Source: Terriglobia bacterium (lineage in GTDB: Bacteria > Acidobacteriota > Terriglobia > Terriglobales > Acidobacteriaceae). Taken from it: DNA of 57,796 bases. Positions 1-57,796 of this stretch are shown here, piece by piece (positions within the stretch are counted from its first letter, which is position 1; each line of letters begins with the position of its first letter). Below the pieces are notes generated by a model. That model was not told the origin of the DNA and made no database searches. It saw only the letters and a list, made by a program, of their open reading frames with translations. The stretch covers positions 1 to 57,796 of the forward strand of contig JAVUPY010000015.1 of assembly GCA_032252755.1 (NCBI GenBank), read 5' to 3'. The translations under genes and the position numbers were made by a program.

Positions 1-1310
1 TCGAGTTGAAGTCCTCTGCGACAAAGGGCAACCGCCTGTTGATACCGCCCGGCGAAATATTCGATCATTCCCGCGCTGCCATGTACCAAGGCGGACGTGG
101 GCTCCAACTGCATGGCTCGCTCGATTGTGCTTGTGGCCTCCGCAATCCTTCCCGTTTCGGCGAGCAGCATGGCCAGGGTATGGCAAGCGTCGGCATCGTG
201 CGGGTTGATAGCCAAGACACGCCGCAACTCTGGCTCGGAGTAGCGCCAGTCGAAGTCGTAATGCCATTGAATAAAGGCGAGCGTCCAACGAGCGCGTTGC
301 TGTTCTGGCTCGAACTCCAGCGCTTTCAGCGCGGCGGCTTTCGCTCGCGGCACGGCGTCCGGCGTACTTGCGCCGAACATTGGGTGGAGAGCGTAGCAGA
401 ATGCCAACTCCGCATACGCCGCGGCGTATCCCGGATCAAGTGTGAGAGCCCGCTCCAGAACCTCTACGGCGTTGCGCAAGGTTTGAGACCCGGCATGATG
501 CGATCGCAAGTACTTGGCCTGCATCACCAAGCGGTACGCTTCGGCGTTGGGGATCGGCTCGGACCTGGAAGCTCGCTGCGCGACCCCACCAACGTTCAAT
601 GCAAGTGCGGCGACAATCTGGTCGGTCACCTCGTCTTCCAACTTGAACAGGTCGTCAAAAGGGCAATCGAACTTCCCGGCCCACAAGGTTGTGTTGCTCG
701 GAATGCCCACGAGCTGAAGCGTCAGACGTACTCGGGTACCAAGTATACGGAGGGTGCCCTCCAGAACGCAGTTCACTCGCAGCGCCAGACCAACCTCAAG
801 AGCCTCAGCAGATCTGGAGGTAAACGCAGCTACCGCGCTAGTGGGCCGCACCTCCACGTCGCGGAGTCGCCCCAGGCGGGTGATGACCGCATCGCACAAT
901 CCGAGGCCGAGATAAGCGTGATCACCGCGGAGAACCCGGAATGGCAGCACGGCCACTGATCGCGGAGCCTCGATCGGGGCACCGGGTTCGCGACGAAACT
1001 GCGCAGGCGAGGTAAACCGGTAGCCGCGCCGCGGAACCGTTTCAATCGCGGCGCCATATCCGTCCAGTCCTTTGCGCAGGTCGCAGATGTGACGCGCAAG
1101 TATTCCCTCAGTCACGAAGGTGTCGGGCCAGACACGTTCCAGCAGATGCGGCTTGGTCACCACGTTGCCCTGCTGTTCCAGTAAAAGCTTCAGAATGTGG
1201 ACCGCGCGGGGAGCGAGTGGCAGCTTTTCGCCATTCCGCAGAAGAAGCAATTGTTCGGTGTCGAGTCGATACGGCCCAAACTCGTACCAGGACACTGAAT
1301 CGATGCCCAT
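1..1310 (-). CDS. Winged-helix/TPR transcriptional regulator (partial)
   Basis: The reading frame starts at an ATG at 1308-1310 and stays open to the left edge (about 436 codons), so the C-terminus is missing. Residues 1 to about 105 form an OmpR/CadC-type winged-helix DNA-binding domain (FGPYRLD start, recognition region around HICDLRKGLDG, PRRGYRF wing). The middle part (SVAVLPFRVL onward) resembles the TolB-like segment found in acidobacterial CadC regulators, and TPR-like helices follow (AYAELAFCYALHP, RRVLAINPHDADACHTLAMLL). No transmembrane helix is visible in the part seen. Such proteins are one-component regulators that are abundant in Acidobacteria, with usually unknown ligands. A GGAG lies about 15 nt before the ATG, further than usual, so the start is not certain. 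The next gene is divergent across a 122-bp gap. Confidence 0.85.
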   Translation of the reverse strand, partial: MGIDSVSWYEFGPYRLDTEQLLLLRNGEKLPLAPRAVHILKLLLEQQGNVVTKPHLLERVWPDTFVTEGILARHICDLRKGLDGYGAAIETVPRRGYRFTSPAQFRREPGAPIEAPRSVAVLPFRVLRGDHAYLGLGLCDAVITRLGRLRDVEVRPTSAVAAFTSRSAEALEVGLALRVNCVLEGTLRILGTRVRLTLQLVGIPSNTTLWAGKFDCPFDDLFKLEDEVTDQIVAALALNVGGVAQRASRSEPIPNAEAYRLVMQAKYLRSHHAGSQTLRNAVEVLERALTLDPGYAAAYAELAFCYALHPMFGASTPDAVPRAKAAALKALEFEPEQQRARWTLAFIQWHYDFDWRYSEPELRRVLAINPHDADACHTLAMLLAETGRIAEATSTIERAMQLEPTSALVHGSAGMIEYFAGRYQQAVALCRRGLQL

Positions 1311-1432
1311 AGGAGATTTCAGAACTCCTTCATGACTCCGACAAATGTTCTAGTTACGCTGCTGGCCGCAGCATTGTAGCGCCCGCAGAACAACAAACAA
1401 AGCGGTTTCGGCCGCACAGAGGGGGAAGTGTC

Positions 1433-1903
1433 ATGCGTAAAGCCATCGTAATCGTCATCGCGCTGATGATTGTAGCCACTGCGGCAACAGCAGGCGAAAA
1501 ACCAAAACAGGAGATCGTCGGCATGTGGCAGACGATCGTGCAGGAGACCGGAATCACCGGCGTGCGCGTGTATAGCGCCGACGGCACCGTCAACCAGGCG
1601 CAGTCTGTTCCGGGTTCCATGAGCAACAGCGTCGGTGTGTGGGAGGTCTGCGATACCGACCCCTGTGCCCCCGGTACACAAAACCGTTATCGTCTGCGCA
1701 TGATCATGTACGCCGTGGATCAAGGCGTGCCCGTCACAATCGAAACCCAGGAAGTCGTCACAGTTCGCGACGGCAAGATTATTACGGACGATGATGCTGG
1801 AGATTTTGTTGCCATTCACGTCACCAGCCTTGACGGGACCCCGTTTTCACCGCCTGGGGGCTTCCGCTTTCATGAGTTCGGCGAGAAGCTTCAAATCAAG
1901 TAA
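1433..1903 (+). CDS. Small secreted protein of unknown function
   Basis: The product is 156 residues. It begins with a clear signal peptide (MRKAIVIVIALMIVATAATA, likely cut before GEKPKQ). The mature part is a small, probably beta-rich domain with the segments GMWQTIVQ, GVWEVCD, YRLRMIM and FRFHEFGEKLQIK, which recalls lipocalin-like single-domain secreted proteins, but I do not recognise a named family. Two cysteines (VCDTDPC) could form a disulfide. A GGGGGAAG ribosome-binding site lies just before the ATG. It stands alone, divergent from the winged-helix/TPR regulator, which may control it. No function is assigned. Confidence 0.75.
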   Translation: MRKAIVIVIALMIVATAATAGEKPKQEIVGMWQTIVQETGITGVRVYSADGTVNQAQSVPGSMSNSVGVWEVCDTDPCAPGTQNRYRLRMIMYAVDQGVPVTIETQEVVTVRDGKIITDDDAGDFVAIHVTSLDGTPFSPPGGFRFHEFGEKLQIK

Positions 1904-2389
1904 CCGAACGAATAGATTCTCGGATCCGGTTCTATACCTACCTGCTCGCGACGCGCCTTTCGTCGCGAGCAGGTGGGGCAAGGAATCCAATTGGACTCGT
2001 TGAACTGAAGGAAGATACCAGGCGGCGCGTGTTGAAGTGGCAGATTCCGCGCTTCTTGGGAACCAACGGCTCTCTACATAATTGGCGCTTGGCAAAATAG
2101 CGTCCACGCCAGAAATAGGAATGAAGTGGAACGGCTCTGTACCGTTCAAAAGTGTGGGGGGCTGTATCCACGAGCATCCGGAAGACACTCGCAGCCGAGC
2201 TGGCTGGGTTTGTTACGGATTGCAAGCGTGAACTTTGACCAGGTAACCCAACCTTCCCCAATCGCGAGAATAAAGACGCCAGGCATCATTCCTTCTCGGC
2301 GCACTTCTCAGAAACCGCTGCATAACTCAATAACAGTCCTCTCGGGAGCGAACCTGCGTGAGTTTCATAGAGCGGCTTCGCTGCGTACT
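1904..2389. other. Gene-free stretch with a strong hairpin
   Basis: I see no convincing gene here; the short open frames lack ribosome-binding sites and recognisable protein features. At 1941-1973 there is a perfect 13-bp inverted repeat (CCTGCTCGCGACG, 7-nt loop, CGTCGCGAGCAGG) 37 nt after the preceding gene. It has no T-run, so it may be a Rho-assisted terminator or a dispersed palindrome. A smaller hairpin (GAACGG, 7-nt loop, CCGTTC) lies at 2129-2147. Confidence 0.5.
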
Positions 2390-2435
2390 TAAGCCAATGC
2401 TTAGAGATAAGCGAGCTGTGACAAAAGTCCTCGCT
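2390..2435 (+). promoter_or_regulatory. Inverted repeats upstream of narK
   Basis: TAAGC-CAAT-GCTTA (2390-2403) is an inverted repeat with the 5-4-5 geometry of CRP/FNR-family half-sites, though the half-site is not canonical for FNR or CRP. Directly after it, AGCGAG and CTCGCT (2410-2435) can pair across 14 nt. Both lie 80-125 bp before the narK start, where the control region of the nitrate operon should be. The regulator is unknown. Confidence 0.3.
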
Positions 2436-2515
2436 CAGTGCGCGGAGGCCCTGTTTGGATTAATCTGGCTAAAAGCAGTCTAGTGTGGGTCCGACATTTA
2501 CCTTGTAGGAACTCT

Positions 2516-3682
2516 ATGTCGCAAGATTCTCCCTCGAAGCTTCAATTGACGCTCGGCACAGGGGCATTCGCATTGTGCTTTGCTGTGTTTGGAACCATGT
2601 CGGCAATGATGCCAATACTGAGCAAGCAAATGCAGCTCAGTTCGGTCCAGAAGAGTATTGCCGTCGCTGTTCCGGTACTACTGGGAAGTTTAGGGCGCAT
2701 TCCGCTCGGTATGTTGACGGACCGATTTGGCGGACGTTTGGTGTTCAGCATCGTTATGGTGCTGTCGATTGTTCCAGCGTTTCTCATGGGATCGGTCCAG
2801 GATTACCCCCACCTGATCGCGTACGGTTTGTTGATTGGCATTGGACTCGCGAGTTTCTCGGTAGGCGTCGGATTCGTCAGCGGGTGGTATTCCGCTGAGA
2901 AGCAAGGATTCGCACTTGGCGTCTACGGTGCCGGCAATATCGGTCAATCGCTTGCTGCCTTTGGTTCGCCTTTCATCGCCGCCGCTGCAGGAGTGCGTTG
3001 GGGATTCTGGACATTCGGGATTCTGCTGAGCGTATGGCTCCTTATCTTCGTGGTGCTCGCACAGGACGCACCTCGTCGCACCGCGGCGAAGTCATTCGGC
3101 GAGATAATTCGCCCGCTCAATGACACTCGGAGCTGGGAACTCAGCCTGTTTTATTTCCTCACCTTCGGTGGATTTGTCGCCATGGCCATCTACCTGCCAA
3201 TCTTTCTTACGGAAACGTTCAGGCTGACTCCGCAGGATGCTGGAATGAGAACCGCGGGATTCGTGGTACTCGCAACGTTGATGCGTCCGATCGGCGGCAC
3301 CTTGGCAGATAAAATTGGCGGGCGTACGATTCTGAAGTGGGTGTTTCCCGCCGTTGCAGTGATGGCAGCATTTCTGGCCTGCCCAATGATCTCCACCTTC
3401 ACGATTGGGGCTCTCGGCATGGCAGCCGCCATTGGGTTGGGCAATGGAGCAGTGTTCAAGCTTCTGCCCGAGTATTTTCCCGCATCGGTGGGGAGTGTGA
3501 CGGGGTTGGTCGGGGCCGCTGGCGGCCTCGGCGGATTTTTCCCGCCATTGGTGCTCGGTTTCATTAAGGAAGAAACCGGTGGGTTTATGTGGGGCTTTGT
3601 TCTCCTTGGAGTATTCGCACTCATCTCTCTCGCCGTACTCCTTGGAAGACGCGCACCAGCAAAAAGTGTTATGACGGCGTAA
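2516..3682 (+). CDS. narK: NarK-type nitrate/nitrite transporter (MFS)
   Basis: A 388-residue major facilitator protein of the nitrate-nitrite porter family, predicted to carry nitrate in and/or nitrite out through the inner membrane. Twelve hydrophobic segments are visible. MFS motif A occurs in both halves ([10 protein letters not shown] near 65-74, [10 protein letters not shown] near 261-270). Arg61 (GRIPLG) and Arg257 (MRPIGG) match the two substrate-binding arginines of NarK, and the nitrate signature lies at about 309-340 ([26 protein letters not shown]). I start at 2516, where AGGA sits 5 nt before the ATG and the protein begins normally (MSQDSPSK); a longer GTG start at 2438 adds 26 atypical residues. 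First gene of the nitrate operon, 10 bp before the next gene. Confidence 0.9.
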
Positions 3683-3692
3683 TAGGAGGCGC

Positions 3693-4766
3693 ATGAAACC
3701 TGTTCCTGCAGCACGTGGTTCGGACACGGTACATGCGACAGTGTGGGGCTTGGTTGTCGCGTTCGTACTCATTGCTGGCATCGTGGTGGGGAGCCGCGGA
3801 TTGCGCGATTTCGATCCGGCACTTGTCTCCTACGCCGGTGCGACAGTGTTCGCCGGCTTTGGCATCGGGTACCGCTATGCCATGTGGCTGCGGCGGCCGC
3901 CAACGCGAATGTACTGGTATCGCGGATGGCAGATCTTTATCAAGCCGAAGAAACTCCTTGGCAACATTGGCCATCTGGGCCAGATCTTCTGGAACAACAT
4001 CCTCCTGCAACGCTTTATTGAGCGGCGGTCGAAGGTGCGCTGGACTGCGCACTGGTTCATAGCCTGGGGATGCCTGCTGGCAGCGGCAGTTACTTTTCCG
4101 CTCTCATTCGGATGGATTCGGTTCGAAACTGCGCGCGACACGCAGGACATTTACACCGCATTCGTGTTCGGCATTCACATGGGCAGCTTCCATCTCGGAA
4201 CTCCGGTCGCCGCTCTCGCATTCAACATCCTGGACATATCGGCGGTCATGGTGCTCATCGGCATCTTTTTCGCGATGTGGCGCCGCGGCCGGGATCACGG
4301 CGCAATGGCGGTGCAGCAGTTTTCAAGCGATCTCTTGCCTTTGATACTTCTGTTCTCAATATCGATTACGGGACTATTTCTCACGGCTTCCACGCACTTG
4401 ATGCGCGGACTTCATTATGTCGTTCTATCGCAAATCCACGCCGTCACCGTGATCATCACGTTGCTCTACTTGCCCTTCGGCAAGTTCTTCCATATCTTCC
4501 AGCGTCCTGCACAACTCGGAGTCGATTTCTATAAGCGGGCAGGCGAAGCTGGCGCCGAAGCTCTCTGCCTGCGCTGCGGCCAGCCGTATGGAACCAGGTT
4601 GCAGATGGATGACCTGAAGGATGTTCAATCTGCGCTCGCAATCAAGTATCAGATGGCGGACGGCACGCATTACCAGGACGTCTGTCCGGCATGCCGGCGC
4701 AAGAACCTGGCATTAACACAAGACGCATTGTGGAAGTCGCCGAACATAGAGTTGCGAGGGATCTGA
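3693..4766 (+). CDS. Haem-b-type membrane subunit with C-terminal zinc ribbon
   Basis: A 357-residue inner-membrane protein with about six hydrophobic helices and a soluble C-terminal tail. It recalls the NarI/DsrM-type membrane subunits that take electrons from quinol through b haems. His120 ([11 protein letters not shown]), His162, His241 and His249 lie in or next to helices and are candidate haem ligands. The tail has a CxxC...CxxC zinc ribbon (C292, C295, C331, C334). It sits between the transporter and the molybdoenzyme gene and ends 1 bp before the latter. Likely role (inference): the quinol-oxidising membrane anchor for the reductase. Databases sometimes call such proteins MFS transporters, but no MFS motif is seen. 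Confidence 0.75.
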
Positions 4767-4767
4767 T

Positions 4768-6990
4768 ATGGCGAAACTACCAACCGACATTCCAAGCATC
4801 GTGAAGGAGTTTGGGCCATCCCTGCATCGGGTTCCTCCCGGCGGGTGGGAGCATACCGGTGAAGACGACAAACTGGTGAAAACGCATTGCTGTTTCTGCG
4901 GACAGCAGTGCGGAATTGAGTTGCGAGTCCGCAACAACAAGGTCATCGGCTTCGAACCCTGGGAGGACTTCCCATTTAACAAGGGCAAGCTGTGTCCCAA
5001 GGGTGTCAAGCGCTACATGCAAGATGAGCATCCGGACCGCCTGAAAAGTCCTCTGCAGCGGGTGGAAGGCAAAGGCTATGAGCCGATTGACTGGGAAACC
5101 GCGTTGAGCCGCGTCGTGAGCGAGATCAAGCGCATCCAGCAGGCCTACGGCAACGATGCCTTCGCTTTTCTGACGGGTGCCTCGCTCACAAATGAGAAAG
5201 CGTACCTGATGGGAAAGTTCGCGCGCGTTGCGCTTCGAACTGCCAACATTGATTACAACGGGCGTCTTTGCATGGTCTCCGCCGGCGCGGCTTCGAAGAA
5301 AGTGTTCGGGATTGACCGAAGCGCGAATCCCTGGAGCGATATTCCAAAAGCAAAAGCCATTCTAGTTGCGGGAGCAAACGTCGCAGACTGCGCTCCAATC
5401 ACGACCGATTATCTCTGGCAGGCGCGTGAGAACGGCGGAAAGTTAATCGTGCTCGATCCGCGCATGACGCCGATTGCACGCAATGCGGACCTGTTCATTC
5501 CCGTTCGCTCCGGTGGAGACATCGGAATCTTCAACGGAATACTGCACATCATGATCGAGCGGGGCTGGATCGATCGGCAGTTCATCGCCGAACATACGAC
5601 CGGTTTCGATCAGGTGGTCGAGACCGTAAAGAAGTACACGCCTGAATACGCGGCGAAGATCGCAGGCGTGCCGCCCTCGATGATCGTGAAGGCGGCCGAA
5701 ATCTGGGGGCCCGCCCCGACCAGCTTCCTGCTCCACGCGCGCGGCATTGAACACCACACCAAAGGCGTGGACAACTGCATCGCCGCAATCAATCTCGTCA
5801 TTGCAAGCGGACGCATTGGGCGCGAGGGCTGCGGTTACGCCATGATCACCGGGCAAGGGAATGGTCAGGGCGCCCGAGAACAGGGCCAGAAGTGCGACCA
5901 ACTGCCGGGAATGCGAGACATTTCAAACCCCGAGCACCGCAAGTACATCGCGGGAGTATGGGGTGTGCCGGAGGAGTCGATTCCCGGCAAGGGACTCTCG
6001 GCCGTGCCGCTGATGGAAGCCATTCACGATGGGAAGATCAAAGGACTCATCTCTATCTGCTTTAATCCAACGGTTTCGCTTCCGGACGCGAACTATACCC
6101 GCGAGGCACTCAGCCGGCTCGAGTTCTACGCCAACATCGATTTCTTTCTCTCAGAAACGTCGCGATACGCTGACATCGTCCTCCCTGGTTCACTGATGGA
6201 GGAGGACGACGGCACGACAACCAACGTTGAAGGACGGGTGATCCGTCATCGCAAGGCCGTTACTCCGCCTGAAGGCGCGCGTGAAGATTGGAAGATCATC
6301 TGCGACATCGCGGCCCGCCTTGGGGTTCCGGAAAAGTTCAGTTACTCGTCTGCGCAGGATATCTTCGAGGAGTTGCGCATCGCATCAAAGGGCGGCATCT
6401 CCGACTATTACGGCATGACGTGGGAGCGTATCGAAGACAACAACGGGATATTCTGGCCATGCCCAGAGCCGGGACACCCCGGCACGCCTCGTCTTTACGA
6501 AGGTGGAGAGTTCGTCCATCCGGATGGAAAAGCGCACTTCATTCCGATTGAGTGGCGACCGTCCGCCGAAATGCCCGACGATGAGTATCCAATCATCCTA
6601 ACCACGGGTCGCGTAGTCTCACAGTTTTTGTCTGGTACGCAGACGCGCCGCATCGGAGGACTGGTCGACCAGTATCCCCAGCCGATGTGCGAAATGCACC
6701 CGCAATTGGCGGCCAAACTCGGTATTGCAGACGGTGATTTCGTTAAGGTCGAGAGCCGGCGGGGTCACGTCGTAGTTCGCGCGCAGGTGGTCAAGACTAT
6801 TCGGCCAGATACCGTTTTCGTGCCGTATCACTGGCCGCTGGATCGATCGGCAAACAACTGCACGATACGCGCAATCGATCCCGTGTCTAACATTCCGGAA
6901 TTCAAAATCTGCGCAGTACGGGTGAGCAAGACCGAGCAACCGACCGATCCGATTGCGCAGTTGGAAGTTCAGGCCGGGGGAGTTCGATGA
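4768..6990 (+). CDS. Molybdopterin nitrate reductase, NarB/NasC type
   Basis: A 740-residue enzyme of the bis-MGD molybdoprotein family. The N-terminal [4Fe-4S] site is C41-x2-C44-x3-C48-x27-C76, followed by the Lys of CPKG that usually bridges cluster and pterin. Cys168 in NGRLCMVSA sits at the position of the molybdenum-ligand cysteine of NapA and NarB. The C-terminal molydopterin dinucleotide-binding domain is intact ([17 protein letters not shown] to PEFKICAV). There is no Tat signal, so the enzyme should be cytoplasmic, unlike periplasmic NapA. With narK upstream and ferredoxin and Rieske genes downstream, nitrate is the most likely substrate; formate or another substrate cannot be excluded by motifs alone. 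It overlaps the next gene by 4 bp (ATGA). Confidence 0.85.
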
Positions 6991-7610
6991 GCGAGCGGTT
7001 TTTCTTCATCGACTACTCGCGGTGCATTGGCTGTCAGGCGTGCCTGCAGGCGTGTGCCGAGTGCGATACGCATCGCGGTACCAGCATGATCCACCTCGAG
7101 ACGATTCAGCGCAGAGACAGCGTGCAGACCGCTCCTCAAGTCTGCATGCACTGCGAAGATCCGATCTGCGCTCGCGTCTGCCCGGCCGACGCCATCAAGA
7201 AGACTCCCGACGGGGTTGTCCAGAGCTCGCTTAAGCCGCGCTGTATCGGATGCTCGAATTGTGTGGTCTCGTGTCCATTTGGTGTGCCCAAGTACATGGC
7301 GGAAATCGACCAGATGATGAAATGCGACATGTGTTACGACCGCACCAGCGTCGGCAAAGGGCCGATGTGCGCAACCGTCTGTCCTTCCGGCGCGCTGAAA
7401 TACACGACGATGGAAGAGATCCAGCGCACGCGTCGCGGAATTCCGATCAGTGCGTGGAAGTTTGGAAATGAGGAAGTAACGACCAAGGTTCATGTGATGG
7501 TTCCGCGCGAGGTGGAACGGGTAAACATCGATCTGGTGCAGATTGCGCCGACGCCGGCGCCTCTGCCGGAGGATTCCTATGACGTGGCGCTGATGTTGGA
7601 GGAGGTCTGA
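6987..7610 (+). CDS. Four-cluster ferredoxin subunit (NrfC/DmsB type)
   Basis: A 207-residue electron-transfer protein with sixteen cysteines arranged for four [4Fe-4S] clusters: C13/C16/C19/C23, C53/C56/C61/C65, C86/C89/C92/C96 and C113/C116/C128/C132. This is the arrangement of DmsB/NrfC/PsrB-type subunits, which wire a molybdoenzyme to a membrane quinol module. There is no signal peptide, consistent with a cytoplasmic partner for the molybdopterin subunit. It is translationally coupled on both sides: it starts inside the stop of the reductase gene, and its stop shares a base with the next start (TGATG). The last 60 residues lack cysteines and probably dock on a partner subunit. Confidence 0.9.
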
Positions 7611-8134
7611 TGAGCACAGACACGAAGAATCGCGAAACCTTTGCAGGGTGCGCGAAGACGCCGAAGTGGCGAACGGATTTTCCGATTGAATGGGAAGGCG
7701 ACCACTACGTCAGCCGCCGGGAGATGGTGAAATTCTTGACGCTTGGTTCGTTACTGCTCGCCGGCGCGAACTGGTTCACCGCATTCGCCTCGGGAATGCT
7801 TCGTAGGGGTTCGAACGCACAACGTTATATCGGTTCTGCAGCGAAGCTCGACGCTGCGGGGTACATTCTGTTTCGGTATCCGACGGACCGCGACCCGTGC
7901 ATCGCGGTGCGCTCGGCTGACGGTACTCTCCACGCATATTCGCAGGTCTGCACGCATCTCTCCTGCGCCGTCGTATTTAACGGGCAGGCAAACACGCTCG
8001 ATTGCCCCTGTCATAACGGCGTCTTCAGTGTTCAGGAGGGCCGCCCGATCGCTGGGCCGCCTCTGCGTCCGCTGCCCCGCGTTCGCTTACAACAAAGAGG
8101 CGATCAACTCTTCGCCACCGCGCTGGAGGTCTAG
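7610..8134 (+). CDS. Rieske iron-sulfur protein with Tat-like anchor
   Basis: A 174-residue Rieske protein. The [2Fe-2S] ligands are C114-T-H116 and C132-P-C-H135, and C119 and C134 form the disulfide pair typical of high-potential bc1-type Rieske proteins. Residues 35-62 (SRREMVKFL followed by a hydrophobic stretch) look like a Tat signal anchor, which would place the cluster domain outside the cytoplasm. It follows the ferredoxin gene with a one-base overlap and precedes a small membrane protein by 1 bp. The likely job is electron transfer between quinol and the membrane subunit. Its predicted outside location contrasts with the apparently cytoplasmic reductase, which is odd. Confidence 0.88.
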   Translation: MSTDTKNRETFAGCAKTPKWRTDFPIEWEGDHYVSRREMVKFLTLGSLLLAGANWFTAFASGMLRRGSNAQRYIGSAAKLDAAGYILFRYPTDRDPCIAVRSADGTLHAYSQVCTHLSCAVVFNGQANTLDCPCHNGVFSVQEGRPIAGPPLRPLPRVRLQQRGDQLFATALEV

Positions 8135-8135
8135 A

Positions 8136-8375
8136 ATGAGCATCCGAGAACAGGGAACAACTCTCTTTACCGCGATTCTGATTTTCGTCGCCGCAACGGT
8201 TGTGGTTCAACTTTGGCTGTTGACCGTTTCCATGGAGGCTCTGCTGGCAAGGGAACCAGGCATTCTGATTCCGAGCGCAATCGGCTCTACTGTGATGCTG
8301 ATCATCAATGCTGGACTCCTGAGATATGTGTTCCGATTCGACCAGGACGTGCAGAGATCGACGAATAATCAGTAA
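8136..8375 (+). CDS. Small two-helix membrane protein of the nitrate operon
   Basis: A 79-residue protein with two hydrophobic helices (about 9-33 and 46-66) and a short charged tail ending RFDQDVQRSTNNQ. A good ribosome-binding site (GGAGGT) precedes the ATG, which is 1 bp after the Rieske stop, so it is the last gene of the operon. From memory, small membrane proteins like this (DUF6755-type) accompany molybdoenzyme/Rieske gene sets; I cannot confirm this here. It may be an assembly or anchoring subunit. No catalytic residues are seen. Confidence 0.75.
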   Translation: MSIREQGTTLFTAILIFVAATVVVQLWLLTVSMEALLAREPGILIPSAIGSTVMLIINAGLLRYVFRFDQDVQRSTNNQ

Positions 8376-8433
8376 TACCCCTCTCCTGAGTCTCTTCCCT
8401 CCTGAGCTGCTGCCTATTGTGTATCTTTCCGCT

Positions 8434-8904
8434 TTAAGCAGCTTTGCTTTGATCGCGTAACGTTCGGATGCGGTCGTGGTCGGAAGTCACCTGTTCTGAT
8501 TGCCGCCGGAGGATGTCCTTGATGTCCAGCGGCAGCTTGTCATTCAGTGCATCCTGGTAAAGCTTCATGAGTGCATCCTCGCCGGACTCGACGGACGAGA
8601 GGATGGAATGGTCCCCTGCACCCATCGCGGATTTCAGGTCGATCCATTTGCGATGCAGCGCGCCAGCGGTCGTGGGCTTGCGATCGGGGTCGTGATGACC
8701 GAGGCGTATAACTTCATTTTCTAGTTCGCCAGCGAATTCTGCGCGGACCGTACTTAGCTGATTAAAGAGGGTACGCAGTTCGGGATTCTTAACGTGTGTG
8801 GCGGCGTCGCGGTAGCCTGCCTGACCGTCGCGACAATTCTCGATCAGCTTCTCCAGCACGCTGATCACGTGATCGTTATCAATGTGTTCTCGAACATCTG
8901 CCAT
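8434..8904 (-). CDS. DUF2383-type four-helix-bundle protein
   Basis: A 156-residue, all-helical soluble protein resembling the PA2169/DUF2383 family of ferritin-like four-helix bundles (HVISVLEKLIENCRDGQAGYRDAA, LRTLFNQLSTVRAEFAGELE, HRKWIDLKSAM, ESGEDALMKLYQDAL). Family members are often linked to stress or envelope physiology, but no activity is established. I use the ATG at 8902-8904 because GGAG lies 8 nt upstream; a TTG at 8928 would add eight residues without a ribosome-binding site. It converges on the nitrate operon with 58 bp between the stops. Confidence 0.8.
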   Translation of the reverse strand: MADVREHIDNDHVISVLEKLIENCRDGQAGYRDAATHVKNPELRTLFNQLSTVRAEFAGELENEVIRLGHHDPDRKPTTAGALHRKWIDLKSAMGAGDHSILSSVESGEDALMKLYQDALNDKLPLDIKDILRRQSEQVTSDHDRIRTLRDQSKAA

Positions 8905-9028
8905 GATGGACTCCGGAAACGATATCAACAGTTAAGATGGTAGTAAGAGAGCGCGGGTGGCTGGGCTGGAGACTTAATTCGTGGCGCTGTGCCGTGAACT
9001 GATCTGCGATAATAGACTACTAACTGAT

Positions 9029-9105
9029 GGCCCTGTAGCTCAGATGGATAGAGCAGCGGTTTCCTAAACCGTTGGTCGGCAGTTCGACTCTGCCCAGGGC
9101 CTCCA
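9029..9105 (+). tRNA. tRNA-Arg (anticodon CCT)
   Basis: A complete cloverleaf: acceptor GGCCCTG/CAGGGCC (7 bp), D stem GCTC/GAGC, anticodon stem GCGGT/ACCGT with one G-U pair, anticodon loop TTCCTAA giving CCT (reads AGG, Arg), T stem GGCAG/CTGCC with loop TTCGACT. The 3' CCA is encoded (9103-9105). It converges with kdpC, whose stop is 2 bp away. No integrase or duplicated 3' end is seen nearby. Confidence 0.97.
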
Positions 9106-9107
9106 TC

Positions 9108-9704
9108 CTACTTGTGTGCTGCAGTCTGCCTGTTCAGCGGAAAACGCTTATCCAGTTCCAGATTCAGTTCCAGCAGGTTCACTCTCGGCTCGCCCAAGAC
9201 CCCGAACTGGCGTCCTTCTGTGTATTTTGCGACCAGGGATTTCAATTGACCGACAGTTATTCCACGCTGTTGCGCAACGCGGGCCAATTGATACTCGGCC
9301 GCTGCGGGGGTGATGTTGGGATCAATACCGGAAGCAGAGGTGGTTACGAGATCAATTGGAACCGGTTGGCCCGGATTTTGCGCCTGGAACTCGGTGACGT
9401 CCTGACGCACACGATTAATGAGTTTCCGATTTGTGGGCCCAAGGTTCGATCCCCCAGAGTTCGCGGCATTGTAACCATTGCCCGCAGCTGAGGGTCGCGA
9501 ATCGAAGTAGCCGGGCCCAGAGAATCCCTGGCCGATAATCCTGAAACCAACAAGCCGTCCGCCTCTCTTGATAAGTTGTCCATTCGCCTGATCTGGAAAT
9601 ACAACCTGCGCAATACCGGTTACAACAAGCGGATAAATGACTCCGAGCAGGATGGTAGTGGCGATAGTCATGAGTACGGCCGTGATCAGGTTCTTTTTCA
9701 GCAT
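9108..9704 (-). CDS. kdpC: Potassium-transporting ATPase subunit KdpC
   Basis: A 198-residue subunit of the Kdp potassium pump that stabilises the KdpFABC complex at the membrane. One N-terminal transmembrane helix (LITAVLMTIATTILLGVIYPLVVTG) is followed by the conserved periplasmic domain (GFSGPGYFDSRPSA, GGSNLGPTN, DLVTTSASGIDPNI, ARVAQQRG, GVLGEPRVNLLELN). I start at the ATG at 9702-9704 behind GAGGA; an upstream start at 9719 would add five residues inside the kdpB end. It is the last gene of the kdp operon, overlapping nothing but running up to the tRNA. Confidence 0.95.
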   Translation of the reverse strand: MLKKNLITAVLMTIATTILLGVIYPLVVTGIAQVVFPDQANGQLIKRGGRLVGFRIIGQGFSGPGYFDSRPSAAGNGYNAANSGGSNLGPTNRKLINRVRQDVTEFQAQNPGQPVPIDLVTTSASGIDPNITPAAAEYQLARVAQQRGITVGQLKSLVAKYTEGRQFGVLGEPRVNLLELNLELDKRFPLNRQTAAHK

Positions 9705-9711
9705 AATTTCC

Positions 9712-11808
9712 TCACACAAGACCCACGCGAGTGATGATCATGTCGATCAGCTTGATTCCAATGAACGGGACGATGATGCCGCCGGCTCCATAGATCAGCA
9801 GGTTCCTGCGCAACAGGGCCGCAGCGGAAAGAGCCCGGTATCTGACTCCCCGCAATGCGAGCGGGATCAGAAAGATGATCACCAGCGCATTGAAGATCAC
9901 GGCGGAGAGAATCGCGGATTGCGGCGTCTGCAAGCGCATTATGTTCAGAGTGTTCAGTACCGGAAAAGTTCCCGCGAACATCGCCGGGATAATCGCGAAG
10001 TACTTCGCAACATCATTCGCGATTGAGAAGGTAGTCAGTGAACCGCGCGTCATCAGCAGTTGCTTTCCGATTTCAACTATTTCGATAAGCTTGGTCGGGT
10101 TCGAATCGAGATCGACCATATTCCCGGCTTCCTTGGCGGCCTGGGTGCCGGTATTCATCGCGACGCCGACGTCGGCTTGCGCCAGGGCAGGGGCATCGTT
10201 GGTACCGTCACCGGTCATGGCAACGAGCTTGCCGTCGGCCTGTTCTTTTTTGATCAGCTCCATTTTGTCCTTGGGGGTTGCCTGGGCAAGGAAATCATCC
10301 ACGCCAGCTTCACGCGCGATTGCCGCGGCGGTCAGCGGATTGTCCCCGGTGATCATGACCGTTCGAATCCCGATCGCACGAAGCTGATCGAACCGGTCCC
10401 GCATTCCACCTTTGACAATGTCTTTCAACTCGATTACCCCAAGGGCGCCACGCTTTCTTTCAGCAACGACCAACGGGGTACCACCCGCGCGAGAAATTTC
10501 CTCGACCGTTGCCCGTAGGTCCTCGGGCGTTGCGCCGCCGTTTTGGGAGACGTAAGCTGCAATGGCGTCGGTCGCACCTTTCCGAATCTCGAACCCGTTC
10601 AGATCAACGCCGGACATGCGGCTTTGTGCGCTGAACGGGACGAAGTGGGCTTCGTGTGCCCCCAATTCCCGGCCGCGCAGACCGTACTTGTCCTTTGCGA
10701 GAACCACGATCGAGCGACCCTCGGGAGTTTCGTCGGCCAAGGACGAAAGCTGCGCGGCATCCGCCAGTTCCTGTTCGGTGACGCCCGGCGCCGGAATGAA
10801 CCGTGACGCCTGCCGGTTACCGAGAGTGATGGTCCCAGTTTTGTCCAACAACAACGTATTCACGTCGCCAGCAGCTTCCACGGCGCGTCCGGACGTGGCC
10901 AGCACGTTATGCTGAATCAATCGATCCATTCCGGCGATTCCAATTGCGGAAAGCAACCCTCCAATTGTGGTCGGAATCAGGCAGACGAGCAGCGAAACCA
11001 ACACGAATACCGTCTGTGGTGACCCTGAATAGATTGCGAATGGCTGAAGTGTTACCACGGCCAGCAGAAAGATGATTGTTAAACCGGCCAGCAGAATGTT
11101 GAGTGCGATTTCGTTCGGTGTTTTCTGTCGTTCGGCGCCTTCCACCAGCGCGATCATGCGGTCCAAAAAGGTCTCACCAGGGTTAGAGGTGATCTTCACC
11201 TTGATTCGATCCGACAGCACACGAGTTCCGCCGGTCACGGCTGAACGATCCCCGCCGGCCTCGCGAATTACCGGCGCAGATTCTCCCGTAATTGCGGATT
11301 CATCGACTGACGCCACGCCCTCGATGATTTCGCCGTCAGAAGGAATGAACTCTCCTGCCGAGACGTAGCAAAGATCGTTTGCTTTCAGCTTCGAACTCGG
11401 GACACGCTCTACCTGACCGTTCGCAAGAATTCGGTTCGCTATTGTTTCCGAGCGGGCTCGTCGGAGCGTATCTGCCTGCGCTTTGCCGCGTCCTTCCGCC
11501 ATAGCTTCCGCGAAATTTGCAAACAATACCGTAAACCACAGCCAAAGCGTTATCTGCAAATCGAAGATGAATGCAGGTCCACCCCTGAACAGAAGTGTGG
11601 TGGTGATCACACTTCCAATTTCAACGACGAACATGACCGGGTTGCCCATCATCTTTCGCGGATTCAGCTTTACGAACGCGTCGAGAATCGCGCGCCGGAC
11701 GATCTTCCATTCCCAGATTGCCTTCTTCTGTGAGGGCTTCATGGGCGAGTGGCCAACCCGAAATGTTGCGACGTTCGCCAGAATTGGTGGTTGCGTTGTG
11801 GGTGCCAT
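9712..11808 (-). CDS. kdpB: Potassium-transporting P-type ATPase subunit KdpB
   Basis: A 698-residue P-type ATPase that drives high-affinity potassium uptake. The phosphorylation motif DKTGT is present, with the actuator loop ITGESAPV, the nucleotide-binding motif region (KGATDAI), and the hinge motif [17 protein letters not shown]. Seven membrane segments are expected and the hydrophobic blocks fit. The N-terminus is about 20 residues longer than the E. coli protein, but AGAGGA in front of this ATG supports the start. It lies between kdpA (9-bp gap) and kdpC. The enzyme acts in the inner membrane with KdpA, KdpC and KdpF. Confidence 0.97.
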
Positions 11809-11817
11809 ATGAATCCT

Positions 11818-13614
11818 CTAGAAGGTCTTCCCAGCCGCCATGAGCAGGTGCTCCAAGATGGGTCCAAGGCTAAGGGCCGGGAAGAATGTAAGTGCGCCGA
11901 TGATCACAATCGTGCCTATCAGCAGTACTGTGAATAACGGTGTGGTCACCGGGAATGTTCCTGAAGATGGCGGAACGTACCTCTTTTCCGCGAGATTGCC
12001 GGCGATTGCCAGCATCGGAATGATCATCAGGAAGCGGCCGACCAGCATCGTGATCCCGCCCGCGACGTTGTACCAGAGCGTGTTCGTTGTTAGCCCGGCA
12101 AATGCGGAGCCGTTATTGCCGGCCTGCGACGTAAACGCATACAAGATTTCCGTCAGCCCGTGCGGCCCCGGATTCAATATGCTCGATGTGCCGAAGCCCT
12201 TCACCACCGAGATCGCCGAGAAGACGAGAATCACGACTGGAAACACCAGCGTGACCAGCATTGCCATTTTTACGTCATAGGACTCGATTTTCTTTCCGAG
12301 ATACTCCGGCGTTCGTCCTACCATGAGTCCGGCGATGAAGACGGCGAGCACGATATAAATCAGCATTCCATACATGCCGGCGCCCACTCCGCCGAAGATC
12401 ACCTCGCTCAGCATGATGTTGACCAGAGGTACCATGCCGCCAATCGGGGTGAACGAGTCATGCCAGCTATTGATGGCCCCGCAGCTCGCGTCCGTAGTAA
12501 CAGTGGCCCAGAGCGCACTGTTGGCGATGCCAAAGCGGACCTCTTTGCCTTCCATATTTCCGCCGGCCTGCAGGGCGCTCACGTGTTGATCGGTTTCGGT
12601 TAGAAGGGGATTGCCCTGCGCTTCCGCCCAGTAAGCTACCGACACTCCCACCAGGAAGAGAATCGCCATGGCGGACCAAACTGCCCAACCGTGCTTTTGC
12701 GATCCCGTCATTCTTCCCAGCGTGTACGTCAATCCGCTGCCAATCGCGAATATTGAAACCAGTTCAAACAGGTTCGTGAATGGCGTGGGATTTTCAAACG
12801 GGTGCGCACTGTTCGCATTGAAGAAACCGCCGCCGTTGGTGCCAAGTTCCTTGATGATCTCCTGCGAAGCTACAGGACCTTGAGCAATGGTCTGATCCTT
12901 TACGGTTTTCATGACAGGGTTACCGTCCGGGCCGACCATTGGCTTACCATCGGCATCCGTCTTCTGTGCCTGCATCGGTTGAACAAGTTTCACAGTGTCA
13001 TACGGCCTGAGGTTCTGCACGACTCCCTGTGAAACAAGAACGAGCGCACCAACCACGCAAAGCGGCAACAGAATCCAGAGGCAGCAGCGTACGAGATCGA
13101 CCCAGAAATTACCGATGGTCTTCATCTGACGGCGCGCGATGCCACGAATGAACGCGATCGCGAGGATGATGCCTACCGCAGCCGACATGAAGTTGTGGTA
13201 CGCGAGACCGGCCATCTGAGTGAAGTAGCTCATGGTGGCTTCCCCGCTATAGTTCTGCCAGTTCGTGTTCGTCGTGAACGATGCCGCCGTGTTAAACGCG
13301 AGCGCGGAAGTCACAGCCCCAAAATGCTGTGGATTGAAGGGCAGATAGAACTGCAGGCGCTCTATTGCGTAAAGCACGAGCATTGACACGACGCTGAACA
13401 ACAACATCGCGGCCGCATACTCCGTCCAGCGCATCTCGCGATCTTCATCGACACGCGTCACGCGATAGAACAGCTTCTCTATTGGACGCAGCGCGGGATC
13501 CATGAACGTTCGCTCGCGGTTGAACACGCGAGTCATGAATGCGCCGAGCGGCTTGGTTACGGCGAGCACCAGGGAGAGAAACAGCAAAATTTGAAACCAT
13601 CCGTTGGCCGTCAT
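11818..13614 (-). CDS. kdpA: Potassium-binding channel subunit KdpA
   Basis: A 598-residue inner-membrane subunit that forms the potassium pathway of the Kdp pump. The four selectivity-filter loops of the MPM superfamily are recognisable: NTAASFTTNTNWQNYSGE, GTNGGGFFNANSAHPFENPT, TDASCGAINSWHDSF and TSQAGNNGSAFAGL. About ten transmembrane helices are visible and the length fits the family. The last base of its ATG abuts the stop of kdpF, so the two are translationally linked. It is followed by kdpB after 9 bp. Confidence 0.97.
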   Translation of the reverse strand: MTANGWFQILLFLSLVLAVTKPLGAFMTRVFNRERTFMDPALRPIEKLFYRVTRVDEDREMRWTEYAAAMLLFSVVSMLVLYAIERLQFYLPFNPQHFGAVTSALAFNTAASFTTNTNWQNYSGEATMSYFTQMAGLAYHNFMSAAVGIILAIAFIRGIARRQMKTIGNFWVDLVRCCLWILLPLCVVGALVLVSQGVVQNLRPYDTVKLVQPMQAQKTDADGKPMVGPDGNPVMKTVKDQTIAQGPVASQEIIKELGTNGGGFFNANSAHPFENPTPFTNLFELVSIFAIGSGLTYTLGRMTGSQKHGWAVWSAMAILFLVGVSVAYWAEAQGNPLLTETDQHVSALQAGGNMEGKEVRFGIANSALWATVTTDASCGAINSWHDSFTPIGGMVPLVNIMLSEVIFGGVGAGMYGMLIYIVLAVFIAGLMVGRTPEYLGKKIESYDVKMAMLVTLVFPVVILVFSAISVVKGFGTSSILNPGPHGLTEILYAFTSQAGNNGSAFAGLTTNTLWYNVAGGITMLVGRFLMIIPMLAIAGNLAEKRYVPPSSGTFPVTTPLFTVLLIGTIVIIGALTFFPALSLGPILEHLLMAAGKTF

Positions 13615-13704
13615 TCAGAATTTCTCCGGGCGCAAGAGCGCGTACACGAGGTAAGCGCCCGTCAAAGCACAAAGTGCGAGCATGATCATGGTTTCGAGGC
13701 TCAT
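13615..13704 (-). CDS. kdpF: KdpF small subunit
   Basis: A 29-residue single-helix peptide (begins MSLETMIMLALCALTGAYL, ends LRPEKF). The sequence and size are those of KdpF, the lipid-like stabilising subunit of the KdpFABC complex. A GAGGAGA ribosome-binding site precedes the ATG at 13702-13704. Its TGA (13615-13617) lies directly before the kdpA ATG. It is easily missed because of its length. Confidence 0.92.
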   Translation of the reverse strand: MSLETMIMLALCALTGAYLVYALLRPEKF

Positions 13705-13714
13705 ATCTGTCTCC

Positions 13715-13801
13715 TCACTTCATGCGATCGCAGAAGTGGACATACCCAATCGACAGGACGAAGAATGCGACCGTCAGTACTATCCAAAGTAGATCTTGCA
13801 C
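13715..13801 (-). CDS. 28-residue membrane peptide upstream of kdpF
   Basis: A GTG-started 28-codon frame preceded by GGAGAG at a 6-nt spacing. The peptide begins MQDLLWIVLTVAFFVLSIGY and ends VHFCDRMK: one hydrophobic helix with a charged cytoplasmic or periplasmic tail. Its stop is 10 bp before the kdpF ATG. From memory, similar tiny ORFs (pattern: acidic start, one helix, C-[DE]-R near the end) are common just before kdpF/kdpA in several phyla and are often left unannotated. It may be an extra regulatory or stabilising peptide of the pump; the function is unproven. Confidence 0.7.
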   Translation of the reverse strand: MQDLLWIVLTVAFFVLSIGYVHFCDRMK

Positions 13802-13903
13802 GTTTACTCTCCAGGGTCCACAGACAGCACGGTTCTTGCTTGCGTCCTCGGCACCGGGTCAGCCGCTGAATCGGCCGATAAAACAAAATCCTTGGCCATT
13901 TCG

Positions 13904-14620
13904 CTAATTGATATTCCACCCAAGTTCAGTCAGGAACTGGTGATTTCCGTTGGTCAGGCCTGTGTTGCCCAGTTGGTAGGCGGCATACCAGGTTAGCTTG
14001 GGCGTAAGCTTCAGAATGAGGCCGGGCGTCAGGTAACCCGCTCCGTGCTTCCCGGTGAACCAATCTGCCGCAATAATGAACTTCTTGCCGATACTCTGCT
14101 CCACCGCGAATTGGCCACCTCCGCGCTGCGCTACATCGAAGACGTTTGCACTTGCGTAATAACCGCCAAACGTCGCGCGTGTCTTGGTCTTGAACGTCTT
14201 CACGAACTCGGCATAAGTCCAGGTTCCCACATCGAACGTTTTGTTCTGCATGGGGATGAACAGGTTATCCCCAACCAGGAACGCAATACCGTTCTTCTCA
14301 CTGTCGTAAAGCTTCCACTTAAGCGCGGGCGTGATCGTGGTATGGCTCGGACCGGGGTCGACGAGTCCGTTGATGTTGACCCCAGCCTCGAAGCGCTTCC
14401 CGAATCCAACAACGACGCGTGGAGTGTAGGTTGTGAATGCATCATCAGGGCGATACGAAAAGTCGAACTCGGTGTATACCTTTCCTTTGTCGAGAATATC
14501 GCCGCTCGGAACATTGAAAACTGTTTCCTGCGCGAAGGAATGTGCGACTAGAGCCACGAAGAAGATGGCACCAAATGCATATTTCGCTGGAGACCTGGTG
14601 AGCTGCCGAGATACTTTCAT
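13904..14620 (-). CDS. Outer-membrane porin-like protein of the kdp operon
   Basis: A 238-residue exported protein. The signal peptide ends HSFA before QETVFNVP. The mature part has alternating hydrophobic/polar strands ending in aromatic residues (VYTEFDFSY, RFEAGVNING, ALKWKLYD, ATFGGYYAS, KFIIAADWFTG, LTWYAAYQLG) and a C-terminal strand FLTELGWNIN, all typical of a small outer-membrane beta-barrel. No family name is recognised. It lies in the kdp operon, 102 bp before the first tiny kdp gene on the same strand, so it could let potassium or small solutes through the outer membrane under the same control. The ribosome-binding site (GAAAG) is weak. Confidence 0.75.
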   Translation of the reverse strand: MKVSRQLTRSPAKYAFGAIFFVALVAHSFAQETVFNVPSGDILDKGKVYTEFDFSYRPDDAFTTYTPRVVVGFGKRFEAGVNINGLVDPGPSHTTITPALKWKLYDSEKNGIAFLVGDNLFIPMQNKTFDVGTWTYAEFVKTFKTKTRATFGGYYASANVFDVAQRGGGQFAVEQSIGKKFIIAADWFTGKHGAGYLTPGLILKLTPKLTWYAAYQLGNTGLTNGNHQFLTELGWNIN

Positions 14621-14661
14621 CGTTTCTTTCGTGCCAAAACGTTCGATAAAACAATTGCCGC

Positions 14662-14940
14662 TCAGGCAGGCTTACGGGGGCGAGCGTGTGTGCTCCGATC
14701 ATGTGCTCGAGATGTGGGCATCGTAAGGACATTGTTTGCGGAATAGCTCACATCCGAGTCGACTCTGGGTGATTCTGGCTCGACCTTCCACAGAGTGTCT
14801 GAAGGTGCGGATCGTTCTGTGTCAACTTTAAGGACCTCACACACCTTGATCCGGCTGCCGTCAGTGCATATCCCCACGAAGAAGACAGCCATGAACGCAA
14901 CGGCCATCATCGAGATTCCGACGATCGTCGCTGCTACCAT
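14662..14940 (-). CDS. Small one-helix membrane protein, first gene of the kdp transcript
   Basis: A 92-residue frame with a strong AAGGAGAAGAGG ribosome-binding site before the ATG. It has an N-terminal membrane helix (MVAATIVGISMMAVAFMAVF) followed by a hydrophilic, low-complexity tail with no recognisable domain. An overlapping plus-strand frame over the same bases has no such ribosome-binding site. It precedes the porin-like gene by 41 bp on the same strand and directly follows the candidate KdpE site. The tail may be partly non-conserved, so the true C-terminus is uncertain. Confidence 0.5.
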   Translation of the reverse strand: MVAATIVGISMMAVAFMAVFFVGICTDGSRIKVCEVLKVDTERSAPSDTLWKVEPESPRVDSDVSYSANNVLTMPTSRAHDRSTHARPRKPA

Positions 14941-15000
14941 CCTCTTCTCCTTGGCTTATGTCTGCTTCGCTCGCTTGCTCCTAGTCGATTAGAGATGACT

Positions 15001-15039
15001 CGCTCTAAAGAGCGAATAAAGGGTTCATAAAATCTTCAT
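15001..15039 (-). promoter_or_regulatory. Candidate KdpE-binding region upstream of kdp genes
   Basis: In the 259-bp gap before the kdp structural genes, TTCAT occurs at 15024-15028 and again at 15035-15039, an 11-bp direct repeat in an AT-rich tract. That spacing is typical of OmpR-family sites, to which KdpE belongs. Next to it is a palindrome CGCTCT-AA-AGAGCG (15001-15014). The rest of the gap holds no gene that I can see. Confidence 0.35.
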
Positions 15040-15199
15040 TAAGATGTGCGCTGCCTGGTCAAGGAACCTCTGCGGGAAAGTTCGTCAAATCAAAACAGAC
15101 AAATGGCGAGGCTTACTGCAAAAACCAGCGCGTGCACCGAACCAGTGATTCTTTTCACTTTGCCGGATTAGCGTTCGTGAAGATGCGCGATGCGGGGAA

Positions 15200-15916
15200 T
15201 CAAGCCAGTTCTTCGCCCGGTTCGAAGCGATAGCCAACCCATGGTTCCGTCACGATGTACTTCGCCGATTCGTTTTCGAGATCAAGTTTTTTACGGAGGT
15301 GATTGATGAACACGCGCAGATATTCCGGCTGTTCCGTGCTGTTAGCGCCCCACACTGCATTGAGCAAAGCGCGATGGGTAATCACCTTGTTGGGATGGTT
15401 TGCCAGGTAGGTGAGGAGTTCGAATTCCTTGGGCGTCAGCCGCACTTCGCGATCGCGCACCAGCACCTGCCGCGTGGAAAAATCGATATGGAAATGTCCT
15501 ACGTCAATCGTGGTTTGCTCCGTACTCGGCTGAGGCATTCCCGCCCGGCGCAACCCCGCGCGAACCCGCGCCATCAGTTCGTTCATGTTGAAGGGTTTCG
15601 TCACGTAATCGTCGGCCCCCGCATCCAGGGCTTCGACTTTGACTTTTTCCTCGCCGCGAACCGACAACACGATGATCGGGATCTGCGATTTTGCCCGGAT
15701 GCGCCGGCACAGTTCCAATCCCCCCATGTTCGGCATCGAAAGATCCGTCACGACCAGGTCGGGAGACCAGGCCCGCATTACTTCGAGTGCCTCGTCGCCA
15801 TCCCCGGCCGTTCTCACCGTATACCCATGGCCGGACAGCGTGGTTCTCAGCACGCGTGTAATCTGGGTCTCATCATCAACCACGAGGATGTTGCGACGGC
15901 CAGAACTCTCAACCAT
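15200..15916 (-). CDS. kdpE: Response regulator KdpE
   Basis: A 238-residue OmpR-family response regulator. The receiver domain (about 8-122) has the acidic pair DD near 14-15, phospho-acceptor Asp58 (VVTDLSMPNMGG) and the conserved lysine in YVTKPF. The C-terminal winged helix (about 140-232) has the KdpE-like segments RLTPKEFELLTYLANHPNKVITHRALL, WG, RVFINHLRKKLD and EPWVGYRF. It starts 2 bp after the stop of the KdpD N-terminal gene, so they are co-transcribed. It should switch on the kdp genes 260 bp downstream in response to the split KdpD sensor. Confidence 0.93.
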   Translation of the reverse strand: MVESSGRRNILVVDDETQITRVLRTTLSGHGYTVRTAGDGDEALEVMRAWSPDLVVTDLSMPNMGGLELCRRIRAKSQIPIIVLSVRGEEKVKVEALDAGADDYVTKPFNMNELMARVRAGLRRAGMPQPSTEQTTIDVGHFHIDFSTRQVLVRDREVRLTPKEFELLTYLANHPNKVITHRALLNAVWGANSTEQPEYLRVFINHLRKKLDLENESAKYIVTEPWVGYRFEPGEELA

Positions 15917-15918
15917 AT

Positions 15919-17040
15919 CTAGCGAGGCTCCTGCGTTACTATGTGAACGTCAACGGCGGGCGCGTCTCGGAGAAACCTGTGGATTGCCGACCAGTACAGG
16001 TACCTTTTCCATCCTTTCACTGCTGAACGGCCAAACACAACTTGCGTAATGTGCTTTTCCTTCACAATCTTTGCAACCTCTTCCGCGACGTTCCCACCCT
16101 TTGTCTTTATGATCTGCGCACCAAGATTCTCGGCGAACCGGATGTTTTCACTGAGCGTACGACGATTATCGGGAGTGTCATCGACGCCGATATCGATGTA
16201 GATCACGTAGAACTCAGCACCAATCCGTTGCGCCATCCGTGCTGCCCGGCCCATCAAGTACTGAGCCGCCGGATTCGAACTGATACATACTGCGAACCTC
16301 TCCGTTATCGGCGCTCGTTGCTCTACATGTTCTTTTTCAAGGTAGGACTCAAGGCTGCGATCCACAACCTGGCTCACTTGTTGTAAAGCAATTTCACGGA
16401 GCGCGATCAAGTTGCCGGGGCGGAAGAAGTTCGCCAGCGCCCGTTCCGCTCGATCCACCGGATAGATATCCCCACGCTTCATCCGGTTCTGCAGTGCCTG
16501 CGGCGTCAAGTCGGTGAGAACTACCTCATCGACACGCTGCATCACCCAATCCGGCACAGTCTCGCGCACGACAACTCCCGTGATGCGGCCCACGAGAGGA
16601 GTAACACTCTCAACGTGCTGGACATTCATCGTGGATATCACATCGATGTTGGAATCAAGTAACTCGAGAACGTCTTCGTATCGCTTCCGGTGCTTACTGC
16701 CATCAATGTTGGTATGCGCCAGTTCATCGACGAGCGCGACTTGAGGCTTGCGCGCCAGAATTACGTCCACATCCATTTCGTCGAATGTGGCTCCCTTGTA
16801 CTCCAGTTGCTTCCGGGGGACGATCTCAAGGCGCTTGACCAAGTCTGCAATGCCAGCCCGACCGTGGGTTTCAACGACACCAACGACGACGTCCTCGCCA
16901 CGGCTGTGGCGGCGGATGCCCTCGCTGAGCATATTGTAGGTTTTGCCCACACCAGGAGCGTAGCCAAGAAAAAGTTTAAAGAGCCCACGTTTCTTGGAGG
17001 GCGTGGTTTCTTCCAGCCACTGTTCCGGTGTCTTTTGCAT
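15919..17040 (-). CDS. KdpD N-terminal sensor module (stand-alone)
   Basis: A 373-residue protein with the KdpD N-terminal domain (Walker A GYAPGVGKT at about 26-34, then VVVGVVETHGRAG, VALVDELAHTN, ISTMNVQHVES) and a universal-stress-protein-like domain (about 230-370). It lacks the membrane, GAF-like and kinase parts of classic KdpD, which are encoded on the other strand by the divergent kinase gene starting at 17096. In full-length KdpD this part binds nucleotide and signals potassium limitation. I start at the ATG at 17038-17040 (MQKTPEQW), the usual KdpD beginning; a longer frame to 17157 would overlap the divergent gene. Stand-alone KdpD N-modules are known in cyanobacteria and Deinococcus. 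Confidence 0.88.
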   Translation of the reverse strand: MQKTPEQWLEETTPSKKRGLFKLFLGYAPGVGKTYNMLSEGIRRHSRGEDVVVGVVETHGRAGIADLVKRLEIVPRKQLEYKGATFDEMDVDVILARKPQVALVDELAHTNIDGSKHRKRYEDVLELLDSNIDVISTMNVQHVESVTPLVGRITGVVVRETVPDWVMQRVDEVVLTDLTPQALQNRMKRGDIYPVDRAERALANFFRPGNLIALREIALQQVSQVVDRSLESYLEKEHVEQRAPITERFAVCISSNPAAQYLMGRAARMAQRIGAEFYVIYIDIGVDDTPDNRRTLSENIRFAENLGAQIIKTKGGNVAEEVAKIVKEKHITQVVFGRSAVKGWKRYLYWSAIHRFLRDAPAVDVHIVTQEPR

Positions 17041-17082
17041 TCGGCATATTGTCGCCAAAGGATCGCAGCTTGTCGAATCGGG

Positions 17083-17096
17083 TACAATCTGCGCAA
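17083..17096 (+). promoter_or_regulatory. Candidate -10 box for a leaderless kinase transcript
   Basis: TACAAT (17083-17088) lies 7 nt before the ATG of the histidine kinase. If used as a -10 hexamer, transcription would begin at or within a base of the start codon. No ribosome-binding site precedes that ATG, which fits a leaderless mRNA. No clear -35 is visible, so this is tentative. Confidence 0.3.
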
Positions 17097-18541
17097 TGAA
17101 ACCACGCCGTAGTTCGCCACTGCGCTTTACGCTGGGCGTGCTCATCATCGCCATCATAGTCGTGGTTTACAGGTACTTCATACACCTGAATCCGACAACG
17201 GTGGGATTCACACTTCTTCTTGCTGTACTTGTCATTTCCGCCGCATGGGGTCTCAGATATGCTGTCGCAATTTCGATCCTCGCAACGATTGCTTACAACT
17301 TCTTCTTCTTCCCACCAGTTGGCACTTTAACCATTTCGGATCCTCAGAACTGGGTAGCACTAGGGACGTTCCTGATAACCGCCGTTATTGCCAGCGAGCT
17401 TGCGGAACGCGCGCGACGCGAAGCCCAGACCGCCAACCGTCGCAGGGAGGAATTGGAACACCTCTACACGTTCAGTCAGCAGATGCTCACCGCAGAAAAT
17501 GTGCTTACCCTGGTTAACAGTATTCCCCAGAACATCGCTTCAACATTTTCAGCTACCGCGGTCGGAGTGTTTCTTCCGGAGAGAAGGAAGGTTTACTACT
17601 CCGACATAGCTGCCCAGGGTTTGATTGGCGAGGACGACTTGAAACTGGTTGCGGATCGAGGGGAGCCTTCATCAGAGTCCAGTCGCGGCGCGCTGATCAT
17701 TCCATTGCGGGTTGGTGTTCGAAGTGTCGGAGCTCTCGGGATTGTCGGGGCCGATCTCGAGCGCCAGACGTTGGACGCCGTTGGCAGCCTGGTGGCAATC
17801 TCGATCGAAAGAGCGGGGGCAGTCGAGAAACTCGCACACGCTGAAGCAAATCGCGAAAGTGAACGGCTGCGATCCGTCCTGCTTGATTCGGTAACGCATG
17901 ATTTCAGAACACCTCTGACCTCAATTAAGGCGTCAGCAGAGGCTCTACTGGGAGACACAGACCTTGGAGAAGACGCACGCCGTGAGCTCCTGACCGTCAT
18001 TAACGAGGAGAGCGATCGGCTGAATCGTCTCGTGGGCGAAGCGGCGGAAATGGCACAACTGGATGCCGGCGCCGTTGAACTCCAACGTGAGCCGTGCCAC
18101 ATAACCGAAGCCATAGATGCGGCCGTGGCGGCTTCGAAGAATGCAATCTCGAAGCATGCGGTCACAGTTGTTGCCGAAAGTTCACTTCCTGCGGTGAATA
18201 TGGATTTGCGCCGCATCAGCGAGGTGCTCTCGCAACTCCTGGACAATGCAGCGAAGTACTCGCCGGAGGGAACAAGAATCACGATCACGAGCGAAGTACA
18301 GAAACGAAAGCTCGTGACCAGCGTTGCTGACCAGGGTCCCGGCATCGAGGCAATTGACCAAAGCATGATCTTCGACAAGTTTTATCGCGGTCGCGGACGA
18401 CGCTCGACAATTCAAGGGACGGGAATGGGGCTTGCGATAGCCAAGGCGCTCGTCGAAGCACACGGGGGGACGATCAGTCTCGTGAGCCAACTCGGGCGGG
18501 GGTCTGTGTTTTCGTTTTCATTGCCACTCGAGCCTCGCTGA
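17096..18541 (+). CDS. KdpD-like membrane histidine kinase (C-terminal half)
   Basis: A 481-residue sensor kinase. Four transmembrane helices at about 12-105 match the DUF4118 region of KdpD, then a GAF-like domain (about 125-245), a dimerisation/phosphoacceptor helix with His268 (SVTHDFRTPLTS), and an ATPase domain with N box (LDNAAKYSP), G1 (DQGPGI), F box (FDKFYRG) and G2 (GTGMGLAIAK). It has no Walker A module; that part lies in the divergent gene whose start is 55 bp away. Together the two genes make up one KdpD. I use the ATG at 17096; an upstream GTG at 16994 would overlap the divergent gene. Confidence 0.88.
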   Translation: MKPRRSSPLRFTLGVLIIAIIVVVYRYFIHLNPTTVGFTLLLAVLVISAAWGLRYAVAISILATIAYNFFFFPPVGTLTISDPQNWVALGTFLITAVIASELAERARREAQTANRRREELEHLYTFSQQMLTAENVLTLVNSIPQNIASTFSATAVGVFLPERRKVYYSDIAAQGLIGEDDLKLVADRGEPSSESSRGALIIPLRVGVRSVGALGIVGADLERQTLDAVGSLVAISIERAGAVEKLAHAEANRESERLRSVLLDSVTHDFRTPLTSIKASAEALLGDTDLGEDARRELLTVINEESDRLNRLVGEAAEMAQLDAGAVELQREPCHITEAIDAAVAASKNAISKHAVTVVAESSLPAVNMDLRRISEVLSQLLDNAAKYSPEGTRITITSEVQKRKLVTSVADQGPGIEAIDQSMIFDKFYRGRGRRSTIQGTGMGLAIAKALVEAHGGTISLVSQLGRGSVFSFSLPLEPR

Positions 18542-18608
18542 AGCTAATCGGTGTACAGAGCCGAAATCCCCCTCAGCTGCCAGGCGCTGGAACCATCGCC
18601 AATTCATC

Positions 18609-18637
18609 TTCTGGACCTTTACGTGGACCAGTTAACA
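18609..18637 (+). promoter_or_regulatory. MocR-type direct-repeat operator upstream of paiB-like gene
   Basis: CTGGACCTTTAC (18611-18622) is directly followed by GTGGACCAGTTAAC, a 12-bp-spaced direct repeat; a weaker third copy (CAGGACATTA) starts at 18636. The first copy is identical to the motif found twice at 31.0-31.15 kb and near-identical to those at 20.8 and 24.2 kb. It lies on the coding strand 54-80 bp before the PaiB-like gene. CTGGAC-type repeats are known for MocR regulators such as TauR; the likely regulator is encoded at 19368-20789. Confidence 0.6.
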
Positions 18638-18690
18638 GGACATTATTCTTCGTAATCTCCCCTGTATTTCAAGAATGACTCGGAGCAGCG

Positions 18691-19329
18691 ATGTTTGTTC
18701 GCCCTTGCTGGAAACCTCATAGTTGCGAAGAACTGTTCGCATTTATCGATGCCTATCCCTGGGCCCTGCTTATAAATAATGGTGCGGACGGCCCGCTCGC
18801 GACGAATTTGCCTCTCTTGCTCGATCGTTCCCGGGGATCGAATGGCACGCTCGTCGGCCACATTGCCCGGGCTAACGAGCATTCGCGGATATTGAAGAAT
18901 GTCGATACGCCAACCCTCGCAATCTTTCAAGGCCCATACAGTTTCGTTTCCGGTTCTTGGTATCCCAACCGTGATATGCCGTCGACCTACTACTACACGG
19001 CAGTGCATTGTTACGGGCGGATTCGGTTGCAGACTGAAAGCGAATTGGAGCATTGGGTTGGCGTTCTGACGAACCGCTTTGAGTCTGAGTTTCCGAACGG
19101 GTGGAAGATGACGGATGTCCCTTACTCTGACATCACTCGCCGGTTACCCTCGATTTCCGGATTTGAACTGGAGATCGAAAGGATGGAAGGAAAGTTCAAG
19201 CTCGGACAAGACGAACCCAAGAAAGACGCAATGGCAGTGTGCACGCGTCTCGAACAAAGCCCCGATCCCTCACTTCGAGAACTCGCATCCCTCGTACGCC
19301 GCTATAACAGTGATCGGGAAGAGAAGTGA
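18691..19329 (+). CDS. PaiB-like FMN-binding protein
   Basis: A 212-residue soluble protein of the PaiB/FMN-binding split-barrel family (begins MFVRPCWKPHSCEELFAFID; ATNLPLLLD, LVGHIARAN, LAIFQGPYSFVSGSWY, VPTYNY-like PSTYYYTAVHCYGRI). PaiB proteins are described as negative regulators of protease and sporulation genes in Bacillus, but many may be FMN enzymes of unknown reaction. A GGAG sits 7 nt before the ATG. It converges with the MocR regulator gene and has the operator-like repeats just upstream, so it is probably a regulon member. Confidence 0.85.
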   Translation: MFVRPCWKPHSCEELFAFIDAYPWALLINNGADGPLATNLPLLLDRSRGSNGTLVGHIARANEHSRILKNVDTPTLAIFQGPYSFVSGSWYPNRDMPSTYYYTAVHCYGRIRLQTESELEHWVGVLTNRFESEFPNGWKMTDVPYSDITRRLPSISGFELEIERMEGKFKLGQDEPKKDAMAVCTRLEQSPDPSLRELASLVRRYNSDREEK

Positions 19330-19367
19330 GCGGTTCTTTCGACGTGAAGGGCCTTGCCCAGATCCTT

Positions 19368-20789
19368 CTAAGAGACGGAGCGCAATACCTTCGTCATTCG
19401 GTCAAATGACGAACGGATTGTGTTGGCGTCAAAGGCTGTGAACCCGAAGATCAGTCCGGGGTCCCCATGCTTGATCGAGTAATGTGAAATGGGTGGGACA
19501 TCGAATTCGGCTGCACGTAATTTTTCCGACCACTTCGCGTCGTCTGTTCCCGGCGGAAGATGCCCGATCAGGTTCATTCCACCATCGACATGGCGGAAGT
19601 CGAATGGGAGATCCGATTTTCGAAACATGTCGAGAAACATCGATTGACGCTCTGCATAAACTCGACGGCATCGCCGAATGTGAGAAAAGAAGGCGCCGCT
19701 TTCGAGAAATACTGCGAGCGTCGCCTGATCGACGAGTGGCAGATGATCATCAATCAGGTGCTTTATCTCTTCGAAGGCATCCAGCAGTTTCTCCGGTACG
19801 ACAACGTATCCCAGGCGCAGGGACGGGAATAGCAGCTTACTGAACGTTCCCACGTAGATGACCCGGTTATTCCGATCGAGGCTTTGGAGACTGGGGAGCG
19901 GCTGCGCGTGATACCGCAGTTCGGAATCATAATCGTCCTCAATGATCCAGGTTCGGGTGCGCGCGGCGAAGTCGATCCAGGCCAGTCGTCGTGGGAGAGA
20001 CATCGAGATCCCGGTCGGGAACTGTCGCGAAGGGGTCATATAGGCCAGTGAAAACTCATCCATGTGTCCCGTCGGCAGCGTCAGCCCTTCTTCGTCGACG
20101 ACGCCGGGGTGAATTCGTGCACCGGCGCTGTGCCACGCCAACCGTGCCTCCACATATCCGGGGTCCTCGAGATAGACGCGGTCTCCGGAGTTGAGAAGTA
20201 TCTTAGCCAGAATGAACAGTGCCTGTTGTGACCCCGAGGTGATGACAACCTGACGCCAGTCGCACTGAACGCCTCTGCTGTCGCGAAGGTAAGAAGCGAG
20301 CGTCTCGCGCAATGCCGGCACTCCTGAGATGCAGGCCGCCTGGTAATGCAGTAGCGCTCGCCCCTGGTGCCGAAGGACTCGCCCGCGGAAACGGTTCCAG
20401 ATTGGAAGTGGAAAGAGATTGACGTCCGGCTGACACGGCCGAAAGGGAGCGGGCAATCGCATCGCCGCGGGACGGGGTTGCCGTCTCTGAGGGGCTGCCT
20501 TTGCTTTTTCAGGCCATTTCGAATGTGGGGACAGCAGGATCGATGGACTTATGAAGACTCCCGATCTGGCCTGAACCTCCAGGTATCCCTCTGCTTCCAA
20601 ACGATCATAGGCATATACCACCGTATTCCGAGATAGCTTCAATTCGTGTGCGAGTTCGCGCGAGGACGGCATTGCCTCACCGGGCGACAAGCGGCCCTGC
20701 TGGACGTACTGTTTGATCTGGCGCACTAGTTGCTCTTGCAGCGTCAGCTTCGCGTCGCGGTCCAGCCAAATGCCTTCCAATATCCGCAT
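19368..20789 (-). CDS. MocR-family regulator (GntR HTH + aminotransferase fold)
   Basis: A 473-residue regulator. Residues 1-80 form a GntR winged helix (QEQLVRQIKQYVQQGRLSPG, PSSRELAHELKLSRNTVVYAYDRLEAEGYL). After a 30-residue linker, an aminotransferase class I fold follows (about 120-470) with the PLP-binding lysine K318 in GTFSKLLFPSLRLGY and the EDDYDSE loop. These regulators bind PLP or a PLP-amino acid adduct and act on promoters with direct repeats. Operator-like repeats of the CTGGACC type begin 12 bp upstream of its start and recur before four other genes of the region. It is flanked by paiB-like and amidohydrolase genes, and its effector is probably an amino acid or amine. Confidence 0.92.
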   Translation of the reverse strand: MRILEGIWLDRDAKLTLQEQLVRQIKQYVQQGRLSPGEAMPSSRELAHELKLSRNTVVYAYDRLEAEGYLEVQARSGVFISPSILLSPHSKWPEKAKAAPQRRQPRPAAMRLPAPFRPCQPDVNLFPLPIWNRFRGRVLRHQGRALLHYQAACISGVPALRETLASYLRDSRGVQCDWRQVVITSGSQQALFILAKILLNSGDRVYLEDPGYVEARLAWHSAGARIHPGVVDEEGLTLPTGHMDEFSLAYMTPSRQFPTGISMSLPRRLAWIDFAARTRTWIIEDDYDSELRYHAQPLPSLQSLDRNNRVIYVGTFSKLLFPSLRLGYVVVPEKLLDAFEEIKHLIDDHLPLVDQATLAVFLESGAFFSHIRRCRRVYAERQSMFLDMFRKSDLPFDFRHVDGGMNLIGHLPPGTDDAKWSEKLRAAEFDVPPISHYSIKHGDPGLIFGFTAFDANTIRSSFDRMTKVLRSVS

Positions 20790-20800
20790 AAGCCACCCTC

Positions 20801-20838
20801 TTCTGGACCCATCGTATCACTGACTTCTGGCTCTTTAC
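20801..20838 (+). promoter_or_regulatory. MocR-type operator between mocR and amidohydrolase
   Basis: CTGGACCC (from 20803) and CTGGCTCTTTAC (20827-20838) are direct repeats with starts exactly 24 bp apart. The same two-part site, with the same wording and spacing, recurs at 24181-24218 before the TonB receptor. The repeats are on the plus strand, so they are oriented toward the amidohydrolase, but they also begin 12 bp upstream of the mocR start codon and could give autoregulation. Basis: seen repeats; regulator assignment is inference. Confidence 0.65.
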
Positions 20839-20977
20839 CCCATCCACGCATTGACGCGACCATTACCGCGACCGTATACCATTAGTCCCGCTATCAGAAC
20901 GACAATGTGAATTGCGACTCACGAGCACTGAAGTTCTAAGGTGGACGAAGACATTAGTTCGCGACTTTGGAGAGCGC

Positions 20978-22621
20978 ATGGGAAAACAAAACGCTGGCGT
21001 TGACCTCATCTTGACCGGCGGCAGGATCTGGACGGAAAACCCCGCACAACCAGAAGTTGAAGCCATTGCGATTTCCGGCAGCAAGATCGTCGCAGTTGGA
21101 AGTGGTGCGGATATCGATGGGTTGCGAAGTGGGAGTACGCGGGTGATCCAACTGCACGGACGGCGCGTGGTCCCTGGATTCAACGATGCGCATGTGCACT
21201 TTTACTACGGTGGAGCCTCGCTTACGAGCGTGCAACTCCGGTCGGCAAAGAGTAAGGAAGAATTTCGCGACCGCATCGCCAAGTTCGCACAAGGAATCGC
21301 CAAAGGAGAGTGGATCCTGCTGGGTGAGTGGGATCCGCAGGCTTGGACGCCGCCGGGCCTGCCGACGCACGAACTGATCGACGACGTTACCCCGGACAAT
21401 CCCGTATTCGTGAATCAAGTGGACGCCCACACGATGCTGGCGAATTCCGTGGCCATGAAGCTGGGCAGGGTGGATCGAAACACTCCCGACATGGCTGGCG
21501 GAGTCATCGGGCGACATCCAGATGGCAGGCCCAATGGCATCTTCATCGATTCCGCCAAGAGCCTGATCGAACGAGCGATTCCACCGCTCACGATCCGGCA
21601 GATGATGACCTCGTTGCAGGCAGCACAAGCGCACGCGTTTCGGTTTGGCGTGACCAGCGTTCAGGACATGGGATTCGTCGTACCGATTATCCAGCAGCGG
21701 ACCATCGATCTGTTTCAGTCTTACCAGCGACTACATAAGAATGGTGATCTCAAGATTCGTGTAGCTCTGCACACTCCATTACCACTGTGGAAAATATTGG
21801 CGAACATTGGGGTCCTTGCGGCATTCGGTAACGAAACCCTGCAGATAGGCGGTCTGAAAGGGTTCGCAGATGGATCGCTTGGCTCCAGCACCGCCTGGTT
21901 TCTTCAACCCTATACCGACAATCCCGAAAATTGCGGCGGACCTAGCGATGAATTGACTGATCCGAACGGAATGTACGCGACGATGCTCGGGGGCGATTCG
22001 GCCGGCTTGCAGTTGGCAATTCATGCCATCGGTGATCGCGGGATCAAGATGATCCTGGATTTCTTCGAAAGGATCGAGTCGTCGAACGGACCGCGTGATC
22101 GGAGATTCCGGATCGAGCATGCCCAGCATGTCCATCCGCCCGACTTCGCCCGCTTCTCGAAGATGCGCGTAGTTGCCTCCATGCAGCCATACCACTGCAT
22201 CGACGATGGCCGTTGGGCCTGTGGCCGGATCGGTGCTGAACGGGCTAAGGGGGCATGGCCAACGCGGTCGCTGCTGGACGCAGGTGTCCGCCTGGCTTTT
22301 GGCTCAGACTGGTGGGTAGCGCCAATTGATCCGCTTGCCGGGATCCACGCAGCGACAACGCGCAGGCCAATCGACGGGAGTCATCCAGAAGGTTGGGTGC
22401 CGGAACAGAAGATCTCCGTCAAAGAGGCGGTACACGCATATACCGTAGGCTCAGCATTCGCCTCCTTCCAGGACCACGTAAAGGGCTCACTCGAGCCCGG
22501 TAAGCTCGCTGATATGGCCGTGCTATCGAAAGACATCTTCAATATACCTGCCGAAGACATTGCGCAAGTGAAAGTCGACATGACGATTGCTGGCGGAGAA
22601 GTTGTGTTCGACCGTAACTGA
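20978..22621 (+). CDS. YtcJ-like metal-dependent amidohydrolase
   Basis: A 547-residue enzyme of the amidohydrolase-3 (YtcJ-like) family. The N-terminal small beta domain leads into the metal-binding FNDAHVH (His72, His74). Further active-site segments are FADGSLGSSTAWF, LAIHAIGDRG, RIEHAQHV and FGSDWWVAPIDP, and the C-terminal beta domain ends GSLEPGKLADMAVLSKDIF. There is no signal peptide, so it is cytoplasmic. GGAG lies 5 nt before this ATG; an upstream TTG at 20912 is less likely. The family cleaves amide bonds in N-acyl or N-formyl compounds. With an amino-acid permease 44 bp downstream it may release or process amino acids; the exact substrate is unknown. Confidence 0.88.
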   Translation: MGKQNAGVDLILTGGRIWTENPAQPEVEAIAISGSKIVAVGSGADIDGLRSGSTRVIQLHGRRVVPGFNDAHVHFYYGGASLTSVQLRSAKSKEEFRDRIAKFAQGIAKGEWILLGEWDPQAWTPPGLPTHELIDDVTPDNPVFVNQVDAHTMLANSVAMKLGRVDRNTPDMAGGVIGRHPDGRPNGIFIDSAKSLIERAIPPLTIRQMMTSLQAAQAHAFRFGVTSVQDMGFVVPIIQQRTIDLFQSYQRLHKNGDLKIRVALHTPLPLWKILANIGVLAAFGNETLQIGGLKGFADGSLGSSTAWFLQPYTDNPENCGGPSDELTDPNGMYATMLGGDSAGLQLAIHAIGDRGIKMILDFFERIESSNGPRDRRFRIEHAQHVHPPDFARFSKMRVVASMQPYHCIDDGRWACGRIGAERAKGAWPTRSLLDAGVRLAFGSDWWVAPIDPLAGIHAATTRRPIDGSHPEGWVPEQKISVKEAVHAYTVGSAFASFQDHVKGSLEPGKLADMAVLSKDIFNIPAEDIAQVKVDMTIAGGEVVFDRN

Positions 22622-22665
22622 TACTGCTGGACAAGAGCGTGCGCGGACCCACCGCCGAGGTCAAA

Positions 22666-24051
22666 ATGGAACCGAACCAAGACAAGTCACGCATCCAGGA
22701 AACGTCAGGAGCGCTGCTCCGGCAGCTTGGAATGCTGGACTCTGCCGCACTGGTGATGGGCGTCATCATCGGTTCCGGGATCTTCCTCGTGCCCGGGAGT
22801 ATTGCACGCGAGGTCCCGCCCCTGTCAGCCGTGATTGCGGTATGGCTGGTCGGAGGTTTTCTCAGCGTCCTCGGTGGTTTGGCATTGGCCGAATTGGGCG
22901 CGAGCCTTCCGAACGCCGGCGGCCTTTATATATACATTGAGAGGGCCTACGGCCGTTTCGCCGGTTTTGTCTATGGCTGGATGGGGCTGGCCATCATCAA
23001 CAGCGGAAGTGTCGCAACCATGGCCGTGGGCGCGGGAACTTATGTCGCAAGTGTCGCGCACCTTTCCTTGGTTCAACAGAAGGTCTTCCAGGTTGCGGTT
23101 CTCCTGTTCTTCACGACCATTAATTGTCTTGGCGTGACGCTCGGCAAGTGGGTTCAGAACGTTCTTACATCGATCAAATTCGGTGGCCTCCTGGTCATGA
23201 CGGTCTTCCTGTTCCTGCATGGGCACTGGACGAACCTGACGGGCAGTTTCTGGCCGACTCCAGGACAATTTAAGTTTTCGGCGTTTGGAATAGCGTTGAT
23301 TGCGGTCCTTTGGGCCTACGATGGCTGGCATACGTTGTCATTCGTGGCAGGCGAGGTTAAGAACCCGACTCGAAACATTCCGGCGAGCCTTATCTTGGGC
23401 ACTCTCGCGTGCATGAGCATCTACGTACTCGCCAACGTCGCTTATTATTCGGTGTTGAACCCCGCCGCAATTCGTTCCAGTGATCACGTTGCGGCTATCG
23501 CGGTCTCTACGGCGTGGGGCAGCAAAGCCGCAATGGTTCTGACCGTACTGATTTCTCTTTCGATCCTCGGAGCCATCAACGGTTCGACCTTCGCTACGCC
23601 GCGCGCGACACTCGCCATGGCGAATGACGGACTCTTCTTCCGAGTATTCGGGCGCGTTAACAAGAAATATCACACGCCGGTGACCGCACTGATCGCGCAT
23701 GGGATTTGGGCGGCGATTCTCACGCTGCTGGGAACCTTCCAGGAACTGTTTACTGCGGTGATTTTCACGGCGTGGATCTTCTATGGCCTATCGGTGCTGG
23801 CCGTCATTGTACTCAGGGTGAGAGAACCACAGCTTCCGCGTCCGTATCGCTGTCCGTGGTATCCGATCGCACCGTCGCTTTTTGTCTGTGCTACTCTCTG
23901 GATCGTGGGGAACACGATCATCTCTGACTTCAAGCACGCGCTTTCAGGACTCATTCTGCTCGCCCTTTCAATACCGTTGTATTGGTTCTTCAAGTTGTTG
24001 GATCGGAATAGAAACACGCGCCTCGACCAACGTGCCAGTTCTACCAGTTAA
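22666..24051 (+). CDS. Amino acid permease (APC superfamily, LAT-like)
   Basis: A 461-residue inner-membrane transporter with twelve hydrophobic helices. The APC signature GVIIGSGIFLVPG is in helix 1, followed by LAELGASLPNAGGLYIYIERAYG and the helix-6 region AVLWAYDGWHTLSFVAGEVKNPTRNIP, which is close to heterodimeric LAT-type exchangers and their bacterial relatives. It probably imports or exchanges neutral or aromatic amino acids. I start at the ATG at 22666 behind GAGGT; a GTG at 22639 is an alternative. It lies 44 bp after the amidohydrolase gene and is probably co-transcribed with it. Confidence 0.88.
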   Translation: MEPNQDKSRIQETSGALLRQLGMLDSAALVMGVIIGSGIFLVPGSIAREVPPLSAVIAVWLVGGFLSVLGGLALAELGASLPNAGGLYIYIERAYGRFAGFVYGWMGLAIINSGSVATMAVGAGTYVASVAHLSLVQQKVFQVAVLLFFTTINCLGVTLGKWVQNVLTSIKFGGLLVMTVFLFLHGHWTNLTGSFWPTPGQFKFSAFGIALIAVLWAYDGWHTLSFVAGEVKNPTRNIPASLILGTLACMSIYVLANVAYYSVLNPAAIRSSDHVAAIAVSTAWGSKAAMVLTVLISLSILGAINGSTFATPRATLAMANDGLFFRVFGRVNKKYHTPVTALIAHGIWAAILTLLGTFQELFTAVIFTAWIFYGLSVLAVIVLRVREPQLPRPYRCPWYPIAPSLFVCATLWIVGNTIISDFKHALSGLILLALSIPLYWFFKLLDRNRNTRLDQRASSTS

Positions 24052-24180
24052 GCACTGCTCCCCTTAACTCTGCCGCGAAGTTTCCTCCGTAGCCAATGAA
24101 AATCGAGACAGACTGTAAGAATAGCTTTTCGCATTTTCGGTTTGAGAATTCGGTGTCGCCAACTCGGAAACAGTCGCGTG

Positions 24181-24218
24181 CTCTGGACCCATCATCGCGT
24201 CAACTTCTGGCTCTTTAC
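24181..24218 (+). promoter_or_regulatory. MocR-type operator upstream of TonB receptor
   Basis: CTGGACCC (from 24183) and CTGGCTCTTTAC (24207-24218) repeat with starts 24 bp apart. Apart from the middle spacer it is almost letter for letter the site at 20801-20838. It lies on the coding strand 107-140 bp before the receptor start. The rest of the 24052-24324 gap shows no gene. Confidence 0.65.
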
Positions 24219-24324
24219 CGATGCCAACCCGGGTGTAGGATTCCCGCAATCCCCATTCAGGGCCCACGCGTGGTGTGGAGCTTTCGAACTCTGTTAACCC
24301 AGTTGTCAGTGCACAGGAGGAGAA

Positions 24325-27300
24325 GTGAAGCGATCCGCCGAATTACTCTCACTATTGCTGTTTCTATTCGTGTGTTTGTGCTTGCCTCCGGTGCTGTTGG
24401 GACAGACTGAGACCGGAAGCATCGCAGGCCAGGTCCGAGATCCCCAGGGAGCGGCTGTTCCCGGTGCGGATGTGAAGATCACCAATACCGCTACGGGTGT
24501 TACGGTTGCAGCGAAGACGAATGGAACTGGAAACTACTACTTTCCCAGTCTTCGTCCCAGCAATTACAAGATCTCGGTAACAGCAGCGGGTTTCAAGGAG
24601 AGCGTGTTGAATGTGGAAGTGCACGTGCAGGATCGGCTCTCGGAGAATATATCGCTTGCGCTCGGGGCAAGTTCGGAGACGGTGAACGTCAATGCATCGG
24701 CCCAAGAGGTTGACACATCCAGTTCCGTCTCCACCGAAGTTTCACGTTCCTTCATCGAGAACATGCCATTGAACGGACGTAGCTTCCAGGCACTCATCGA
24801 CCTCACTCCTGGAAGCGTCACGGCGAAGTCTTATTACAGTGGCATCGGCCAGTTTAGCGTCGATGGCCAGCGCACAGACGCGAACTACTTCTCGATCGAC
24901 GGCGTGAGTGCCAACGTGGGCATCACGCAGGGCAGCAACGTATATCTCGGCGCAGCCGGCGCCGGCGCCGCCCAGGCGACCAGCAACAACGGCGGCTACA
25001 ACAACATGGTGTCTGTGGACGCGCTGCAGGAATACAAGATCCAAACGTCGACGTTTGCCCCGGAATACGGCCGGACCCCCGGCGCACAACTCTCGATTGT
25101 GACCAAGTCGGGAACCAACAACCTGCACGGAAGCCTTTTTGAGTACCTCCGAAATGATGTGTTCGATTCGAGGGACTACTTCGCCCGGGTGAATCATCTC
25201 GCTAAGCCGGCCGAAAAGCAGAACGACTTCGGCGGAACCCTGGGTGGCCCGATCATCAAGAACAAGCTGTTCTTCTTCTTCTCGTATGAAGGATTGCGGC
25301 TGAGGGTACCATTTACGCGCACCGAAATCGTTCCGTCCACCTACGCTCGGCAGAACGCCATTGCGGCGGTTCAGCCATTGTTTAACGCCTATCCGTTGCC
25401 TACGAAAAATGATGTGCCGGGTGTTTACACGGCGGATGCCATCATGACGTTCTCCAATCCCTCCACCCTCAATGCAACGAGTCTGAGGCTGGACTACAAC
25501 GTCACACCCAAGCTAACCGTCTTCCTTAGGGGAGACGACGGTCCATCGAACGGTTCGCAACATGGAGCGTTTGACTTCTATTCAAGATCAACGCTGAGCA
25601 CTACGATTTCGAACGTTGCAACGATTACGGGCGGCGCTACCTACGTATTTAACAACCGCCTGGTGAACGATCTTCGCGTCAACTTGAGCCAGGCGAAGGG
25701 TGCGACTGTGGTTACGCCCACGGACTTTGCCGGTGCAGTGGCGCCATCGGATGCTTATCTGTTCTCGACCAATCCCAACTACAACATCAAGAACTCCGTG
25801 TTCAGCCTCTATATGTTCGACGGAAGCACGGGGTGGTATGTCGGCAACGACGCGACAAACCATCAGCGGCAGTTCAACATCGTTGACTCCGTTAGCTTTT
25901 CCAAAGCCAATCACAACATGAAGTTCGGCGTGGATTACCGCCGTCTGTCTCCAACCAATGGGTATCGTCCGTGGGATATCGGCTATGTCGCGACCTCTTT
26001 CGCGGACCTCGCTCAAGGCAATATCTACTACGCCTCGATCGACGGGTACGATACTTCAGAGCTTCGGCCGATATTTACCAATCTCTCTTTCTACGCGCAG
26101 GATGACTGGAGGGCAACCAGCAGGCTGACTTTTACCTATGGGCTCCGCTGGGACTATGACCCGCCGCCATCGGAAAATAGCGGGCACCCGTTTTATACCG
26201 TGCTCAATCTGAACGATCCGGCTAATGTTCAAGTAGCCCCGAAGGGGACCCCTCTGTGGCAGCCGAACAAGAAGAACTTCGCCCCGCGGCTCGGTGTCGC
26301 CTACACGGTACGGAATACTGCCGGAAGGGAACTGGTTCTCCGTGGCGGCTGGGGACTCTTCTACGGATTGGGCAATCAGCAGGGAGCACAGGGAACCTTG
26401 GGCTTCCCTTACGGACGGACGAAGTATCTATATGGAGTCAGCAGCGGCTTCGGAACGTACACATTCCCGATCAGTCCGGCCGATGGCACAGCACCTCCGT
26501 TCACAGATACTCCTGTGTCGGCCTTCATGTTCGCGTTTGATCCGCATCTGAAGGATCCGAGAGTGTATCAGTGGAATGTGACGGCTGAGCAATCACTCGG
26601 GTCATCGCGCTCTTTGACGGTCAGCTACGTAGGAAACAAGAGTAACGATTTGCTTCGCCGGGAAATGTTAACTCCCGACATGGGCGGAAATGCAGCCTTC
26701 AGCTACTTGGACGTGGTCACAAATGACGGCTGGTCTAACTACAATGCTTTGCAAACCCAGTTTAGGCAGCGCCCATGGCAGGGACTTCAAGTCATCGCTT
26801 CCTATACCTGGTCGCATGCGATCGACAACGGGTCAAGCGTTAATCTTCCGAATCCCTACTATACGGTTTACAGTCCTAACCTCGATCGGGGCAATTCCGA
26901 TTTCGACATGCGGCACAACTTCTCTGCCGCAGTAAGCTATGACATACCTACCGCCCAGCGAAGTGCACTGCTGAAGGGCCTGACCAGCGGCTGGGCAATC
27001 GACAGTCTGTTCCGGGCGAACTCATCGGTTCCCGTAAACGTCACCACGGGTGTGCTTCCCGCCTTCGGTCTGTGGTGGAACGCAGATGCCGGAAACCAGC
27101 GACCGAACATCGTCCCCGGGCAGCCTTTCTATCTCCATGGTTCCCAGTATCCGGGCGGCAAGATATTCAATGCGGCGGCATTTTCAACGCCTTCGGATTC
27201 CTTCACGCAGGGCGACCTGCCTCGCAATAAACTGCGTGGCTTCGGCGCCTGGCAGGAGGACATGGCGGTTCGCCGGACCTTCAAGCTGACCGAAAGACTG

Positions 27301-27528
27301 AACCTGTTGTTCCGTGCGGAAGCGTTCAACCTCTTCAATCACTCGAACTTTGGTGATCCGGGTGCGCAGTCGGATGGCACCAACCATCTCAACAGCCCGA
27401 ATTTCGGTTATTCAACGCAGGTTCTTTCTAACAGCTTGGGGACAGGTGGTGCCGATGGTGGATTCAGCAGTCTCTACCAGATTGGCGCGCCGAGATCCCT
27501 GCAGTTCGCGTTGAAACTTCAGTTCTAA
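24325..27528 (+). CDS. TonB-dependent receptor with carboxypeptidase-regulatory-like domain
   Basis: A 1,067-residue outer-membrane transporter of the acidobacterial Oar-like type. It has a signal peptide (about 1-27, ending LLGQ), a carboxypeptidase-regulatory-like beta-sandwich (about 28-110, GSIAGQVRDPQGAAVPGADV), a plug domain (NMPLNGRSFQALIDL, VSVDALQEYKIQTSTFAPEYGR) and a long beta-barrel ending SLQFALKLQF. An AGGAGG site precedes the GTG start. Receptors of this form take up large substrates with TonB energy; with a secreted prolyl oligopeptidase 86 bp downstream and an amino-acid permease upstream, peptides are the plausible cargo. A terminator follows at 27541-27580. Confidence 0.92.
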   Translation: MKRSAELLSLLLFLFVCLCLPPVLLGQTETGSIAGQVRDPQGAAVPGADVKITNTATGVTVAAKTNGTGNYYFPSLRPSNYKISVTAAGFKESVLNVEVHVQDRLSENISLALGASSETVNVNASAQEVDTSSSVSTEVSRSFIENMPLNGRSFQALIDLTPGSVTAKSYYSGIGQFSVDGQRTDANYFSIDGVSANVGITQGSNVYLGAAGAGAAQATSNNGGYNNMVSVDALQEYKIQTSTFAPEYGRTPGAQLSIVTKSGTNNLHGSLFEYLRNDVFDSRDYFARVNHLAKPAEKQNDFGGTLGGPIIKNKLFFFFSYEGLRLRVPFTRTEIVPSTYARQNAIAAVQPLFNAYPLPTKNDVPGVYTADAIMTFSNPSTLNATSLRLDYNVTPKLTVFLRGDDGPSNGSQHGAFDFYSRSTLSTTISNVATITGGATYVFNNRLVNDLRVNLSQAKGATVVTPTDFAGAVAPSDAYLFSTNPNYNIKNSVFSLYMFDGSTGWYVGNDATNHQRQFNIVDSVSFSKANHNMKFGVDYRRLSPTNGYRPWDIGYVATSFADLAQGNIYYASIDGYDTSELRPIFTNLSFYAQDDWRATSRLTFTYGLRWDYDPPPSENSGHPFYTVLNLNDPANVQVAPKGTPLWQPNKKNFAPRLGVAYTVRNTAGRELVLRGGWGLFYGLGNQQGAQGTLGFPYGRTKYLYGVSSGFGTYTFPISPADGTAPPFTDTPVSAFMFAFDPHLKDPRVYQWNVTAEQSLGSSRSLTVSYVGNKSNDLLRREMLTPDMGGNAAFSYLDVVTNDGWSNYNALQTQFRQRPWQGLQVIASYTWSHAIDNGSSVNLPNPYYTVYSPNLDRGNSDFDMRHNFSAAVSYDIPTAQRSALLKGLTSGWAIDSLFRANSSVPVNVTTGVLPAFGLWWNADAGNQRPNIVPGQPFYLHGSQYPGGKIFNAAAFSTPSDSFTQGDLPRNKLRGFGAWQEDMAVRRTFKLTERLNLLFRAEAFNLFNHSNFGDPGAQSDGTNHLNSPNFGYSTQVLSNSLGTGGADGGFSSLYQIGAPRSLQFALKLQF

Positions 27529-27540
27529 CTCCCCCCGGAA

Positions 27541-27580
27541 GGAGCGTACGGTAAACTTTGCCGCACGCTCCTTGGTTTTT
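27541..27580 (+). terminator. Terminator after the TonB receptor gene
   Basis: GGAGCGT (27541-27547) pairs with ACGCTCC (27565-27571), with inner CGG/CCG pairing, and is followed by TTGGTTTTT. It would end most transcription after the receptor. The peptidase start is 44 nt after the stem, so the peptidase is either read through or has its own promoter. Confidence 0.75.
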
Positions 27581-27614
27581 GGACGGTATTCCTGCTCTCC
27601 CCTGGAGGTACGGC

Positions 27615-29726
27615 TTGAACCGCTCATGCCTGAAATCGTATTTCTGGAAATCATTTTTGGTTTTCACATGCGTGTTGGCGGCGCTGTGTTCGGCCCAGGT
27701 CGCGACGCTATCCGCTCCGCCCAAGTCGGTCGCAGAAGACACCAAGGACACTATTCATAGCGTTGTCGTCTCCGATCCCTACCAGTGGCTCGAGGACTCG
27801 TCGAGTCCGGAGACGCGCTCATGGATCAAGCACGAACAGGCGTACACGGCCTCACTGTTGGACCATCGCTCTGACCTTCCCGGCCTTCGCAAGGATGTTC
27901 TTCAGCTCTCCAACATCGAACAACCACAACGTGTTATCTACCGCGCCGGCCGATATTTCGTTTTGAAGAAGGATCCCGGCCATCAAATCCCGGCTCTCTA
28001 CGTGCAGGACGCCAAGACGGGAAAAGAAGAATTGTTGATTGATCCCAGCACTTGGAGCGCAGATCATTCCGACACGATCGATCTGCTGAACGTCTCTAAA
28101 GATGGGAAACTGGTCGCATACGCCGTCCGGCGCGGTGGCCGTGACCAGGTCAGCATCCATTTCTTCCAAATGGACTCTCGCAAAGACCTGCCTGATGTCC
28201 TTCCCGAGGCACGTTATATCTATTGGAGCCTGCCGATGATGCCGGACGAGTCTGCATTCTTCTACATCAAGATGGATGGCGGGCCACGCCTGTATGAACA
28301 CAAGTTTGGTGGACCAGCGGGATCTGACCAATTGATCTTTGGCTCCAATCTCGGTCCAGAGATGATCATGCTCGCGAACGTCTCGGAAGATGGCGCCACG
28401 CTACTCATCAGCGTGCTTCACGGTGCCTCGGGTCCAATCGACCTCTATGTGAAGGATCTGAAAAACGCCTCCCCCACAAAGCCGGTAGTCAGCGGTATAA
28501 ATGCGCAGTTCATGGCTCAAGCGGAAGCGGGACATTTGTATATCCAGACCAACTGGAAAGCGCCTTTCGGGAGAGTCATGGTAGCCGACCTCCAACAACC
28601 GGAGGTCGAGCATTGGCGCACCCTTATTCCGGAGGGCAAGGATGCGATTGAGACAATCGACGCGGTTGATGGCAAACTGCTCGTGAATTACATGAAAGAC
28701 GCGCACTCGGAGCTGCGCATCTTTGACATGAATGGAAAACAGACCGGGGCGATTGCTCTTCCGGGATTGGGTTCGGCGAACACAATCGATGGTGAGTGGG
28801 ATTCGCCGATCGTCTGCTTCCTTTACTCTTCTTTCCAAACGCCTGCGACAGCATTTTCGTATTCCTTCAAGAGCGGACAGAAGACCGTTATCTCCGCCGC
28901 GAAGGTTCCATCGGCTCTTGCCGACATTCAGGTGGAACAGGTCTGGTATTCCTCCAAGGACGGCACTCGCGTCCCAATGTTCATCGCTCACAAAAAAGGT
29001 CTTATCAAGAACGGAATGACTCCGGTTCTCTTGCACGGATACGGCGGTTTCGATTGGGCGCAAATGCCAACATTCTCTCCGGAAGAGGCCGTCTGGCTGG
29101 AACGAGGGGGAATTTACGCCGAGGCCAATATCCGCGGCGGCGGCGAATTCGGCGAGGAGTGGCACAAGGCCGGATCGGGCGCGCACAAGCAGAACACTTT
29201 TGACGACTTCATCGCGGCGGCTCAGTGGCTGGTCGATAACAGCTACACGAAGCCAAGTCGATTGGCGATCCAGGGCATGAGCAATGGCGGCCTGTTGGTG
29301 ACCGCTTGCCTGACTCAGCGACCTGACTTGTTCGGTGCCGTGATCGGACGCTATCCGCTCATCGACATGGTCCGTTATGAGCGCTTTTCCATCGCGCGCT
29401 GGTGGACGCCCGAATACGGCTCAGTGAGCGACCCCGCGCAGTTCAAGACGCTCTATTCTTATTCTCCCTACCACCACGTCAAGAAGGGAACGAAATATCC
29501 TGCCGTTTTGCTGGTGACGGGAGACGGTGATACGCGTGTCGATCCGTCGCACGCCAGGAAGATGACGGCCATGCTGCAGAACAACACAGCATCCGGGAAG
29601 CCCGTCCTGCTGCTTTACGACTCAAAATCCGGGCACTCGGGAACGCTGCCGACGGCTAAGGAAGTCGAGCAGACGAGTCTCGAACTGGCGTTTCTATTCT
29701 GGCAATTGGGAGTCACTTCGCAATAG
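27615..29726 (+). CDS. Secreted prolyl oligopeptidase (family S9A)
   Basis: A 703-residue serine peptidase that cuts after proline in short peptides. It has an N-terminal beta-propeller (about 45-415) and a C-terminal alpha/beta-hydrolase domain. The catalytic residues are recognisable: Ser556 in GMSNGG, Asp639 in GDGDTRVDP and His674 in KSGHSGT. The N-terminus is a signal peptide (SFLVFTCVLAALCSAQ), so it acts in the periplasm or outside. I use a TTG at 27615 because GGAGG lies 7 nt upstream and it gives a proper signal peptide; no suitable ATG exists. Its stop overlaps the end of the convergent PepSY gene by 14 bp. It suits a peptide-scavenging region. Confidence 0.9.
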   Translation: MNRSCLKSYFWKSFLVFTCVLAALCSAQVATLSAPPKSVAEDTKDTIHSVVVSDPYQWLEDSSSPETRSWIKHEQAYTASLLDHRSDLPGLRKDVLQLSNIEQPQRVIYRAGRYFVLKKDPGHQIPALYVQDAKTGKEELLIDPSTWSADHSDTIDLLNVSKDGKLVAYAVRRGGRDQVSIHFFQMDSRKDLPDVLPEARYIYWSLPMMPDESAFFYIKMDGGPRLYEHKFGGPAGSDQLIFGSNLGPEMIMLANVSEDGATLLISVLHGASGPIDLYVKDLKNASPTKPVVSGINAQFMAQAEAGHLYIQTNWKAPFGRVMVADLQQPEVEHWRTLIPEGKDAIETIDAVDGKLLVNYMKDAHSELRIFDMNGKQTGAIALPGLGSANTIDGEWDSPIVCFLYSSFQTPATAFSYSFKSGQKTVISAAKVPSALADIQVEQVWYSSKDGTRVPMFIAHKKGLIKNGMTPVLLHGYGGFDWAQMPTFSPEEAVWLERGGIYAEANIRGGGEFGEEWHKAGSGAHKQNTFDDFIAAAQWLVDNSYTKPSRLAIQGMSNGGLLVTACLTQRPDLFGAVIGRYPLIDMVRYERFSIARWWTPEYGSVSDPAQFKTLYSYSPYHHVKKGTKYPAVLLVTGDGDTRVDPSHARKMTAMLQNNTASGKPVLLLYDSKSGHSGTLPTAKEVEQTSLELAFLFWQLGVTSQ

Positions 29727-30933
29727 ATCCCGTGGGCTCTTCAGGGATCAACTTCGGGGCGGAGATTGGCTGAGTCGCTGGACTCTTCAAGTTCCGCCAC
29801 TTCTTTTTCAGGACGCGGTTCCACCACATGATCAATCCAGTGATCGCCAGTAGTGCAGGGGAGAGTCCGATAACGAACCACAGAAACTTGATGGACTGCC
29901 CGCCAAAGTCTCCGAAATGAATGGAGTAGACCGCAAGAGAAAGCTTCTCTCCGGCCGTGAGCTTTCTTGTGCTGATATCCGACAGTATCTCCAGTGTAGC
30001 CGGGTCGAACGACACGACATCCTCCATCATCACCAGCGGCCGTTCCGGATCTCGCGAAAGAAATACCTTCACGACACCGCCGTCGCGCGCGGTGTTCATG
30101 TAGAAGTAGGCGAGTTGTGCATCGGGGTATAGCTGCTGAGCTTTGCCGATATACGCATCGGGGTCGTGGATTCCCTCGGAAGTGCGCCACTGCGACGGCT
30201 TCTCCTGCATATGGGCCATGGAAGAGAAGAATGCGATCCCGCGCGCGAATGGCTGGGGAAAGATGAAATAAGCCCCCGTAATTCCCCACATGCCCACAAG
30301 CAGCAGGGTCCAGAAACCGAACGCACTGTGCAGGTCCCAGTTGACTCGCGCCCAACGCGCGCTCCATTTAATGTTCAGTGCGCGCTTCCAATTCTTTCTG
30401 CCCGGCCACCACAGAACGATGCCTGTGATCGACATTAACGTGAGAAGGAAACCGCCGACCCCATTGATAAGAGCTCCGCTCCGGCCACCAGCCAATTCGT
30501 TGTGCAAATCTTCGAGGAACTGCAGCACAGGGTGGCGCGCTTGCAGAATCTCTTCTCCGACAATCTTGCGGGAGACGCTGTCGACATACACAATGCGGTC
30601 GCGCTCGCCATCCTTAAGGCCAACGGGAACTACGCGCCTATCCAGCGTACGCAGATCGATATTGTCGAGGGGTTCCCCGGGATAGGCTTTTTGAGCAATT
30701 GCAACGATGGGATCGAACTTGGCGTCATCGGCGCTGTCGTTCTGGGCGAGTCGCGGCGTGTCATCCTGAAGGTCGCGCTGATAAACAAGAATGCTGCCGC
30801 TCAGGCTGATCGCAATCATGTAAGCAGCGACAATCACTCCGGCCCAAAGGTGGACCTGGAATAGCGCTTTGCGCCACCACACCATCTGCGGGCGATCAAG
30901 GAAGCCCATAAAACTCTTATTCGCGCTAGTCAT
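29713..30933 (-). CDS. PepSY-domain inner-membrane protein (PiuB-like)
   Basis: A 406-residue membrane protein of the PepSY-associated TM family. An N-terminal helix (LWAGVIVAAYMIAISLSGSILVYQ) is followed by a PepSY domain (IAQKAYPGEPLDNIDL), helices around GGFLLTLMSITGIVLWWPGRKNW and FWTLLLVGMWGITGAYFIFPQ, a second PepSY-like part (AQQLYPDAQLAYFYMN) and a last helix pair (SPALLAITGLIMWWNRVL). Relatives often accompany TonB receptors and may reduce or process iron-siderophores, but the job is not settled. I start at the ATG at 30931-30933 behind AGGAA; an ATG at 31023 would run into the operator region. Minus-strand MocR-type repeats lie 98-134 bp upstream. Confidence 0.82.
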   Translation of the reverse strand: MTSANKSFMGFLDRPQMVWWRKALFQVHLWAGVIVAAYMIAISLSGSILVYQRDLQDDTPRLAQNDSADDAKFDPIVAIAQKAYPGEPLDNIDLRTLDRRVVPVGLKDGERDRIVYVDSVSRKIVGEEILQARHPVLQFLEDLHNELAGGRSGALINGVGGFLLTLMSITGIVLWWPGRKNWKRALNIKWSARWARVNWDLHSAFGFWTLLLVGMWGITGAYFIFPQPFARGIAFFSSMAHMQEKPSQWRTSEGIHDPDAYIGKAQQLYPDAQLAYFYMNTARDGGVVKVFLSRDPERPLVMMEDVVSFDPATLEILSDISTRKLTAGEKLSLAVYSIHFGDFGGQSIKFLWFVIGLSPALLAITGLIMWWNRVLKKKWRNLKSPATQPISAPKLIPEEPTGSIAK

Positions 30934-31030
30934 GAAGTTCCTGGAGGAGGGATGTGATCTCGAGTTTACAGGAATCCCGCAAGCCGACCCCACGCCAGTC
31001 TGACAATGTTCCATCCAGATCATCGATCCG

Positions 31031-31067
31031 GTAAAGGTCCAGATCCTATGCAGAATTTAGATCCAGG
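31031..31067 (-). promoter_or_regulatory. MocR-type operator facing the PepSY gene
   Basis: On the minus strand, CTGGATCTAAAT starts at 31066 and CTGGACCTTTAC starts at 31042 (to 31031), again 24 bp start to start. The downstream copy matches the plus-strand motif at 31136-31147 and at 18611-18622 exactly. It points toward the PepSY gene. Confidence 0.6.
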
Positions 31068-31111
31068 AGCAGGTGCAGTTCTCGCCCTCGCTTATGTCGG
31101 TGAGTTGGATC

Positions 31112-31147
31112 GTGGACCTACACTTGAACTTGAATCTGGACCTTTAC
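31112..31147 (+). promoter_or_regulatory. MocR-type operator facing the BNR/sialidase-fold gene
   Basis: GTGGACCTACAC (31112-31123) and CTGGACCTTTAC (31136-31147) are direct repeats with starts exactly 24 bp apart on the plus strand. They lie about 130 bp before the start of the BNR-repeat protein, and divergent to the similar minus-strand pair 45 bp away. The 30934-31277 gap holds no gene besides these two sites. Confidence 0.65.
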
Positions 31148-31277
31148 ATGATCCAGATCAAGCCCCTAGCCTTTCCTGCAAACCTAGTCTGTCGTCAGAA
31201 GCAGCATGGAATCGTGGTTTGGTTTAATTCCGTACTGGAAATCTGAAAGAATTGCGTTAAGAAATACCGGGGATGTC

Positions 31278-33194
31278 ATGAAAACATTTCATTCGTTTGC
31301 AAACGCCGTCTGCGTCGTATCGATGCTTGCAGGAGTCTCACTTTTGGAACTGTCGGCAATCGCGCAACAAGCGCCTGATTCGACCGGAAGCATGCATGTG
31401 GGCGCAAACGTCCATGTAAGTAAGGACTTGGCGGCAGCGCCGCACGGTGAAACCGAGATCGCCGCAAATCCCAACGATGCCAGCCAACTCGTCGCCTGTT
31501 CCATGACTTTTCCCAACGATTCGCCCTCCAGCGAAGTCGCGACCTACGTTTCGTTCGATGGTGGAACCACCTGGAAGCTGGCATTGCAAACGAAGGGTGA
31601 GGACGGCTACGAGAGCTGGGATCCTGATTGTCGGTTCGGTCCCGGTCACACACTGTATTCGCTTTCCGAGGGCACCGGACCCGACGATAAGGATGGCTAC
31701 GACCGGGTCGATCGTTCTAATGACGGCGGTAAGACTTGGGAAGCCCCTGCGCGTGTCATTCATGCCGAACGCAGTTTCATCGTCGTGGACAACAGGCCGG
31801 GGCCTCACAACGGCTGGGTATATCTGTACGGTATGGGTGAAGACGACAAGAGCATTCGCGTGGGCTATTCGACCGATGGCGGCAAGACGTTCTTCACGCA
31901 AGTGGTACCGATGGAAAAGGGATTCCACGATGTAAACGTGGGCCCCGGCGCGATCCTGTCCGATGGCAGCCTGGTAATCCCGATGCCCGTGATGAAGCAG
32001 TCTCCAGAAGACTCAGAGCAAGGATTTCGCGTTCGTTTGCCCGCCGAGATTCACCTGGTTCGAGTAACGTTCGAACATCCAAATTGGCCTCTCAAGGTGG
32101 AGATGTCGAAGATTGCACCCTGGTTCGCGGATTTCGAGCCGAACGGGAGTTATTACACGAGTCTCGCGGTGGACGAGAGCAATGGTCCTTTTCGCGACCG
32201 CATTTATGTCGTCTGGGAAGACCGGTCTTCCGACAGGTCACAGGTGAAATTGTCGTTCTCGACGGACAAAGGGAAGAAATGGTCGCACCCGCGAATTATG
32301 GATGACGATATTGCCAGGCAAGTCGGCGACACTATCCGCGGGCCCGATGATATTCACGCTCAAGTCGCTGTCAATCCCCGCGGTGTCGTGGGAGTGATGT
32401 GGCTCGATCGGCGCGAATTTCCGGACAATCTCGGATGGGCTGCGCGGTTCCGTGCGTCTTTGGACGGAGGAGAAACATTCATGCCCAGCGTGAAGGCTTC
32501 GAACGTCGACTACGATCCGGGCCGCGGCGGGCGCGTTTACCTGTTCGGCGGTAGCGGTGAAAAAGGACCACATTCGACCAACACGCTCTCCATTCCGTGG
32601 TTTGTTTTCCATGGCGGCCACACGATGGGGTTAGCTGCCGACGCAAACGGCGGATTCCATCCACTCTGGATCGCCAATCCAACGGGGCTTCCTCAACTTT
32701 GGACAACCGACATCACCGTGGATGGCGATGTCGTGAAGAACGGAAGTCCCGAACTGGCTAAATTGGAAGATGCGAGCAAGCTTGTTCGTCTCGAATTCCT
32801 AAATCGCTATTACGACATGAAGACCCATTCCGTTGACTTCGAACTCCGGCTCGAAAATGCCAGCAAGGCGACTATTCGCGGGCCACTGAAAGTCAGGGTT
32901 CTTGATGCTGGCTCCTATGTGGGCGACGTAACGATCCAGGCAGATGGCAGGGAAAAGAATGTGGAAGGTGCGGTTTGGGATTTCAGTTCACTGTTGCCCC
33001 GCAGTGTTTTCCAACCTGGCGACGTGACCAGGCCGATTCATGTGCGCCTGGTTGTTCGTGGTATCGATCCGTTTACCCAGATTGGCCGTTTCACATGGTT
33101 CTTGACCCCATTGGCCACACTGACTACAAAAGTGCTCGCCGGATCGATAGAACAGCCGAAAGCAACAGAAACGCAGAAGAATCCGGAGGAGTAA
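31278..33194 (+). CDS. Secreted BNR/sialidase-fold beta-propeller protein
   Basis: A 638-residue exported protein with a signal peptide ending LSAIAQ. Repeated Asp-box-like turns typical of sialidase/BNR propellers are present (SFDGGTTWKLA, SNDGGKTWEAP, STDGGKTFFTQ, STDKGKKWSHP, SLDGGETFMPS). A C-terminal beta-sandwich (about 520-620) follows. The full catalytic set of true sialidases (RIP arginines, Tyr/Glu) is not evident, so glycosidase activity is uncertain; it could be a substrate-binding or hydrolase exoprotein. I start at the ATG at 31278, where the signal peptide begins. MocR-type operators lie upstream, suggesting co-regulation with the TonB receptor and PepSY genes. Confidence 0.75.
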   Translation: MKTFHSFANAVCVVSMLAGVSLLELSAIAQQAPDSTGSMHVGANVHVSKDLAAAPHGETEIAANPNDASQLVACSMTFPNDSPSSEVATYVSFDGGTTWKLALQTKGEDGYESWDPDCRFGPGHTLYSLSEGTGPDDKDGYDRVDRSNDGGKTWEAPARVIHAERSFIVVDNRPGPHNGWVYLYGMGEDDKSIRVGYSTDGGKTFFTQVVPMEKGFHDVNVGPGAILSDGSLVIPMPVMKQSPEDSEQGFRVRLPAEIHLVRVTFEHPNWPLKVEMSKIAPWFADFEPNGSYYTSLAVDESNGPFRDRIYVVWEDRSSDRSQVKLSFSTDKGKKWSHPRIMDDDIARQVGDTIRGPDDIHAQVAVNPRGVVGVMWLDRREFPDNLGWAARFRASLDGGETFMPSVKASNVDYDPGRGGRVYLFGGSGEKGPHSTNTLSIPWFVFHGGHTMGLAADANGGFHPLWIANPTGLPQLWTTDITVDGDVVKNGSPELAKLEDASKLVRLEFLNRYYDMKTHSVDFELRLENASKATIRGPLKVRVLDAGSYVGDVTIQADGREKNVEGAVWDFSSLLPRSVFQPGDVTRPIHVRLVVRGIDPFTQIGRFTWFLTPLATLTTKVLAGSIEQPKATETQKNPEE

Positions 33195-33235
33195 TTCAGA
33201 ACCAGGTGAAACTACCGGTCGGGGGCACCGGATTT

Positions 33236-33496
33236 TCACGCATCTGCGTTTGCGGACTCATGACCCGAGAAAACTCCTTCGTCCTGGTTCCACTCCAGCC
33301 AATCTTCACCGAACAGCTCGCTTGGATGTTGAGTTCGTACTGTTCCATTACCGCAGCGCAGGTCGTCTGCCGAGCAGTATTGGTCGCAGCCCCAGCAGAT
33401 CCGTTCCGGATGCTTCGGGTGAAGGACGATTTTCGGCTTTTTTCTTGAGGGTTCAGCCACGATTTGAGGATAGGAGGGGATGGCGAGGGATGCCAT
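33236..33496 (-). CDS. DUF3079-like small cysteine-rich protein
   Basis: An 86-residue protein whose core (HPKHPERICWGCDQYCSADD, then LRCGNGTVRTQHPSELFGEDW) matches, from memory, the DUF3079 family. It has four cysteines and several histidines that could bind a metal ion such as zinc or iron. No function is known for the family. No clear ribosome-binding site precedes the ATG; a GTG codon 12 residues in is an alternative start and would give the usual family length of about 70 residues. It converges with the BNR protein gene and precedes nothing in an operon. Confidence 0.7.
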   Translation of the reverse strand: MASLAIPSYPQIVAEPSRKKPKIVLHPKHPERICWGCDQYCSADDLRCGNGTVRTQHPSELFGEDWLEWNQDEGVFSGHESANADA

Positions 33497-33549
33497 GACT
33501 TATGTCACGCGGGATGTGTTGGGTACACCGGTACCGAGGCACAGGATGC

Positions 33550-34080
33550 CTAGGTTTTTCTGTTCCTCGCAATCGCCTCTCTCGCCTCGCGATCCGCAGT
33601 CTTACGCCGCTCGGTCTCGCGCTTATCCCAGAGCTGTTTACCTTTTGCTACCGCCACCTCGACCTTGACTTTACCGTTCCTGAAATACATTCGAGTCGGA
33701 ATTAAGGTCACGCCCTTGGTCTGCAATTTGCTGCCGAGTTTGAGGATCTCGGGCTTTTTCATCAACAGTTTACGAGTTCGCAGCGGGTCGTGCTGGTAGT
33801 AGCTTCCGCCAGGTTGGTAAGAGCCGATGTGCAGGTTCAGGAGGAACAGTTCACCCTCTTTTACGATCGCGTAGGCGTCTTTGAGATTCGCCTTTCCTTC
33901 ACGGATCGCTTTGACCTCAGTGCCGCGAAGCACGATTCCGGCCTCGGCTTTATCCGAAAGGAAATAATTGTGCGAGGCGGCTCGGTTTTGCGTGGCATCG
34001 CGCTCGCCGGAGGCGACCGGGTCGCGCTTCGGATTCTTCTGCTTGTCAGGAGCGACTTGGTGGGTAGTTTGACGCGCCAT
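33550..34080 (-). CDS. smpB: SsrA-binding protein SmpB
   Basis: A 176-residue tmRNA-binding protein for rescue of stalled ribosomes. The OB-fold core is complete (SHNYFLSDKAEAGIVLRGTEVKAIREGKANLKDAYAIV, FLLNLHIGSY, HDPLRTRKLLMKKPEI, GVTLIPTRMYFRNGKVKVEVAVAKGKQLWDKR) with the basic C-terminal tail. The N-terminal 30 residues are a hydrophilic extension beyond the usual start. The upstream neighbour is divergent. Confidence 0.95.
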   Translation of the reverse strand: MARQTTHQVAPDKQKNPKRDPVASGERDATQNRAASHNYFLSDKAEAGIVLRGTEVKAIREGKANLKDAYAIVKEGELFLLNLHIGSYQPGGSYYQHDPLRTRKLLMKKPEILKLGSKLQTKGVTLIPTRMYFRNGKVKVEVAVAKGKQLWDKRETERRKTADREAREAIARNRKT

Positions 34081-34221
34081 TTTTCTTACGACTTACAGTC
34101 GGGTACGGGAGTCCCTGGCCGGAAGTGGGCTGGTACCAAAGGCCCCCGTGCATTTGCTGGTTCAACCCTGACGCCAAAGCTCGTATGCTAACACAAGTAG
34201 GGCACTTACCTTGCAAACAGG

Positions 34222-34300
34222 TGCTATACTCGTGCCCTGCCCGTAGTGTGTCAGGCCCAGCGAAGGCCTTGTTTTTTGTGAGCAGCACCTTGCTGCTCAC
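34222..34300 (+). promoter_or_regulatory. Extended -10 promoter and leader hairpin of the secretin gene
   Basis: TGCTATACT (34222-34230) is an extended -10 element without an obvious -35. In the leader, GTGAGCAGCA-CCT-TGCTGCTCAC (34278-34300) forms a perfect 10-bp hairpin that ends 7 nt before the AAGGAG ribosome-binding site of the secretin gene. A T6 run lies just before the hairpin, not after it. The hairpin is placed where it could mask or protect the translation start. Confidence 0.5.
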
Positions 34301-34316
34301 TTTCATAAGGAGCGCA

Positions 34317-36635
34317 ATGAAACGCTTGCACTGGTTCGGCTTGGTTCTCCTGATCGCGCTCATCGCCGCGATGCCGGCGCTTGCCGATAAAGCAAAGTCA
34401 TTTTATGAAAAGGGTCGTGACGCCGAGGCGCGACAGAATTACGAATTGGCGTACGACAACTACAAGCAAGCTTACGACCTCAAGCCCACGGAGATGCGGT
34501 ATCGCGTCGCCTTCGAGCGCACGAAGTTTCTCGCGTCGGCGTCGCACGTGCACAAAGGTCAACTGCTTCGCGACGCCGGTAAGTTGCAAGACGCGCTGAA
34601 AGAATTCCAGTCAGCTCTTGCCATCGATCCGTCCAGTTTCATCGCCCAGCAGGAGATTCGGCGAACCGAGCAGATGATCAAAGAGGTGGAACAGGGGCCT
34701 CCGCCGCCGGAAACTAAATCCCAATCCACCATTGATCACCTCCTGCAGGAAGCTTCGGGGCCTGTTGAACTGGCGCCGATCTCGACCCAGCCGATCACGA
34801 TGCAAATGACCGCGGATGCAAAAGTTGTTTACGAGACGATCGGCAAGCTCGCTGGAATCAACGTCCTATTCGACCCCGACTACTCGACGCAGTCACGAAG
34901 CATCCACATTGCCCTGAATGGCGTTACCCTGAACCAGGCGCTGGAAATCGTCTCGCTGGAATCGAAGACCTTCTGGCGTCCCGTCACCCCCAACACCATT
35001 TTCGTCGCAGCCGATACCCAGGCGAAGCGCAAGGAACTCGAACAAAGCGTCATCCGCACTTTTTACCTATCCAACTTATCGACGCCTACCGAGATCCAGG
35101 ACGTAACCAATTCGCTGCGACAGATCCTCGAGATCACTCGCGTACAGCAGTTGCCCTCGCAGGGCGCCATCATCGTGCGCGGAACCCCGGACCAGATCGC
35201 GCTCGCGCAGAAAGTCATCGACGACATCGATAAGGCGCGGCCGGAAGTTGTAGTCGAAGTCGCCGTCATGCAGGTCTCGAAAGACAAACTGCGTCAGTTG
35301 GGCATCCAGTATCCCTTCTCGCAGAGCAATAACCCGACGATCTCGATCATCCCGAAGGGCGGCACAACGAGCGGCGGAACCAGTGGTACGACCGGAGGAA
35401 CCACCACGAGCAACGGTCTGACCCTGAATGACCTGGCAAATCTTGACGCGCGCAACTTTGCCGTCAGCATTCCTTCAATGAGCCTCGCCATGCTGCTGAA
35501 TGACAGCACCTCCAAGACCCTGGAGAATCCGCAAATTCGTGCGCTCGACGGACAGAAGGCGACTCTCAAGATCGGCAGCCGCGTCCCCGTGGCAACGGGT
35601 TCGTTCCAGCCCGGCATCGGCGGTGTCGGCATCAACCCGCTGGTCAACACTCAGTTCCAGTACATCGATGTCGGCGTAAACATCGACATGACTCCGACGG
35701 TTCACGCCGATCACGAAGTCACACTGAAGATGATGTTTGAAATTTCGTCCGTCATCAGCACCTCGAACATCGGTGGCATTAACCAGCCGGTCATCGGGTC
35801 GAAGCACATTGAGCAGACCATCCGTCTCAAGGACGGCGAGGTGAACCTGCTTGGCGGCTTGATGGAGTCGAGCGACGTTCGCTCTGTTGCAGGCCTCCCC
35901 GGACTCGCGCAGATTCCTATCCTGAAGTATCTCTTCGGCAACAATTCCAAGGAAGTTACCGACAACGAGATCGTGTTTGTCGTCGTTCCGCACATCGTTC
36001 GCGAGCAGGACATCACCCGCCAGAACGAGCGTGCCATCGATGTTGGTACCGCGAACGCAATTCAATTGAGGCAGGACAACACGGCGCCGGCGACCCGCCA
36101 GCCAGTTCCTACTCCCGCAACTCCGGCACCCGCACCGGCGCCGGAGCAGCCGATGCCGCAGCAGGCGACTCCGCCACCGCAGGCCGAGGCTCCGGCTCCG
36201 AACATGGGACCGCAAGGCGCTGGCGCAGTACTCAGCTTCGATCCGCCGACCGTTGATCAGGCCCCGGGCACCACGTTTGCGGTGAACGTCAGCGTGACCG
36301 GAGCGCAAAATGTATATTCGATCCCGGCGCAGATCAATTACGATCCGAAGACTCTTGAGTTGGTGAATGTCTCCGCTGGTCCTTTCCTGTCCAAGGACGG
36401 CCAGGCCGTTGCGCTGGTAAATCGCAATGACCCGACCATCGGAACCCTGAACGTCACCGCCACGCGTCCACCCGGCGCTGGCGGAGTCTCCGGCGATGGG
36501 CAGGTGTTCACCTTAACCTTCATGGCGAAGGCGGCTGGCCAGAGTAATCTCACGATCAACCGCGCCCAACTCCGTGATCCGGCGAATCAGGCGATGCCGG
36601 CCAGCGGCGCGCAGGCTGTCGTGACCGTGAAGTAG
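34317..36635 (+). CDS. TPR-secretin-cohesin fusion (GspD/PilQ-like)
   Basis: A 772-residue exported protein. It has a signal peptide (AAMPALA), two TPR-like repeats (about 24-110, AKSFYEKGRDAEARQNYELAYDNYKQAYDLKP), secretin N-domains (PITMQMTADAKVVYETIGKLAGINVLFDP; TPTEIQDVTNSLRQIL), a secretin pore domain (about 360-590, VNLLGGLMESSDVRSVAGLPGLAQIPILKYLFG), a Pro/Ala/Gln-rich linker and a C-terminal cohesin-like domain (about 640-772, LSFDPPTVDQAPGTTFAVNVSV). Secretins form outer-membrane pores for type II secretion or type IV pili. Cohesin fusions have been seen in Acidobacteria. I start at the ATG at 34317 with AAGGAG upstream. Two pseudopilin genes follow 211 bp later. Confidence 0.88.
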   Translation: MKRLHWFGLVLLIALIAAMPALADKAKSFYEKGRDAEARQNYELAYDNYKQAYDLKPTEMRYRVAFERTKFLASASHVHKGQLLRDAGKLQDALKEFQSALAIDPSSFIAQQEIRRTEQMIKEVEQGPPPPETKSQSTIDHLLQEASGPVELAPISTQPITMQMTADAKVVYETIGKLAGINVLFDPDYSTQSRSIHIALNGVTLNQALEIVSLESKTFWRPVTPNTIFVAADTQAKRKELEQSVIRTFYLSNLSTPTEIQDVTNSLRQILEITRVQQLPSQGAIIVRGTPDQIALAQKVIDDIDKARPEVVVEVAVMQVSKDKLRQLGIQYPFSQSNNPTISIIPKGGTTSGGTSGTTGGTTTSNGLTLNDLANLDARNFAVSIPSMSLAMLLNDSTSKTLENPQIRALDGQKATLKIGSRVPVATGSFQPGIGGVGINPLVNTQFQYIDVGVNIDMTPTVHADHEVTLKMMFEISSVISTSNIGGINQPVIGSKHIEQTIRLKDGEVNLLGGLMESSDVRSVAGLPGLAQIPILKYLFGNNSKEVTDNEIVFVVVPHIVREQDITRQNERAIDVGTANAIQLRQDNTAPATRQPVPTPATPAPAPAPEQPMPQQATPPPQAEAPAPNMGPQGAGAVLSFDPPTVDQAPGTTFAVNVSVTGAQNVYSIPAQINYDPKTLELVNVSAGPFLSKDGQAVALVNRNDPTIGTLNVTATRPPGAGGVSGDGQVFTLTFMAKAAGQSNLTINRAQLRDPANQAMPASGAQAVVTVK

Positions 36636-36662
36636 ATTGTGCAGGTTTTGTTTTCTCCGTGC

Positions 36663-36692
36663 CCCACGTCTGCCGTGTTTGGCAGACGTGGG
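36663..36692. terminator. Perfect palindrome after the secretin gene
   Basis: CCCACGTCTGCC-GTGTTT-GGCAGACGTGGG is a perfect 12-bp stem with a 6-nt loop, 28 nt after the secretin stop. No T-run follows on the plus strand. A related palindrome (TGCCCACGTT core) occurs at 48978-49018, so this may belong to a dispersed intergenic palindrome family as well as aiding termination. The rest of 36636-36846 is without a gene. Confidence 0.5.
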
Positions 36693-36846
36693 TGAAGGAA
36701 ACTCGTTAGTCCAGATGTAGTTCTTGAGGGCCACCCCAATTGGGGCACCAAGGTTGCAGGATTCGGACTCGATTGACGGGTAAAATAGACGCACGGGCCC
36801 GCATCTCCCAAACCCTGCGCGGGACGGGGCATCCAAGGTTTTAACT

Positions 36847-37305
36847 GTGAAACACACGTTCGCCAAAACCCGCGGCATGACGCTGATCGAACTCATCGTC
36901 GCAATCGCCATCATGGCGCTGCTGGCGGGAGCGGCGGTACCCATTGCGCGCGTCAGCATCAAGCGCGAGAAGGAAAAGCGACTTCGCGCCGACCTCTGGG
37001 AAATGCGCGACGCCATCGATCGCTACAAGGATGCGGCCGACGGAGGTGCCTTCCAGACCAAGGTCGGTTCCGAAGGCTATCCGCCCGATCTCGATACCCT
37101 TGTCAACGGCGTCGACGTCAACGGAAAGAAGATCAAGTTCCTGCGCCGCATCCCCGTCGATCCGATGACCGGAACCACCGAGTGGGGGCTGCGCTCCATG
37201 CAGGACGATCCGCAATCGGACTCATGGGGAGGACAGAACGTCTTTGACGTCCACACCACCTCGCAAGGAACGGCGCTGGACGGAACGAAGTATTCGGATT
37301 GGTAA
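36847..37305 (+). CDS. Type II pseudopilin (GspG-like) 1
   Basis: A 152-residue type IV pilin-like protein. The prepilin peptidase site is RG|MTLIEL with Glu at position 5 of the mature protein, followed by the usual hydrophobic helix (IVAIAIMALLAGAAVPIARV). The C-terminal part is a globular domain with YPPDLDTLVNG, RRIPVDPMTG and DGTKYSDW, like GspG major pseudopilins. The start is a GTG with AAGG 8 nt upstream. The next gene encodes a paralogue, so a tandem duplication is likely. No secretion ATPase (GspE) or platform (GspF) gene is in this window, so the rest of the machine must lie elsewhere. Confidence 0.88.
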   Translation: MKHTFAKTRGMTLIELIVAIAIMALLAGAAVPIARVSIKREKEKRLRADLWEMRDAIDRYKDAADGGAFQTKVGSEGYPPDLDTLVNGVDVNGKKIKFLRRIPVDPMTGTTEWGLRSMQDDPQSDSWGGQNVFDVHTTSQGTALDGTKYSDW

Positions 37306-37307
37306 CT

Positions 37308-37712
37308 ATGAACAACCGGAAGATTCGCAGAACTCGCGGCTTCACCCTCATCGAACTGATGATCGTCATCTCGATCATCCTTATCCTGATGGGCGTGGCG
37401 ATTCCCCAATATCAGCAATCCGTGCTGCATGCCAAGGAATCGGTTCTGCGCCAGGACCTCCACGTGATTCGCAACGCCATCGACCAGTACACGCTCGACA
37501 AGCAGAAGGCGCCGCAGTCGCTTCAGGACCTCGTCGATGCCAACTACCTGAAGGAAATTCCCAAGGACCCCATGACCGGCTCCAATGATACGTGGCAGAC
37601 CGTGCAGGAAGACACCCTGATGGCCGTCGACCAGCAGGAACCCGGCATCGACGACGTCCACAGCGGCTCACAAGCCACCGCCAGCGACGGCACCGCATAT
37701 AACACCTGGTAG
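37308..37712 (+). CDS. Type II pseudopilin (GspG-like) 2
   Basis: A 134-residue pseudopilin with cleavage site RG|FTLIEL and Glu5, followed by the N-terminal helix (MIVISIILILMGVAIPQYQQ). Its C-terminus (LKEIPKDPMTG, DGTAYNTW) shares the motif IP-x-DPMTG...DGT-x-Y-x2-W with the preceding gene, 2 bp upstream, showing that the two are paralogues. I start at the ATG at 37308; it has no clear ribosome-binding site, so translation may be coupled to the preceding stop. It probably works with the secretin and its sister pilin. Confidence 0.88.
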   Translation: MNNRKIRRTRGFTLIELMIVISIILILMGVAIPQYQQSVLHAKESVLRQDLHVIRNAIDQYTLDKQKAPQSLQDLVDANYLKEIPKDPMTGSNDTWQTVQEDTLMAVDQQEPGIDDVHSGSQATASDGTAYNTW

Positions 37713-37795
37713 GGAAGTTTTAGAGCTCCAATCGCGGTCTCAACGTCTGCACTAAAACGGTGAATCAATTTCGTGAGTCGGTGCTTCGGGTTCGC

Positions 37796-37824
37796 AAAAA
37801 CCAACGGAGCCCGATTGGGCTCCG
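37796..37824 (-). terminator. Terminator of the TrbI-like gene
   Basis: CGGAGCCC-GATT-GGGCTCCG (37805-37824) is an 8-bp hairpin. On the minus strand it is followed by TTGG and a T5 run, which fits Rho-independent termination of the gene ending at 37868. Confidence 0.7.
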
Positions 37825-37867
37825 CTCGTGGTTCGTGTCGGGAACAGTTATTGTTCTTTAAGCCGTG

Positions 37868-38905
37868 CTAGTGTGCCGTTCTTTGCGACACAATCAAGTA
37901 CTGGTCCAATCTCAGATTCACCGTCGTCCGCGCCGGCAATTCAATATCTTTTCCGGCGTTCGCCATCGCATAACCGCCGCCCGCGATAGCTCCAATCGCT
38001 GTACCTTTTAGAGCGCTTCCGAAGATCATCCCAGCAATCGTTCCGACGCCCGCGCCCACAGCCACCTTCTTCACCGCATCCCCCGCCCGCGTGCCGCTCG
38101 TGATCTCGCCTTCCTGGTTCACTGAGGCCTTGGTCTTGTTCGGCCCGATGGAGAGGAGGGTTGTTTGCATCGGCAGCCGCCGCCCATCCGGCAGCACAAC
38201 GGTATCGAACCGGAGCACCAGACGCCCCTTGCCGCGCATCGAGGCAAACACCTTACCCGACTCCGCGTCCTGCACCGTCCCCAGTATCTTTGAGCCGGAA
38301 GGAATCAGCACATCGCGGTGCGAGCTTTGCAGCGGCTCATCCAGCGTCGCCGTGAAACTATCCCCAGAGTGCGAAGTCTTCGTAGACAGAGTCTCATCCA
38401 GCACCACCTGGAACTGAGTATTGAGAGGGATCGTGCTCGAGGCAGGGAAGTACGTTGGAGCCGGCGTGCGCTGCTGGAGTACTGGGCCGTTCGAAGCCGA
38501 CGGCTGTTGTCCCGCATTCTGATCCTCGTTCTGCTGGTCCGCACTCTGCCGAGGGGTGGGATTCTGCTGTGGAACAGAGTATGGATTGTTCTGGGAATTC
38601 CGGTCGGGCTGCTGCGGCTCACCTGGCTGCGCATCCGGCCCTGGCGTCGGACGCCGCTTCAGCACCGGCCGGTCCGGATCATTCTCTTCCTGCTGCTGAG
38701 CCTGTTGCTGTGCCGTCCCATACTGTTCGTCGGTTACGCCGATTCCAGCCGCAGACAGAAGAAGCGGGTTTGCTGCCCCAAGTTCGCCGTGTCCCACTTC
38801 TGCCGCTGTTAGCACAAGTGGGTCTTTTCCCCTCCCGGTGTTGGCACCCCATACTGCAACTGCACACACCAATAGGCAAACGACGGCCAACACTGTCCTG
38901 CGCAT
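37868..38905 (-). CDS. Exported TrbI/VirB10-like protein
   Basis: A 345-residue protein with a signal peptide (MRRTVLAVVCLLVCAVAVWG), a disordered Gln/Asn/Pro-rich linker (about 55-150), and a C-terminal beta-barrel-like domain (about 150-270, IPLNTQFQVVLDETLSTKTS, VLIPSGSKILGTV, GRLVLRFDTVVLPDG). This part resembles the outer-membrane-pore domain of TrbI/VirB10, although the proteins are not clearly conjugation factors here. A glycine-zipper-like stretch (GAGVGTIAGMIFGSALKGTA) follows, which usually inserts into membranes. GGGGGA precedes the ATG. Acidobacterial relatives are common; the function is not known. It is divergent from the receiver-domain gene. Confidence 0.65.
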   Translation of the reverse strand: MRRTVLAVVCLLVCAVAVWGANTGRGKDPLVLTAAEVGHGELGAANPLLLSAAGIGVTDEQYGTAQQQAQQQEENDPDRPVLKRRPTPGPDAQPGEPQQPDRNSQNNPYSVPQQNPTPRQSADQQNEDQNAGQQPSASNGPVLQQRTPAPTYFPASSTIPLNTQFQVVLDETLSTKTSHSGDSFTATLDEPLQSSHRDVLIPSGSKILGTVQDAESGKVFASMRGKGRLVLRFDTVVLPDGRRLPMQTTLLSIGPNKTKASVNQEGEITSGTRAGDAVKKVAVGAGVGTIAGMIFGSALKGTAIGAIAGGGYAMANAGKDIELPARTTVNLRLDQYLIVSQRTAH

Positions 38906-39111
38906 AAAGATCCCCCGGGAGTTAGTAGTTGGAATGCAGAACTCCGCAACAAGGTTGGCCTCGGAGGCTGACAGTGGCGTGCGGTTCCGGCGGCGGCGGT
39001 AGCGTCATCTCCAGCGGCGCACATCACCTCCCCGCCCATTCACCTCTGAGGAGTTATAATCTTCTCAGCAGCGTTGTGCGGGAATACTGCATCGAAGAGG
39101 TGGGGTTTTTA

Positions 39112-39492
39112 ATGAGCGATGGGAATAACAACAAGGGGAAGCCGAAAGTCCTCGTAGTCGACGACGAGCACGTCATTGCCGACACCCTTGCCATTATTCT
39201 GAACCAGCACGGGTTCGACGCATCCGCCGTCTATAGCGGCACCGGCGCCGTCGAGCGCGCCAAAACCGTCCGCCCGGACCTCATTATTAGCGACGTCATC
39301 ATGCAGGACATGAACGGCATCGAGGCCGCCATCAACATCCGCGGTTTCCTCCCAACCTGCAAAATCCTATTATTCTCCGGTCAGGCCGCCACCGCCGACT
39401 TGCTGGAAACCGCCCGAGCCCAGGGCCACGAATTCGAAATCCTCGCTAAACCCGTCCACCCGCAGGATCTGCTGGCGAAACTTAGAGAGTAG
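39112..39492 (+). CDS. Single-domain response regulator (receiver only)
   Basis: A 126-residue CheY-like receiver. Acidic residues DDE near 17-19, phospho-acceptor Asp61 (IISDVIMQDMNG), a conserved Ser/Thr at 89 and Lys113 (LAKPVHP) are all present; no output domain follows. A GAGGTGGGG site precedes the ATG. Such proteins relay phosphate or regulate kinases through protein contacts. No kinase gene is adjacent, so the partner is unknown. It lies divergent from the TrbI-like gene and convergent with the HEAT-like gene. Confidence 0.88.
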   Translation: MSDGNNNKGKPKVLVVDDEHVIADTLAIILNQHGFDASAVYSGTGAVERAKTVRPDLIISDVIMQDMNGIEAAINIRGFLPTCKILLFSGQAATADLLETARAQGHEFEILAKPVHPQDLLAKLRE

Positions 39493-39556
39493 CTTTTTCC
39501 GACTCGGTGCTCTATTCCTGCCCTCTTTTGCCAGCTGTGGATTCCATCCTTATTTC

Positions 39557-40411
39557 TCAGTCTCCCACCGGATTCCCTGGCATCGTCGGCGTCTTCTGCT
39601 TGGTGCTGTTCTGAATCCTCAGGGCCGCTTCGCTCGCCCGTTTTTTCGCCTCCGGCTCCCAACTCCCCTTGTTGGCGTACGACTGCATCATGCCCATCGC
39701 CTTCGCTTTGGTCGCGACCTCCGTCGCTTCCATCCCGATCCGCTCGACAGCCACCACGGCTATCATTCGTACTTCCATTCCGCCAATCGGGGCCGCTGAA
39801 TCAAGAGGCGCAACAAGCTGGTCAAGTGCGGCGCTATAGGCGCGATCGTTATTGCTTTGCTCCACCGTTCGCACAATCGCATTGATCGCGGGTATGCGTA
39901 TGCCATTATTTCCGCTGCGGACGGGTTCGCCGAGCAGCTTCACGGCTTCCAGCGGCAAGTCGCTCGCGCTGGTCCACCGAATCTGGTTGATTGCATCGAC
40001 AACAGCGATGCGGATGGGCAGTTGCCCGGAGACGATCGGTTCGCGCAAGGTCGAAAGCGCCTTCATTTTCACCGGGGTATCATTCGTGCTGTTGGCGATC
40101 TCCGCAATGGCATACACAGCCGGCATGCGAATGTGATCAGAGGAGCTTCCCAGCGGTTCGGCCATCAGCCCCAGTGCCGTCATCTTCACTTCAGAGCTGT
40201 CGGACTCAAGAGCGATCGTCCATACACGGTGGAAGGCCTCCACGCGCGTTCGAGTGTCAGAATTCTTGATCTTGTCCTTGAGCCCGATCAATTCAGCTAG
40301 CTGCGTCATCGCCGAATTCTGCGCGAGGACGCTGCCACTCAGGATCAGCACAATGAATGCAGCCAGGAACAAACGTATTGTGCGTGGGAAAAATGACCTG
40401 CAGGAATTCAT
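39557..40411 (-). CDS. Secreted HEAT-like repeat protein
   Basis: A 284-residue protein with a signal peptide ending GSVLAQ and a mature part built of HEAT/armadillo-like alpha-solenoid repeats of about 40 residues (DSSEVKMTALGLMAEPLG, HIRMPAVYAIAEIANST, PVKMKALSTLREPI, PIRIAVVDAINQIRWTS). These usually bind proteins. It begins at an ATG with AAGGAGG 5 nt upstream; an upstream alternative at 40450 is less likely. Family function is unknown. Confidence 0.75.
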   Translation of the reverse strand: MNSCRSFFPRTIRLFLAAFIVLILSGSVLAQNSAMTQLAELIGLKDKIKNSDTRTRVEAFHRVWTIALESDSSEVKMTALGLMAEPLGSSSDHIRMPAVYAIAEIANSTNDTPVKMKALSTLREPIVSGQLPIRIAVVDAINQIRWTSASDLPLEAVKLLGEPVRSGNNGIRIPAINAIVRTVEQSNNDRAYSAALDQLVAPLDSAAPIGGMEVRMIAVVAVERIGMEATEVATKAKAMGMMQSYANKGSWEPEAKKRASEAALRIQNSTKQKTPTMPGNPVGD

Positions 40412-40623
40412 GCGAACCTCCTTGGTCAGAAAAGAACTGTGATTGGCCAATGTTCCGCCCGCTCTATAGTGAAGTCAAGGAACGGTTCGTGGCGATCGAG
40501 GTGGCGAGTATCTCCTGTCGATCATCCCGCGAGAGGTGACACCGAAGCTTGAGCCTGGTGCTCCTATCAGCGCGTTTTGTCGCGGATTCGGCTTTTCTTC
40601 GTGCCTCTTCTTGCCGTTCCTGG

Positions 40624-41115
40624 TTAGCTATTCTCCAGCAACTTCCTTAGCGTCCCCACCCCGACGATTGCCGCCTCTCGCTCCTTTGGCGATGCCTTCC
40701 GCAACGCCTCTGCCAGCGGAGTCACTTCCAGCTTCGGCCACTCGTTTTTCAGATACTCGCGAACGACCTTCGAGATCACAATTCGGCTGAAGCGCTGATC
40801 TTTGTCGTCGATTTTGCGTTCCACCATGCCTTTCTTCTCAAGCCGATCGACCACCCCCGACACGGTGCTGTGCGCAAGCCCAAGCTGCGCGCTCAGCTCC
40901 TTTAGGCTCATTCCCTCGGACCTCGCCAACAGGCGCATCGCATTGAACTGCGGCCCCGTCAATTCGCCGCGCGCGACCACCTGTTCCACGGGCCTTCGCA
41001 ATATCCGACGAATCGCCCTCAAGTCCCGATCCAACTCCTGCGCCATCTGAGACATGTCGGACTTCTTTTTCATCGCCGTAATCTCTGTTTTGGTTTTGCT
41101 TTTCCGTCTTTTCAT
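40624..41115 (-). CDS. MarR-family transcriptional regulator
   Basis: A 163-residue winged-helix repressor: the HTH is at about 75-105 (MSLKELSAQLGLAHSTVSGVVDRLEKKGMVERK) with the wing DKDQRFSRIVIS. The first 20 residues are very basic (KRRKSKTKTEITAMKKK), and a start at the ATG at 41073 would remove 14 of them. It follows the isoprenylcysteine methyltransferase gene by 15 bp on the same strand, so the two form an operon. The 26-bp perfect palindrome at 41723-41748 upstream of that operon is the likely operator. The ligand is unknown; MarR proteins often sense phenolics or oxidants. Confidence 0.85.
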   Translation of the reverse strand: MKRRKSKTKTEITAMKKKSDMSQMAQELDRDLRAIRRILRRPVEQVVARGELTGPQFNAMRLLARSEGMSLKELSAQLGLAHSTVSGVVDRLEKKGMVERKIDDKDQRFSRIVISKVVREYLKNEWPKLEVTPLAEALRKASPKEREAAIVGVGTLRKLLENS

Positions 41116-41130
41116 CCGTCATTTCGACAG

Positions 41131-41703
41131 TCAATAAACAAACGGTATGATCGCCTTCACATGCCTCCGATACTCTTCGTATCTCTCCCCGAACTTGGTT
41201 ATCAGCAACGCTTCCTCAGTTCTGGATTTCACCAGCCAGCTTACGAACGCAAGCGCAACGCCTACGAAGCACCGCAGACGTCCAATGCCGATCGCGGTTC
41301 CGAGCGCCGCCAGCACCATGCCTGTGTAAATCGGGTGGCGAACAATCGAATATGGTCCCGACTGGATGAGCGTGTGATCCTGCTTAAGCGTTACGCGGCC
41401 GCTCCAGTTTCCTCCGAGATAAAACCGCGCCCAGATCGCGAACCCTATTCCTGCGTAGGTGAGCGCGACCCCGGTAACTTCGAACCCGGTGGTCAGAGGC
41501 ACAACTCTCATGTCCAGCGGCCCAAGACGCGCGTGTTCCCAGAAGATCAGCACGAACGCCAGCCCATTGGTTATGACGTGAAACATGCGAGACCTCGCCG
41601 ACTCAGCCCGCTCGACCGGCTTCACCGAAATCGCAGCCAGCGCCCAAACCATGCCAAAAATGATCCACGCAATCTCGAAAGGCAGTAACGATCCAGGGTG
41701 CAT
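41131..41703 (-). CDS. Isoprenylcysteine carboxyl methyltransferase-like protein
   Basis: A 190-residue integral-membrane methyltransferase of the ICMT/PEMT family. About five hydrophobic helices are visible, and the family's SAM-binding C-terminal region is recognisable (YSIVRHPIYTGMVLAALGTAI, SWLVKSRTEEALLITKFGERYEEYRRHVKAIIPF). Bacterial members methylate unknown lipids or small molecules rather than prenylated proteins. AGGAG lies 8 nt before the ATG. It is the first gene of the operon with the MarR regulator, behind the palindromic operator. Confidence 0.85.
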   Translation of the reverse strand: MHPGSLLPFEIAWIIFGMVWALAAISVKPVERAESARSRMFHVITNGLAFVLIFWEHARLGPLDMRVVPLTTGFEVTGVALTYAGIGFAIWARFYLGGNWSGRVTLKQDHTLIQSGPYSIVRHPIYTGMVLAALGTAIGIGRLRCFVGVALAFVSWLVKSRTEEALLITKFGERYEEYRRHVKAIIPFVY

Positions 41704-41722
41704 TGCACTTACTCCTCAGCAC

Positions 41723-41748
41723 GTCGTATACGACGCGTCGTATACGAC
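41723..41748. promoter_or_regulatory. 26-bp perfect palindrome, likely MarR operator
   Basis: Two copies of the 12-bp palindrome GTCGTATACGAC are separated by GC (41723-41734 and 41737-41748), and the whole 26 bp is itself a perfect palindrome. It lies 20 bp upstream of the methyltransferase-marR operon, overlapping the expected promoter (TATATG just beyond). Two adjacent dyads fit two MarR dimers bound side by side. Confidence 0.75.
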
Positions 41749-41857
41749 ATATATTCCGGCATGCCGGCTCAGGTTGTCAAAGGACATTGGGGCCCATCAG
41801 CAGGGAAGTGCAGCTCAGAGGAGTTCTGGTGTTGGTTGCTTTGCGAAAACCAGGTCC

Positions 41858-41886
41858 AAAAAAAGGGGGGCTGCCGAAGCAGCCCC
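41858..41886 (-). terminator. Terminator of the truncated TonB receptor
   Basis: GGGGCTGC-CGAA-GCAGCCCC (41867-41886) forms an 8-bp GNRA-type hairpin. On the minus strand it is followed by CC and a T7 run. It lies 18 nt past the stop of the receptor remnant. Confidence 0.85.
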
Positions 41887-41903
41887 GACGAGTCACTCAG
41901 GAA

Positions 41904-42806
41904 TCAGAAGGTGTACTTGATCAGTAGACGGCCCTGGAACCCCGGATTAAACTGGGCAGCCTGGCCATAACGGGGATCAAGATCGACGGCTTGGCCGCGC
42001 GCGGCAGCCTGCGATGCCAGCAGCCCTTCCCAATCGAAGCCATTTCTCAAGTCGATGTTGTTCAGCGCCAGTCCTGTCGAGGTCCGGTGCAAACGGTTGT
42101 TGTAGAACCGGTACGTCCAGACGTTCGTCTTCTGGTCGAAGAGATTGCTGACGTTGAACTCGAATCGCAAGCGCTTCGTTTCGCTCTGGCCGATCTTGAA
42201 TGTGTGTGCCACCATCAGGTCCGTTTGGTTGAATATCGGTTCGCGACCCGCATCGCCTCGGCCCTCAACATACATACCGACTGAACGCGTGGTCCAGACG
42301 TTAGTCGTGATCGGCACTCCACTCGTCGCGGTGAAGAACGAACCCACTTCGGTTCCGAACTTGAACTCCTTGGCGCCATATATCTTGAACACATGCGGAC
42401 GATCCGTAGGCAATGGACCCAGGATGTTCGCGTTTCCATGTGCGTCAAAGAATGTCTGGTCGAGATCGAAGTAGCGGTTAGCGTTGCCACCCGGACGGTA
42501 GGTTTGGCCAAAGAACGACTGGTTACCGCCGTATGAGAAGCCGTAAGTCGAAGGTAGTACTTCGTCCGTGCTCTGTAGACCGGAATAGTTGCCGTATAGC
42601 CTGCTGTACACATAGCTGGCATTGAACAACCATCCGCCTCCGAATCGCTTCGATACAGAAAGTTCCATCGCGTCATAGGTACGCTTCGCCTTCGGCATTG
42701 GGACGGAGCACGTTGGTTCGATAACCGCGTTCCCCTCCTCATCGACCCCGGTCTGGGCGTAGCACGATGCCGCTTCCGTGTTCTGACCAGTTGGCCCTAC
42801 CGAAAA
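41904..42806 (-). pseudogene. C-terminal fragment of a TonB-dependent receptor
   Basis: This minus-strand frame codes about 300 residues of Oar-like barrel: the first in-frame ATG is internal (42696-42698), but homologous-looking sequence continues 36 codons upstream (VGPTGQNTEAASCYAQTG) to an in-frame stop at 42807-42809. The barrel strands (LSVSKRFGGGWLFNASYVYSR, LRFEFNVSNLFDQKTNVWTYRF) and the final FQGRLLIKYTF are normal receptor C-terminal features. Full relatives are about 1,000 residues, so the signal peptide, regulatory domain, plug and most of the barrel are missing. The deletion end abuts the uvrC 3' end. The terminator is kept. Most likely it is a decayed gene. Confidence 0.82.
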
Positions 42807-42888
42807 TCATAAGTCACGACTCTAGAAAAGTCGGTCTCATGCTCCTTCGGCATCCGGGTCGCGGAAACCCGACACCTTAGAAGTTGGC

Positions 42889-44730
42889 TTACTTGTGGTC
42901 TTCGGCAGGCTCCTCAAGACTATGGAAGTGGCCCCAGATCGCCTGTGCCTGCTTTGAATTCACCACCGCACCGAGCGCCGTGGTATTCGCATTTCGCACC
43001 GCTTCGAGTGATCCGAAGTGTTGCAGTAGTCTCGTCCGCGTCGTATCCCCGATCCCTGGAATATCGAGCAGTTCGCTATGTCTGTCGCGAATCTCGCGGC
43101 GCTTGCGGTGATACGTCACGGCGAATCGATGAGCTTCGTCTCGAACCTGCTGGATCAGGTGCAGCGCCGGCGAGTGCCGGTCAAGGACGATGGGATCGTC
43201 CTCCTGCCCGTATAGATAAAGGATCTCTTCGCGCTTCGCGATTGACGCCAGCGGCTGATTGATAATCCCGAGCGACTCCAGCGCCTCAGCCGCCGAATGC
43301 AGTTGCCCTACGCCGCCGTCAATCAGAATTAGGGATGGCATCGGCTTCTTGTCTTCCAGCACCCGCTTGTACCGCCGGCCGACGACCTCGCGCATCGACG
43401 CGAAATCGTCCACGCCCATCACGCCCTTGATCATGAATTTCCGGTACTCGGAGTTGCGCATCTTCCCGTCTTCCCACACCACCATGCTCGCAACCGTCTC
43501 CGCTCCCTGGATATGCGAAATATCGAAGCACTCAATCCGCTTCGGCAACTCCGGCAGCATGAACACGTCCTGCAGCACCGACTTCAGAACATCCGTCCGC
43601 GGCTTCATTACCCGGAAGCGCTGATCGTACGACTGCTTCGCATTCGAGCCGACCAGATCGACGAGCGACCTCTTCTCGCCCTTCTGCGGAACGATGATGT
43701 GAACCCGCTGTCCGCGTTTTTCGCTGAGCAAATCCTCCAGCGCCGCGCGATCTTCGAAATCCACCGGAATGTAAACCTGTCGCGGCACATATTGCTGGTC
43801 GAGGTAAAGCTGCTTCAGGAGGGTTGAGAAGAACTCGCCGACATCGAACGTCGCACTCAACTCCAACTCGCCCAAGTCTTCCCAGAAGAACTCCCGCCGA
43901 TCGAGCACCTTGCCGCCGCGCATATGAAACAAGTTCACAGCCAGCATGTGATTCTCATAGTGGTACCCAAGCACGTCCGCATCGTCGTTCTCCGACGTCG
44001 CGATCCGCTGCTTGTCCTGAACATTCTCGACTGTCGTGATCAGGTCCCGATACTTCGCCGCCAGTTCATACTGCTGATTCTCCGCCGCCGACATCATTCT
44101 CTCTTCCAGCGACTTCGACAGGTCCCCATGCCTCCCCTCAAGGAACATGCGAACGTCATGTACCGCCTCGCCATACGCTTCCGGCGTAGTTAGCCCCGCA
44201 ACGCAAGGCCCCAGGCACCGCTTGATGTAGTACTGCAAGCACGGCCTCGGATGATCCTTATTCAAATCCACGGTGCACGACGGCACGAGGAAATGCCTGT
44301 GAATGAGATCGACGATCCGGTACGCCAGGGAGGCAGGGAAGTACGGTCCAAAGTAGAGCGATCCATCCTTCCGCAGCCGACGCGTGACATACACCCGCGG
44401 ATACCGCTCGCCAACCGTCAGTTTGATCGACGGGTAACTCTTGTCGTCCCTGAGGAGGATGTTGTACCGGGGCTTCTTCTGTTTTATGAGGTTGTTCTCG
44501 AGCGCCAGCGCCTCGTGCTCGTTGTCGACCACGATGTACTCGACATCGACCGCCTCCCGCAGCAGCGATCCGGTCTTCGCGTCCTCGGCCGCCCCTTCGA
44601 CAAAATACGACCGCACGCGTGCCTTCAGGCTCTTCGCCTTTCCGACGTAAATGACCTTGCCCTCGGCATTCTTGTACATGTAAACGCCGGGCCGCGTCGG
44701 CAGCGTCCGTATTTTCTCGTGAAGGTCCAT
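42889..44730 (-). CDS. uvrC: Excinuclease ABC subunit C
   Basis: A 613-residue nucleotide-excision-repair nuclease that cuts on both sides of a lesion with UvrB. The GIY-YIG domain is at about 12-95 (RPGVYMYKNAEGKVIYVGKAKSLKARVRSYF), the UVR/UvrB-binding motif near 200-235 (LSKSLEERMMSAAENQQYELAAKYRDLI), the RNase H-like endonuclease at about 375-540 (IECFDISHIQGAETVASMVV, LILIDGGVGQLHSA) and helix-hairpin-helix at the end (LDIPGIGDTTRTRLLQHFGS). The length fits the family. The remnant TonB receptor lies just downstream. Confidence 0.95.
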   Translation of the reverse strand: MDLHEKIRTLPTRPGVYMYKNAEGKVIYVGKAKSLKARVRSYFVEGAAEDAKTGSLLREAVDVEYIVVDNEHEALALENNLIKQKKPRYNILLRDDKSYPSIKLTVGERYPRVYVTRRLRKDGSLYFGPYFPASLAYRIVDLIHRHFLVPSCTVDLNKDHPRPCLQYYIKRCLGPCVAGLTTPEAYGEAVHDVRMFLEGRHGDLSKSLEERMMSAAENQQYELAAKYRDLITTVENVQDKQRIATSENDDADVLGYHYENHMLAVNLFHMRGGKVLDRREFFWEDLGELELSATFDVGEFFSTLLKQLYLDQQYVPRQVYIPVDFEDRAALEDLLSEKRGQRVHIIVPQKGEKRSLVDLVGSNAKQSYDQRFRVMKPRTDVLKSVLQDVFMLPELPKRIECFDISHIQGAETVASMVVWEDGKMRNSEYRKFMIKGVMGVDDFASMREVVGRRYKRVLEDKKPMPSLILIDGGVGQLHSAAEALESLGIINQPLASIAKREEILYLYGQEDDPIVLDRHSPALHLIQQVRDEAHRFAVTYHRKRREIRDRHSELLDIPGIGDTTRTRLLQHFGSLEAVRNANTTALGAVVNSKQAQAIWGHFHSLEEPAEDHK

Positions 44731-44984
44731 CTCAAATCAGTTTCCGGTACATGGAACCCGGAACCCGGTACCTTGCACCCAGCTTACTCCCGGGCAGCAA
44801 AGGTAAAAACCGCCGTTCGCGTCCACCTTCCTTCCAGGAACAACAGGTAAAAAATCCATCCTGCCGTCCCGGAATGCTCCGTCCAAACCGCTCAAGCCCG
44901 GCGGTCAGGGTTCCACATCCAGCCAACTGATTGGAAAGAAGCAGCTTAGCGCTCCCGTAGAAATCACCCGATTGGCAACTGCCG

Positions 44985-45089
44985 TGCTCTATCCAGAGCA
45001 GGCAACGCTCGACTGTGCCGCCCTGTTAGGCGGACGGCTCCCAAGGGTTCGAGCTGCCAAGACATCCGTAGCCGCCCGGTTCTCCGGGC
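44985..45089 (+). other. Hairpin-rich 5' leader of the OmpA-type gene
   Basis: The 120 nt before the lipoprotein gene can fold into three short hairpins: TGCTCT/AGAGCA (44985-45000), CCGCC/GGCGG (45018-45033) and GCCCGG/CCGGGC (45074-45089). The last ends 5 nt before the AAGGAG site. No known riboswitch pattern is recognised. The remaining 44731-44984 has no gene; it includes a GGAACCC direct repeat near 44753-44768. Confidence 0.35.
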
Positions 45090-45106
45090 AAGCAAGGAGC
45101 CCAGAC

Positions 45107-45844
45107 ATGAAGCGTTTTCCTGTGGCAGCAGCCATCATCCTGACGGGTACTCTGGCGTTCACCGCCGGATGCACAACCAAGAAGACCGTCGCGCGCGAAA
45201 CCGCGCCTCTCATCAACAAGACTAATGAATTAGATGATCTCACGGCCAAGACGACCCGCGGCATCAAGGACTTGGACGCCCGCACCACGCAGGGTCTCAA
45301 TGACGTGAACTCAAAGTCCGCCGCTGCCGATCAGAAAGCCCAGGCCGCCCAGCAGTCGGCCGATCAGGCCAGCCAGGCTGCCAACACGGCAATGACCGGC
45401 GTTAATACGCTGTCCAACCAGGTCGCCAACCTCGACAATTATCACGCCGTAGTCGAAACCACCGTTCACTTCGGTTTCGACAAGGCTGACTTGACCCAGA
45501 AGGCCAAGGACGCCCTCGACAAACTCGCCGCCGAGATCCCGAACACCAAGGGTTACATCGTGGCCGTGGATGGCAACACCGACTCGGTCGGTCCGTCTGA
45601 CTACAACTACCAGCTCAGCCAGCGTCGCGCCCGTGCCGTCATCCAATATCTGGCTGCCGAGCACCAGGTCCCGGCTCACAAGATCTACGTTATCGGCCTC
45701 GGCAAGGATAAGCCGGTGGCGAAGAACAACACCCGCGAAGGCCGCGCCGAGAACCGCCGCGTCGACGTGAAGCTGATGACCAACGTCGTGGGTGCGCAGG
45801 AAGCGCAGGCCCCGGCTCAAGCTCCAACTACAGCTCAACAGTAG
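45107..45844 (+). CDS. OmpA/Pal-type peptidoglycan-binding lipoprotein
   Basis: A 245-residue lipoprotein: lipobox FTAGC with Cys22. A heptad-rich coiled-coil region (about 38-115, DLDARTTQGLNDV, SAAADQKAQAAQQSADQASQ) links it to a C-terminal OmpA domain (about 120-225) with VETTVHFGFDKADL, YIVAVDGNTDSVG, NYQLSQRRARAVIQYL and NTREGRAENRRVDVKL. The OmpA domain binds peptidoglycan, so the protein tethers the outer membrane to the cell wall. AAGGAG precedes the ATG, and a strong terminator follows. The C-terminal tail is Gln/Ala/Pro-rich. Confidence 0.9.
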   Translation: MKRFPVAAAIILTGTLAFTAGCTTKKTVARETAPLINKTNELDDLTAKTTRGIKDLDARTTQGLNDVNSKSAAADQKAQAAQQSADQASQAANTAMTGVNTLSNQVANLDNYHAVVETTVHFGFDKADLTQKAKDALDKLAAEIPNTKGYIVAVDGNTDSVGPSDYNYQLSQRRARAVIQYLAAEHQVPAHKIYVIGLGKDKPVAKNNTREGRAENRRVDVKLMTNVVGAQEAQAPAQAPTTAQQ

Positions 45845-45886
45845 TCTTCTCGTACTCCCCCAAATGCCCGAAAGGGCTGCCAACTA

Positions 45887-45910
45887 CCCGCCCGCAAGGG
45901 CGGGTTTTTT
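45887..45910 (+). terminator. Rho-independent terminator of the OmpA-type gene
   Basis: CCCGCCC-GCAA-GGGCGGG (45887-45904) is a perfect 7-bp hairpin followed by T6, 43 nt after the stop codon. Confidence 0.92.
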
Positions 45911-45984
45911 GCGGCTGGTTTCCACAGCAACTTTTTGACATCGGATTGCAGTGCCGCCGCATCTCAGCAATTCAGGGCGACAAG

Positions 45985-46659
45985 ATGTGGTGGACAGTCG
46001 GTCTTGACATCGTCGTCGTCGGTCTTCTGGTCTTGCTCTGGTACAGCTTGTGTCTGCGCTGGAACCGTCGTCGCGGGCGGAAACTGCTCTCGAATATCGA
46101 GAACACCTTTTCCGCTTACGGACACGTTTGCGGCGTCAAGTGGCAGTCAGCTTCCCAGTTGCAGGTCCGGCTGCGTCTCACTGCGTGCGCGTTCACCAAT
46201 TCAACCGTGACCATCCGAATGTATCCGCTGCAACGGCCGCTCGGTTGGATCGTTTCGCGCCTGCGTCGCGAGCGCGAGACGTTTACCTTCGACGCGAACC
46301 TGCTCTGTCCGCCGCAGTTCAATCTCGAAATCCGGAATCAGCGTCGTGTCGCGAAACTCAAGTCCACGAAACTTGGAATAACGCGCCGATTGCCAAAGGG
46401 CTCAGTCGTCCACTTGCACCGGCTCGGGCCTTTCATCCTGACCAGCCGCCGCGACTGGCAGCGCGACGTCGCCAGTTCCGTTCAGTCGCTCGCCAATGCC
46501 CGCGACTCCGACCTGATCTCCGTCTCTTTCCACCGCAACTCACCAAACTTCTCGGCGACCCTGCCTCTCTCGGCGCTTGCCGGCCTCAGCAGCTCGCGCG
46601 AACGCCTCTTCGATTCTCTCCGCGACCTCGCCTCCAGCGTCTCCGCCGCCCGGCGCTAA
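45985..46659 (+). CDS. Membrane-anchored protein of unknown function
   Basis: A 224-residue protein with one N-terminal helix (GLDIVVVGLLVLLWYSLCL) and a basic cytoplasmic or periplasmic domain rich in Arg and Ser (RRRGRKLLSNIENTFSAYG, GWIVSRLRRERETFTFDANLLCPP, SVVHLHRLGPFILTSRRDWQRDVASSV). I do not recognise the family. The start at the ATG at 45985 gives a clean membrane start; an earlier frame would add 13 residues. It stands alone between a terminator and the next exported protein gene. The codon use and GC content are like its neighbours, supporting a real gene. Confidence 0.65.
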   Translation: MWWTVGLDIVVVGLLVLLWYSLCLRWNRRRGRKLLSNIENTFSAYGHVCGVKWQSASQLQVRLRLTACAFTNSTVTIRMYPLQRPLGWIVSRLRRERETFTFDANLLCPPQFNLEIRNQRRVAKLKSTKLGITRRLPKGSVVHLHRLGPFILTSRRDWQRDVASSVQSLANARDSDLISVSFHRNSPNFSATLPLSALAGLSSSRERLFDSLRDLASSVSAARR

Positions 46660-46813
46660 TCTCTTCACCTGAAGCTGGTCGCTGGGGTTGTGAGTCACAG
46701 TCCGACACAAACCCAGGCCAGTCATACACATAGCGAGTCATAAATGAATCCGCGACGAGTCCTTTGACTCTCCCGCCGCCCCCGGTTATTCCATCTCCAT
46801 GAGGGGAGGAACC

Positions 46814-48166
46814 ATGAAGAATTCAACTCGAGCGGCCAGGGCGATCTTTCCAGTGATCGGAATTGTGCTCCTGTCGTGTAGCGCTCCCGCATTCGCACAG
46901 GTATTGAAGGGCTCAACCGCACCGCAGCGCAGCTCTGCGACCATCTCGCGGACTCCGCCTGCGAACCTTCGCATGATCACCAGCGAAGCCGATTACGAGA
47001 AATTGGCGGCTCAAGCACATTACTTACCCGCGAACGGCAGCGCCCGCACCATCCGGAATCTCGCTGCATCGTCCGCCCAAATGTCGCTGTTCAGCCAGCT
47101 CTCGCTGCAGAAACAATCGGCCAACACGGACCTGATGCAGATTCGCGCTGCCCGCATGCAAAAAACGCCCATCGCGGTCCAACCGCAAACGGGGACGCTG
47201 AACTCTCGTATGGTCGGCGCCTCCAACACCCGCACCTCGGCTACCATGCCGCCTGCTCCGTCGCAAATCGGACCGGGAACGGTGCAAAGCCAAAGGACAG
47301 GCGCTTCGCGCTACGCTACGATATCGAACAACACGCATATCAGCGCATGTCCGTTCTCCAACGGCCAGGTCGCCATCGGCAAGATGAGCGGTCCTGGCCA
47401 GTCGATGACCTTCACGCCCATTCCCGAATACAACCTCTACACCATTCATGGCTGCAACTTCGGCGACGCCGTCGCCGGCAACAAGGCATGGATCTACACC
47501 GCCGGCTTCCACGCCGACTTCGGCATCGAGGAGTGGAGCGACAGCATGATCGTCCTCAAACTGGGCGAGAACATCAGCGGCGTCGGTGACATGTCGAACC
47601 TGACTCTGGTCGTCCATCGCGCCGACGGCAAGGAGGCTCAAGCTACCGGCTACAAGTTCTACGCTGCGCGAGTCGACAAGCCCATCCTGCTCAAGTACGT
47701 TCCTCCCGGATGGCGAAAGCTGGATTACTCCGTGAACGGCGTCCACCATTGGGGCTGGAAGGCGTCTCCTACCAGCGATTCGCCGATCCCGACGACGAAC
47801 CTCACGATCCCAAGCGACGCGCGGAACTCGTCGATCTATGTCACCCGCGGACTGAACGAGAAATTCTCCAAGACCGCGACCGATTACTTCGACTTCAGCA
47901 AGCTGCCACCGGGCTGGGTCGTGGATTCGGTGATGTGGGAGAACTATCCGACGAACTGTTTTGGCGTTGTGACTTCACGGGAAGATTACGGCCAATGGAA
48001 TGTGAACTTGAACGGTTCGACCGTGCAGGTCGACTGGGGCGATGAATCCTGCTCCGGTTGGGTTCCCCCGTTCTTTGGATACCAGGATCACACCGCGTCG
48101 ACTTACTCGCTTCAGGTCTTCGTCAAGGGTCCCCGCGGAACCGACAACCAGCTTCCGCACATGTGA
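46814..48166 (+). CDS. Large secreted protein of unknown function
   Basis: A 450-residue exported protein. It starts at an ATG with GGAGG 6 nt upstream and a signal peptide ending SAPAFAQ. The N-terminal quarter is Ser/Ala/Gln-rich; the later part has beta-rich segments with aromatic residues (HGCNFGDAVAGNKAWIYTAG, VDSVMWENYPTNCFGVVTS, STYSLQVFVKGPRG), which might be an Ig-like or lectin-like fold. Four cysteines (in CPF, GCNF, NCF, SCSG) may form disulfides. No homologue is recognised. A strong terminator follows 48 nt after the stop. Confidence 0.7.
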   Translation: MKNSTRAARAIFPVIGIVLLSCSAPAFAQVLKGSTAPQRSSATISRTPPANLRMITSEADYEKLAAQAHYLPANGSARTIRNLAASSAQMSLFSQLSLQKQSANTDLMQIRAARMQKTPIAVQPQTGTLNSRMVGASNTRTSATMPPAPSQIGPGTVQSQRTGASRYATISNNTHISACPFSNGQVAIGKMSGPGQSMTFTPIPEYNLYTIHGCNFGDAVAGNKAWIYTAGFHADFGIEEWSDSMIVLKLGENISGVGDMSNLTLVVHRADGKEAQATGYKFYAARVDKPILLKYVPPGWRKLDYSVNGVHHWGWKASPTSDSPIPTTNLTIPSDARNSSIYVTRGLNEKFSKTATDYFDFSKLPPGWVVDSVMWENYPTNCFGVVTSREDYGQWNVNLNGSTVQVDWGDESCSGWVPPFFGYQDHTASTYSLQVFVKGPRGTDNQLPHM

Positions 48167-48214
48167 ACCGAAGGCTCTTTCTGTCCTTGCGGGTCCGTAG
48201 TCCCAGCTCTAACT

Positions 48215-48246
48215 CCCCGTCCTCGCTTCGCCAGGGCGGGGCTTTT
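48215..48246 (+). terminator. Terminator after the large secreted protein gene
   Basis: CCCCGTCCT (48215-48223) and AGGGCGGGG (48233-48241) form a 9-bp stem with one G-U pair around a 9-nt loop, followed by CTTTT. The same sequence type occurs inverted at 53031-53057, so it is a reused terminator or a dispersed palindrome. Confidence 0.75.
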
Positions 48247-48890
48247 GTCTGGACCGACCCCCTATATTGGGCTTCGCCTGTTTTCAGTCACTTACGGAAA
48301 TTTTCCGTGTAGCGCGCTGAGAACAAAGAATTTAAATCTGAAAATACCCCGCCGGCGTTTGTTTGCAGGAATTTGCGTGCGAAAAATGTGTTTTTCGCTG
48401 CGTGTTGTCGGACAGGACATTGTTTCGTCGCCAGTCGCAAGTCTCAGGTCGCAAAAGGCCGGTTCTCAGTTCTCAGTGAAAGCGAAAAACCAAATCAGTA
48501 AAGACCGGAGAGCGAGTCCGAAGCACGGCTGGAGGTAGCCCAGGAAACGAGATATCTTTACGCTCGGAATTTCCGCAGCGGGGCTCAGATCACCCCAGCG
48601 CTGAACGCGCCGGGGAACCCTGGGAGGCTGATGATTTCGACAGGTGCGCGGGTTGTGAAAGAGCGAACAACCCCACCCCTCGCTGCGCGAGAAGGGTGGG
48701 GCACAAATACTGACGGCGCCCGCTGGGGGCGCCGCTGGAAGGACTGTGTCCAGAACTATTGTAAATGGTGAGGTCAAGGGTTTCGGCGGTTTGGGATGAA
48801 GAAGTTTCGTCGAGTTCAAAAATGGGAAAAGTCATGAACGATTGAGCAAATTCCGATGCTTGCAGTTGCCAATCAAGTTCTACGGGCAAA
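48247..48890. other. Gene-free stretch
   Basis: No gene is supported here. The open frames are short, compositionally random and lack ribosome-binding sites. The stretch holds GC-rich short repeats (GGTTCTCAGTTCTCAGTG near 48462, GGGGGCGCC near 48725) and ends in the RHS remnant. Confidence 0.6.
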
Positions 48891-48944
48891 GAACGTGACG
48901 CGAAAGCGGACTCGACTACTTCGGGCAAGATACTACGGCCGCGA
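48891..48944 (+). pseudogene. Decayed RHS-core remnant 1
   Basis: Read with two frame changes, this stretch spells the RHS-repeat-associated core ERD-x-ESGLDYFGARYYGR. The same motif is intact at 53072-53167. No larger RHS frame surrounds it, so it is a fossil of a tail fragment, not a gene. Confidence 0.6.
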
Positions 48945-48977
48945 AGGAGGATGAACCAGAAATGTTGGATGTGTGCC

Positions 48978-49018
48978 TGCCCACGTTAGCGTCCAACCGC
49001 GGGACGCGAACGTGGGCA
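48978..49018 (-). terminator. Long hairpin after the NifX-like gene
   Basis: TGCCCACGTT (48978-48987) pairs with AACGTGGGCA (49009-49018), with inner GCGTCC/GGGACGC pairing around AACCGC. It lies 16 bp past the stop of the NifX-like gene. No T-run follows on either strand, so termination is only likely. It is related to the palindrome at 36663-36692. Confidence 0.5.
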
Positions 49019-49034
49019 CAAAAGGTTCGTCACG

Positions 49035-49442
49035 CTAGGCGTGTGAGTGGTCGCAAGCGCCAGTTTCCATTATGGCGGCATTGCCTTTGAGGTGAGCCGT
49101 CATGGCGTCTTCGACGGAGTGCGCGCCTCGGACCATGACAGGCTGGATGCCGTTGGCGCGAAGAGCGCTGACGGCTCCGGCGCCCATGCCGCCGCAGAGG
49201 ACGAAGCTACAGTCGGAGAGCAATTCGACGATGCTGTTGTGGTGATGCGTTCCCTGATGCTCGCCATGATGCTGTCCGTCGTGGTGCCCGCACTGACCCT
49301 GGGCGTGCGGCGTGTGGTTGTTGGCGCGAAGCTCGCGCCGGTGGAAGTCCTTGCCTTCAACATCAAAAATCACGAATCCCATGCTTCGCCCGAAATGCTG
49401 CGAGAGCAAAGTTCCATCCGTGGTTGCAACTGCTACTTTCAT
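49035..49442 (-). CDS. NifX/NifB-domain protein with His-rich loop
   Basis: A 135-residue protein of the dinitrogenase Fe-Mo-cofactor-binding family (MKVAVATTDGTLLSQHFGRSMGFVIFDVEG; LLSDCSFVLCGGMGAGAVSALRANGI; MTAHLKGNAAIMETGACDHSHA). The fold binds metal clusters in nif proteins; stand-alone members like this occur in non-diazotrophs. An insertion at about 43-70 is exceptionally rich in His (HTPHAQGQCGHHDGQHHGEH and following), likely a metal-binding loop. GGGAAGAAGGG precedes the ATG. It is divergent from the PadR regulator gene with a palindrome between them, so PadR probably controls it. Confidence 0.82.
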   Translation of the reverse strand: MKVAVATTDGTLLSQHFGRSMGFVIFDVEGKDFHRRELRANNHTPHAQGQCGHHDGQHHGEHQGTHHHNSIVELLSDCSFVLCGGMGAGAVSALRANGIQPVMVRGAHSVEDAMTAHLKGNAAIMETGACDHSHA

Positions 49443-49494
49443 TTAAACCCTTCTTCCCGGAATAAGTGCGATTCCTATTGATCGTTTGTACCTA

Positions 49495-49511
49495 AGGTGT
49501 AATATACACCT
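49495..49511. promoter_or_regulatory. Inverted repeat between nifX-like and padR genes
   Basis: AGGTGTA-ATA-TACACCT is a perfect 7-bp inverted repeat with a 3-nt spacer, midway between the two divergent starts. It is the likely PadR operator. The flanking AT-rich tract could contain both promoters. Confidence 0.7.
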
Positions 49512-49577
49512 AAATGTCAAATACAAGTATGACGCCGATGACGATGGTTCGAGTTGGCGGCAGTAAAGGCGGTGCAA

Positions 49578-49967
49578 ATGCCTAGACGCGGATGTCCGCG
49601 GCACGGAGCCGATCACCCGTGCACGTGCGCGATGGGGAACATTTACCGGTTCATCGAGCCGGTGTTGCTGCTGATCCTGAAGGAGAAGGGGCACTCATAC
49701 GGGTATGAGTTGTCGGAGCGTCTCGGCGACCATGCGTTGACGGACGCGCAGGTGGAGCGTGCGGCGCTGTACCGGACGTTGCGCACACTGGAGGCGAATG
49801 GCTACGTCACTTCGAGGTGGAACACGCAGAATGGGGGACCGGCGCGCCGGGTGTATTCGCTGACGAAGACCGGTCACGCGCACCTGGGCGAGTGGGCCGA
49901 AGTGATGGAGCGGTTGGGCGATGCGATGAAGACATTTTCAAAGAAAGCTGCAAGGAATGGACGATGA
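49578..49967 (+). CDS. PadR-family regulator with N-terminal Cys/His motif
   Basis: A 129-residue winged-helix repressor (VLLLILKEKGHSYGYELSERL, ALYRTLRTLEANGYVTSRWN, RVYSLTKTGHAHLGEW). Before the HTH is a short Cys/His cluster (CPRHGADHPCTC, about residues 5-16) with a C-x2-H-x3-H-x-C-x-C pattern that could bind a metal. It opens an operon with thioredoxin-like, VKOR and thioesterase genes and is divergent from a His-rich NifX-like gene, suggesting metal- or redox-linked control. The ATG at 49578 is chosen; an upstream GTG at 49554 is possible. Confidence 0.85.
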   Translation: MPRRGCPRHGADHPCTCAMGNIYRFIEPVLLLILKEKGHSYGYELSERLGDHALTDAQVERAALYRTLRTLEANGYVTSRWNTQNGGPARRVYSLTKTGHAHLGEWAEVMERLGDAMKTFSKKAARNGR

Positions 49968-50362
49968 GAGCAGAGGAGAGTGATTCGAACTCGAGGAGTT
50001 GTGGGAATGTTGTCAGGGTGTTGAGTCTCATTGTAGTTCTTTGTGCGTTCTCCACGGTGGGCGATTCGGCGGACAAACCTGACCTGGATCGTTTCGCCAA
50101 ATGCCTGGCGAGCAAGAAGGTCACGATGTACGGCAGTCACCTGTGTCCGCATTGCGAGGATCAGAAACGCCTTTTCGGAAGCTCTTTTAAATACGTTCCT
50201 TACGTGGAGTGCTCGATACCGGGAAGCCGTCAGATGACGTTCGATTGCCAAGTCGAGATGATTCGATATACGCCGACGTGGATTCTTGCCAGCGAAGAGC
50301 GCCTTGTGGGCACACAGTCGCTGCAAACGTTGAGCGACAAAACGGGATGTCCGCTGCGATGA
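49964..50362 (+). CDS. Membrane-anchored thioredoxin-like protein
   Basis: A 132-residue exported protein with an N-terminal hydrophobic segment (NVVRVLSLIVVLCAFSTVGDSA) and a thioredoxin fold. The active site is C61-P-H-C64 and the cis-proline loop is YTPTW. It overlaps the padR stop by 4 bp (ATGA) and the VKOR gene by 4 bp. Trx-like proteins next to VKOR act with it to make disulfide bonds in the periplasm, in place of DsbA/DsbB. The C-x2-C motif with His is DsbA-like. Confidence 0.85.
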   Translation: MRAEESDSNSRSCGNVVRVLSLIVVLCAFSTVGDSADKPDLDRFAKCLASKKVTMYGSHLCPHCEDQKRLFGSSFKYVPYVECSIPGSRQMTFDCQVEMIRYTPTWILASEERLVGTQSLQTLSDKTGCPLR

Positions 50363-50832
50363 AGAACAAACTGACGATTGCAATCGTGTTGTTGTGTTGT
50401 GCCGGGGGAATTCTGTCGGGAGTGTCGCTGTGGAACCACTACAGCGCGTCAGCGACGGAATATTGCGACCTGAGCGAGATGTTCAACTGCGACCTGGTGA
50501 ACCGCAGCATTTATTCGGTGTTCATGGGTGTTCCGGTAGCGCTTATTGGTTTGCTCGGATATGTATTTCTCGCGGCAGTGTCGTTCTTATCGAACCGGTG
50601 GTGGCAGGTTGTGCGGCTGCTCGCGTCGCTGGTGGGCTTTGGGTTCGCACTTTATCTTGCATACATCGAGGCGCGAGTGTTGGTGGTGTGGTGCTTGCTG
50701 TGTATCGGTTCGATGATATCGATCGGCAGCATATTCGTGCTTTCGGTATTTCCGGTGTGGAAACGGAGCAAATCGGGTCGGGAAATTACGGCGGGACCGA
50801 AAATTCCGGCGACTGAAATGGATGAAGGATGA
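50359..50832 (+). CDS. Vitamin K epoxide reductase-family protein (VKOR)
   Basis: A 157-residue membrane protein with four hydrophobic helices. The redox cysteines are the CxxC pair C112/C115 (WCLLCIG) and the loop cysteines C36/C44 (YCDLSEMFNCD). Bacterial VKOR reoxidises its thioredoxin-like partner and passes electrons to quinone. The partner gene is immediately upstream with an ATGA overlap, and the thioesterase gene follows with another. This is the standard VKOR-Trx pair. Confidence 0.92.
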   Translation: MKNKLTIAIVLLCCAGGILSGVSLWNHYSASATEYCDLSEMFNCDLVNRSIYSVFMGVPVALIGLLGYVFLAAVSFLSNRWWQVVRLLASLVGFGFALYLAYIEARVLVVWCLLCIGSMISIGSIFVLSVFPVWKRSKSGREITAGPKIPATEMDEG

Positions 50833-51308
50833 GCACATTAATCCAGAACGAAATTGCCGGGGACACGCACAGAAAGCAAGCCAGGCTGAATCCGCGATGC
50901 GTGATCTGCGGGGCGGAGAATCCGAATGGTCTTCATCTCCACTTCAATATCGATCACTCCGGAGCGCATGCTGACTGGATGCCGACGGGGCAGTGGGAGA
51001 GTTTCGAGGAGACGGTGCATGGCGGGATCGTCGGTGCTGTGCTCGATGAGGCGATGTCGAAAGCGGTGATTGCCCGAGACTGGGAGGTGCTGACCGCGGA
51101 GCTTACAGTGCGATTCCGGCATCGCATTGCACCCGGCGAACAACTGCAAGTTCACGGATGGGTGGTGGAGAAGAGGCGGGGGCATATCAAGGCAGAAGCA
51201 CTTGTCGAGGGTGGTGGGGAGGAGCGGGCGCACGCTTGGGGAACTTTTCTTGTGCCTGCCAGAAACTCAAGAGGAGATCGCGACATTACAGAGCGACAGT
51301 TGATCTGA
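50829..51308 (+). CDS. PaaI-type hotdog thioesterase
   Basis: A 159-residue protein of the PaaI thioesterase family. The core has NPNGLHLHFNIDH, ESFEETVHGGIVGAVLDEAMSKA, TAELTVRFRHRIAPGEQLQVHG and the usual AxxxxLVEGG stretch. The catalytic Glu/Asp would be the one in GAVLDEAM. Substrates are probably acyl- or aryl-CoA esters. It overlaps the VKOR gene by 4 bp, so it is co-transcribed, though its link to disulfide formation is unclear. An N-terminal CxxC (RCVICGAEN) may bind zinc and is odd for the family. Confidence 0.82.
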   Translation: MSTLIQNEIAGDTHRKQARLNPRCVICGAENPNGLHLHFNIDHSGAHADWMPTGQWESFEETVHGGIVGAVLDEAMSKAVIARDWEVLTAELTVRFRHRIAPGEQLQVHGWVVEKRRGHIKAEALVEGGGEERAHAWGTFLVPARNSRGDRDITERQLI

Positions 51309-51345
51309 TCCCCTGAGCGGGATCGCAGGGCCGGAAGGGGGCTGT

Positions 51346-51813
51346 ATGAGTTGGGCTAACATTGCAGGATGTGCGCTTCTGTTCGCTCTCGTGCTCTATG
51401 TGGTCGTACTATTTCGAGTCGCTTTGCGACCGAGCAAGACAGTTCGCCCGCCGGAAATGAAGTGCAAACTTCCATTCATCCTTTCCATCACCAGCCTGGA
51501 CTGCGAATTTGCCACGATCTGGCAAACACAAATCCCTGCGCTGAAGATGCTGCAATCGTCAGGGAGGTATGGGGTGAGCGAGGCGTCTCTTGCTCCTGTA
51601 TTCCGGCGCCTGGGGCGGAAGTATCCCGAACTATGCGATGGGGCCGAGTTCGAAGACTGGGTCAGCGCTTTGGAGCACGCGGGAGTCATCACGCGGAAAG
51701 GTACAACCGTGAAGATCACGGATAAGGGAATATTTGTGATCGAATTGCTCGAGAGCGGAGCAATGAAAGATTGCTACGAGACGGAATTTTATCAACTGCA
51801 CCATTCCGGCTAG
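51346..51813 (+). CDS. Membrane-anchored winged-helix-like protein
   Basis: A 155-residue protein with one N-terminal helix (ALLFALVLYVVVLFRVAL) and a soluble domain that looks like a winged helix (QIPALKMLQSSGRYGVSEASLAPVFRRLG, EDWVSALEHAGVITRKGTTVKITDKGIFVIELL). AAGGGGG precedes the ATG. It lies 37 bp after the thioesterase gene on the same strand and may be the last gene of the padR operon. I do not recognise the family; a small-ligand or protein-contact sensor near the membrane is possible. Confidence 0.65.
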   Translation: MSWANIAGCALLFALVLYVVVLFRVALRPSKTVRPPEMKCKLPFILSITSLDCEFATIWQTQIPALKMLQSSGRYGVSEASLAPVFRRLGRKYPELCDGAEFEDWVSALEHAGVITRKGTTVKITDKGIFVIELLESGAMKDCYETEFYQLHHSG

Positions 51814-51946
51814 GTCAACCGAACAATCGAAGATGGTTCGAACCAGAGGACGAGGAACTTACGGGTGAGACAAGACCTAACGACTCTGTGCGAGGACCAT
51901 TCCCACGGGCCCGCACTTTTGTGCTAAAGTCCCTGCACGGGTGAGG

Positions 51947-51998
51947 CCGCAGTTCTGCCAAAACAATTCAGCCAGCCAGGCAGGGTATGCCTCTGCGG
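51947..51998 (+). ncRNA. Candidate structured leader upstream of the TTHB210-like gene
   Basis: Two nested helices are visible: CCGCAG/CTGCGG (51947-51952 with 51993-51998) and CTGCC/GGCAG (51955-51959 with 51979-51983), the second inside the first. The element ends 90 nt before the start codon of the exported protein. It has the look of a conserved leader, but I do not recognise any riboswitch family. The rest of 51814-52089 holds no gene. Confidence 0.35.
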
Positions 51999-52089
51999 AG
52001 GTGTTTGTGTGCCCAGACTGGTTGCTTCAGGCCGACGACCTCAGAGCCCGAATAACAGGCCCGTAGATTTCCAACTGGAGAAAAAGAGA

Positions 52090-52959
52090 ATGAAAGCGAA
52101 TTGTGTCGCCAGCACGACAGGGCCTTGGGTTCGGTTGATCCTAACAGTGGTCACCGTGGTAGCGATTGCGCTGCCTGTATTCGCCGATTCCAAATCGAAA
52201 GTTTCCGGGACCTTCTACGGAGAACCGCAGGCGGTTGCCGCCGGCACCGCGCGCTCCTATCTCACCATGAAGGAAGGGGTTCCGGTCGAGATAGGTTTTG
52301 AGTTAAGCGAAGAAGCTTTGCGGAGTATGCCGCCTGGTGAAAAATGGCAGCCGGGGCACGAGCACAAGATGACCGAATACCTGTTGCCGCTTCCAGCGGA
52401 AGCTGAAACTTCAATCGTCAAGGTGCTGGAACTGGACTGGCATCCGGGCGGGCACGAGCCTCCGGGTGTTTATGACGTGCCGCACTTCGATTTTCACTTC
52501 TACACGATCAGCCTTGCGGAGCGGAACGCGATCGACCCTGCCGATCCTGACTACATGAAAAAGGCAGAGCAGGTGCCGTCACCGGACCTACTCCCAGCCG
52601 GATGCGTGACCGCGACTCCGGTGACGCCAATTCCGCGCATGGGCGTTCACTGGGTGTACGGCGACGCCGAGGAATTACATGGAAAGCCATTCACGAAAAC
52701 CTTCATTCACGGTTCGTGGCAGGGCCGAATGGTTTTTTACGAGCCGATGATCGCGAAGGCATTTCTGGAAAGCAAGCCGGATGTAACGGTGCAGATTGCC
52801 GCGGCGAAGTGTTATGAGCCGGCCGGGTATCATCCGACCACCTACAGGATTCGTTACGACGACGAGAGTCATACGTATCGTGTGTCGCTGGGAGGGTTCG
52901 CTTATCGGGGTTGCGAGTCGCGGACTAAAACGGCGTCCAATTCGGAGCATGACCACTAG
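52090..52959 (+). CDS. Secreted TTHB210-like (DUF5602) protein
   Basis: A 289-residue exported protein; the signal peptide ends ALPVFA. The mature part has the segments SYLTMKEGVPVEIGFELSEEAL, WHPGGHEPPGVYDVPHFDFHFYTI, PRMGVHWVYGDAEELHG and KTFIHGSWQGRMVFYEPMI, which I recall as the TTHB210-like/DUF5602 family. Conserved His and Asp clusters (DVPHFDFHF) suggest a metal site. No enzymatic activity is known. I use the ATG at 52090 with GGAG upstream; an upstream GTG at 52009 would add 27 residues before the signal peptide. Confidence 0.75.
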   Translation: MKANCVASTTGPWVRLILTVVTVVAIALPVFADSKSKVSGTFYGEPQAVAAGTARSYLTMKEGVPVEIGFELSEEALRSMPPGEKWQPGHEHKMTEYLLPLPAEAETSIVKVLELDWHPGGHEPPGVYDVPHFDFHFYTISLAERNAIDPADPDYMKKAEQVPSPDLLPAGCVTATPVTPIPRMGVHWVYGDAEELHGKPFTKTFIHGSWQGRMVFYEPMIAKAFLESKPDVTVQIAAAKCYEPAGYHPTTYRIRYDDESHTYRVSLGGFAYRGCESRTKTASNSEHDH

Positions 52960-53030
52960 GGCAAGCGGAGAACTGAAGATCGGGTAAACCGAAGAACGAA
53001 AGTCCCACGATCAAAGAGTAAAAACAACAA

Positions 53031-53057
53031 CCCCGCCCTGGCGAAGCCAGGACGGGG
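53031..53057 (-). terminator. Terminator linked to RHS remnant 2
   Basis: CCCCG-C-CCTGGC-GAA-GCCAGG-A-CGGGG (53031-53057) forms a stem with one mismatch. On the minus strand TTGTTGTTTTT follows. It matches the plus-strand terminator at 48215-48246 in reverse, and it sits after the RHS remnant on the same strand. Confidence 0.65.
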
Positions 53058-53071
53058 CACCCGGCACTGTT

Positions 53072-53167
53072 TGAGAGTGGATCCGGGCTGGTGAACCGCC
53101 CCATGTTGCTGCCGTAGTATCGGGCTCCGAAGTAGTCCAGTCCGGTTTCCGAGTCGCGTTCTGTGCC
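53072..53167 (-). pseudogene. RHS-core remnant 2
   Basis: The minus strand encodes TGTERDSETGLDYFGARY followed by YGSNMGRFTSPDP, the hallmark RHS-repeat-associated core near the end of large RHS/YD toxins. The rest of a 1,000+ residue protein is absent and the frame degrades on both sides. It is a fragment left by deletion or copying. Confidence 0.8.
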
Positions 53168-53290
53168 GGTAGAACGTGATTGTTTTCGATTCAGCATCTC
53201 GCGATGATCATGCTACAGGGGGATGTCGGTGAGAGCGAGTGGATTCGAGAGGGAGAAATGCAGGTCACCTCGACTCCGCCGCGCAAAGGC

Positions 53291-53353
53291 GCGGCTGCGC
53301 TCGGGATGACGAGGTTTGGCACCGAGATCAGTGCGGCTGCGCTCGGGATGACG
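53291..53353. repeat. Two copies of a 21-bp repeat
   Basis: GCGGCTGCGCTCGGGATGAC followed by G occurs at 53291-53311 and again at 53333-53353, 42 bp apart, in the gap between the RHS remnant and the radical SAM gene. The unit looks like a dispersed short intergenic repeat. The remaining part of 52960-53415 is otherwise without a gene. Confidence 0.7.
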
Positions 53354-53376
53354 GTTTCTGGGAAAAGTAACAGAAC

Positions 53377-53396
53377 GGCACGGCAGAAGCCGTGCC
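53377..53396 (-). terminator. Hairpin after the radical SAM gene
   Basis: GGCACGGC-AGAA-GCCGTGCC is a perfect 8-bp stem, 20 bp beyond the stop of the minus-strand radical SAM gene. The following minus-strand sequence is GTTCTGTTACTTTTCC, so the T-run is broken and termination is likely but not certain. Confidence 0.55.
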
Positions 53397-53415
53397 CCTT
53401 CAAAGCAACATCGAC

Positions 53416-54414
53416 TTACGATTTAGCGAAGGACAGGTAGTTGCTGACGTTCTCCCAGAGAAGCTTCGGGAAGCTCTTGTCGAGGTTGGACCGAATTGCG
53501 ACGTAGCACTGGTCGCACGTATTCGTATTCGTAAATTCCTTCACCATTCGCGCCTGTTCATTGAGCGGGTACTGCTGGAAGATCATCGAGCAGGGTTGCA
53601 GCGTTCCGTGTGCGCGGACTACCAGGAATCGATGTCCCGCCTTGCAACCGCCCATTCTGCCGGCATGAAAGAACTTGCGGGTTTCGTGCAGCGTTGTGGG
53701 CGCGCTGACGATCCAGTTGGTTTCGTCGCGGCGCGTGTTGATGCGATCGAACTCGGTGTTGAGCTGCACGAGTTGGTTGGGGTGCGGTGAAAGTTCCTTG
53801 TTGCCGGTACGCTTGGCGGAGTAGGAGCTGTAGCAGATGTTGACGCCCCATTCGCGCGCCTTGTCGGCCAGGGCATTGATGTAGGGCAGGTTCTCGCTGT
53901 GGATGCAGCAGTTGAGGACGATGTCGTCGTAGCCGTGCCTGGCCAGCTTGGGGACGACCTCGCTGAGGTGGTCGTAGAGTCCGGGAAGTCCGCGGAACTG
54001 GTCGTGGCGATCGTCGGGGAAGTCGAGGGAGACGGAGAACTGGTCGACGCCGGCTTCGCGGAGGGCGAGGTACTTCTCCTCGGTCATGAGCGACCAGTTG
54101 GAGACGAAGATGATGTAGGGAATGCTGGCGCCGTTCTTGACGTTGCGTACTATGTCGACGACGTCTTCGCGCATCAGCGGTTCGCCGCCGGAGATCTGGA
54201 CGACAGCCGGCCGCAGCACCTTCATGTAGCGCTTGTAGTCCGCGGGCTTCATGTTGCGCGATTCGTCGCGCGGGCCGCCGTGGTCGCAATGCTTGCAGTA
54301 GGCGGTGCAGGAGTCGGTGACCTCGAAGGAGAGGACGATCGGTCGAGTTGTAAGCCAGTTGCGCGAGCCGCGAGCGATGATGCGAAGCGATTGCTTCAGG
54401 GAGACTTTTCGCAT
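53416..54414 (-). CDS. Radical SAM enzyme with C-terminal cysteine cluster
   Basis: A 332-residue enzyme. The radical SAM cluster is C36-x3-C40-x2-C43 (CTAYCKHC), followed by QISGGEPLMREDVVDIV and VDQFSVSLDFPDD, as in the radical SAM/SPASM group. The C-terminal cysteines (GGCKAG, PCSM, TCDQC) probably hold an auxiliary Fe-S cluster. Enzymes of this shape modify peptides, cofactors or lipids; no precursor peptide is obvious next to it. A long antisense frame in the same bases is a GC-skew shadow. The start is the ATG at 54412-54414. Confidence 0.85.
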   Translation of the reverse strand: MRKVSLKQSLRIIARGSRNWLTTRPIVLSFEVTDSCTAYCKHCDHGGPRDESRNMKPADYKRYMKVLRPAVVQISGGEPLMREDVVDIVRNVKNGASIPYIIFVSNWSLMTEEKYLALREAGVDQFSVSLDFPDDRHDQFRGLPGLYDHLSEVVPKLARHGYDDIVLNCCIHSENLPYINALADKAREWGVNICYSSYSAKRTGNKELSPHPNQLVQLNTEFDRINTRRDETNWIVSAPTTLHETRKFFHAGRMGGCKAGHRFLVVRAHGTLQPCSMIFQQYPLNEQARMVKEFTNTNTCDQCYVAIRSNLDKSFPKLLWENVSNYLSFAKS

Positions 54415-54522
54415 GATGTAGGCAGTATTCGCCGCAAGAATCGTAGCAGGAGCGATGTCCGCGATGGTGTGATAACGGTCACGAAAATGCGGATGCGAGG
54501 TTGCAGCGAATGGTAGGAAACA

Positions 54523-54550
54523 AGTAGCGAGTTGCGAGTAGCGCGTTGCG
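54523..54550. repeat. 14-bp tandem repeat
   Basis: AGTAGCGAGTTGCG (54523-54536) and AGTAGCGCGTTGCG (54537-54550) are direct tandem copies with one difference. They lie in the 178-bp gap upstream of the radical SAM gene and downstream of cutC. Confidence 0.7.
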
Positions 54551-54592
54551 AGTGGAACCCCAAATCAAGCCATCGCCAGATCGATAATGTCG

Positions 54593-55345
54593 CTACGGCC
54601 TACTGCTGGCTACTGTCTCCACGATGCCTGCAATTACCTCTCGATCGGTCACATCGTAGCGATTCTCGGGCGGATAGAGTGCGCCGCCGAAGGTGACGTT
54701 TGGGCGGGATTCGCAGGAGGGATCGTGTTGGGGTTTCCACGCGGCAACGTGGAGTTCGCGACATTTCGTAACGCGCAGGACTTCGGGAATTGCGTAGGGC
54801 TTGATGCCGCCGCCGGGCATCACCGTGATGCGGTGGGCGGCGTGCTCCGTGAGGCGGCGGATGAGATCGAGGCCTTCGGGAACGGTATCCTGCTGGCCGC
54901 TGGTAAGGACTCGGGTGAAGCCGAGCGAGATGAGTTGCTCGAGGGCGCTGAATGGGTCGGGCGTGACGTCGATGGCGCGGTGGAAGACGGATTCGTGCCG
55001 CCCGGTGAGGTCGCGGAGAATGCGGTTGCGCGCGAGGTCGATGGTTCCGTCACGGTTGAGGATGCCGAAGACGATGCCGTCGGCGCCGGCGTCGAGCAGG
55101 GCGCGGGCGTCGTGCTGCATGGCGGCGAATTCAGCTTCGGTGTAGCAGAAGCCGCCGCCGCGCGGACGTACCATGGCGATGATTGGAATCTTCAGGCGAC
55201 GTCGGGCCTCGATCATCGAGCCGATGGATGGTGTGAGGCCGCCGAGAAAGAGGCAGGAACAGAGTTCGACGCGTTGCGCTCCGCCGCGTTCGGCTTCAAT
55301 GGCGTCGTCGAGCGAGCCGCAGCAGACTTCGAGAAGGACGGACAT
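54593..55345 (-). CDS. cutC: Copper homeostasis protein CutC
   Basis: A 250-residue TIM-barrel protein of the CutC family. Family segments are present: LEVCCGSLDDAIEAERGGAQRVELCSCLFLGGLTPS, IPIIAMVRPRGGGFCYTEAE, DGIVFGILNRDGTID, VFHRAIDVTPDPFSALEQL, GFTRVLTSGQQDTVPEG and VMPGGGI. The family is linked to copper handling, although its direct role is debated. It starts at an ATG at 55343-55345, divergent from the JAMM metallopeptidase gene across 70 bp. Confidence 0.92.
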   Translation of the reverse strand: MSVLLEVCCGSLDDAIEAERGGAQRVELCSCLFLGGLTPSIGSMIEARRRLKIPIIAMVRPRGGGFCYTEAEFAAMQHDARALLDAGADGIVFGILNRDGTIDLARNRILRDLTGRHESVFHRAIDVTPDPFSALEQLISLGFTRVLTSGQQDTVPEGLDLIRRLTEHAAHRITVMPGGGIKPYAIPEVLRVTKCRELHVAAWKPQHDPSCESRPNVTFGGALYPPENRYDVTDREVIAGIVETVASSRP

Positions 55346-55357
55346 GGGAAGATGTTA

Positions 55358-55389
55358 AATGACGAATGACGAATTTCGGAATGACGAAT
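55358..55389. repeat. AATGACGAAT repeats between cutC and the JAMM gene
   Basis: AATGACGAAT occurs three times, at 55358-55367, 55365-55374 (overlapping the first) and 55380-55389. The pattern looks like a low-complexity intergenic repeat. The divergent promoters of cutC and the next gene must lie in the same 70 bp. Confidence 0.6.
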
Positions 55390-55415
55390 GAACGGCAATT
55401 GACTATCTTCTACGC

Positions 55416-55862
55416 ATGGCAGAGTTGACGGAAGTTGTGGTGGACCGGAAGGTGCTGGATGGGTTCAAGCGGAGGGCACTGCAGGTGTACCCATTGGAGC
55501 TGCTGGAGCAGGTGGTGGGGCGCGCGGTTGAGGGGCAGGCGCGGGTGTTTGCGTTCCAGGCGATTGAGCATGAGGCGACGGAACGGGACATCACGCTTGA
55601 CGACGATGTCAATCCCATGACCGAGGGTGAGGACACAAAACGGTACGACATTCTGGGGACAATTCATTCGCATCCGATGGACACGGTGGAGCCGAGCCCG
55701 CTGGATTGGAGCTCGATGAAAGAAGATGGCGAGTTGGTGATGGGCGTGTGTTCGATTCGGAAGACGATGAAGAGACGGTTCGTCAGCTTTGCGTTTTTCA
55801 ATCGGAAGCGGGAGCAGATTCAGTTGACGATCAGCGAGCAGGCAAAGGCGGCGGGAGCGTGA
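55416..55862 (+). CDS. JAMM/MPN-domain metallopeptidase
   Basis: A 148-residue JAB1/MPN-like protein with the exact JAMM zinc motif H84-x-H86-x7-S94-x2-D97 (HSHPMDTVEPSPLD) and Glu31 upstream. The prokaryotic JAB group removes ubiquitin-like modifiers or acts on sulfur carriers or small peptides. No ubiquitin-like or E1 gene is seen next to it, so its substrate is unknown. It overlaps a possible 23-residue frame at its end (GTGA). It is divergent from cutC. Confidence 0.85.
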   Translation: MAELTEVVVDRKVLDGFKRRALQVYPLELLEQVVGRAVEGQARVFAFQAIEHEATERDITLDDDVNPMTEGEDTKRYDILGTIHSHPMDTVEPSPLDWSSMKEDGELVMGVCSIRKTMKRRFVSFAFFNRKREQIQLTISEQAKAAGA

Positions 55863-55930
55863 GAAAGCAAGTCGAGGACTTTCAGATCGCCGAAAGCCAG
55901 CTTGTGAAGGTCGAGATTCGGGATGAGTAA
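55859..55930 (+). CDS. Possible 23-residue coupled peptide
   Basis: A GTG at 55859 overlaps the stop of the JAMM gene (GTGA) and is preceded by GGGAG. It gives a 23-residue peptide (GTG-encoded M, then RKQVEDFQIAESQLVKVEI and RDE). It may be a translationally coupled mini-gene or a frameshifted C-terminal extension of the JAMM protein. No family is recognised. Confidence 0.3.
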   Translation: MRKQVEDFQIAESQLVKVEIRDE

Positions 55931-56244
55931 TGAGAACATTCATACCGTCGCGCGAACGGTTTAGCCCAAGAAGTTTTCTTGTTCCACTGTTGGAACAGAC
56001 ACCAGTGCTTTCTGCCATTCCGACTTACAGCGATCCAGTGGCAAGTCCAAAGCCAACCTCGATGTGAAGTTATCGTCGACTGCTTCAGCACATTGATTGC
56101 AATAGGCTTGTTCGAGCCTCATAGCCCAGCAAATGACACTGCACAGTATGGCCAGAACTCCAAGTTCCGATTTCGTATCAGATAAGCGATATCCTGCGTC
56201 GAAAGGACTTGAGGGAGTAAAGTCTCACGCCAAAAGGAGGCGTT
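55931..56244. other. Gene-free stretch
   Basis: No gene is supported in this 314-bp gap. A short inverted repeat (GTTCCA-CTG-TTGGAAC near 55980-55995) is the only structure noted. The base composition is more AT-rich than nearby genes. Confidence 0.6.
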
Positions 56245-56610
56245 ATGCGAAGCATGGGATGTTGGCTAATACTCTTTCTGGTTGCTACCGCGGTTTCGGC
56301 AGTGTGCCAGTGTACTTCCGGTGATCCGGTTCTGAAGATTACTGCGTGCTGTGGCCAAGGATACTGGGTAAGGCACGTCTGCCAAGGTCTGGACGGGACC
56401 TGTGATCCGCTTTACTTGGCGGAAAACTGCGGCAGGAACTGTTATGCATTTACGGCTGGTTCATGCCTTCCGAGTCGGCCTGCGGCAACAAATCGTGAAC
56501 CATCTCCAATCCTCGTACCGAGCGAAGTGGCAGCGGCAGCAAATTGTCCGGTCCAAGAGGGTTCAATCTCATTTTCAGATTGGCTGAAACAGCATCCCTT
56601 ATCACGCTAA
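56245..56610 (+). CDS. Small cysteine-rich secreted protein
   Basis: A 121-residue exported protein with a signal peptide (MRSMGCWLILFLVATAVSAV, probably cut before CQC or just before it). About ten cysteines follow within 60 residues (CQC, ACCGQ, VCQG, TCDP, NCGRNC, SCLP), suggesting several disulfides. AAGGAGG precedes the ATG. I do not recognise the family. It is followed 18 bp later by another exported protein gene on the same strand. Confidence 0.7.
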   Translation: MRSMGCWLILFLVATAVSAVCQCTSGDPVLKITACCGQGYWVRHVCQGLDGTCDPLYLAENCGRNCYAFTAGSCLPSRPAATNREPSPILVPSEVAAAANCPVQEGSISFSDWLKQHPLSR

Positions 56611-56628
56611 TCAAGAAAAGGTGTCACG

Positions 56629-57630
56629 ATGAGATACAAGCTTGAAACTCTAGCTTTTCTTTGGATTTCGCTGCTCGCTTCTGCAATGGGTCAGCAGCAA
56701 TCGAAGGCGGAGCCCTTGCCGAGGGCACTTGCCTTATCTTCCACCACGTTGACTCAGGTTCCAGTGTTTGGTTGGTCCGATGATGTACAGTGCGATGGAA
56801 GCGGTAATCTCTACTTTCACGCTCCGGGATTGACTTACAACCGCAGCGACATCTTTGAATTGTCAGCTGACGGCGGACGCGGTAAAACCTTCTCGCTGCC
56901 GGATGAGATGGCCCAAAAAACGGCATTTGTCGGTTTCTCAGTGAGTTCGGGAGGGAGCCTAAGGGTACTGGCTGAATCACGCAAAGGAGTGCTCGCTTTC
57001 ACTTTTGGGCGAGATGGCCGTGTAACGTCAGAGACGTCGTTGGAGATTCCCGAAGACGTTACAGTAAATGCTTTCGCCGATTCTGAAAGCGGTTCAGTTG
57101 TTGTCGTGGGCTACTTCAACAAACGTGCAAAAGGTGCGATCCAAGGCAAGCCATACGCAGCGTTGTTCGCTCCGTCCGGTAAAGTTCAGACAGTGTTCAG
57201 CGAATTGAAGGGCAAAGTGGAATTGCGCGACGTACACGACAAATTGATGGATGGAGCTGCAGCGGTTGGTGAAGGTGGAACAATATACCTGTTACGCTCT
57301 GGTGAGGTCATCGTGTTGTCGGCATCAGGCACCATTCAGAGGCACATGAGATTCTCCCAGCCGGTTGGAAGTGCAGCGACCCAGTTGCGCTTATCGGAGG
57401 GCCTGTTGTCGGTGACTCTGAGCACTCTGCCAAAGCCAGGCTCAGGGAACAAAATGCTGAAGAGACAATACCTGGTTTTAAACAGCTTCACGGGCGACGA
57501 ATATGGTCTTTATGAACCTTCGGAAGAACTCGGTAACATGGATGTCTGTTTCTCGCGTCAAAACGGATTCACTTTCATTCGGACGACTGAAACAGGCGTC
57601 CTAAAACTGATGCAAGCAACAATGAAGTAA
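56629..57630 (+). CDS. Secreted beta-propeller-like protein
   Basis: A 333-residue exported protein with a signal peptide ending LLASAMGQ. The mature part is made of repeats of about 45 residues with a WSDDVQCDGSGNLYFHAPG-like start and DGRVTS/GEVIVLSASG-like strands, which recalls a seven-bladed propeller. No catalytic residues are clear. It follows the Cys-rich protein gene by 18 bp, so the two are probably co-transcribed. The neighbour downstream is convergent. Confidence 0.65.
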   Translation: MRYKLETLAFLWISLLASAMGQQQSKAEPLPRALALSSTTLTQVPVFGWSDDVQCDGSGNLYFHAPGLTYNRSDIFELSADGGRGKTFSLPDEMAQKTAFVGFSVSSGGSLRVLAESRKGVLAFTFGRDGRVTSETSLEIPEDVTVNAFADSESGSVVVVGYFNKRAKGAIQGKPYAALFAPSGKVQTVFSELKGKVELRDVHDKLMDGAAAVGEGGTIYLLRSGEVIVLSASGTIQRHMRFSQPVGSAATQLRLSEGLLSVTLSTLPKPGSGNKMLKRQYLVLNSFTGDEYGLYEPSEELGNMDVCFSRQNGFTFIRTTETGVLKLMQATMK

Positions 57631-57649
57631 GTGCTCAGTTGTCCGGCAT

Positions 57650-57796
57650 TTACTTCCCGGGGTAACTCACATGCCAGATGGAGTTGGAGCCGTCGTCGCT
57701 CACGAATAGTGAGCCGTCGTTCGCGACGGCTACGCCGACGGGGCGGCCCCAGATTTTGCCCTCTTTTGTGACAAAGCCGGTCATGAAATCTTCGTA
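57650..57796 (-). CDS. Sorbosone dehydrogenase-like PQQ protein (C-terminal fragment)
   Basis: Only the last 48 residues are in the window. The sequence runs YEDFMTGFVTKEGKIWGRP, VGVAVANDGSLFVSDDGSN and ends SIWHVSYPGK. This matches the C-terminal blade of the PQQ-dependent sugar dehydrogenase (L-sorbosone dehydrogenase-like) family as I remember it. The gene continues beyond the right edge. It converges with the propeller-like gene 19 bp away. Confidence 0.8.
   Translation of the reverse strand, partial: YEDFMTGFVTKEGKIWGRPVGVAVANDGSLFVSDDGSNSIWHVSYPGK

Follow-up and report, generated by a model that had tools for sequence, protein, structure and literature searches.

A candidate respiratory quinol:nitrate oxidoreductase built from a NasC-type reductase, a predicted NarI-fold cytochrome and a Rieske protein in Acidobacteriota and other phyla

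Why would a nitrate reductase of a kind filed under nitrogen assimilation be encoded together with a membrane cytochrome and a Tat-type Rieske protein? This question is raised by a stretch of 57,796 nucleotides from a Terriglobia bacterium (contig JAVUPY010000015.1, hereafter the window), in whose ORF map six tightly packed genes, all on the + strand, occupy positions 2516–8375. We propose that they encode a membrane-bound respiratory quinol:nitrate oxidoreductase, a reading to which we give a probability of about 0.6.

Organization of the operon

The initial annotation had recognized these six genes, and their frames, order and families were found to be as it described. The first one, narK (2516–3682), encodes a NarK-type nitrate/nitrite transporter of the MFS type whose best family is TIGR00886 (211 bits, under the cut-off of 311.7). 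It is followed by the genes of a b-type cytochrome with a predicted NarI fold and a C-terminal four-cysteine zinc ribbon (3693–4766), of a NasC-type nitrate reductase with bis-MGD and an N-terminal [4Fe-4S] cluster (nasC, 4768–6990), of a four-cluster ferredoxin resembling the DmsB/NarH electron relays (6987–7610), of a membrane-anchored Tat-type Rieske [2Fe-2S] protein (7610–8134) and of a small membrane protein (8136–8375). The ferredoxin matches a dmsB-type four-cluster family at 98.7 bits, below the cut-off of 214.1, and contains 17 cysteines, with four cluster motifs readable by eye. The small protein matches PF20540 (DUF6755) at 67.6 bits (cut-off 27) and reads by eye as two helices. Successive genes are spaced by 10, 1, −4, −1 and 1 bases (negative values are overlaps), and translation of the last five is therefore likely coupled. 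No FNR-like box was detected near 2400–2515 at up to two mismatches, nor does the window contain an excess of such boxes (19 observed vs 21.7 expected). Promoter-like sites number 2 in the window for 3.2 expected, and terminator-like sites 14 for 6.2 expected, none of the latter being listed directly after 8375.

The layout had been claimed to be neither Nar, Nap nor Nas, and this holds: the catalytic subunit reaches only 55 bits with the NarG model TIGR01580 (cut-off 1084) and 280 bits with the NAPA family (cut-off 930), and neither narJ, a nap gene, a siroheme nitrite reductase nor a cytochrome c1 or f is found among the six genes. With E. coli NarGHI, the operon shares a molybdoenzyme, a four-cluster ferredoxin, a NarI-fold membrane cytochrome and an adjoining NarK. 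However, its catalytic subunit is of the NasC type and not NarG, its cytochrome combines three invariant histidines (four in NarI) with a zinc ribbon, and it adds Rieske and DUF6755 proteins while dispensing with narJ. Unlike Nap, it has no NapA-family subunit over the cut-off and no nap partner genes. No description of the operon, nor an already characterized orthologous operon, was found in the literature among the matches listed, subscription papers lying mostly beyond the search.

Catalytic subunit and nitrogen metabolism of the carriers

The best family of the catalytic subunit is NF047855, at 819 bits for a cut-off of 1100. Over 199 genomes no protein passes this cut-off; 32 matches lie at 763–906 bits and, after a gap, all the others at or below 602. 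The NasC proteins encoded with the other subunits form a clade separate from three NasC proteins from outside the complex. While the solved protein closest in sequence is FdhF, a subunit of HDCR, as would be expected of an enzyme acting on formate or on another substrate than nitrate, formate dehydrogenase scores 640 bits against 819 for the NasC model, and the operon includes narK. Furthermore, the Mo cysteine is followed by a methionine (Cys168-Met169) in 110/110 sequences, as in NapA and unlike FdhF, and the position of the FdhF arginine is held by Thr (100) or Val (10), never by Arg. On these active-site residues a formate dehydrogenase identity was rejected; this identity, or a substrate other than nitrate, is extremely unlikely.

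The name of the best family, assimilatory NasC, could indicate an assimilatory nitrate reductase supplied with membrane-derived electrons. A passage of the phylogenetic study PMC7331816 states that the clade comprising NasA/NasC, AioA and NapA has no member tied to four-cluster or membrane-anchor subunits, and in a later study NasC/NasA enzymes are said to serve assimilation only (PMC10100899); the operon departs from the former statement and may depart from the latter. The catalytic family is probably shared with B. subtilis NasC and with Paracoccus NasC, the latter with the Rieske-type NasG/NirD. NasC can be accompanied by a Rieske protein, and NasG relays electrons from the NADH-dependent NasB to NasC (PMC3475470, in excerpt), whereas in the operon the membrane cytochrome, the four-cluster ferredoxin and the Tat-type Rieske protein are encoded in their place.

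The nitrogen gene inventory bears on this reading. In the host genome, the best NarG match is at 39 bits (cut-off 1084), no NapA is found at E ≤ 1e-60, NrfA stays below its cut-off, and no assimilatory nitrite reductase was found, the two NIR_SIR matches being dsrA and dsrB. NirK is over its cut-off. As a caveat, neither NirK nor dsrAB shares the contig of the operon, and contamination of the genome is estimated at 3%. DUF6755 is present in 40 of the 297 genomes of the host's phylum vs none of 14 control genomes. NIR_SIR beyond DsrAB occurs in 15 of these 40 genomes, a count that may include sulphite reductases, and assimilation is therefore possible in those genomes. On the other hand, 20 of the 40, the host among them, are devoid of NarG, NapA and NIR_SIR other than DsrAB, and NrfA is present in 11 of these 20. 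Two genomes (G123 and G162) hold the complex plus a separate NasC with NirB nearby, which, together with the NO-stress genes near the operon (see below), also speaks against assimilation. We consider the assimilatory reading very unlikely; the genome context points to respiration. NrfA (E < 1e-100) is found in 26/40 DUF6755-positive vs 45/257 other genomes, counted without relatedness correction (12/23 genera).

Membrane cytochrome, Rieske protein and electron route

The second gene product had been described as a NarI-like membrane subunit with a zinc ribbon, and both parts of this description stood up. It has no Pfam match, only weak NCBIfam matches (QmoC, 29 bits for a cut-off of 300), and no match to the bc-type cytochrome b family in either collection. 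Its AF2 model (mean pLDDT 88.1) was matched by VIA to eight NarI entries at Z 9.8–10.3 and to EtfD at 11.0, the next rows being at or below 6.9; a Z of about 10 at 4.6–5.8 Å lies in the range where the tool warns about helical bundles. Foldseek with the same model gave no match at E ≤ 0.001 and alone would not back the NarI reading, and alignment with NarI profiles gave a probability of 61 for part of the chain and only 9 globally. A NarI fold is supported by this predicted structure.

H120, H249, H267 and the four ribbon cysteines are invariant (114/114). NarI ligates its haems by H56, H66, H187 and H205. H249 aligns with H187 and H267 with H205, while H120 aligns with H56 in only one of three alignments; because one of the four NarI haem histidines has no counterpart among the three invariant ones, it is uncertain which way electrons would travel inward from the outer face. 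C127 was considered as the missing ligand and rejected: conserved in 34/34 sequences of a first alignment, it is kept in only 111/114 of a larger one (the rest being T, T and S) and is therefore not obligate. A HycF-like zinc ribbon was likewise discarded (Z 6.0 over 52 residues, yet a sequence E of 8.1). The net charges of loops 2 and 4 and of the C-terminus (+8.2, +2.0 and +1.6) vs loops 1, 3 and 5 (0.1, −0.8 and +0.6) favour an inside location of the zinc ribbon and of the H120/H267 end, the signal being weaker per residue given lengths of 47, 13 and 31 residues inside and 8, 32 and 6 outside. Near the presumed outer face, the invariant residues D41, Y47, T134, P136, W141 and H249 look like a quinol site, and the cytochrome may be the quinol-oxidizing membrane subunit.

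The fifth gene product matches Pfam Rieske at 43.6 bits, over the cut-off, and its model has a mean pLDDT of 88.6. Its assignment as Tat-type was borne out by an invariant twin arginine (103/103) and bc-type cluster cysteines. The four ligands and two disulphide cysteines (C114, H116, C119, C132, C134 and H135) are fully conserved (104/104), and a redox role is therefore retained. Both potential-raising residues are absent; with three invariant histidines in the cytochrome vs four in NarI, quinol oxidation may therefore differ from that of NarI. A canonical NarI is fused to a Rieske domain in two genomes.

From these sequence features, the Rieske head is probably outside the cell. NasC, whose lack of a twin-arginine signal had also been noted, shows a loose RR pattern in only 2/109 N-termini, in a check confined to twin-arginine signals, and is probably cytoplasmic. 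One could envisage that NasC and the ferredoxin are exported on the Rieske Tat signal, as AioA with AioB, yielding a periplasmic nitrate reductase. Indeed, AioB proteins are the nearest solved relatives of the Rieske protein in sequence and fold, the Tat leader sits on AioB (PMC3758308, excerpt), AioA is proposed to stem from the NasC/NasA lineage in the part of PMC7331816 consulted, and charge counts of the loops are not enough on their own to fix the topology. Such export is hardly probable, however, given the fusion of NarK to the cytochrome in a single reading frame in 22/117 loci and the placement of the zinc ribbon inside by net loop charges.

In the proposed respiratory quinol:nitrate oxidoreductase, NarK would import nitrate and export nitrite, and (mena)quinol would be oxidized by the cytochrome at the outer face. 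Electrons would pass via a b haem held by H120/H267 on the cytoplasmic side, through the four-cluster ferredoxin, to cytoplasmic NasC, which would produce nitrite. The Rieske protein, anchored outside by its Tat helix and adjoining the quinol site, would draw a single electron from each quinol at a low Rieske potential and either hand it to a periplasmic acceptor or return it to the complex, DUF6755 being a putative small membrane subunit. In favour of this scheme count the linkage of the four core genes, the NarK–cytochrome fusions, the NarI fold, the net loop charges, the twin arginine of the Rieske protein, the nitrogen gene inventories with the NrfA frequencies, and the neighbouring genes, including NrfHA-like pairs; against it weigh the Foldseek result, the absent haem histidine, the weaker charge signal per residue, the loci with no NarK match in view, the lack of an FNR-like box just upstream and the carriers usually classed as aerobes. 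A more specific form of this scheme, possible but of low probability, is a bifurcating nitrate reductase in which a Qo-like site would be formed jointly by the cytochrome and a low-potential Rieske protein: of the two menaquinol electrons, one would reach a periplasmic acceptor through the Rieske protein and the other NasC across the membrane. The interpretation offered by the initial annotation is thus supported in part, its quinol-cycle-like arrangement staying hypothetical. Such an enzyme would be a complex III/Nar hybrid arisen outside both families, with a [2Fe-2S] cluster in place of the outer haem of NarI.

Both electrons might instead follow a linear, NarGHI-like route from the cytochrome to NasC, leaving to the Rieske protein a structural, regulatory or sensing role. 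The NarI fold and the Nar-type arrangement of ferredoxin and molybdoenzyme fit this route, as does the dearth of a cytochrome c partner for the Rieske protein: a same-strand ORF with at least two CxxCH motifs lies within 3 kb in only 3/106 loci. We regard it as rather unlikely in view of the strict conservation of the Rieske ligands and disulphide cysteines, of the NarI–Rieske fusions and of the absent NarI haem histidine.

That same dearth led us to reject cytochrome c as a core partner, two of the three cases being NrfHA-like pairs, which adjoin the operon (L050 and L223); ORFs with exactly one CxxCH occur on the same strand within 3 kb in 5/106 loci. It also argues against a Rieske protein exchanging electrons with periplasmic cytochromes c, in a complex that would link nitrate to a pool of P-side cytochromes instead of being a pure quinol oxidase. 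The P-side Rieske protein, the higher NrfA frequency in DUF6755-positive genomes and the need of Streptomyces Nar1 for the bcc-aa3 complex (a passage of PMC7931247) would suit this exchange, but the outer-face residues of the cytochrome resemble a quinol site, and we judge it improbable.

Among known systems, the haloarchaeal nar operon (Rieske protein NarB, b cytochrome NarC, and NarGH) also joins a nitrate reductase to a Rieske protein and a membrane b cytochrome, and Q-cycle coupling has been proposed for it; unlike here, NarGH is outside and NarC reportedly is no NarI homologue (PMC7754194, in the portion consulted). Arsenite oxidase AioBA offers the nearest Rieske subunit, and AioA is placed beside NasC/NasA; however, AioBA is periplasmic, works in the opposite direction and has a Mo devoid of an amino-acid ligand (PMC7331816, in excerpt). 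The cytochrome bc1/b6f and other Rieske/cytochrome b complexes share a Tat-type P-side Rieske protein with a membrane b cytochrome, but here the cytochrome is of the predicted NarI fold and cytochromes c1 and f are missing from the operon. AioBA is not known to include a membrane cytochrome. The operon offers a new test bed for the role of a Rieske protein beside a NarI-type cytochrome.

Distribution and neighbourhood of the operon

The initial annotation had called for a search of the gene order in Acidobacteria and other phyla. Cytochrome, NasC, ferredoxin and Rieske genes are clustered on one strand in 106/119 loci examined, and named carriers include Acidobacteriota, Planctomycetota, Myxococcota, Armatimonadota, Herpetosiphon and Deinococcus plasmids. 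This multi-phylum spread, the NarK–cytochrome fusions and a genome context pointing to respiration add to what had been noted before. Many carriers are soil dwellers, and several are usually classed as aerobes. Edaphobacter aggregans DSM 19364 and Anaeromyxobacter oryzae are among the cultured carriers.

Within the 30 loci listed for host-phylum matches, one being that of the window, the Rieske gene always adjoins DUF6755 and the ferredoxin gene lies beside it in 29, the exception stopping at a contig edge. More broadly, 93/106 loci have a DUF6755 match no further than 500 bases from the Rieske gene, and as a marker DUF6755 overlooks some carriers (G076 and G226). A NarK match is not in view in 46/106 loci. 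Apparent NasC–ferredoxin fusions (L058 and L061) were discarded as upstream extensions in another frame, and so were ferredoxin–Rieske and Rieske–DUF fusions. NO-stress genes are recurrent neighbours. Within 6 kb of the operon in 114 loci, we counted the FeS-repair protein RIC 22 times, Crp/Fnr regulators 21 times and NnrS-like proteins 10 times.

Some Acidobacteria reduce nitrate without a recognized dissimilatory reductase (PMC5900883), and the operon provides a testable lead for them. Granulicella mallensis MP5ACTX8 and Acidobacteria bacterium KBS 96, for instance, reportedly do so while having nasA-type genes only (PMC5900883). As this kind of enzyme is filed under nitrogen assimilation, nitrate respiration may escape present gene surveys, and a multi-phylum candidate for it is concealed under general annotation names. 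In the Deinococcus plasmid records consulted, the cytochrome is annotated as an "MFS transporter", and the other genes as "molybdopterin oxidoreductase family", "Rieske domain-containing", DUF6755 or hypothetical.

Gene content and distribution of the operon

The operon of the window (2516-8375) comprises six genes, all on the + strand and spanning 5.9 kb with intergenic gaps of at most 10 bases, and these genes with their family names bear out the set that the initial annotation had set apart from the Nar, Nap and Nas layouts. It successively encodes a NarK-type transporter (best-family score of 211 bits, below the curated cut-off of 311.7), a membrane protein without a family name in family searches and hereafter called the cytochrome, a NasC-type molybdoenzyme (819 bits, below the curated cut-off of 1100), a dmsB-type four-cluster ferredoxin (98.7 bits, below the curated cut-off of 214.1), and a Rieske protein and a DUF6755 protein, both named by family search. 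Our best reading is that the operon encodes a quinol:nitrate reductase that is of mixed descent and works in respiration, and whose predicted complex would consist of the last five products. ORFs read by eye downstream place kdpC, kdpB and kdpA in series (9108-13614, - strand), with a tRNA-like stretch, likewise spotted by eye, between them and the operon (9031-9102, + strand).

The cytochrome, NasC, ferredoxin and Rieske genes occur on the same strand in 106 of the 119 loci examined, a count that, like all locus counts here, is not independent since the locus sets overlap between samples. The order is cytochrome-NasC-ferredoxin-Rieske in 102 of the 106, and the other 4 start with ferredoxin and Rieske; in the 13 loci without all four genes, coordinate ranges indicate that the contig stops on the side of the missing gene. 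DUF6755 is matched no more than 500 bases away from the Rieske gene in 93/106 loci, and a NarK match is in view in 60/106 (same strand in 57). Within the host phylum, DUF6755 is present in 40 of 297 genomes versus 0 of 14 controls, and the Rieske gene adjoins it in all 30 loci listed for its matches; the other ten positive genomes are supported by gene map (G065, G123, G152 and G287) or, for the remaining six, only by a NasC or Mo-enzyme match adjoining DUF6755. As a marker, DUF6755 undercounts, given that two genomes (G076 and G226) carry the operon without a DUF6755 match.

The host is taken to belong to Acidobacteriota, since among named genomes the cytochrome has its closest relatives in Acidobacteriaceae. 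An alignment search of the named genome collection returned at least 535 stretches encoding a relative, the best 80 of which include Acidobacteriota, Anaeromyxobacter oryzae, Sorangium cellulosum, Polyangium, Phycisphaerales, Roseimaritima, Armatimonadetes and Herpetosiphon. In Deinococcus, the cytochrome is matched in four plasmid records, with the complete order in the three that were read. The four-gene core of the gene order that the initial annotation had proposed to seek in Acidobacteria and other phyla is present in both. On the large Deinococcus plasmids (loci L187, L188 and L189), an extra small hypothetical gene precedes the cytochrome gene, and there is a GAF-domain gene after.

The NasC-type catalytic subunit

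All 110 NasC from such loci share the four N-terminal cluster Cys, Arg370, and a Mo-ligand Cys with Met directly after it. The His that follows the Mo ligand in FdhF is present in none of them, and the FdhF Arg position 361 is occupied by Thr in 100 and Val in 10, never by Arg. Searching 199 genomes with the NasC model gave 32 matches of 763-906 bits followed by a drop to 602, none reaching the model's cut-off. Three of the 32 were found outside such an operon: two (L220 and L221) have NirB nearby and the third (L224) is found without a cytochrome or Rieske gene. A tree with E. coli NapA and FdhF as its root gathers the 110 operon NasC in one clade and these three outsiders, a thin sample, in another (support of 1.0 each). 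In G123 and G162, the complex coexists with a NasC that has NirB close by, suggesting that the two have divided roles.

Wells 2020 (PMC7331816) states that no member of the NasA/NasC, AioA and NapA clade is paired with canonical four-cluster or membrane-anchor subunits, to which the operon is, by its gene content, an exception; it is perhaps also one to the statement, in PMC10100899, that NasC/NasA are confined to assimilation. Partial likenesses are described in earlier work, namely haloarchaeal nar operons in which an external NarGH goes together with a Rieske protein and a b cytochrome (PMC7754194, PMC4683180) and the Paracoccus NasC partnered by the Rieske-type NasG (PMC3475470).

The cytochrome and the Rieske protein

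The AF2 model of the cytochrome (mean pLDDT of 88.1) gave no Foldseek match at E<=0.001; a second structure aligner scored EtfD at Z 11.0 and eight NarI entries at Z 9.8-10.3 across 169-186 residues, the following rows being at 6.9 or below. Profile comparison places residues 184-273 on NarI (probability 61, E 8e-5), with H249 and H267 facing NarI H187 and H205, a pairing on which three MAFFT modes agree, while the global profile alignment to NarI scores only a probability of 9. H120, H249 and H267 are the sole invariant His of the cytochrome (114/114 sequences), and the NarI counterpart of H120 is ambiguous across alignments. In NarI, where these histidines ligate haem, the second helix holds two invariant His (7/7); the comparable helix of the operon cytochrome holds one, so that no more than a single ordinary bis-His haem would be expected in the cytochrome. 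By net charge, loops 2 and 4 and the C-terminus are placed inside, but the per-residue difference is modest. NarK and the cytochrome are encoded as one continuous frame in 22/117 loci, with three of the 22 below full length; this fusion links transport of nitrate with the cytochrome and is evidence for an active site in the cytoplasm, in line with the placement of the reductase inside the cell put forward in the initial annotation.

Elsewhere in the phylum, G255 encodes (L178:3816-5120, - strand), next to narH and narJ, a canonical NarI extended at its C-terminus by a helix bearing the twin arginine and by a Rieske domain of bc type, and a NarI-Rieske fusion in G303 (L227, G303:C3:45986-47239) matches it at 58% across both parts. 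Such canonical fusions occur in 2 of the 30 genomes with any match, and this second, separate pairing lends support to a joint function of the two, without proving it. The main text of PMC5449189 handles Rieske proteins as Tat substrates, with no mention of NarI.

In the operon Rieske protein, the twin arginine is found in 103/103 sequences, and the cluster ligands and disulphide Cys in 104/104. The N-terminal tail ahead of the Tat motif (7667-7720), which should stay inside, carries a conserved W-x(3)-F (W20 in 94/101, F24 in 100/101) that may serve for docking or proofreading on the inner side of the membrane. Gly replaces the potential-raising Ser in 104/104 sequences, and Phe the potential-raising Tyr in 103/104 (the remaining one being X). 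Since such Ser and Tyr changes cost the yeast protein 130 and 65 mV of its potential, about additively, according to PMC12954380, a potential near +100 mV might be guessed, a guess weakened by one Rieske protein described there with Phe yet a high potential; if true, this value would suit menaquinol. Among solved structures, those nearest to it in both sequence and fold are AioB subunits.

Respiratory and assimilatory genes accompanying the operon

In the host genome, estimated at 99.98% completeness with 3.03% contamination, the best NarG score is 39 bits against a cut-off of 1084, no NapA is found at E<=1e-60 and no NrfA above cut-off, and a copper nitrite reductase is present above cut-off. 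Its two NIR_SIR matches are dsrA and dsrB, both above NCBIfam cut-offs. This dsr-bearing bacterium encodes them on contig G000:C17 (L171:4081-6362), with the gene of an NAD(P)-binding protein after them, and the same contig holds a second molybdoenzyme pair (L172:6905-9858), PhsA-like and TtrB/NrfC-like, both below cut-offs.

Among the 40 DUF6755-positive genomes, NarG is found above cut-off in 10, NapA in 2 and NirK above cut-off in 2; NIR_SIR occurs in 17, two of these being DsrAB and most others not distinguished from sulphite reductases. Half of the 40 (20) are without NarG, NapA or NIR_SIR (DsrAB aside), and NrfA is present in 11 of these 20. At E<1e-100, NrfA is found in 26/40 positives versus 45/257 other genomes (Fisher p 2e-9, kinship ignored; 12/23 genera). 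Eichorst 2018 (PMC5900883) describes two Acidobacteria reported as nitrate reducers whose genomes carry nasA-type genes and no dissimilatory nitrate reductase, and among wastewater MAGs of the host phylum PMC8100337 lists 15 with narGHI and 23 with nrfAH.

The recurrent neighbours within 6 kb in 114 mapped loci, each family being named from one representative, are the FeS-repair protein RIC (22), Crp/Fnr regulators (21), TDT-type transporters (12), NnrS-like proteins (10, below the Pfam cut-off), an ABC ATPase near several families including ModC (7), a TIGR04053 radical SAM protein (7), YwiC (7), HPP (6) and Rrf2 (6). At two loci (L050 and L223), two NrfHA-like ORFs, one with five CxxCH motifs and the other with four, lie as a same-strand pair within 3 kb of the operon, and the larger ORF matches NrfA.
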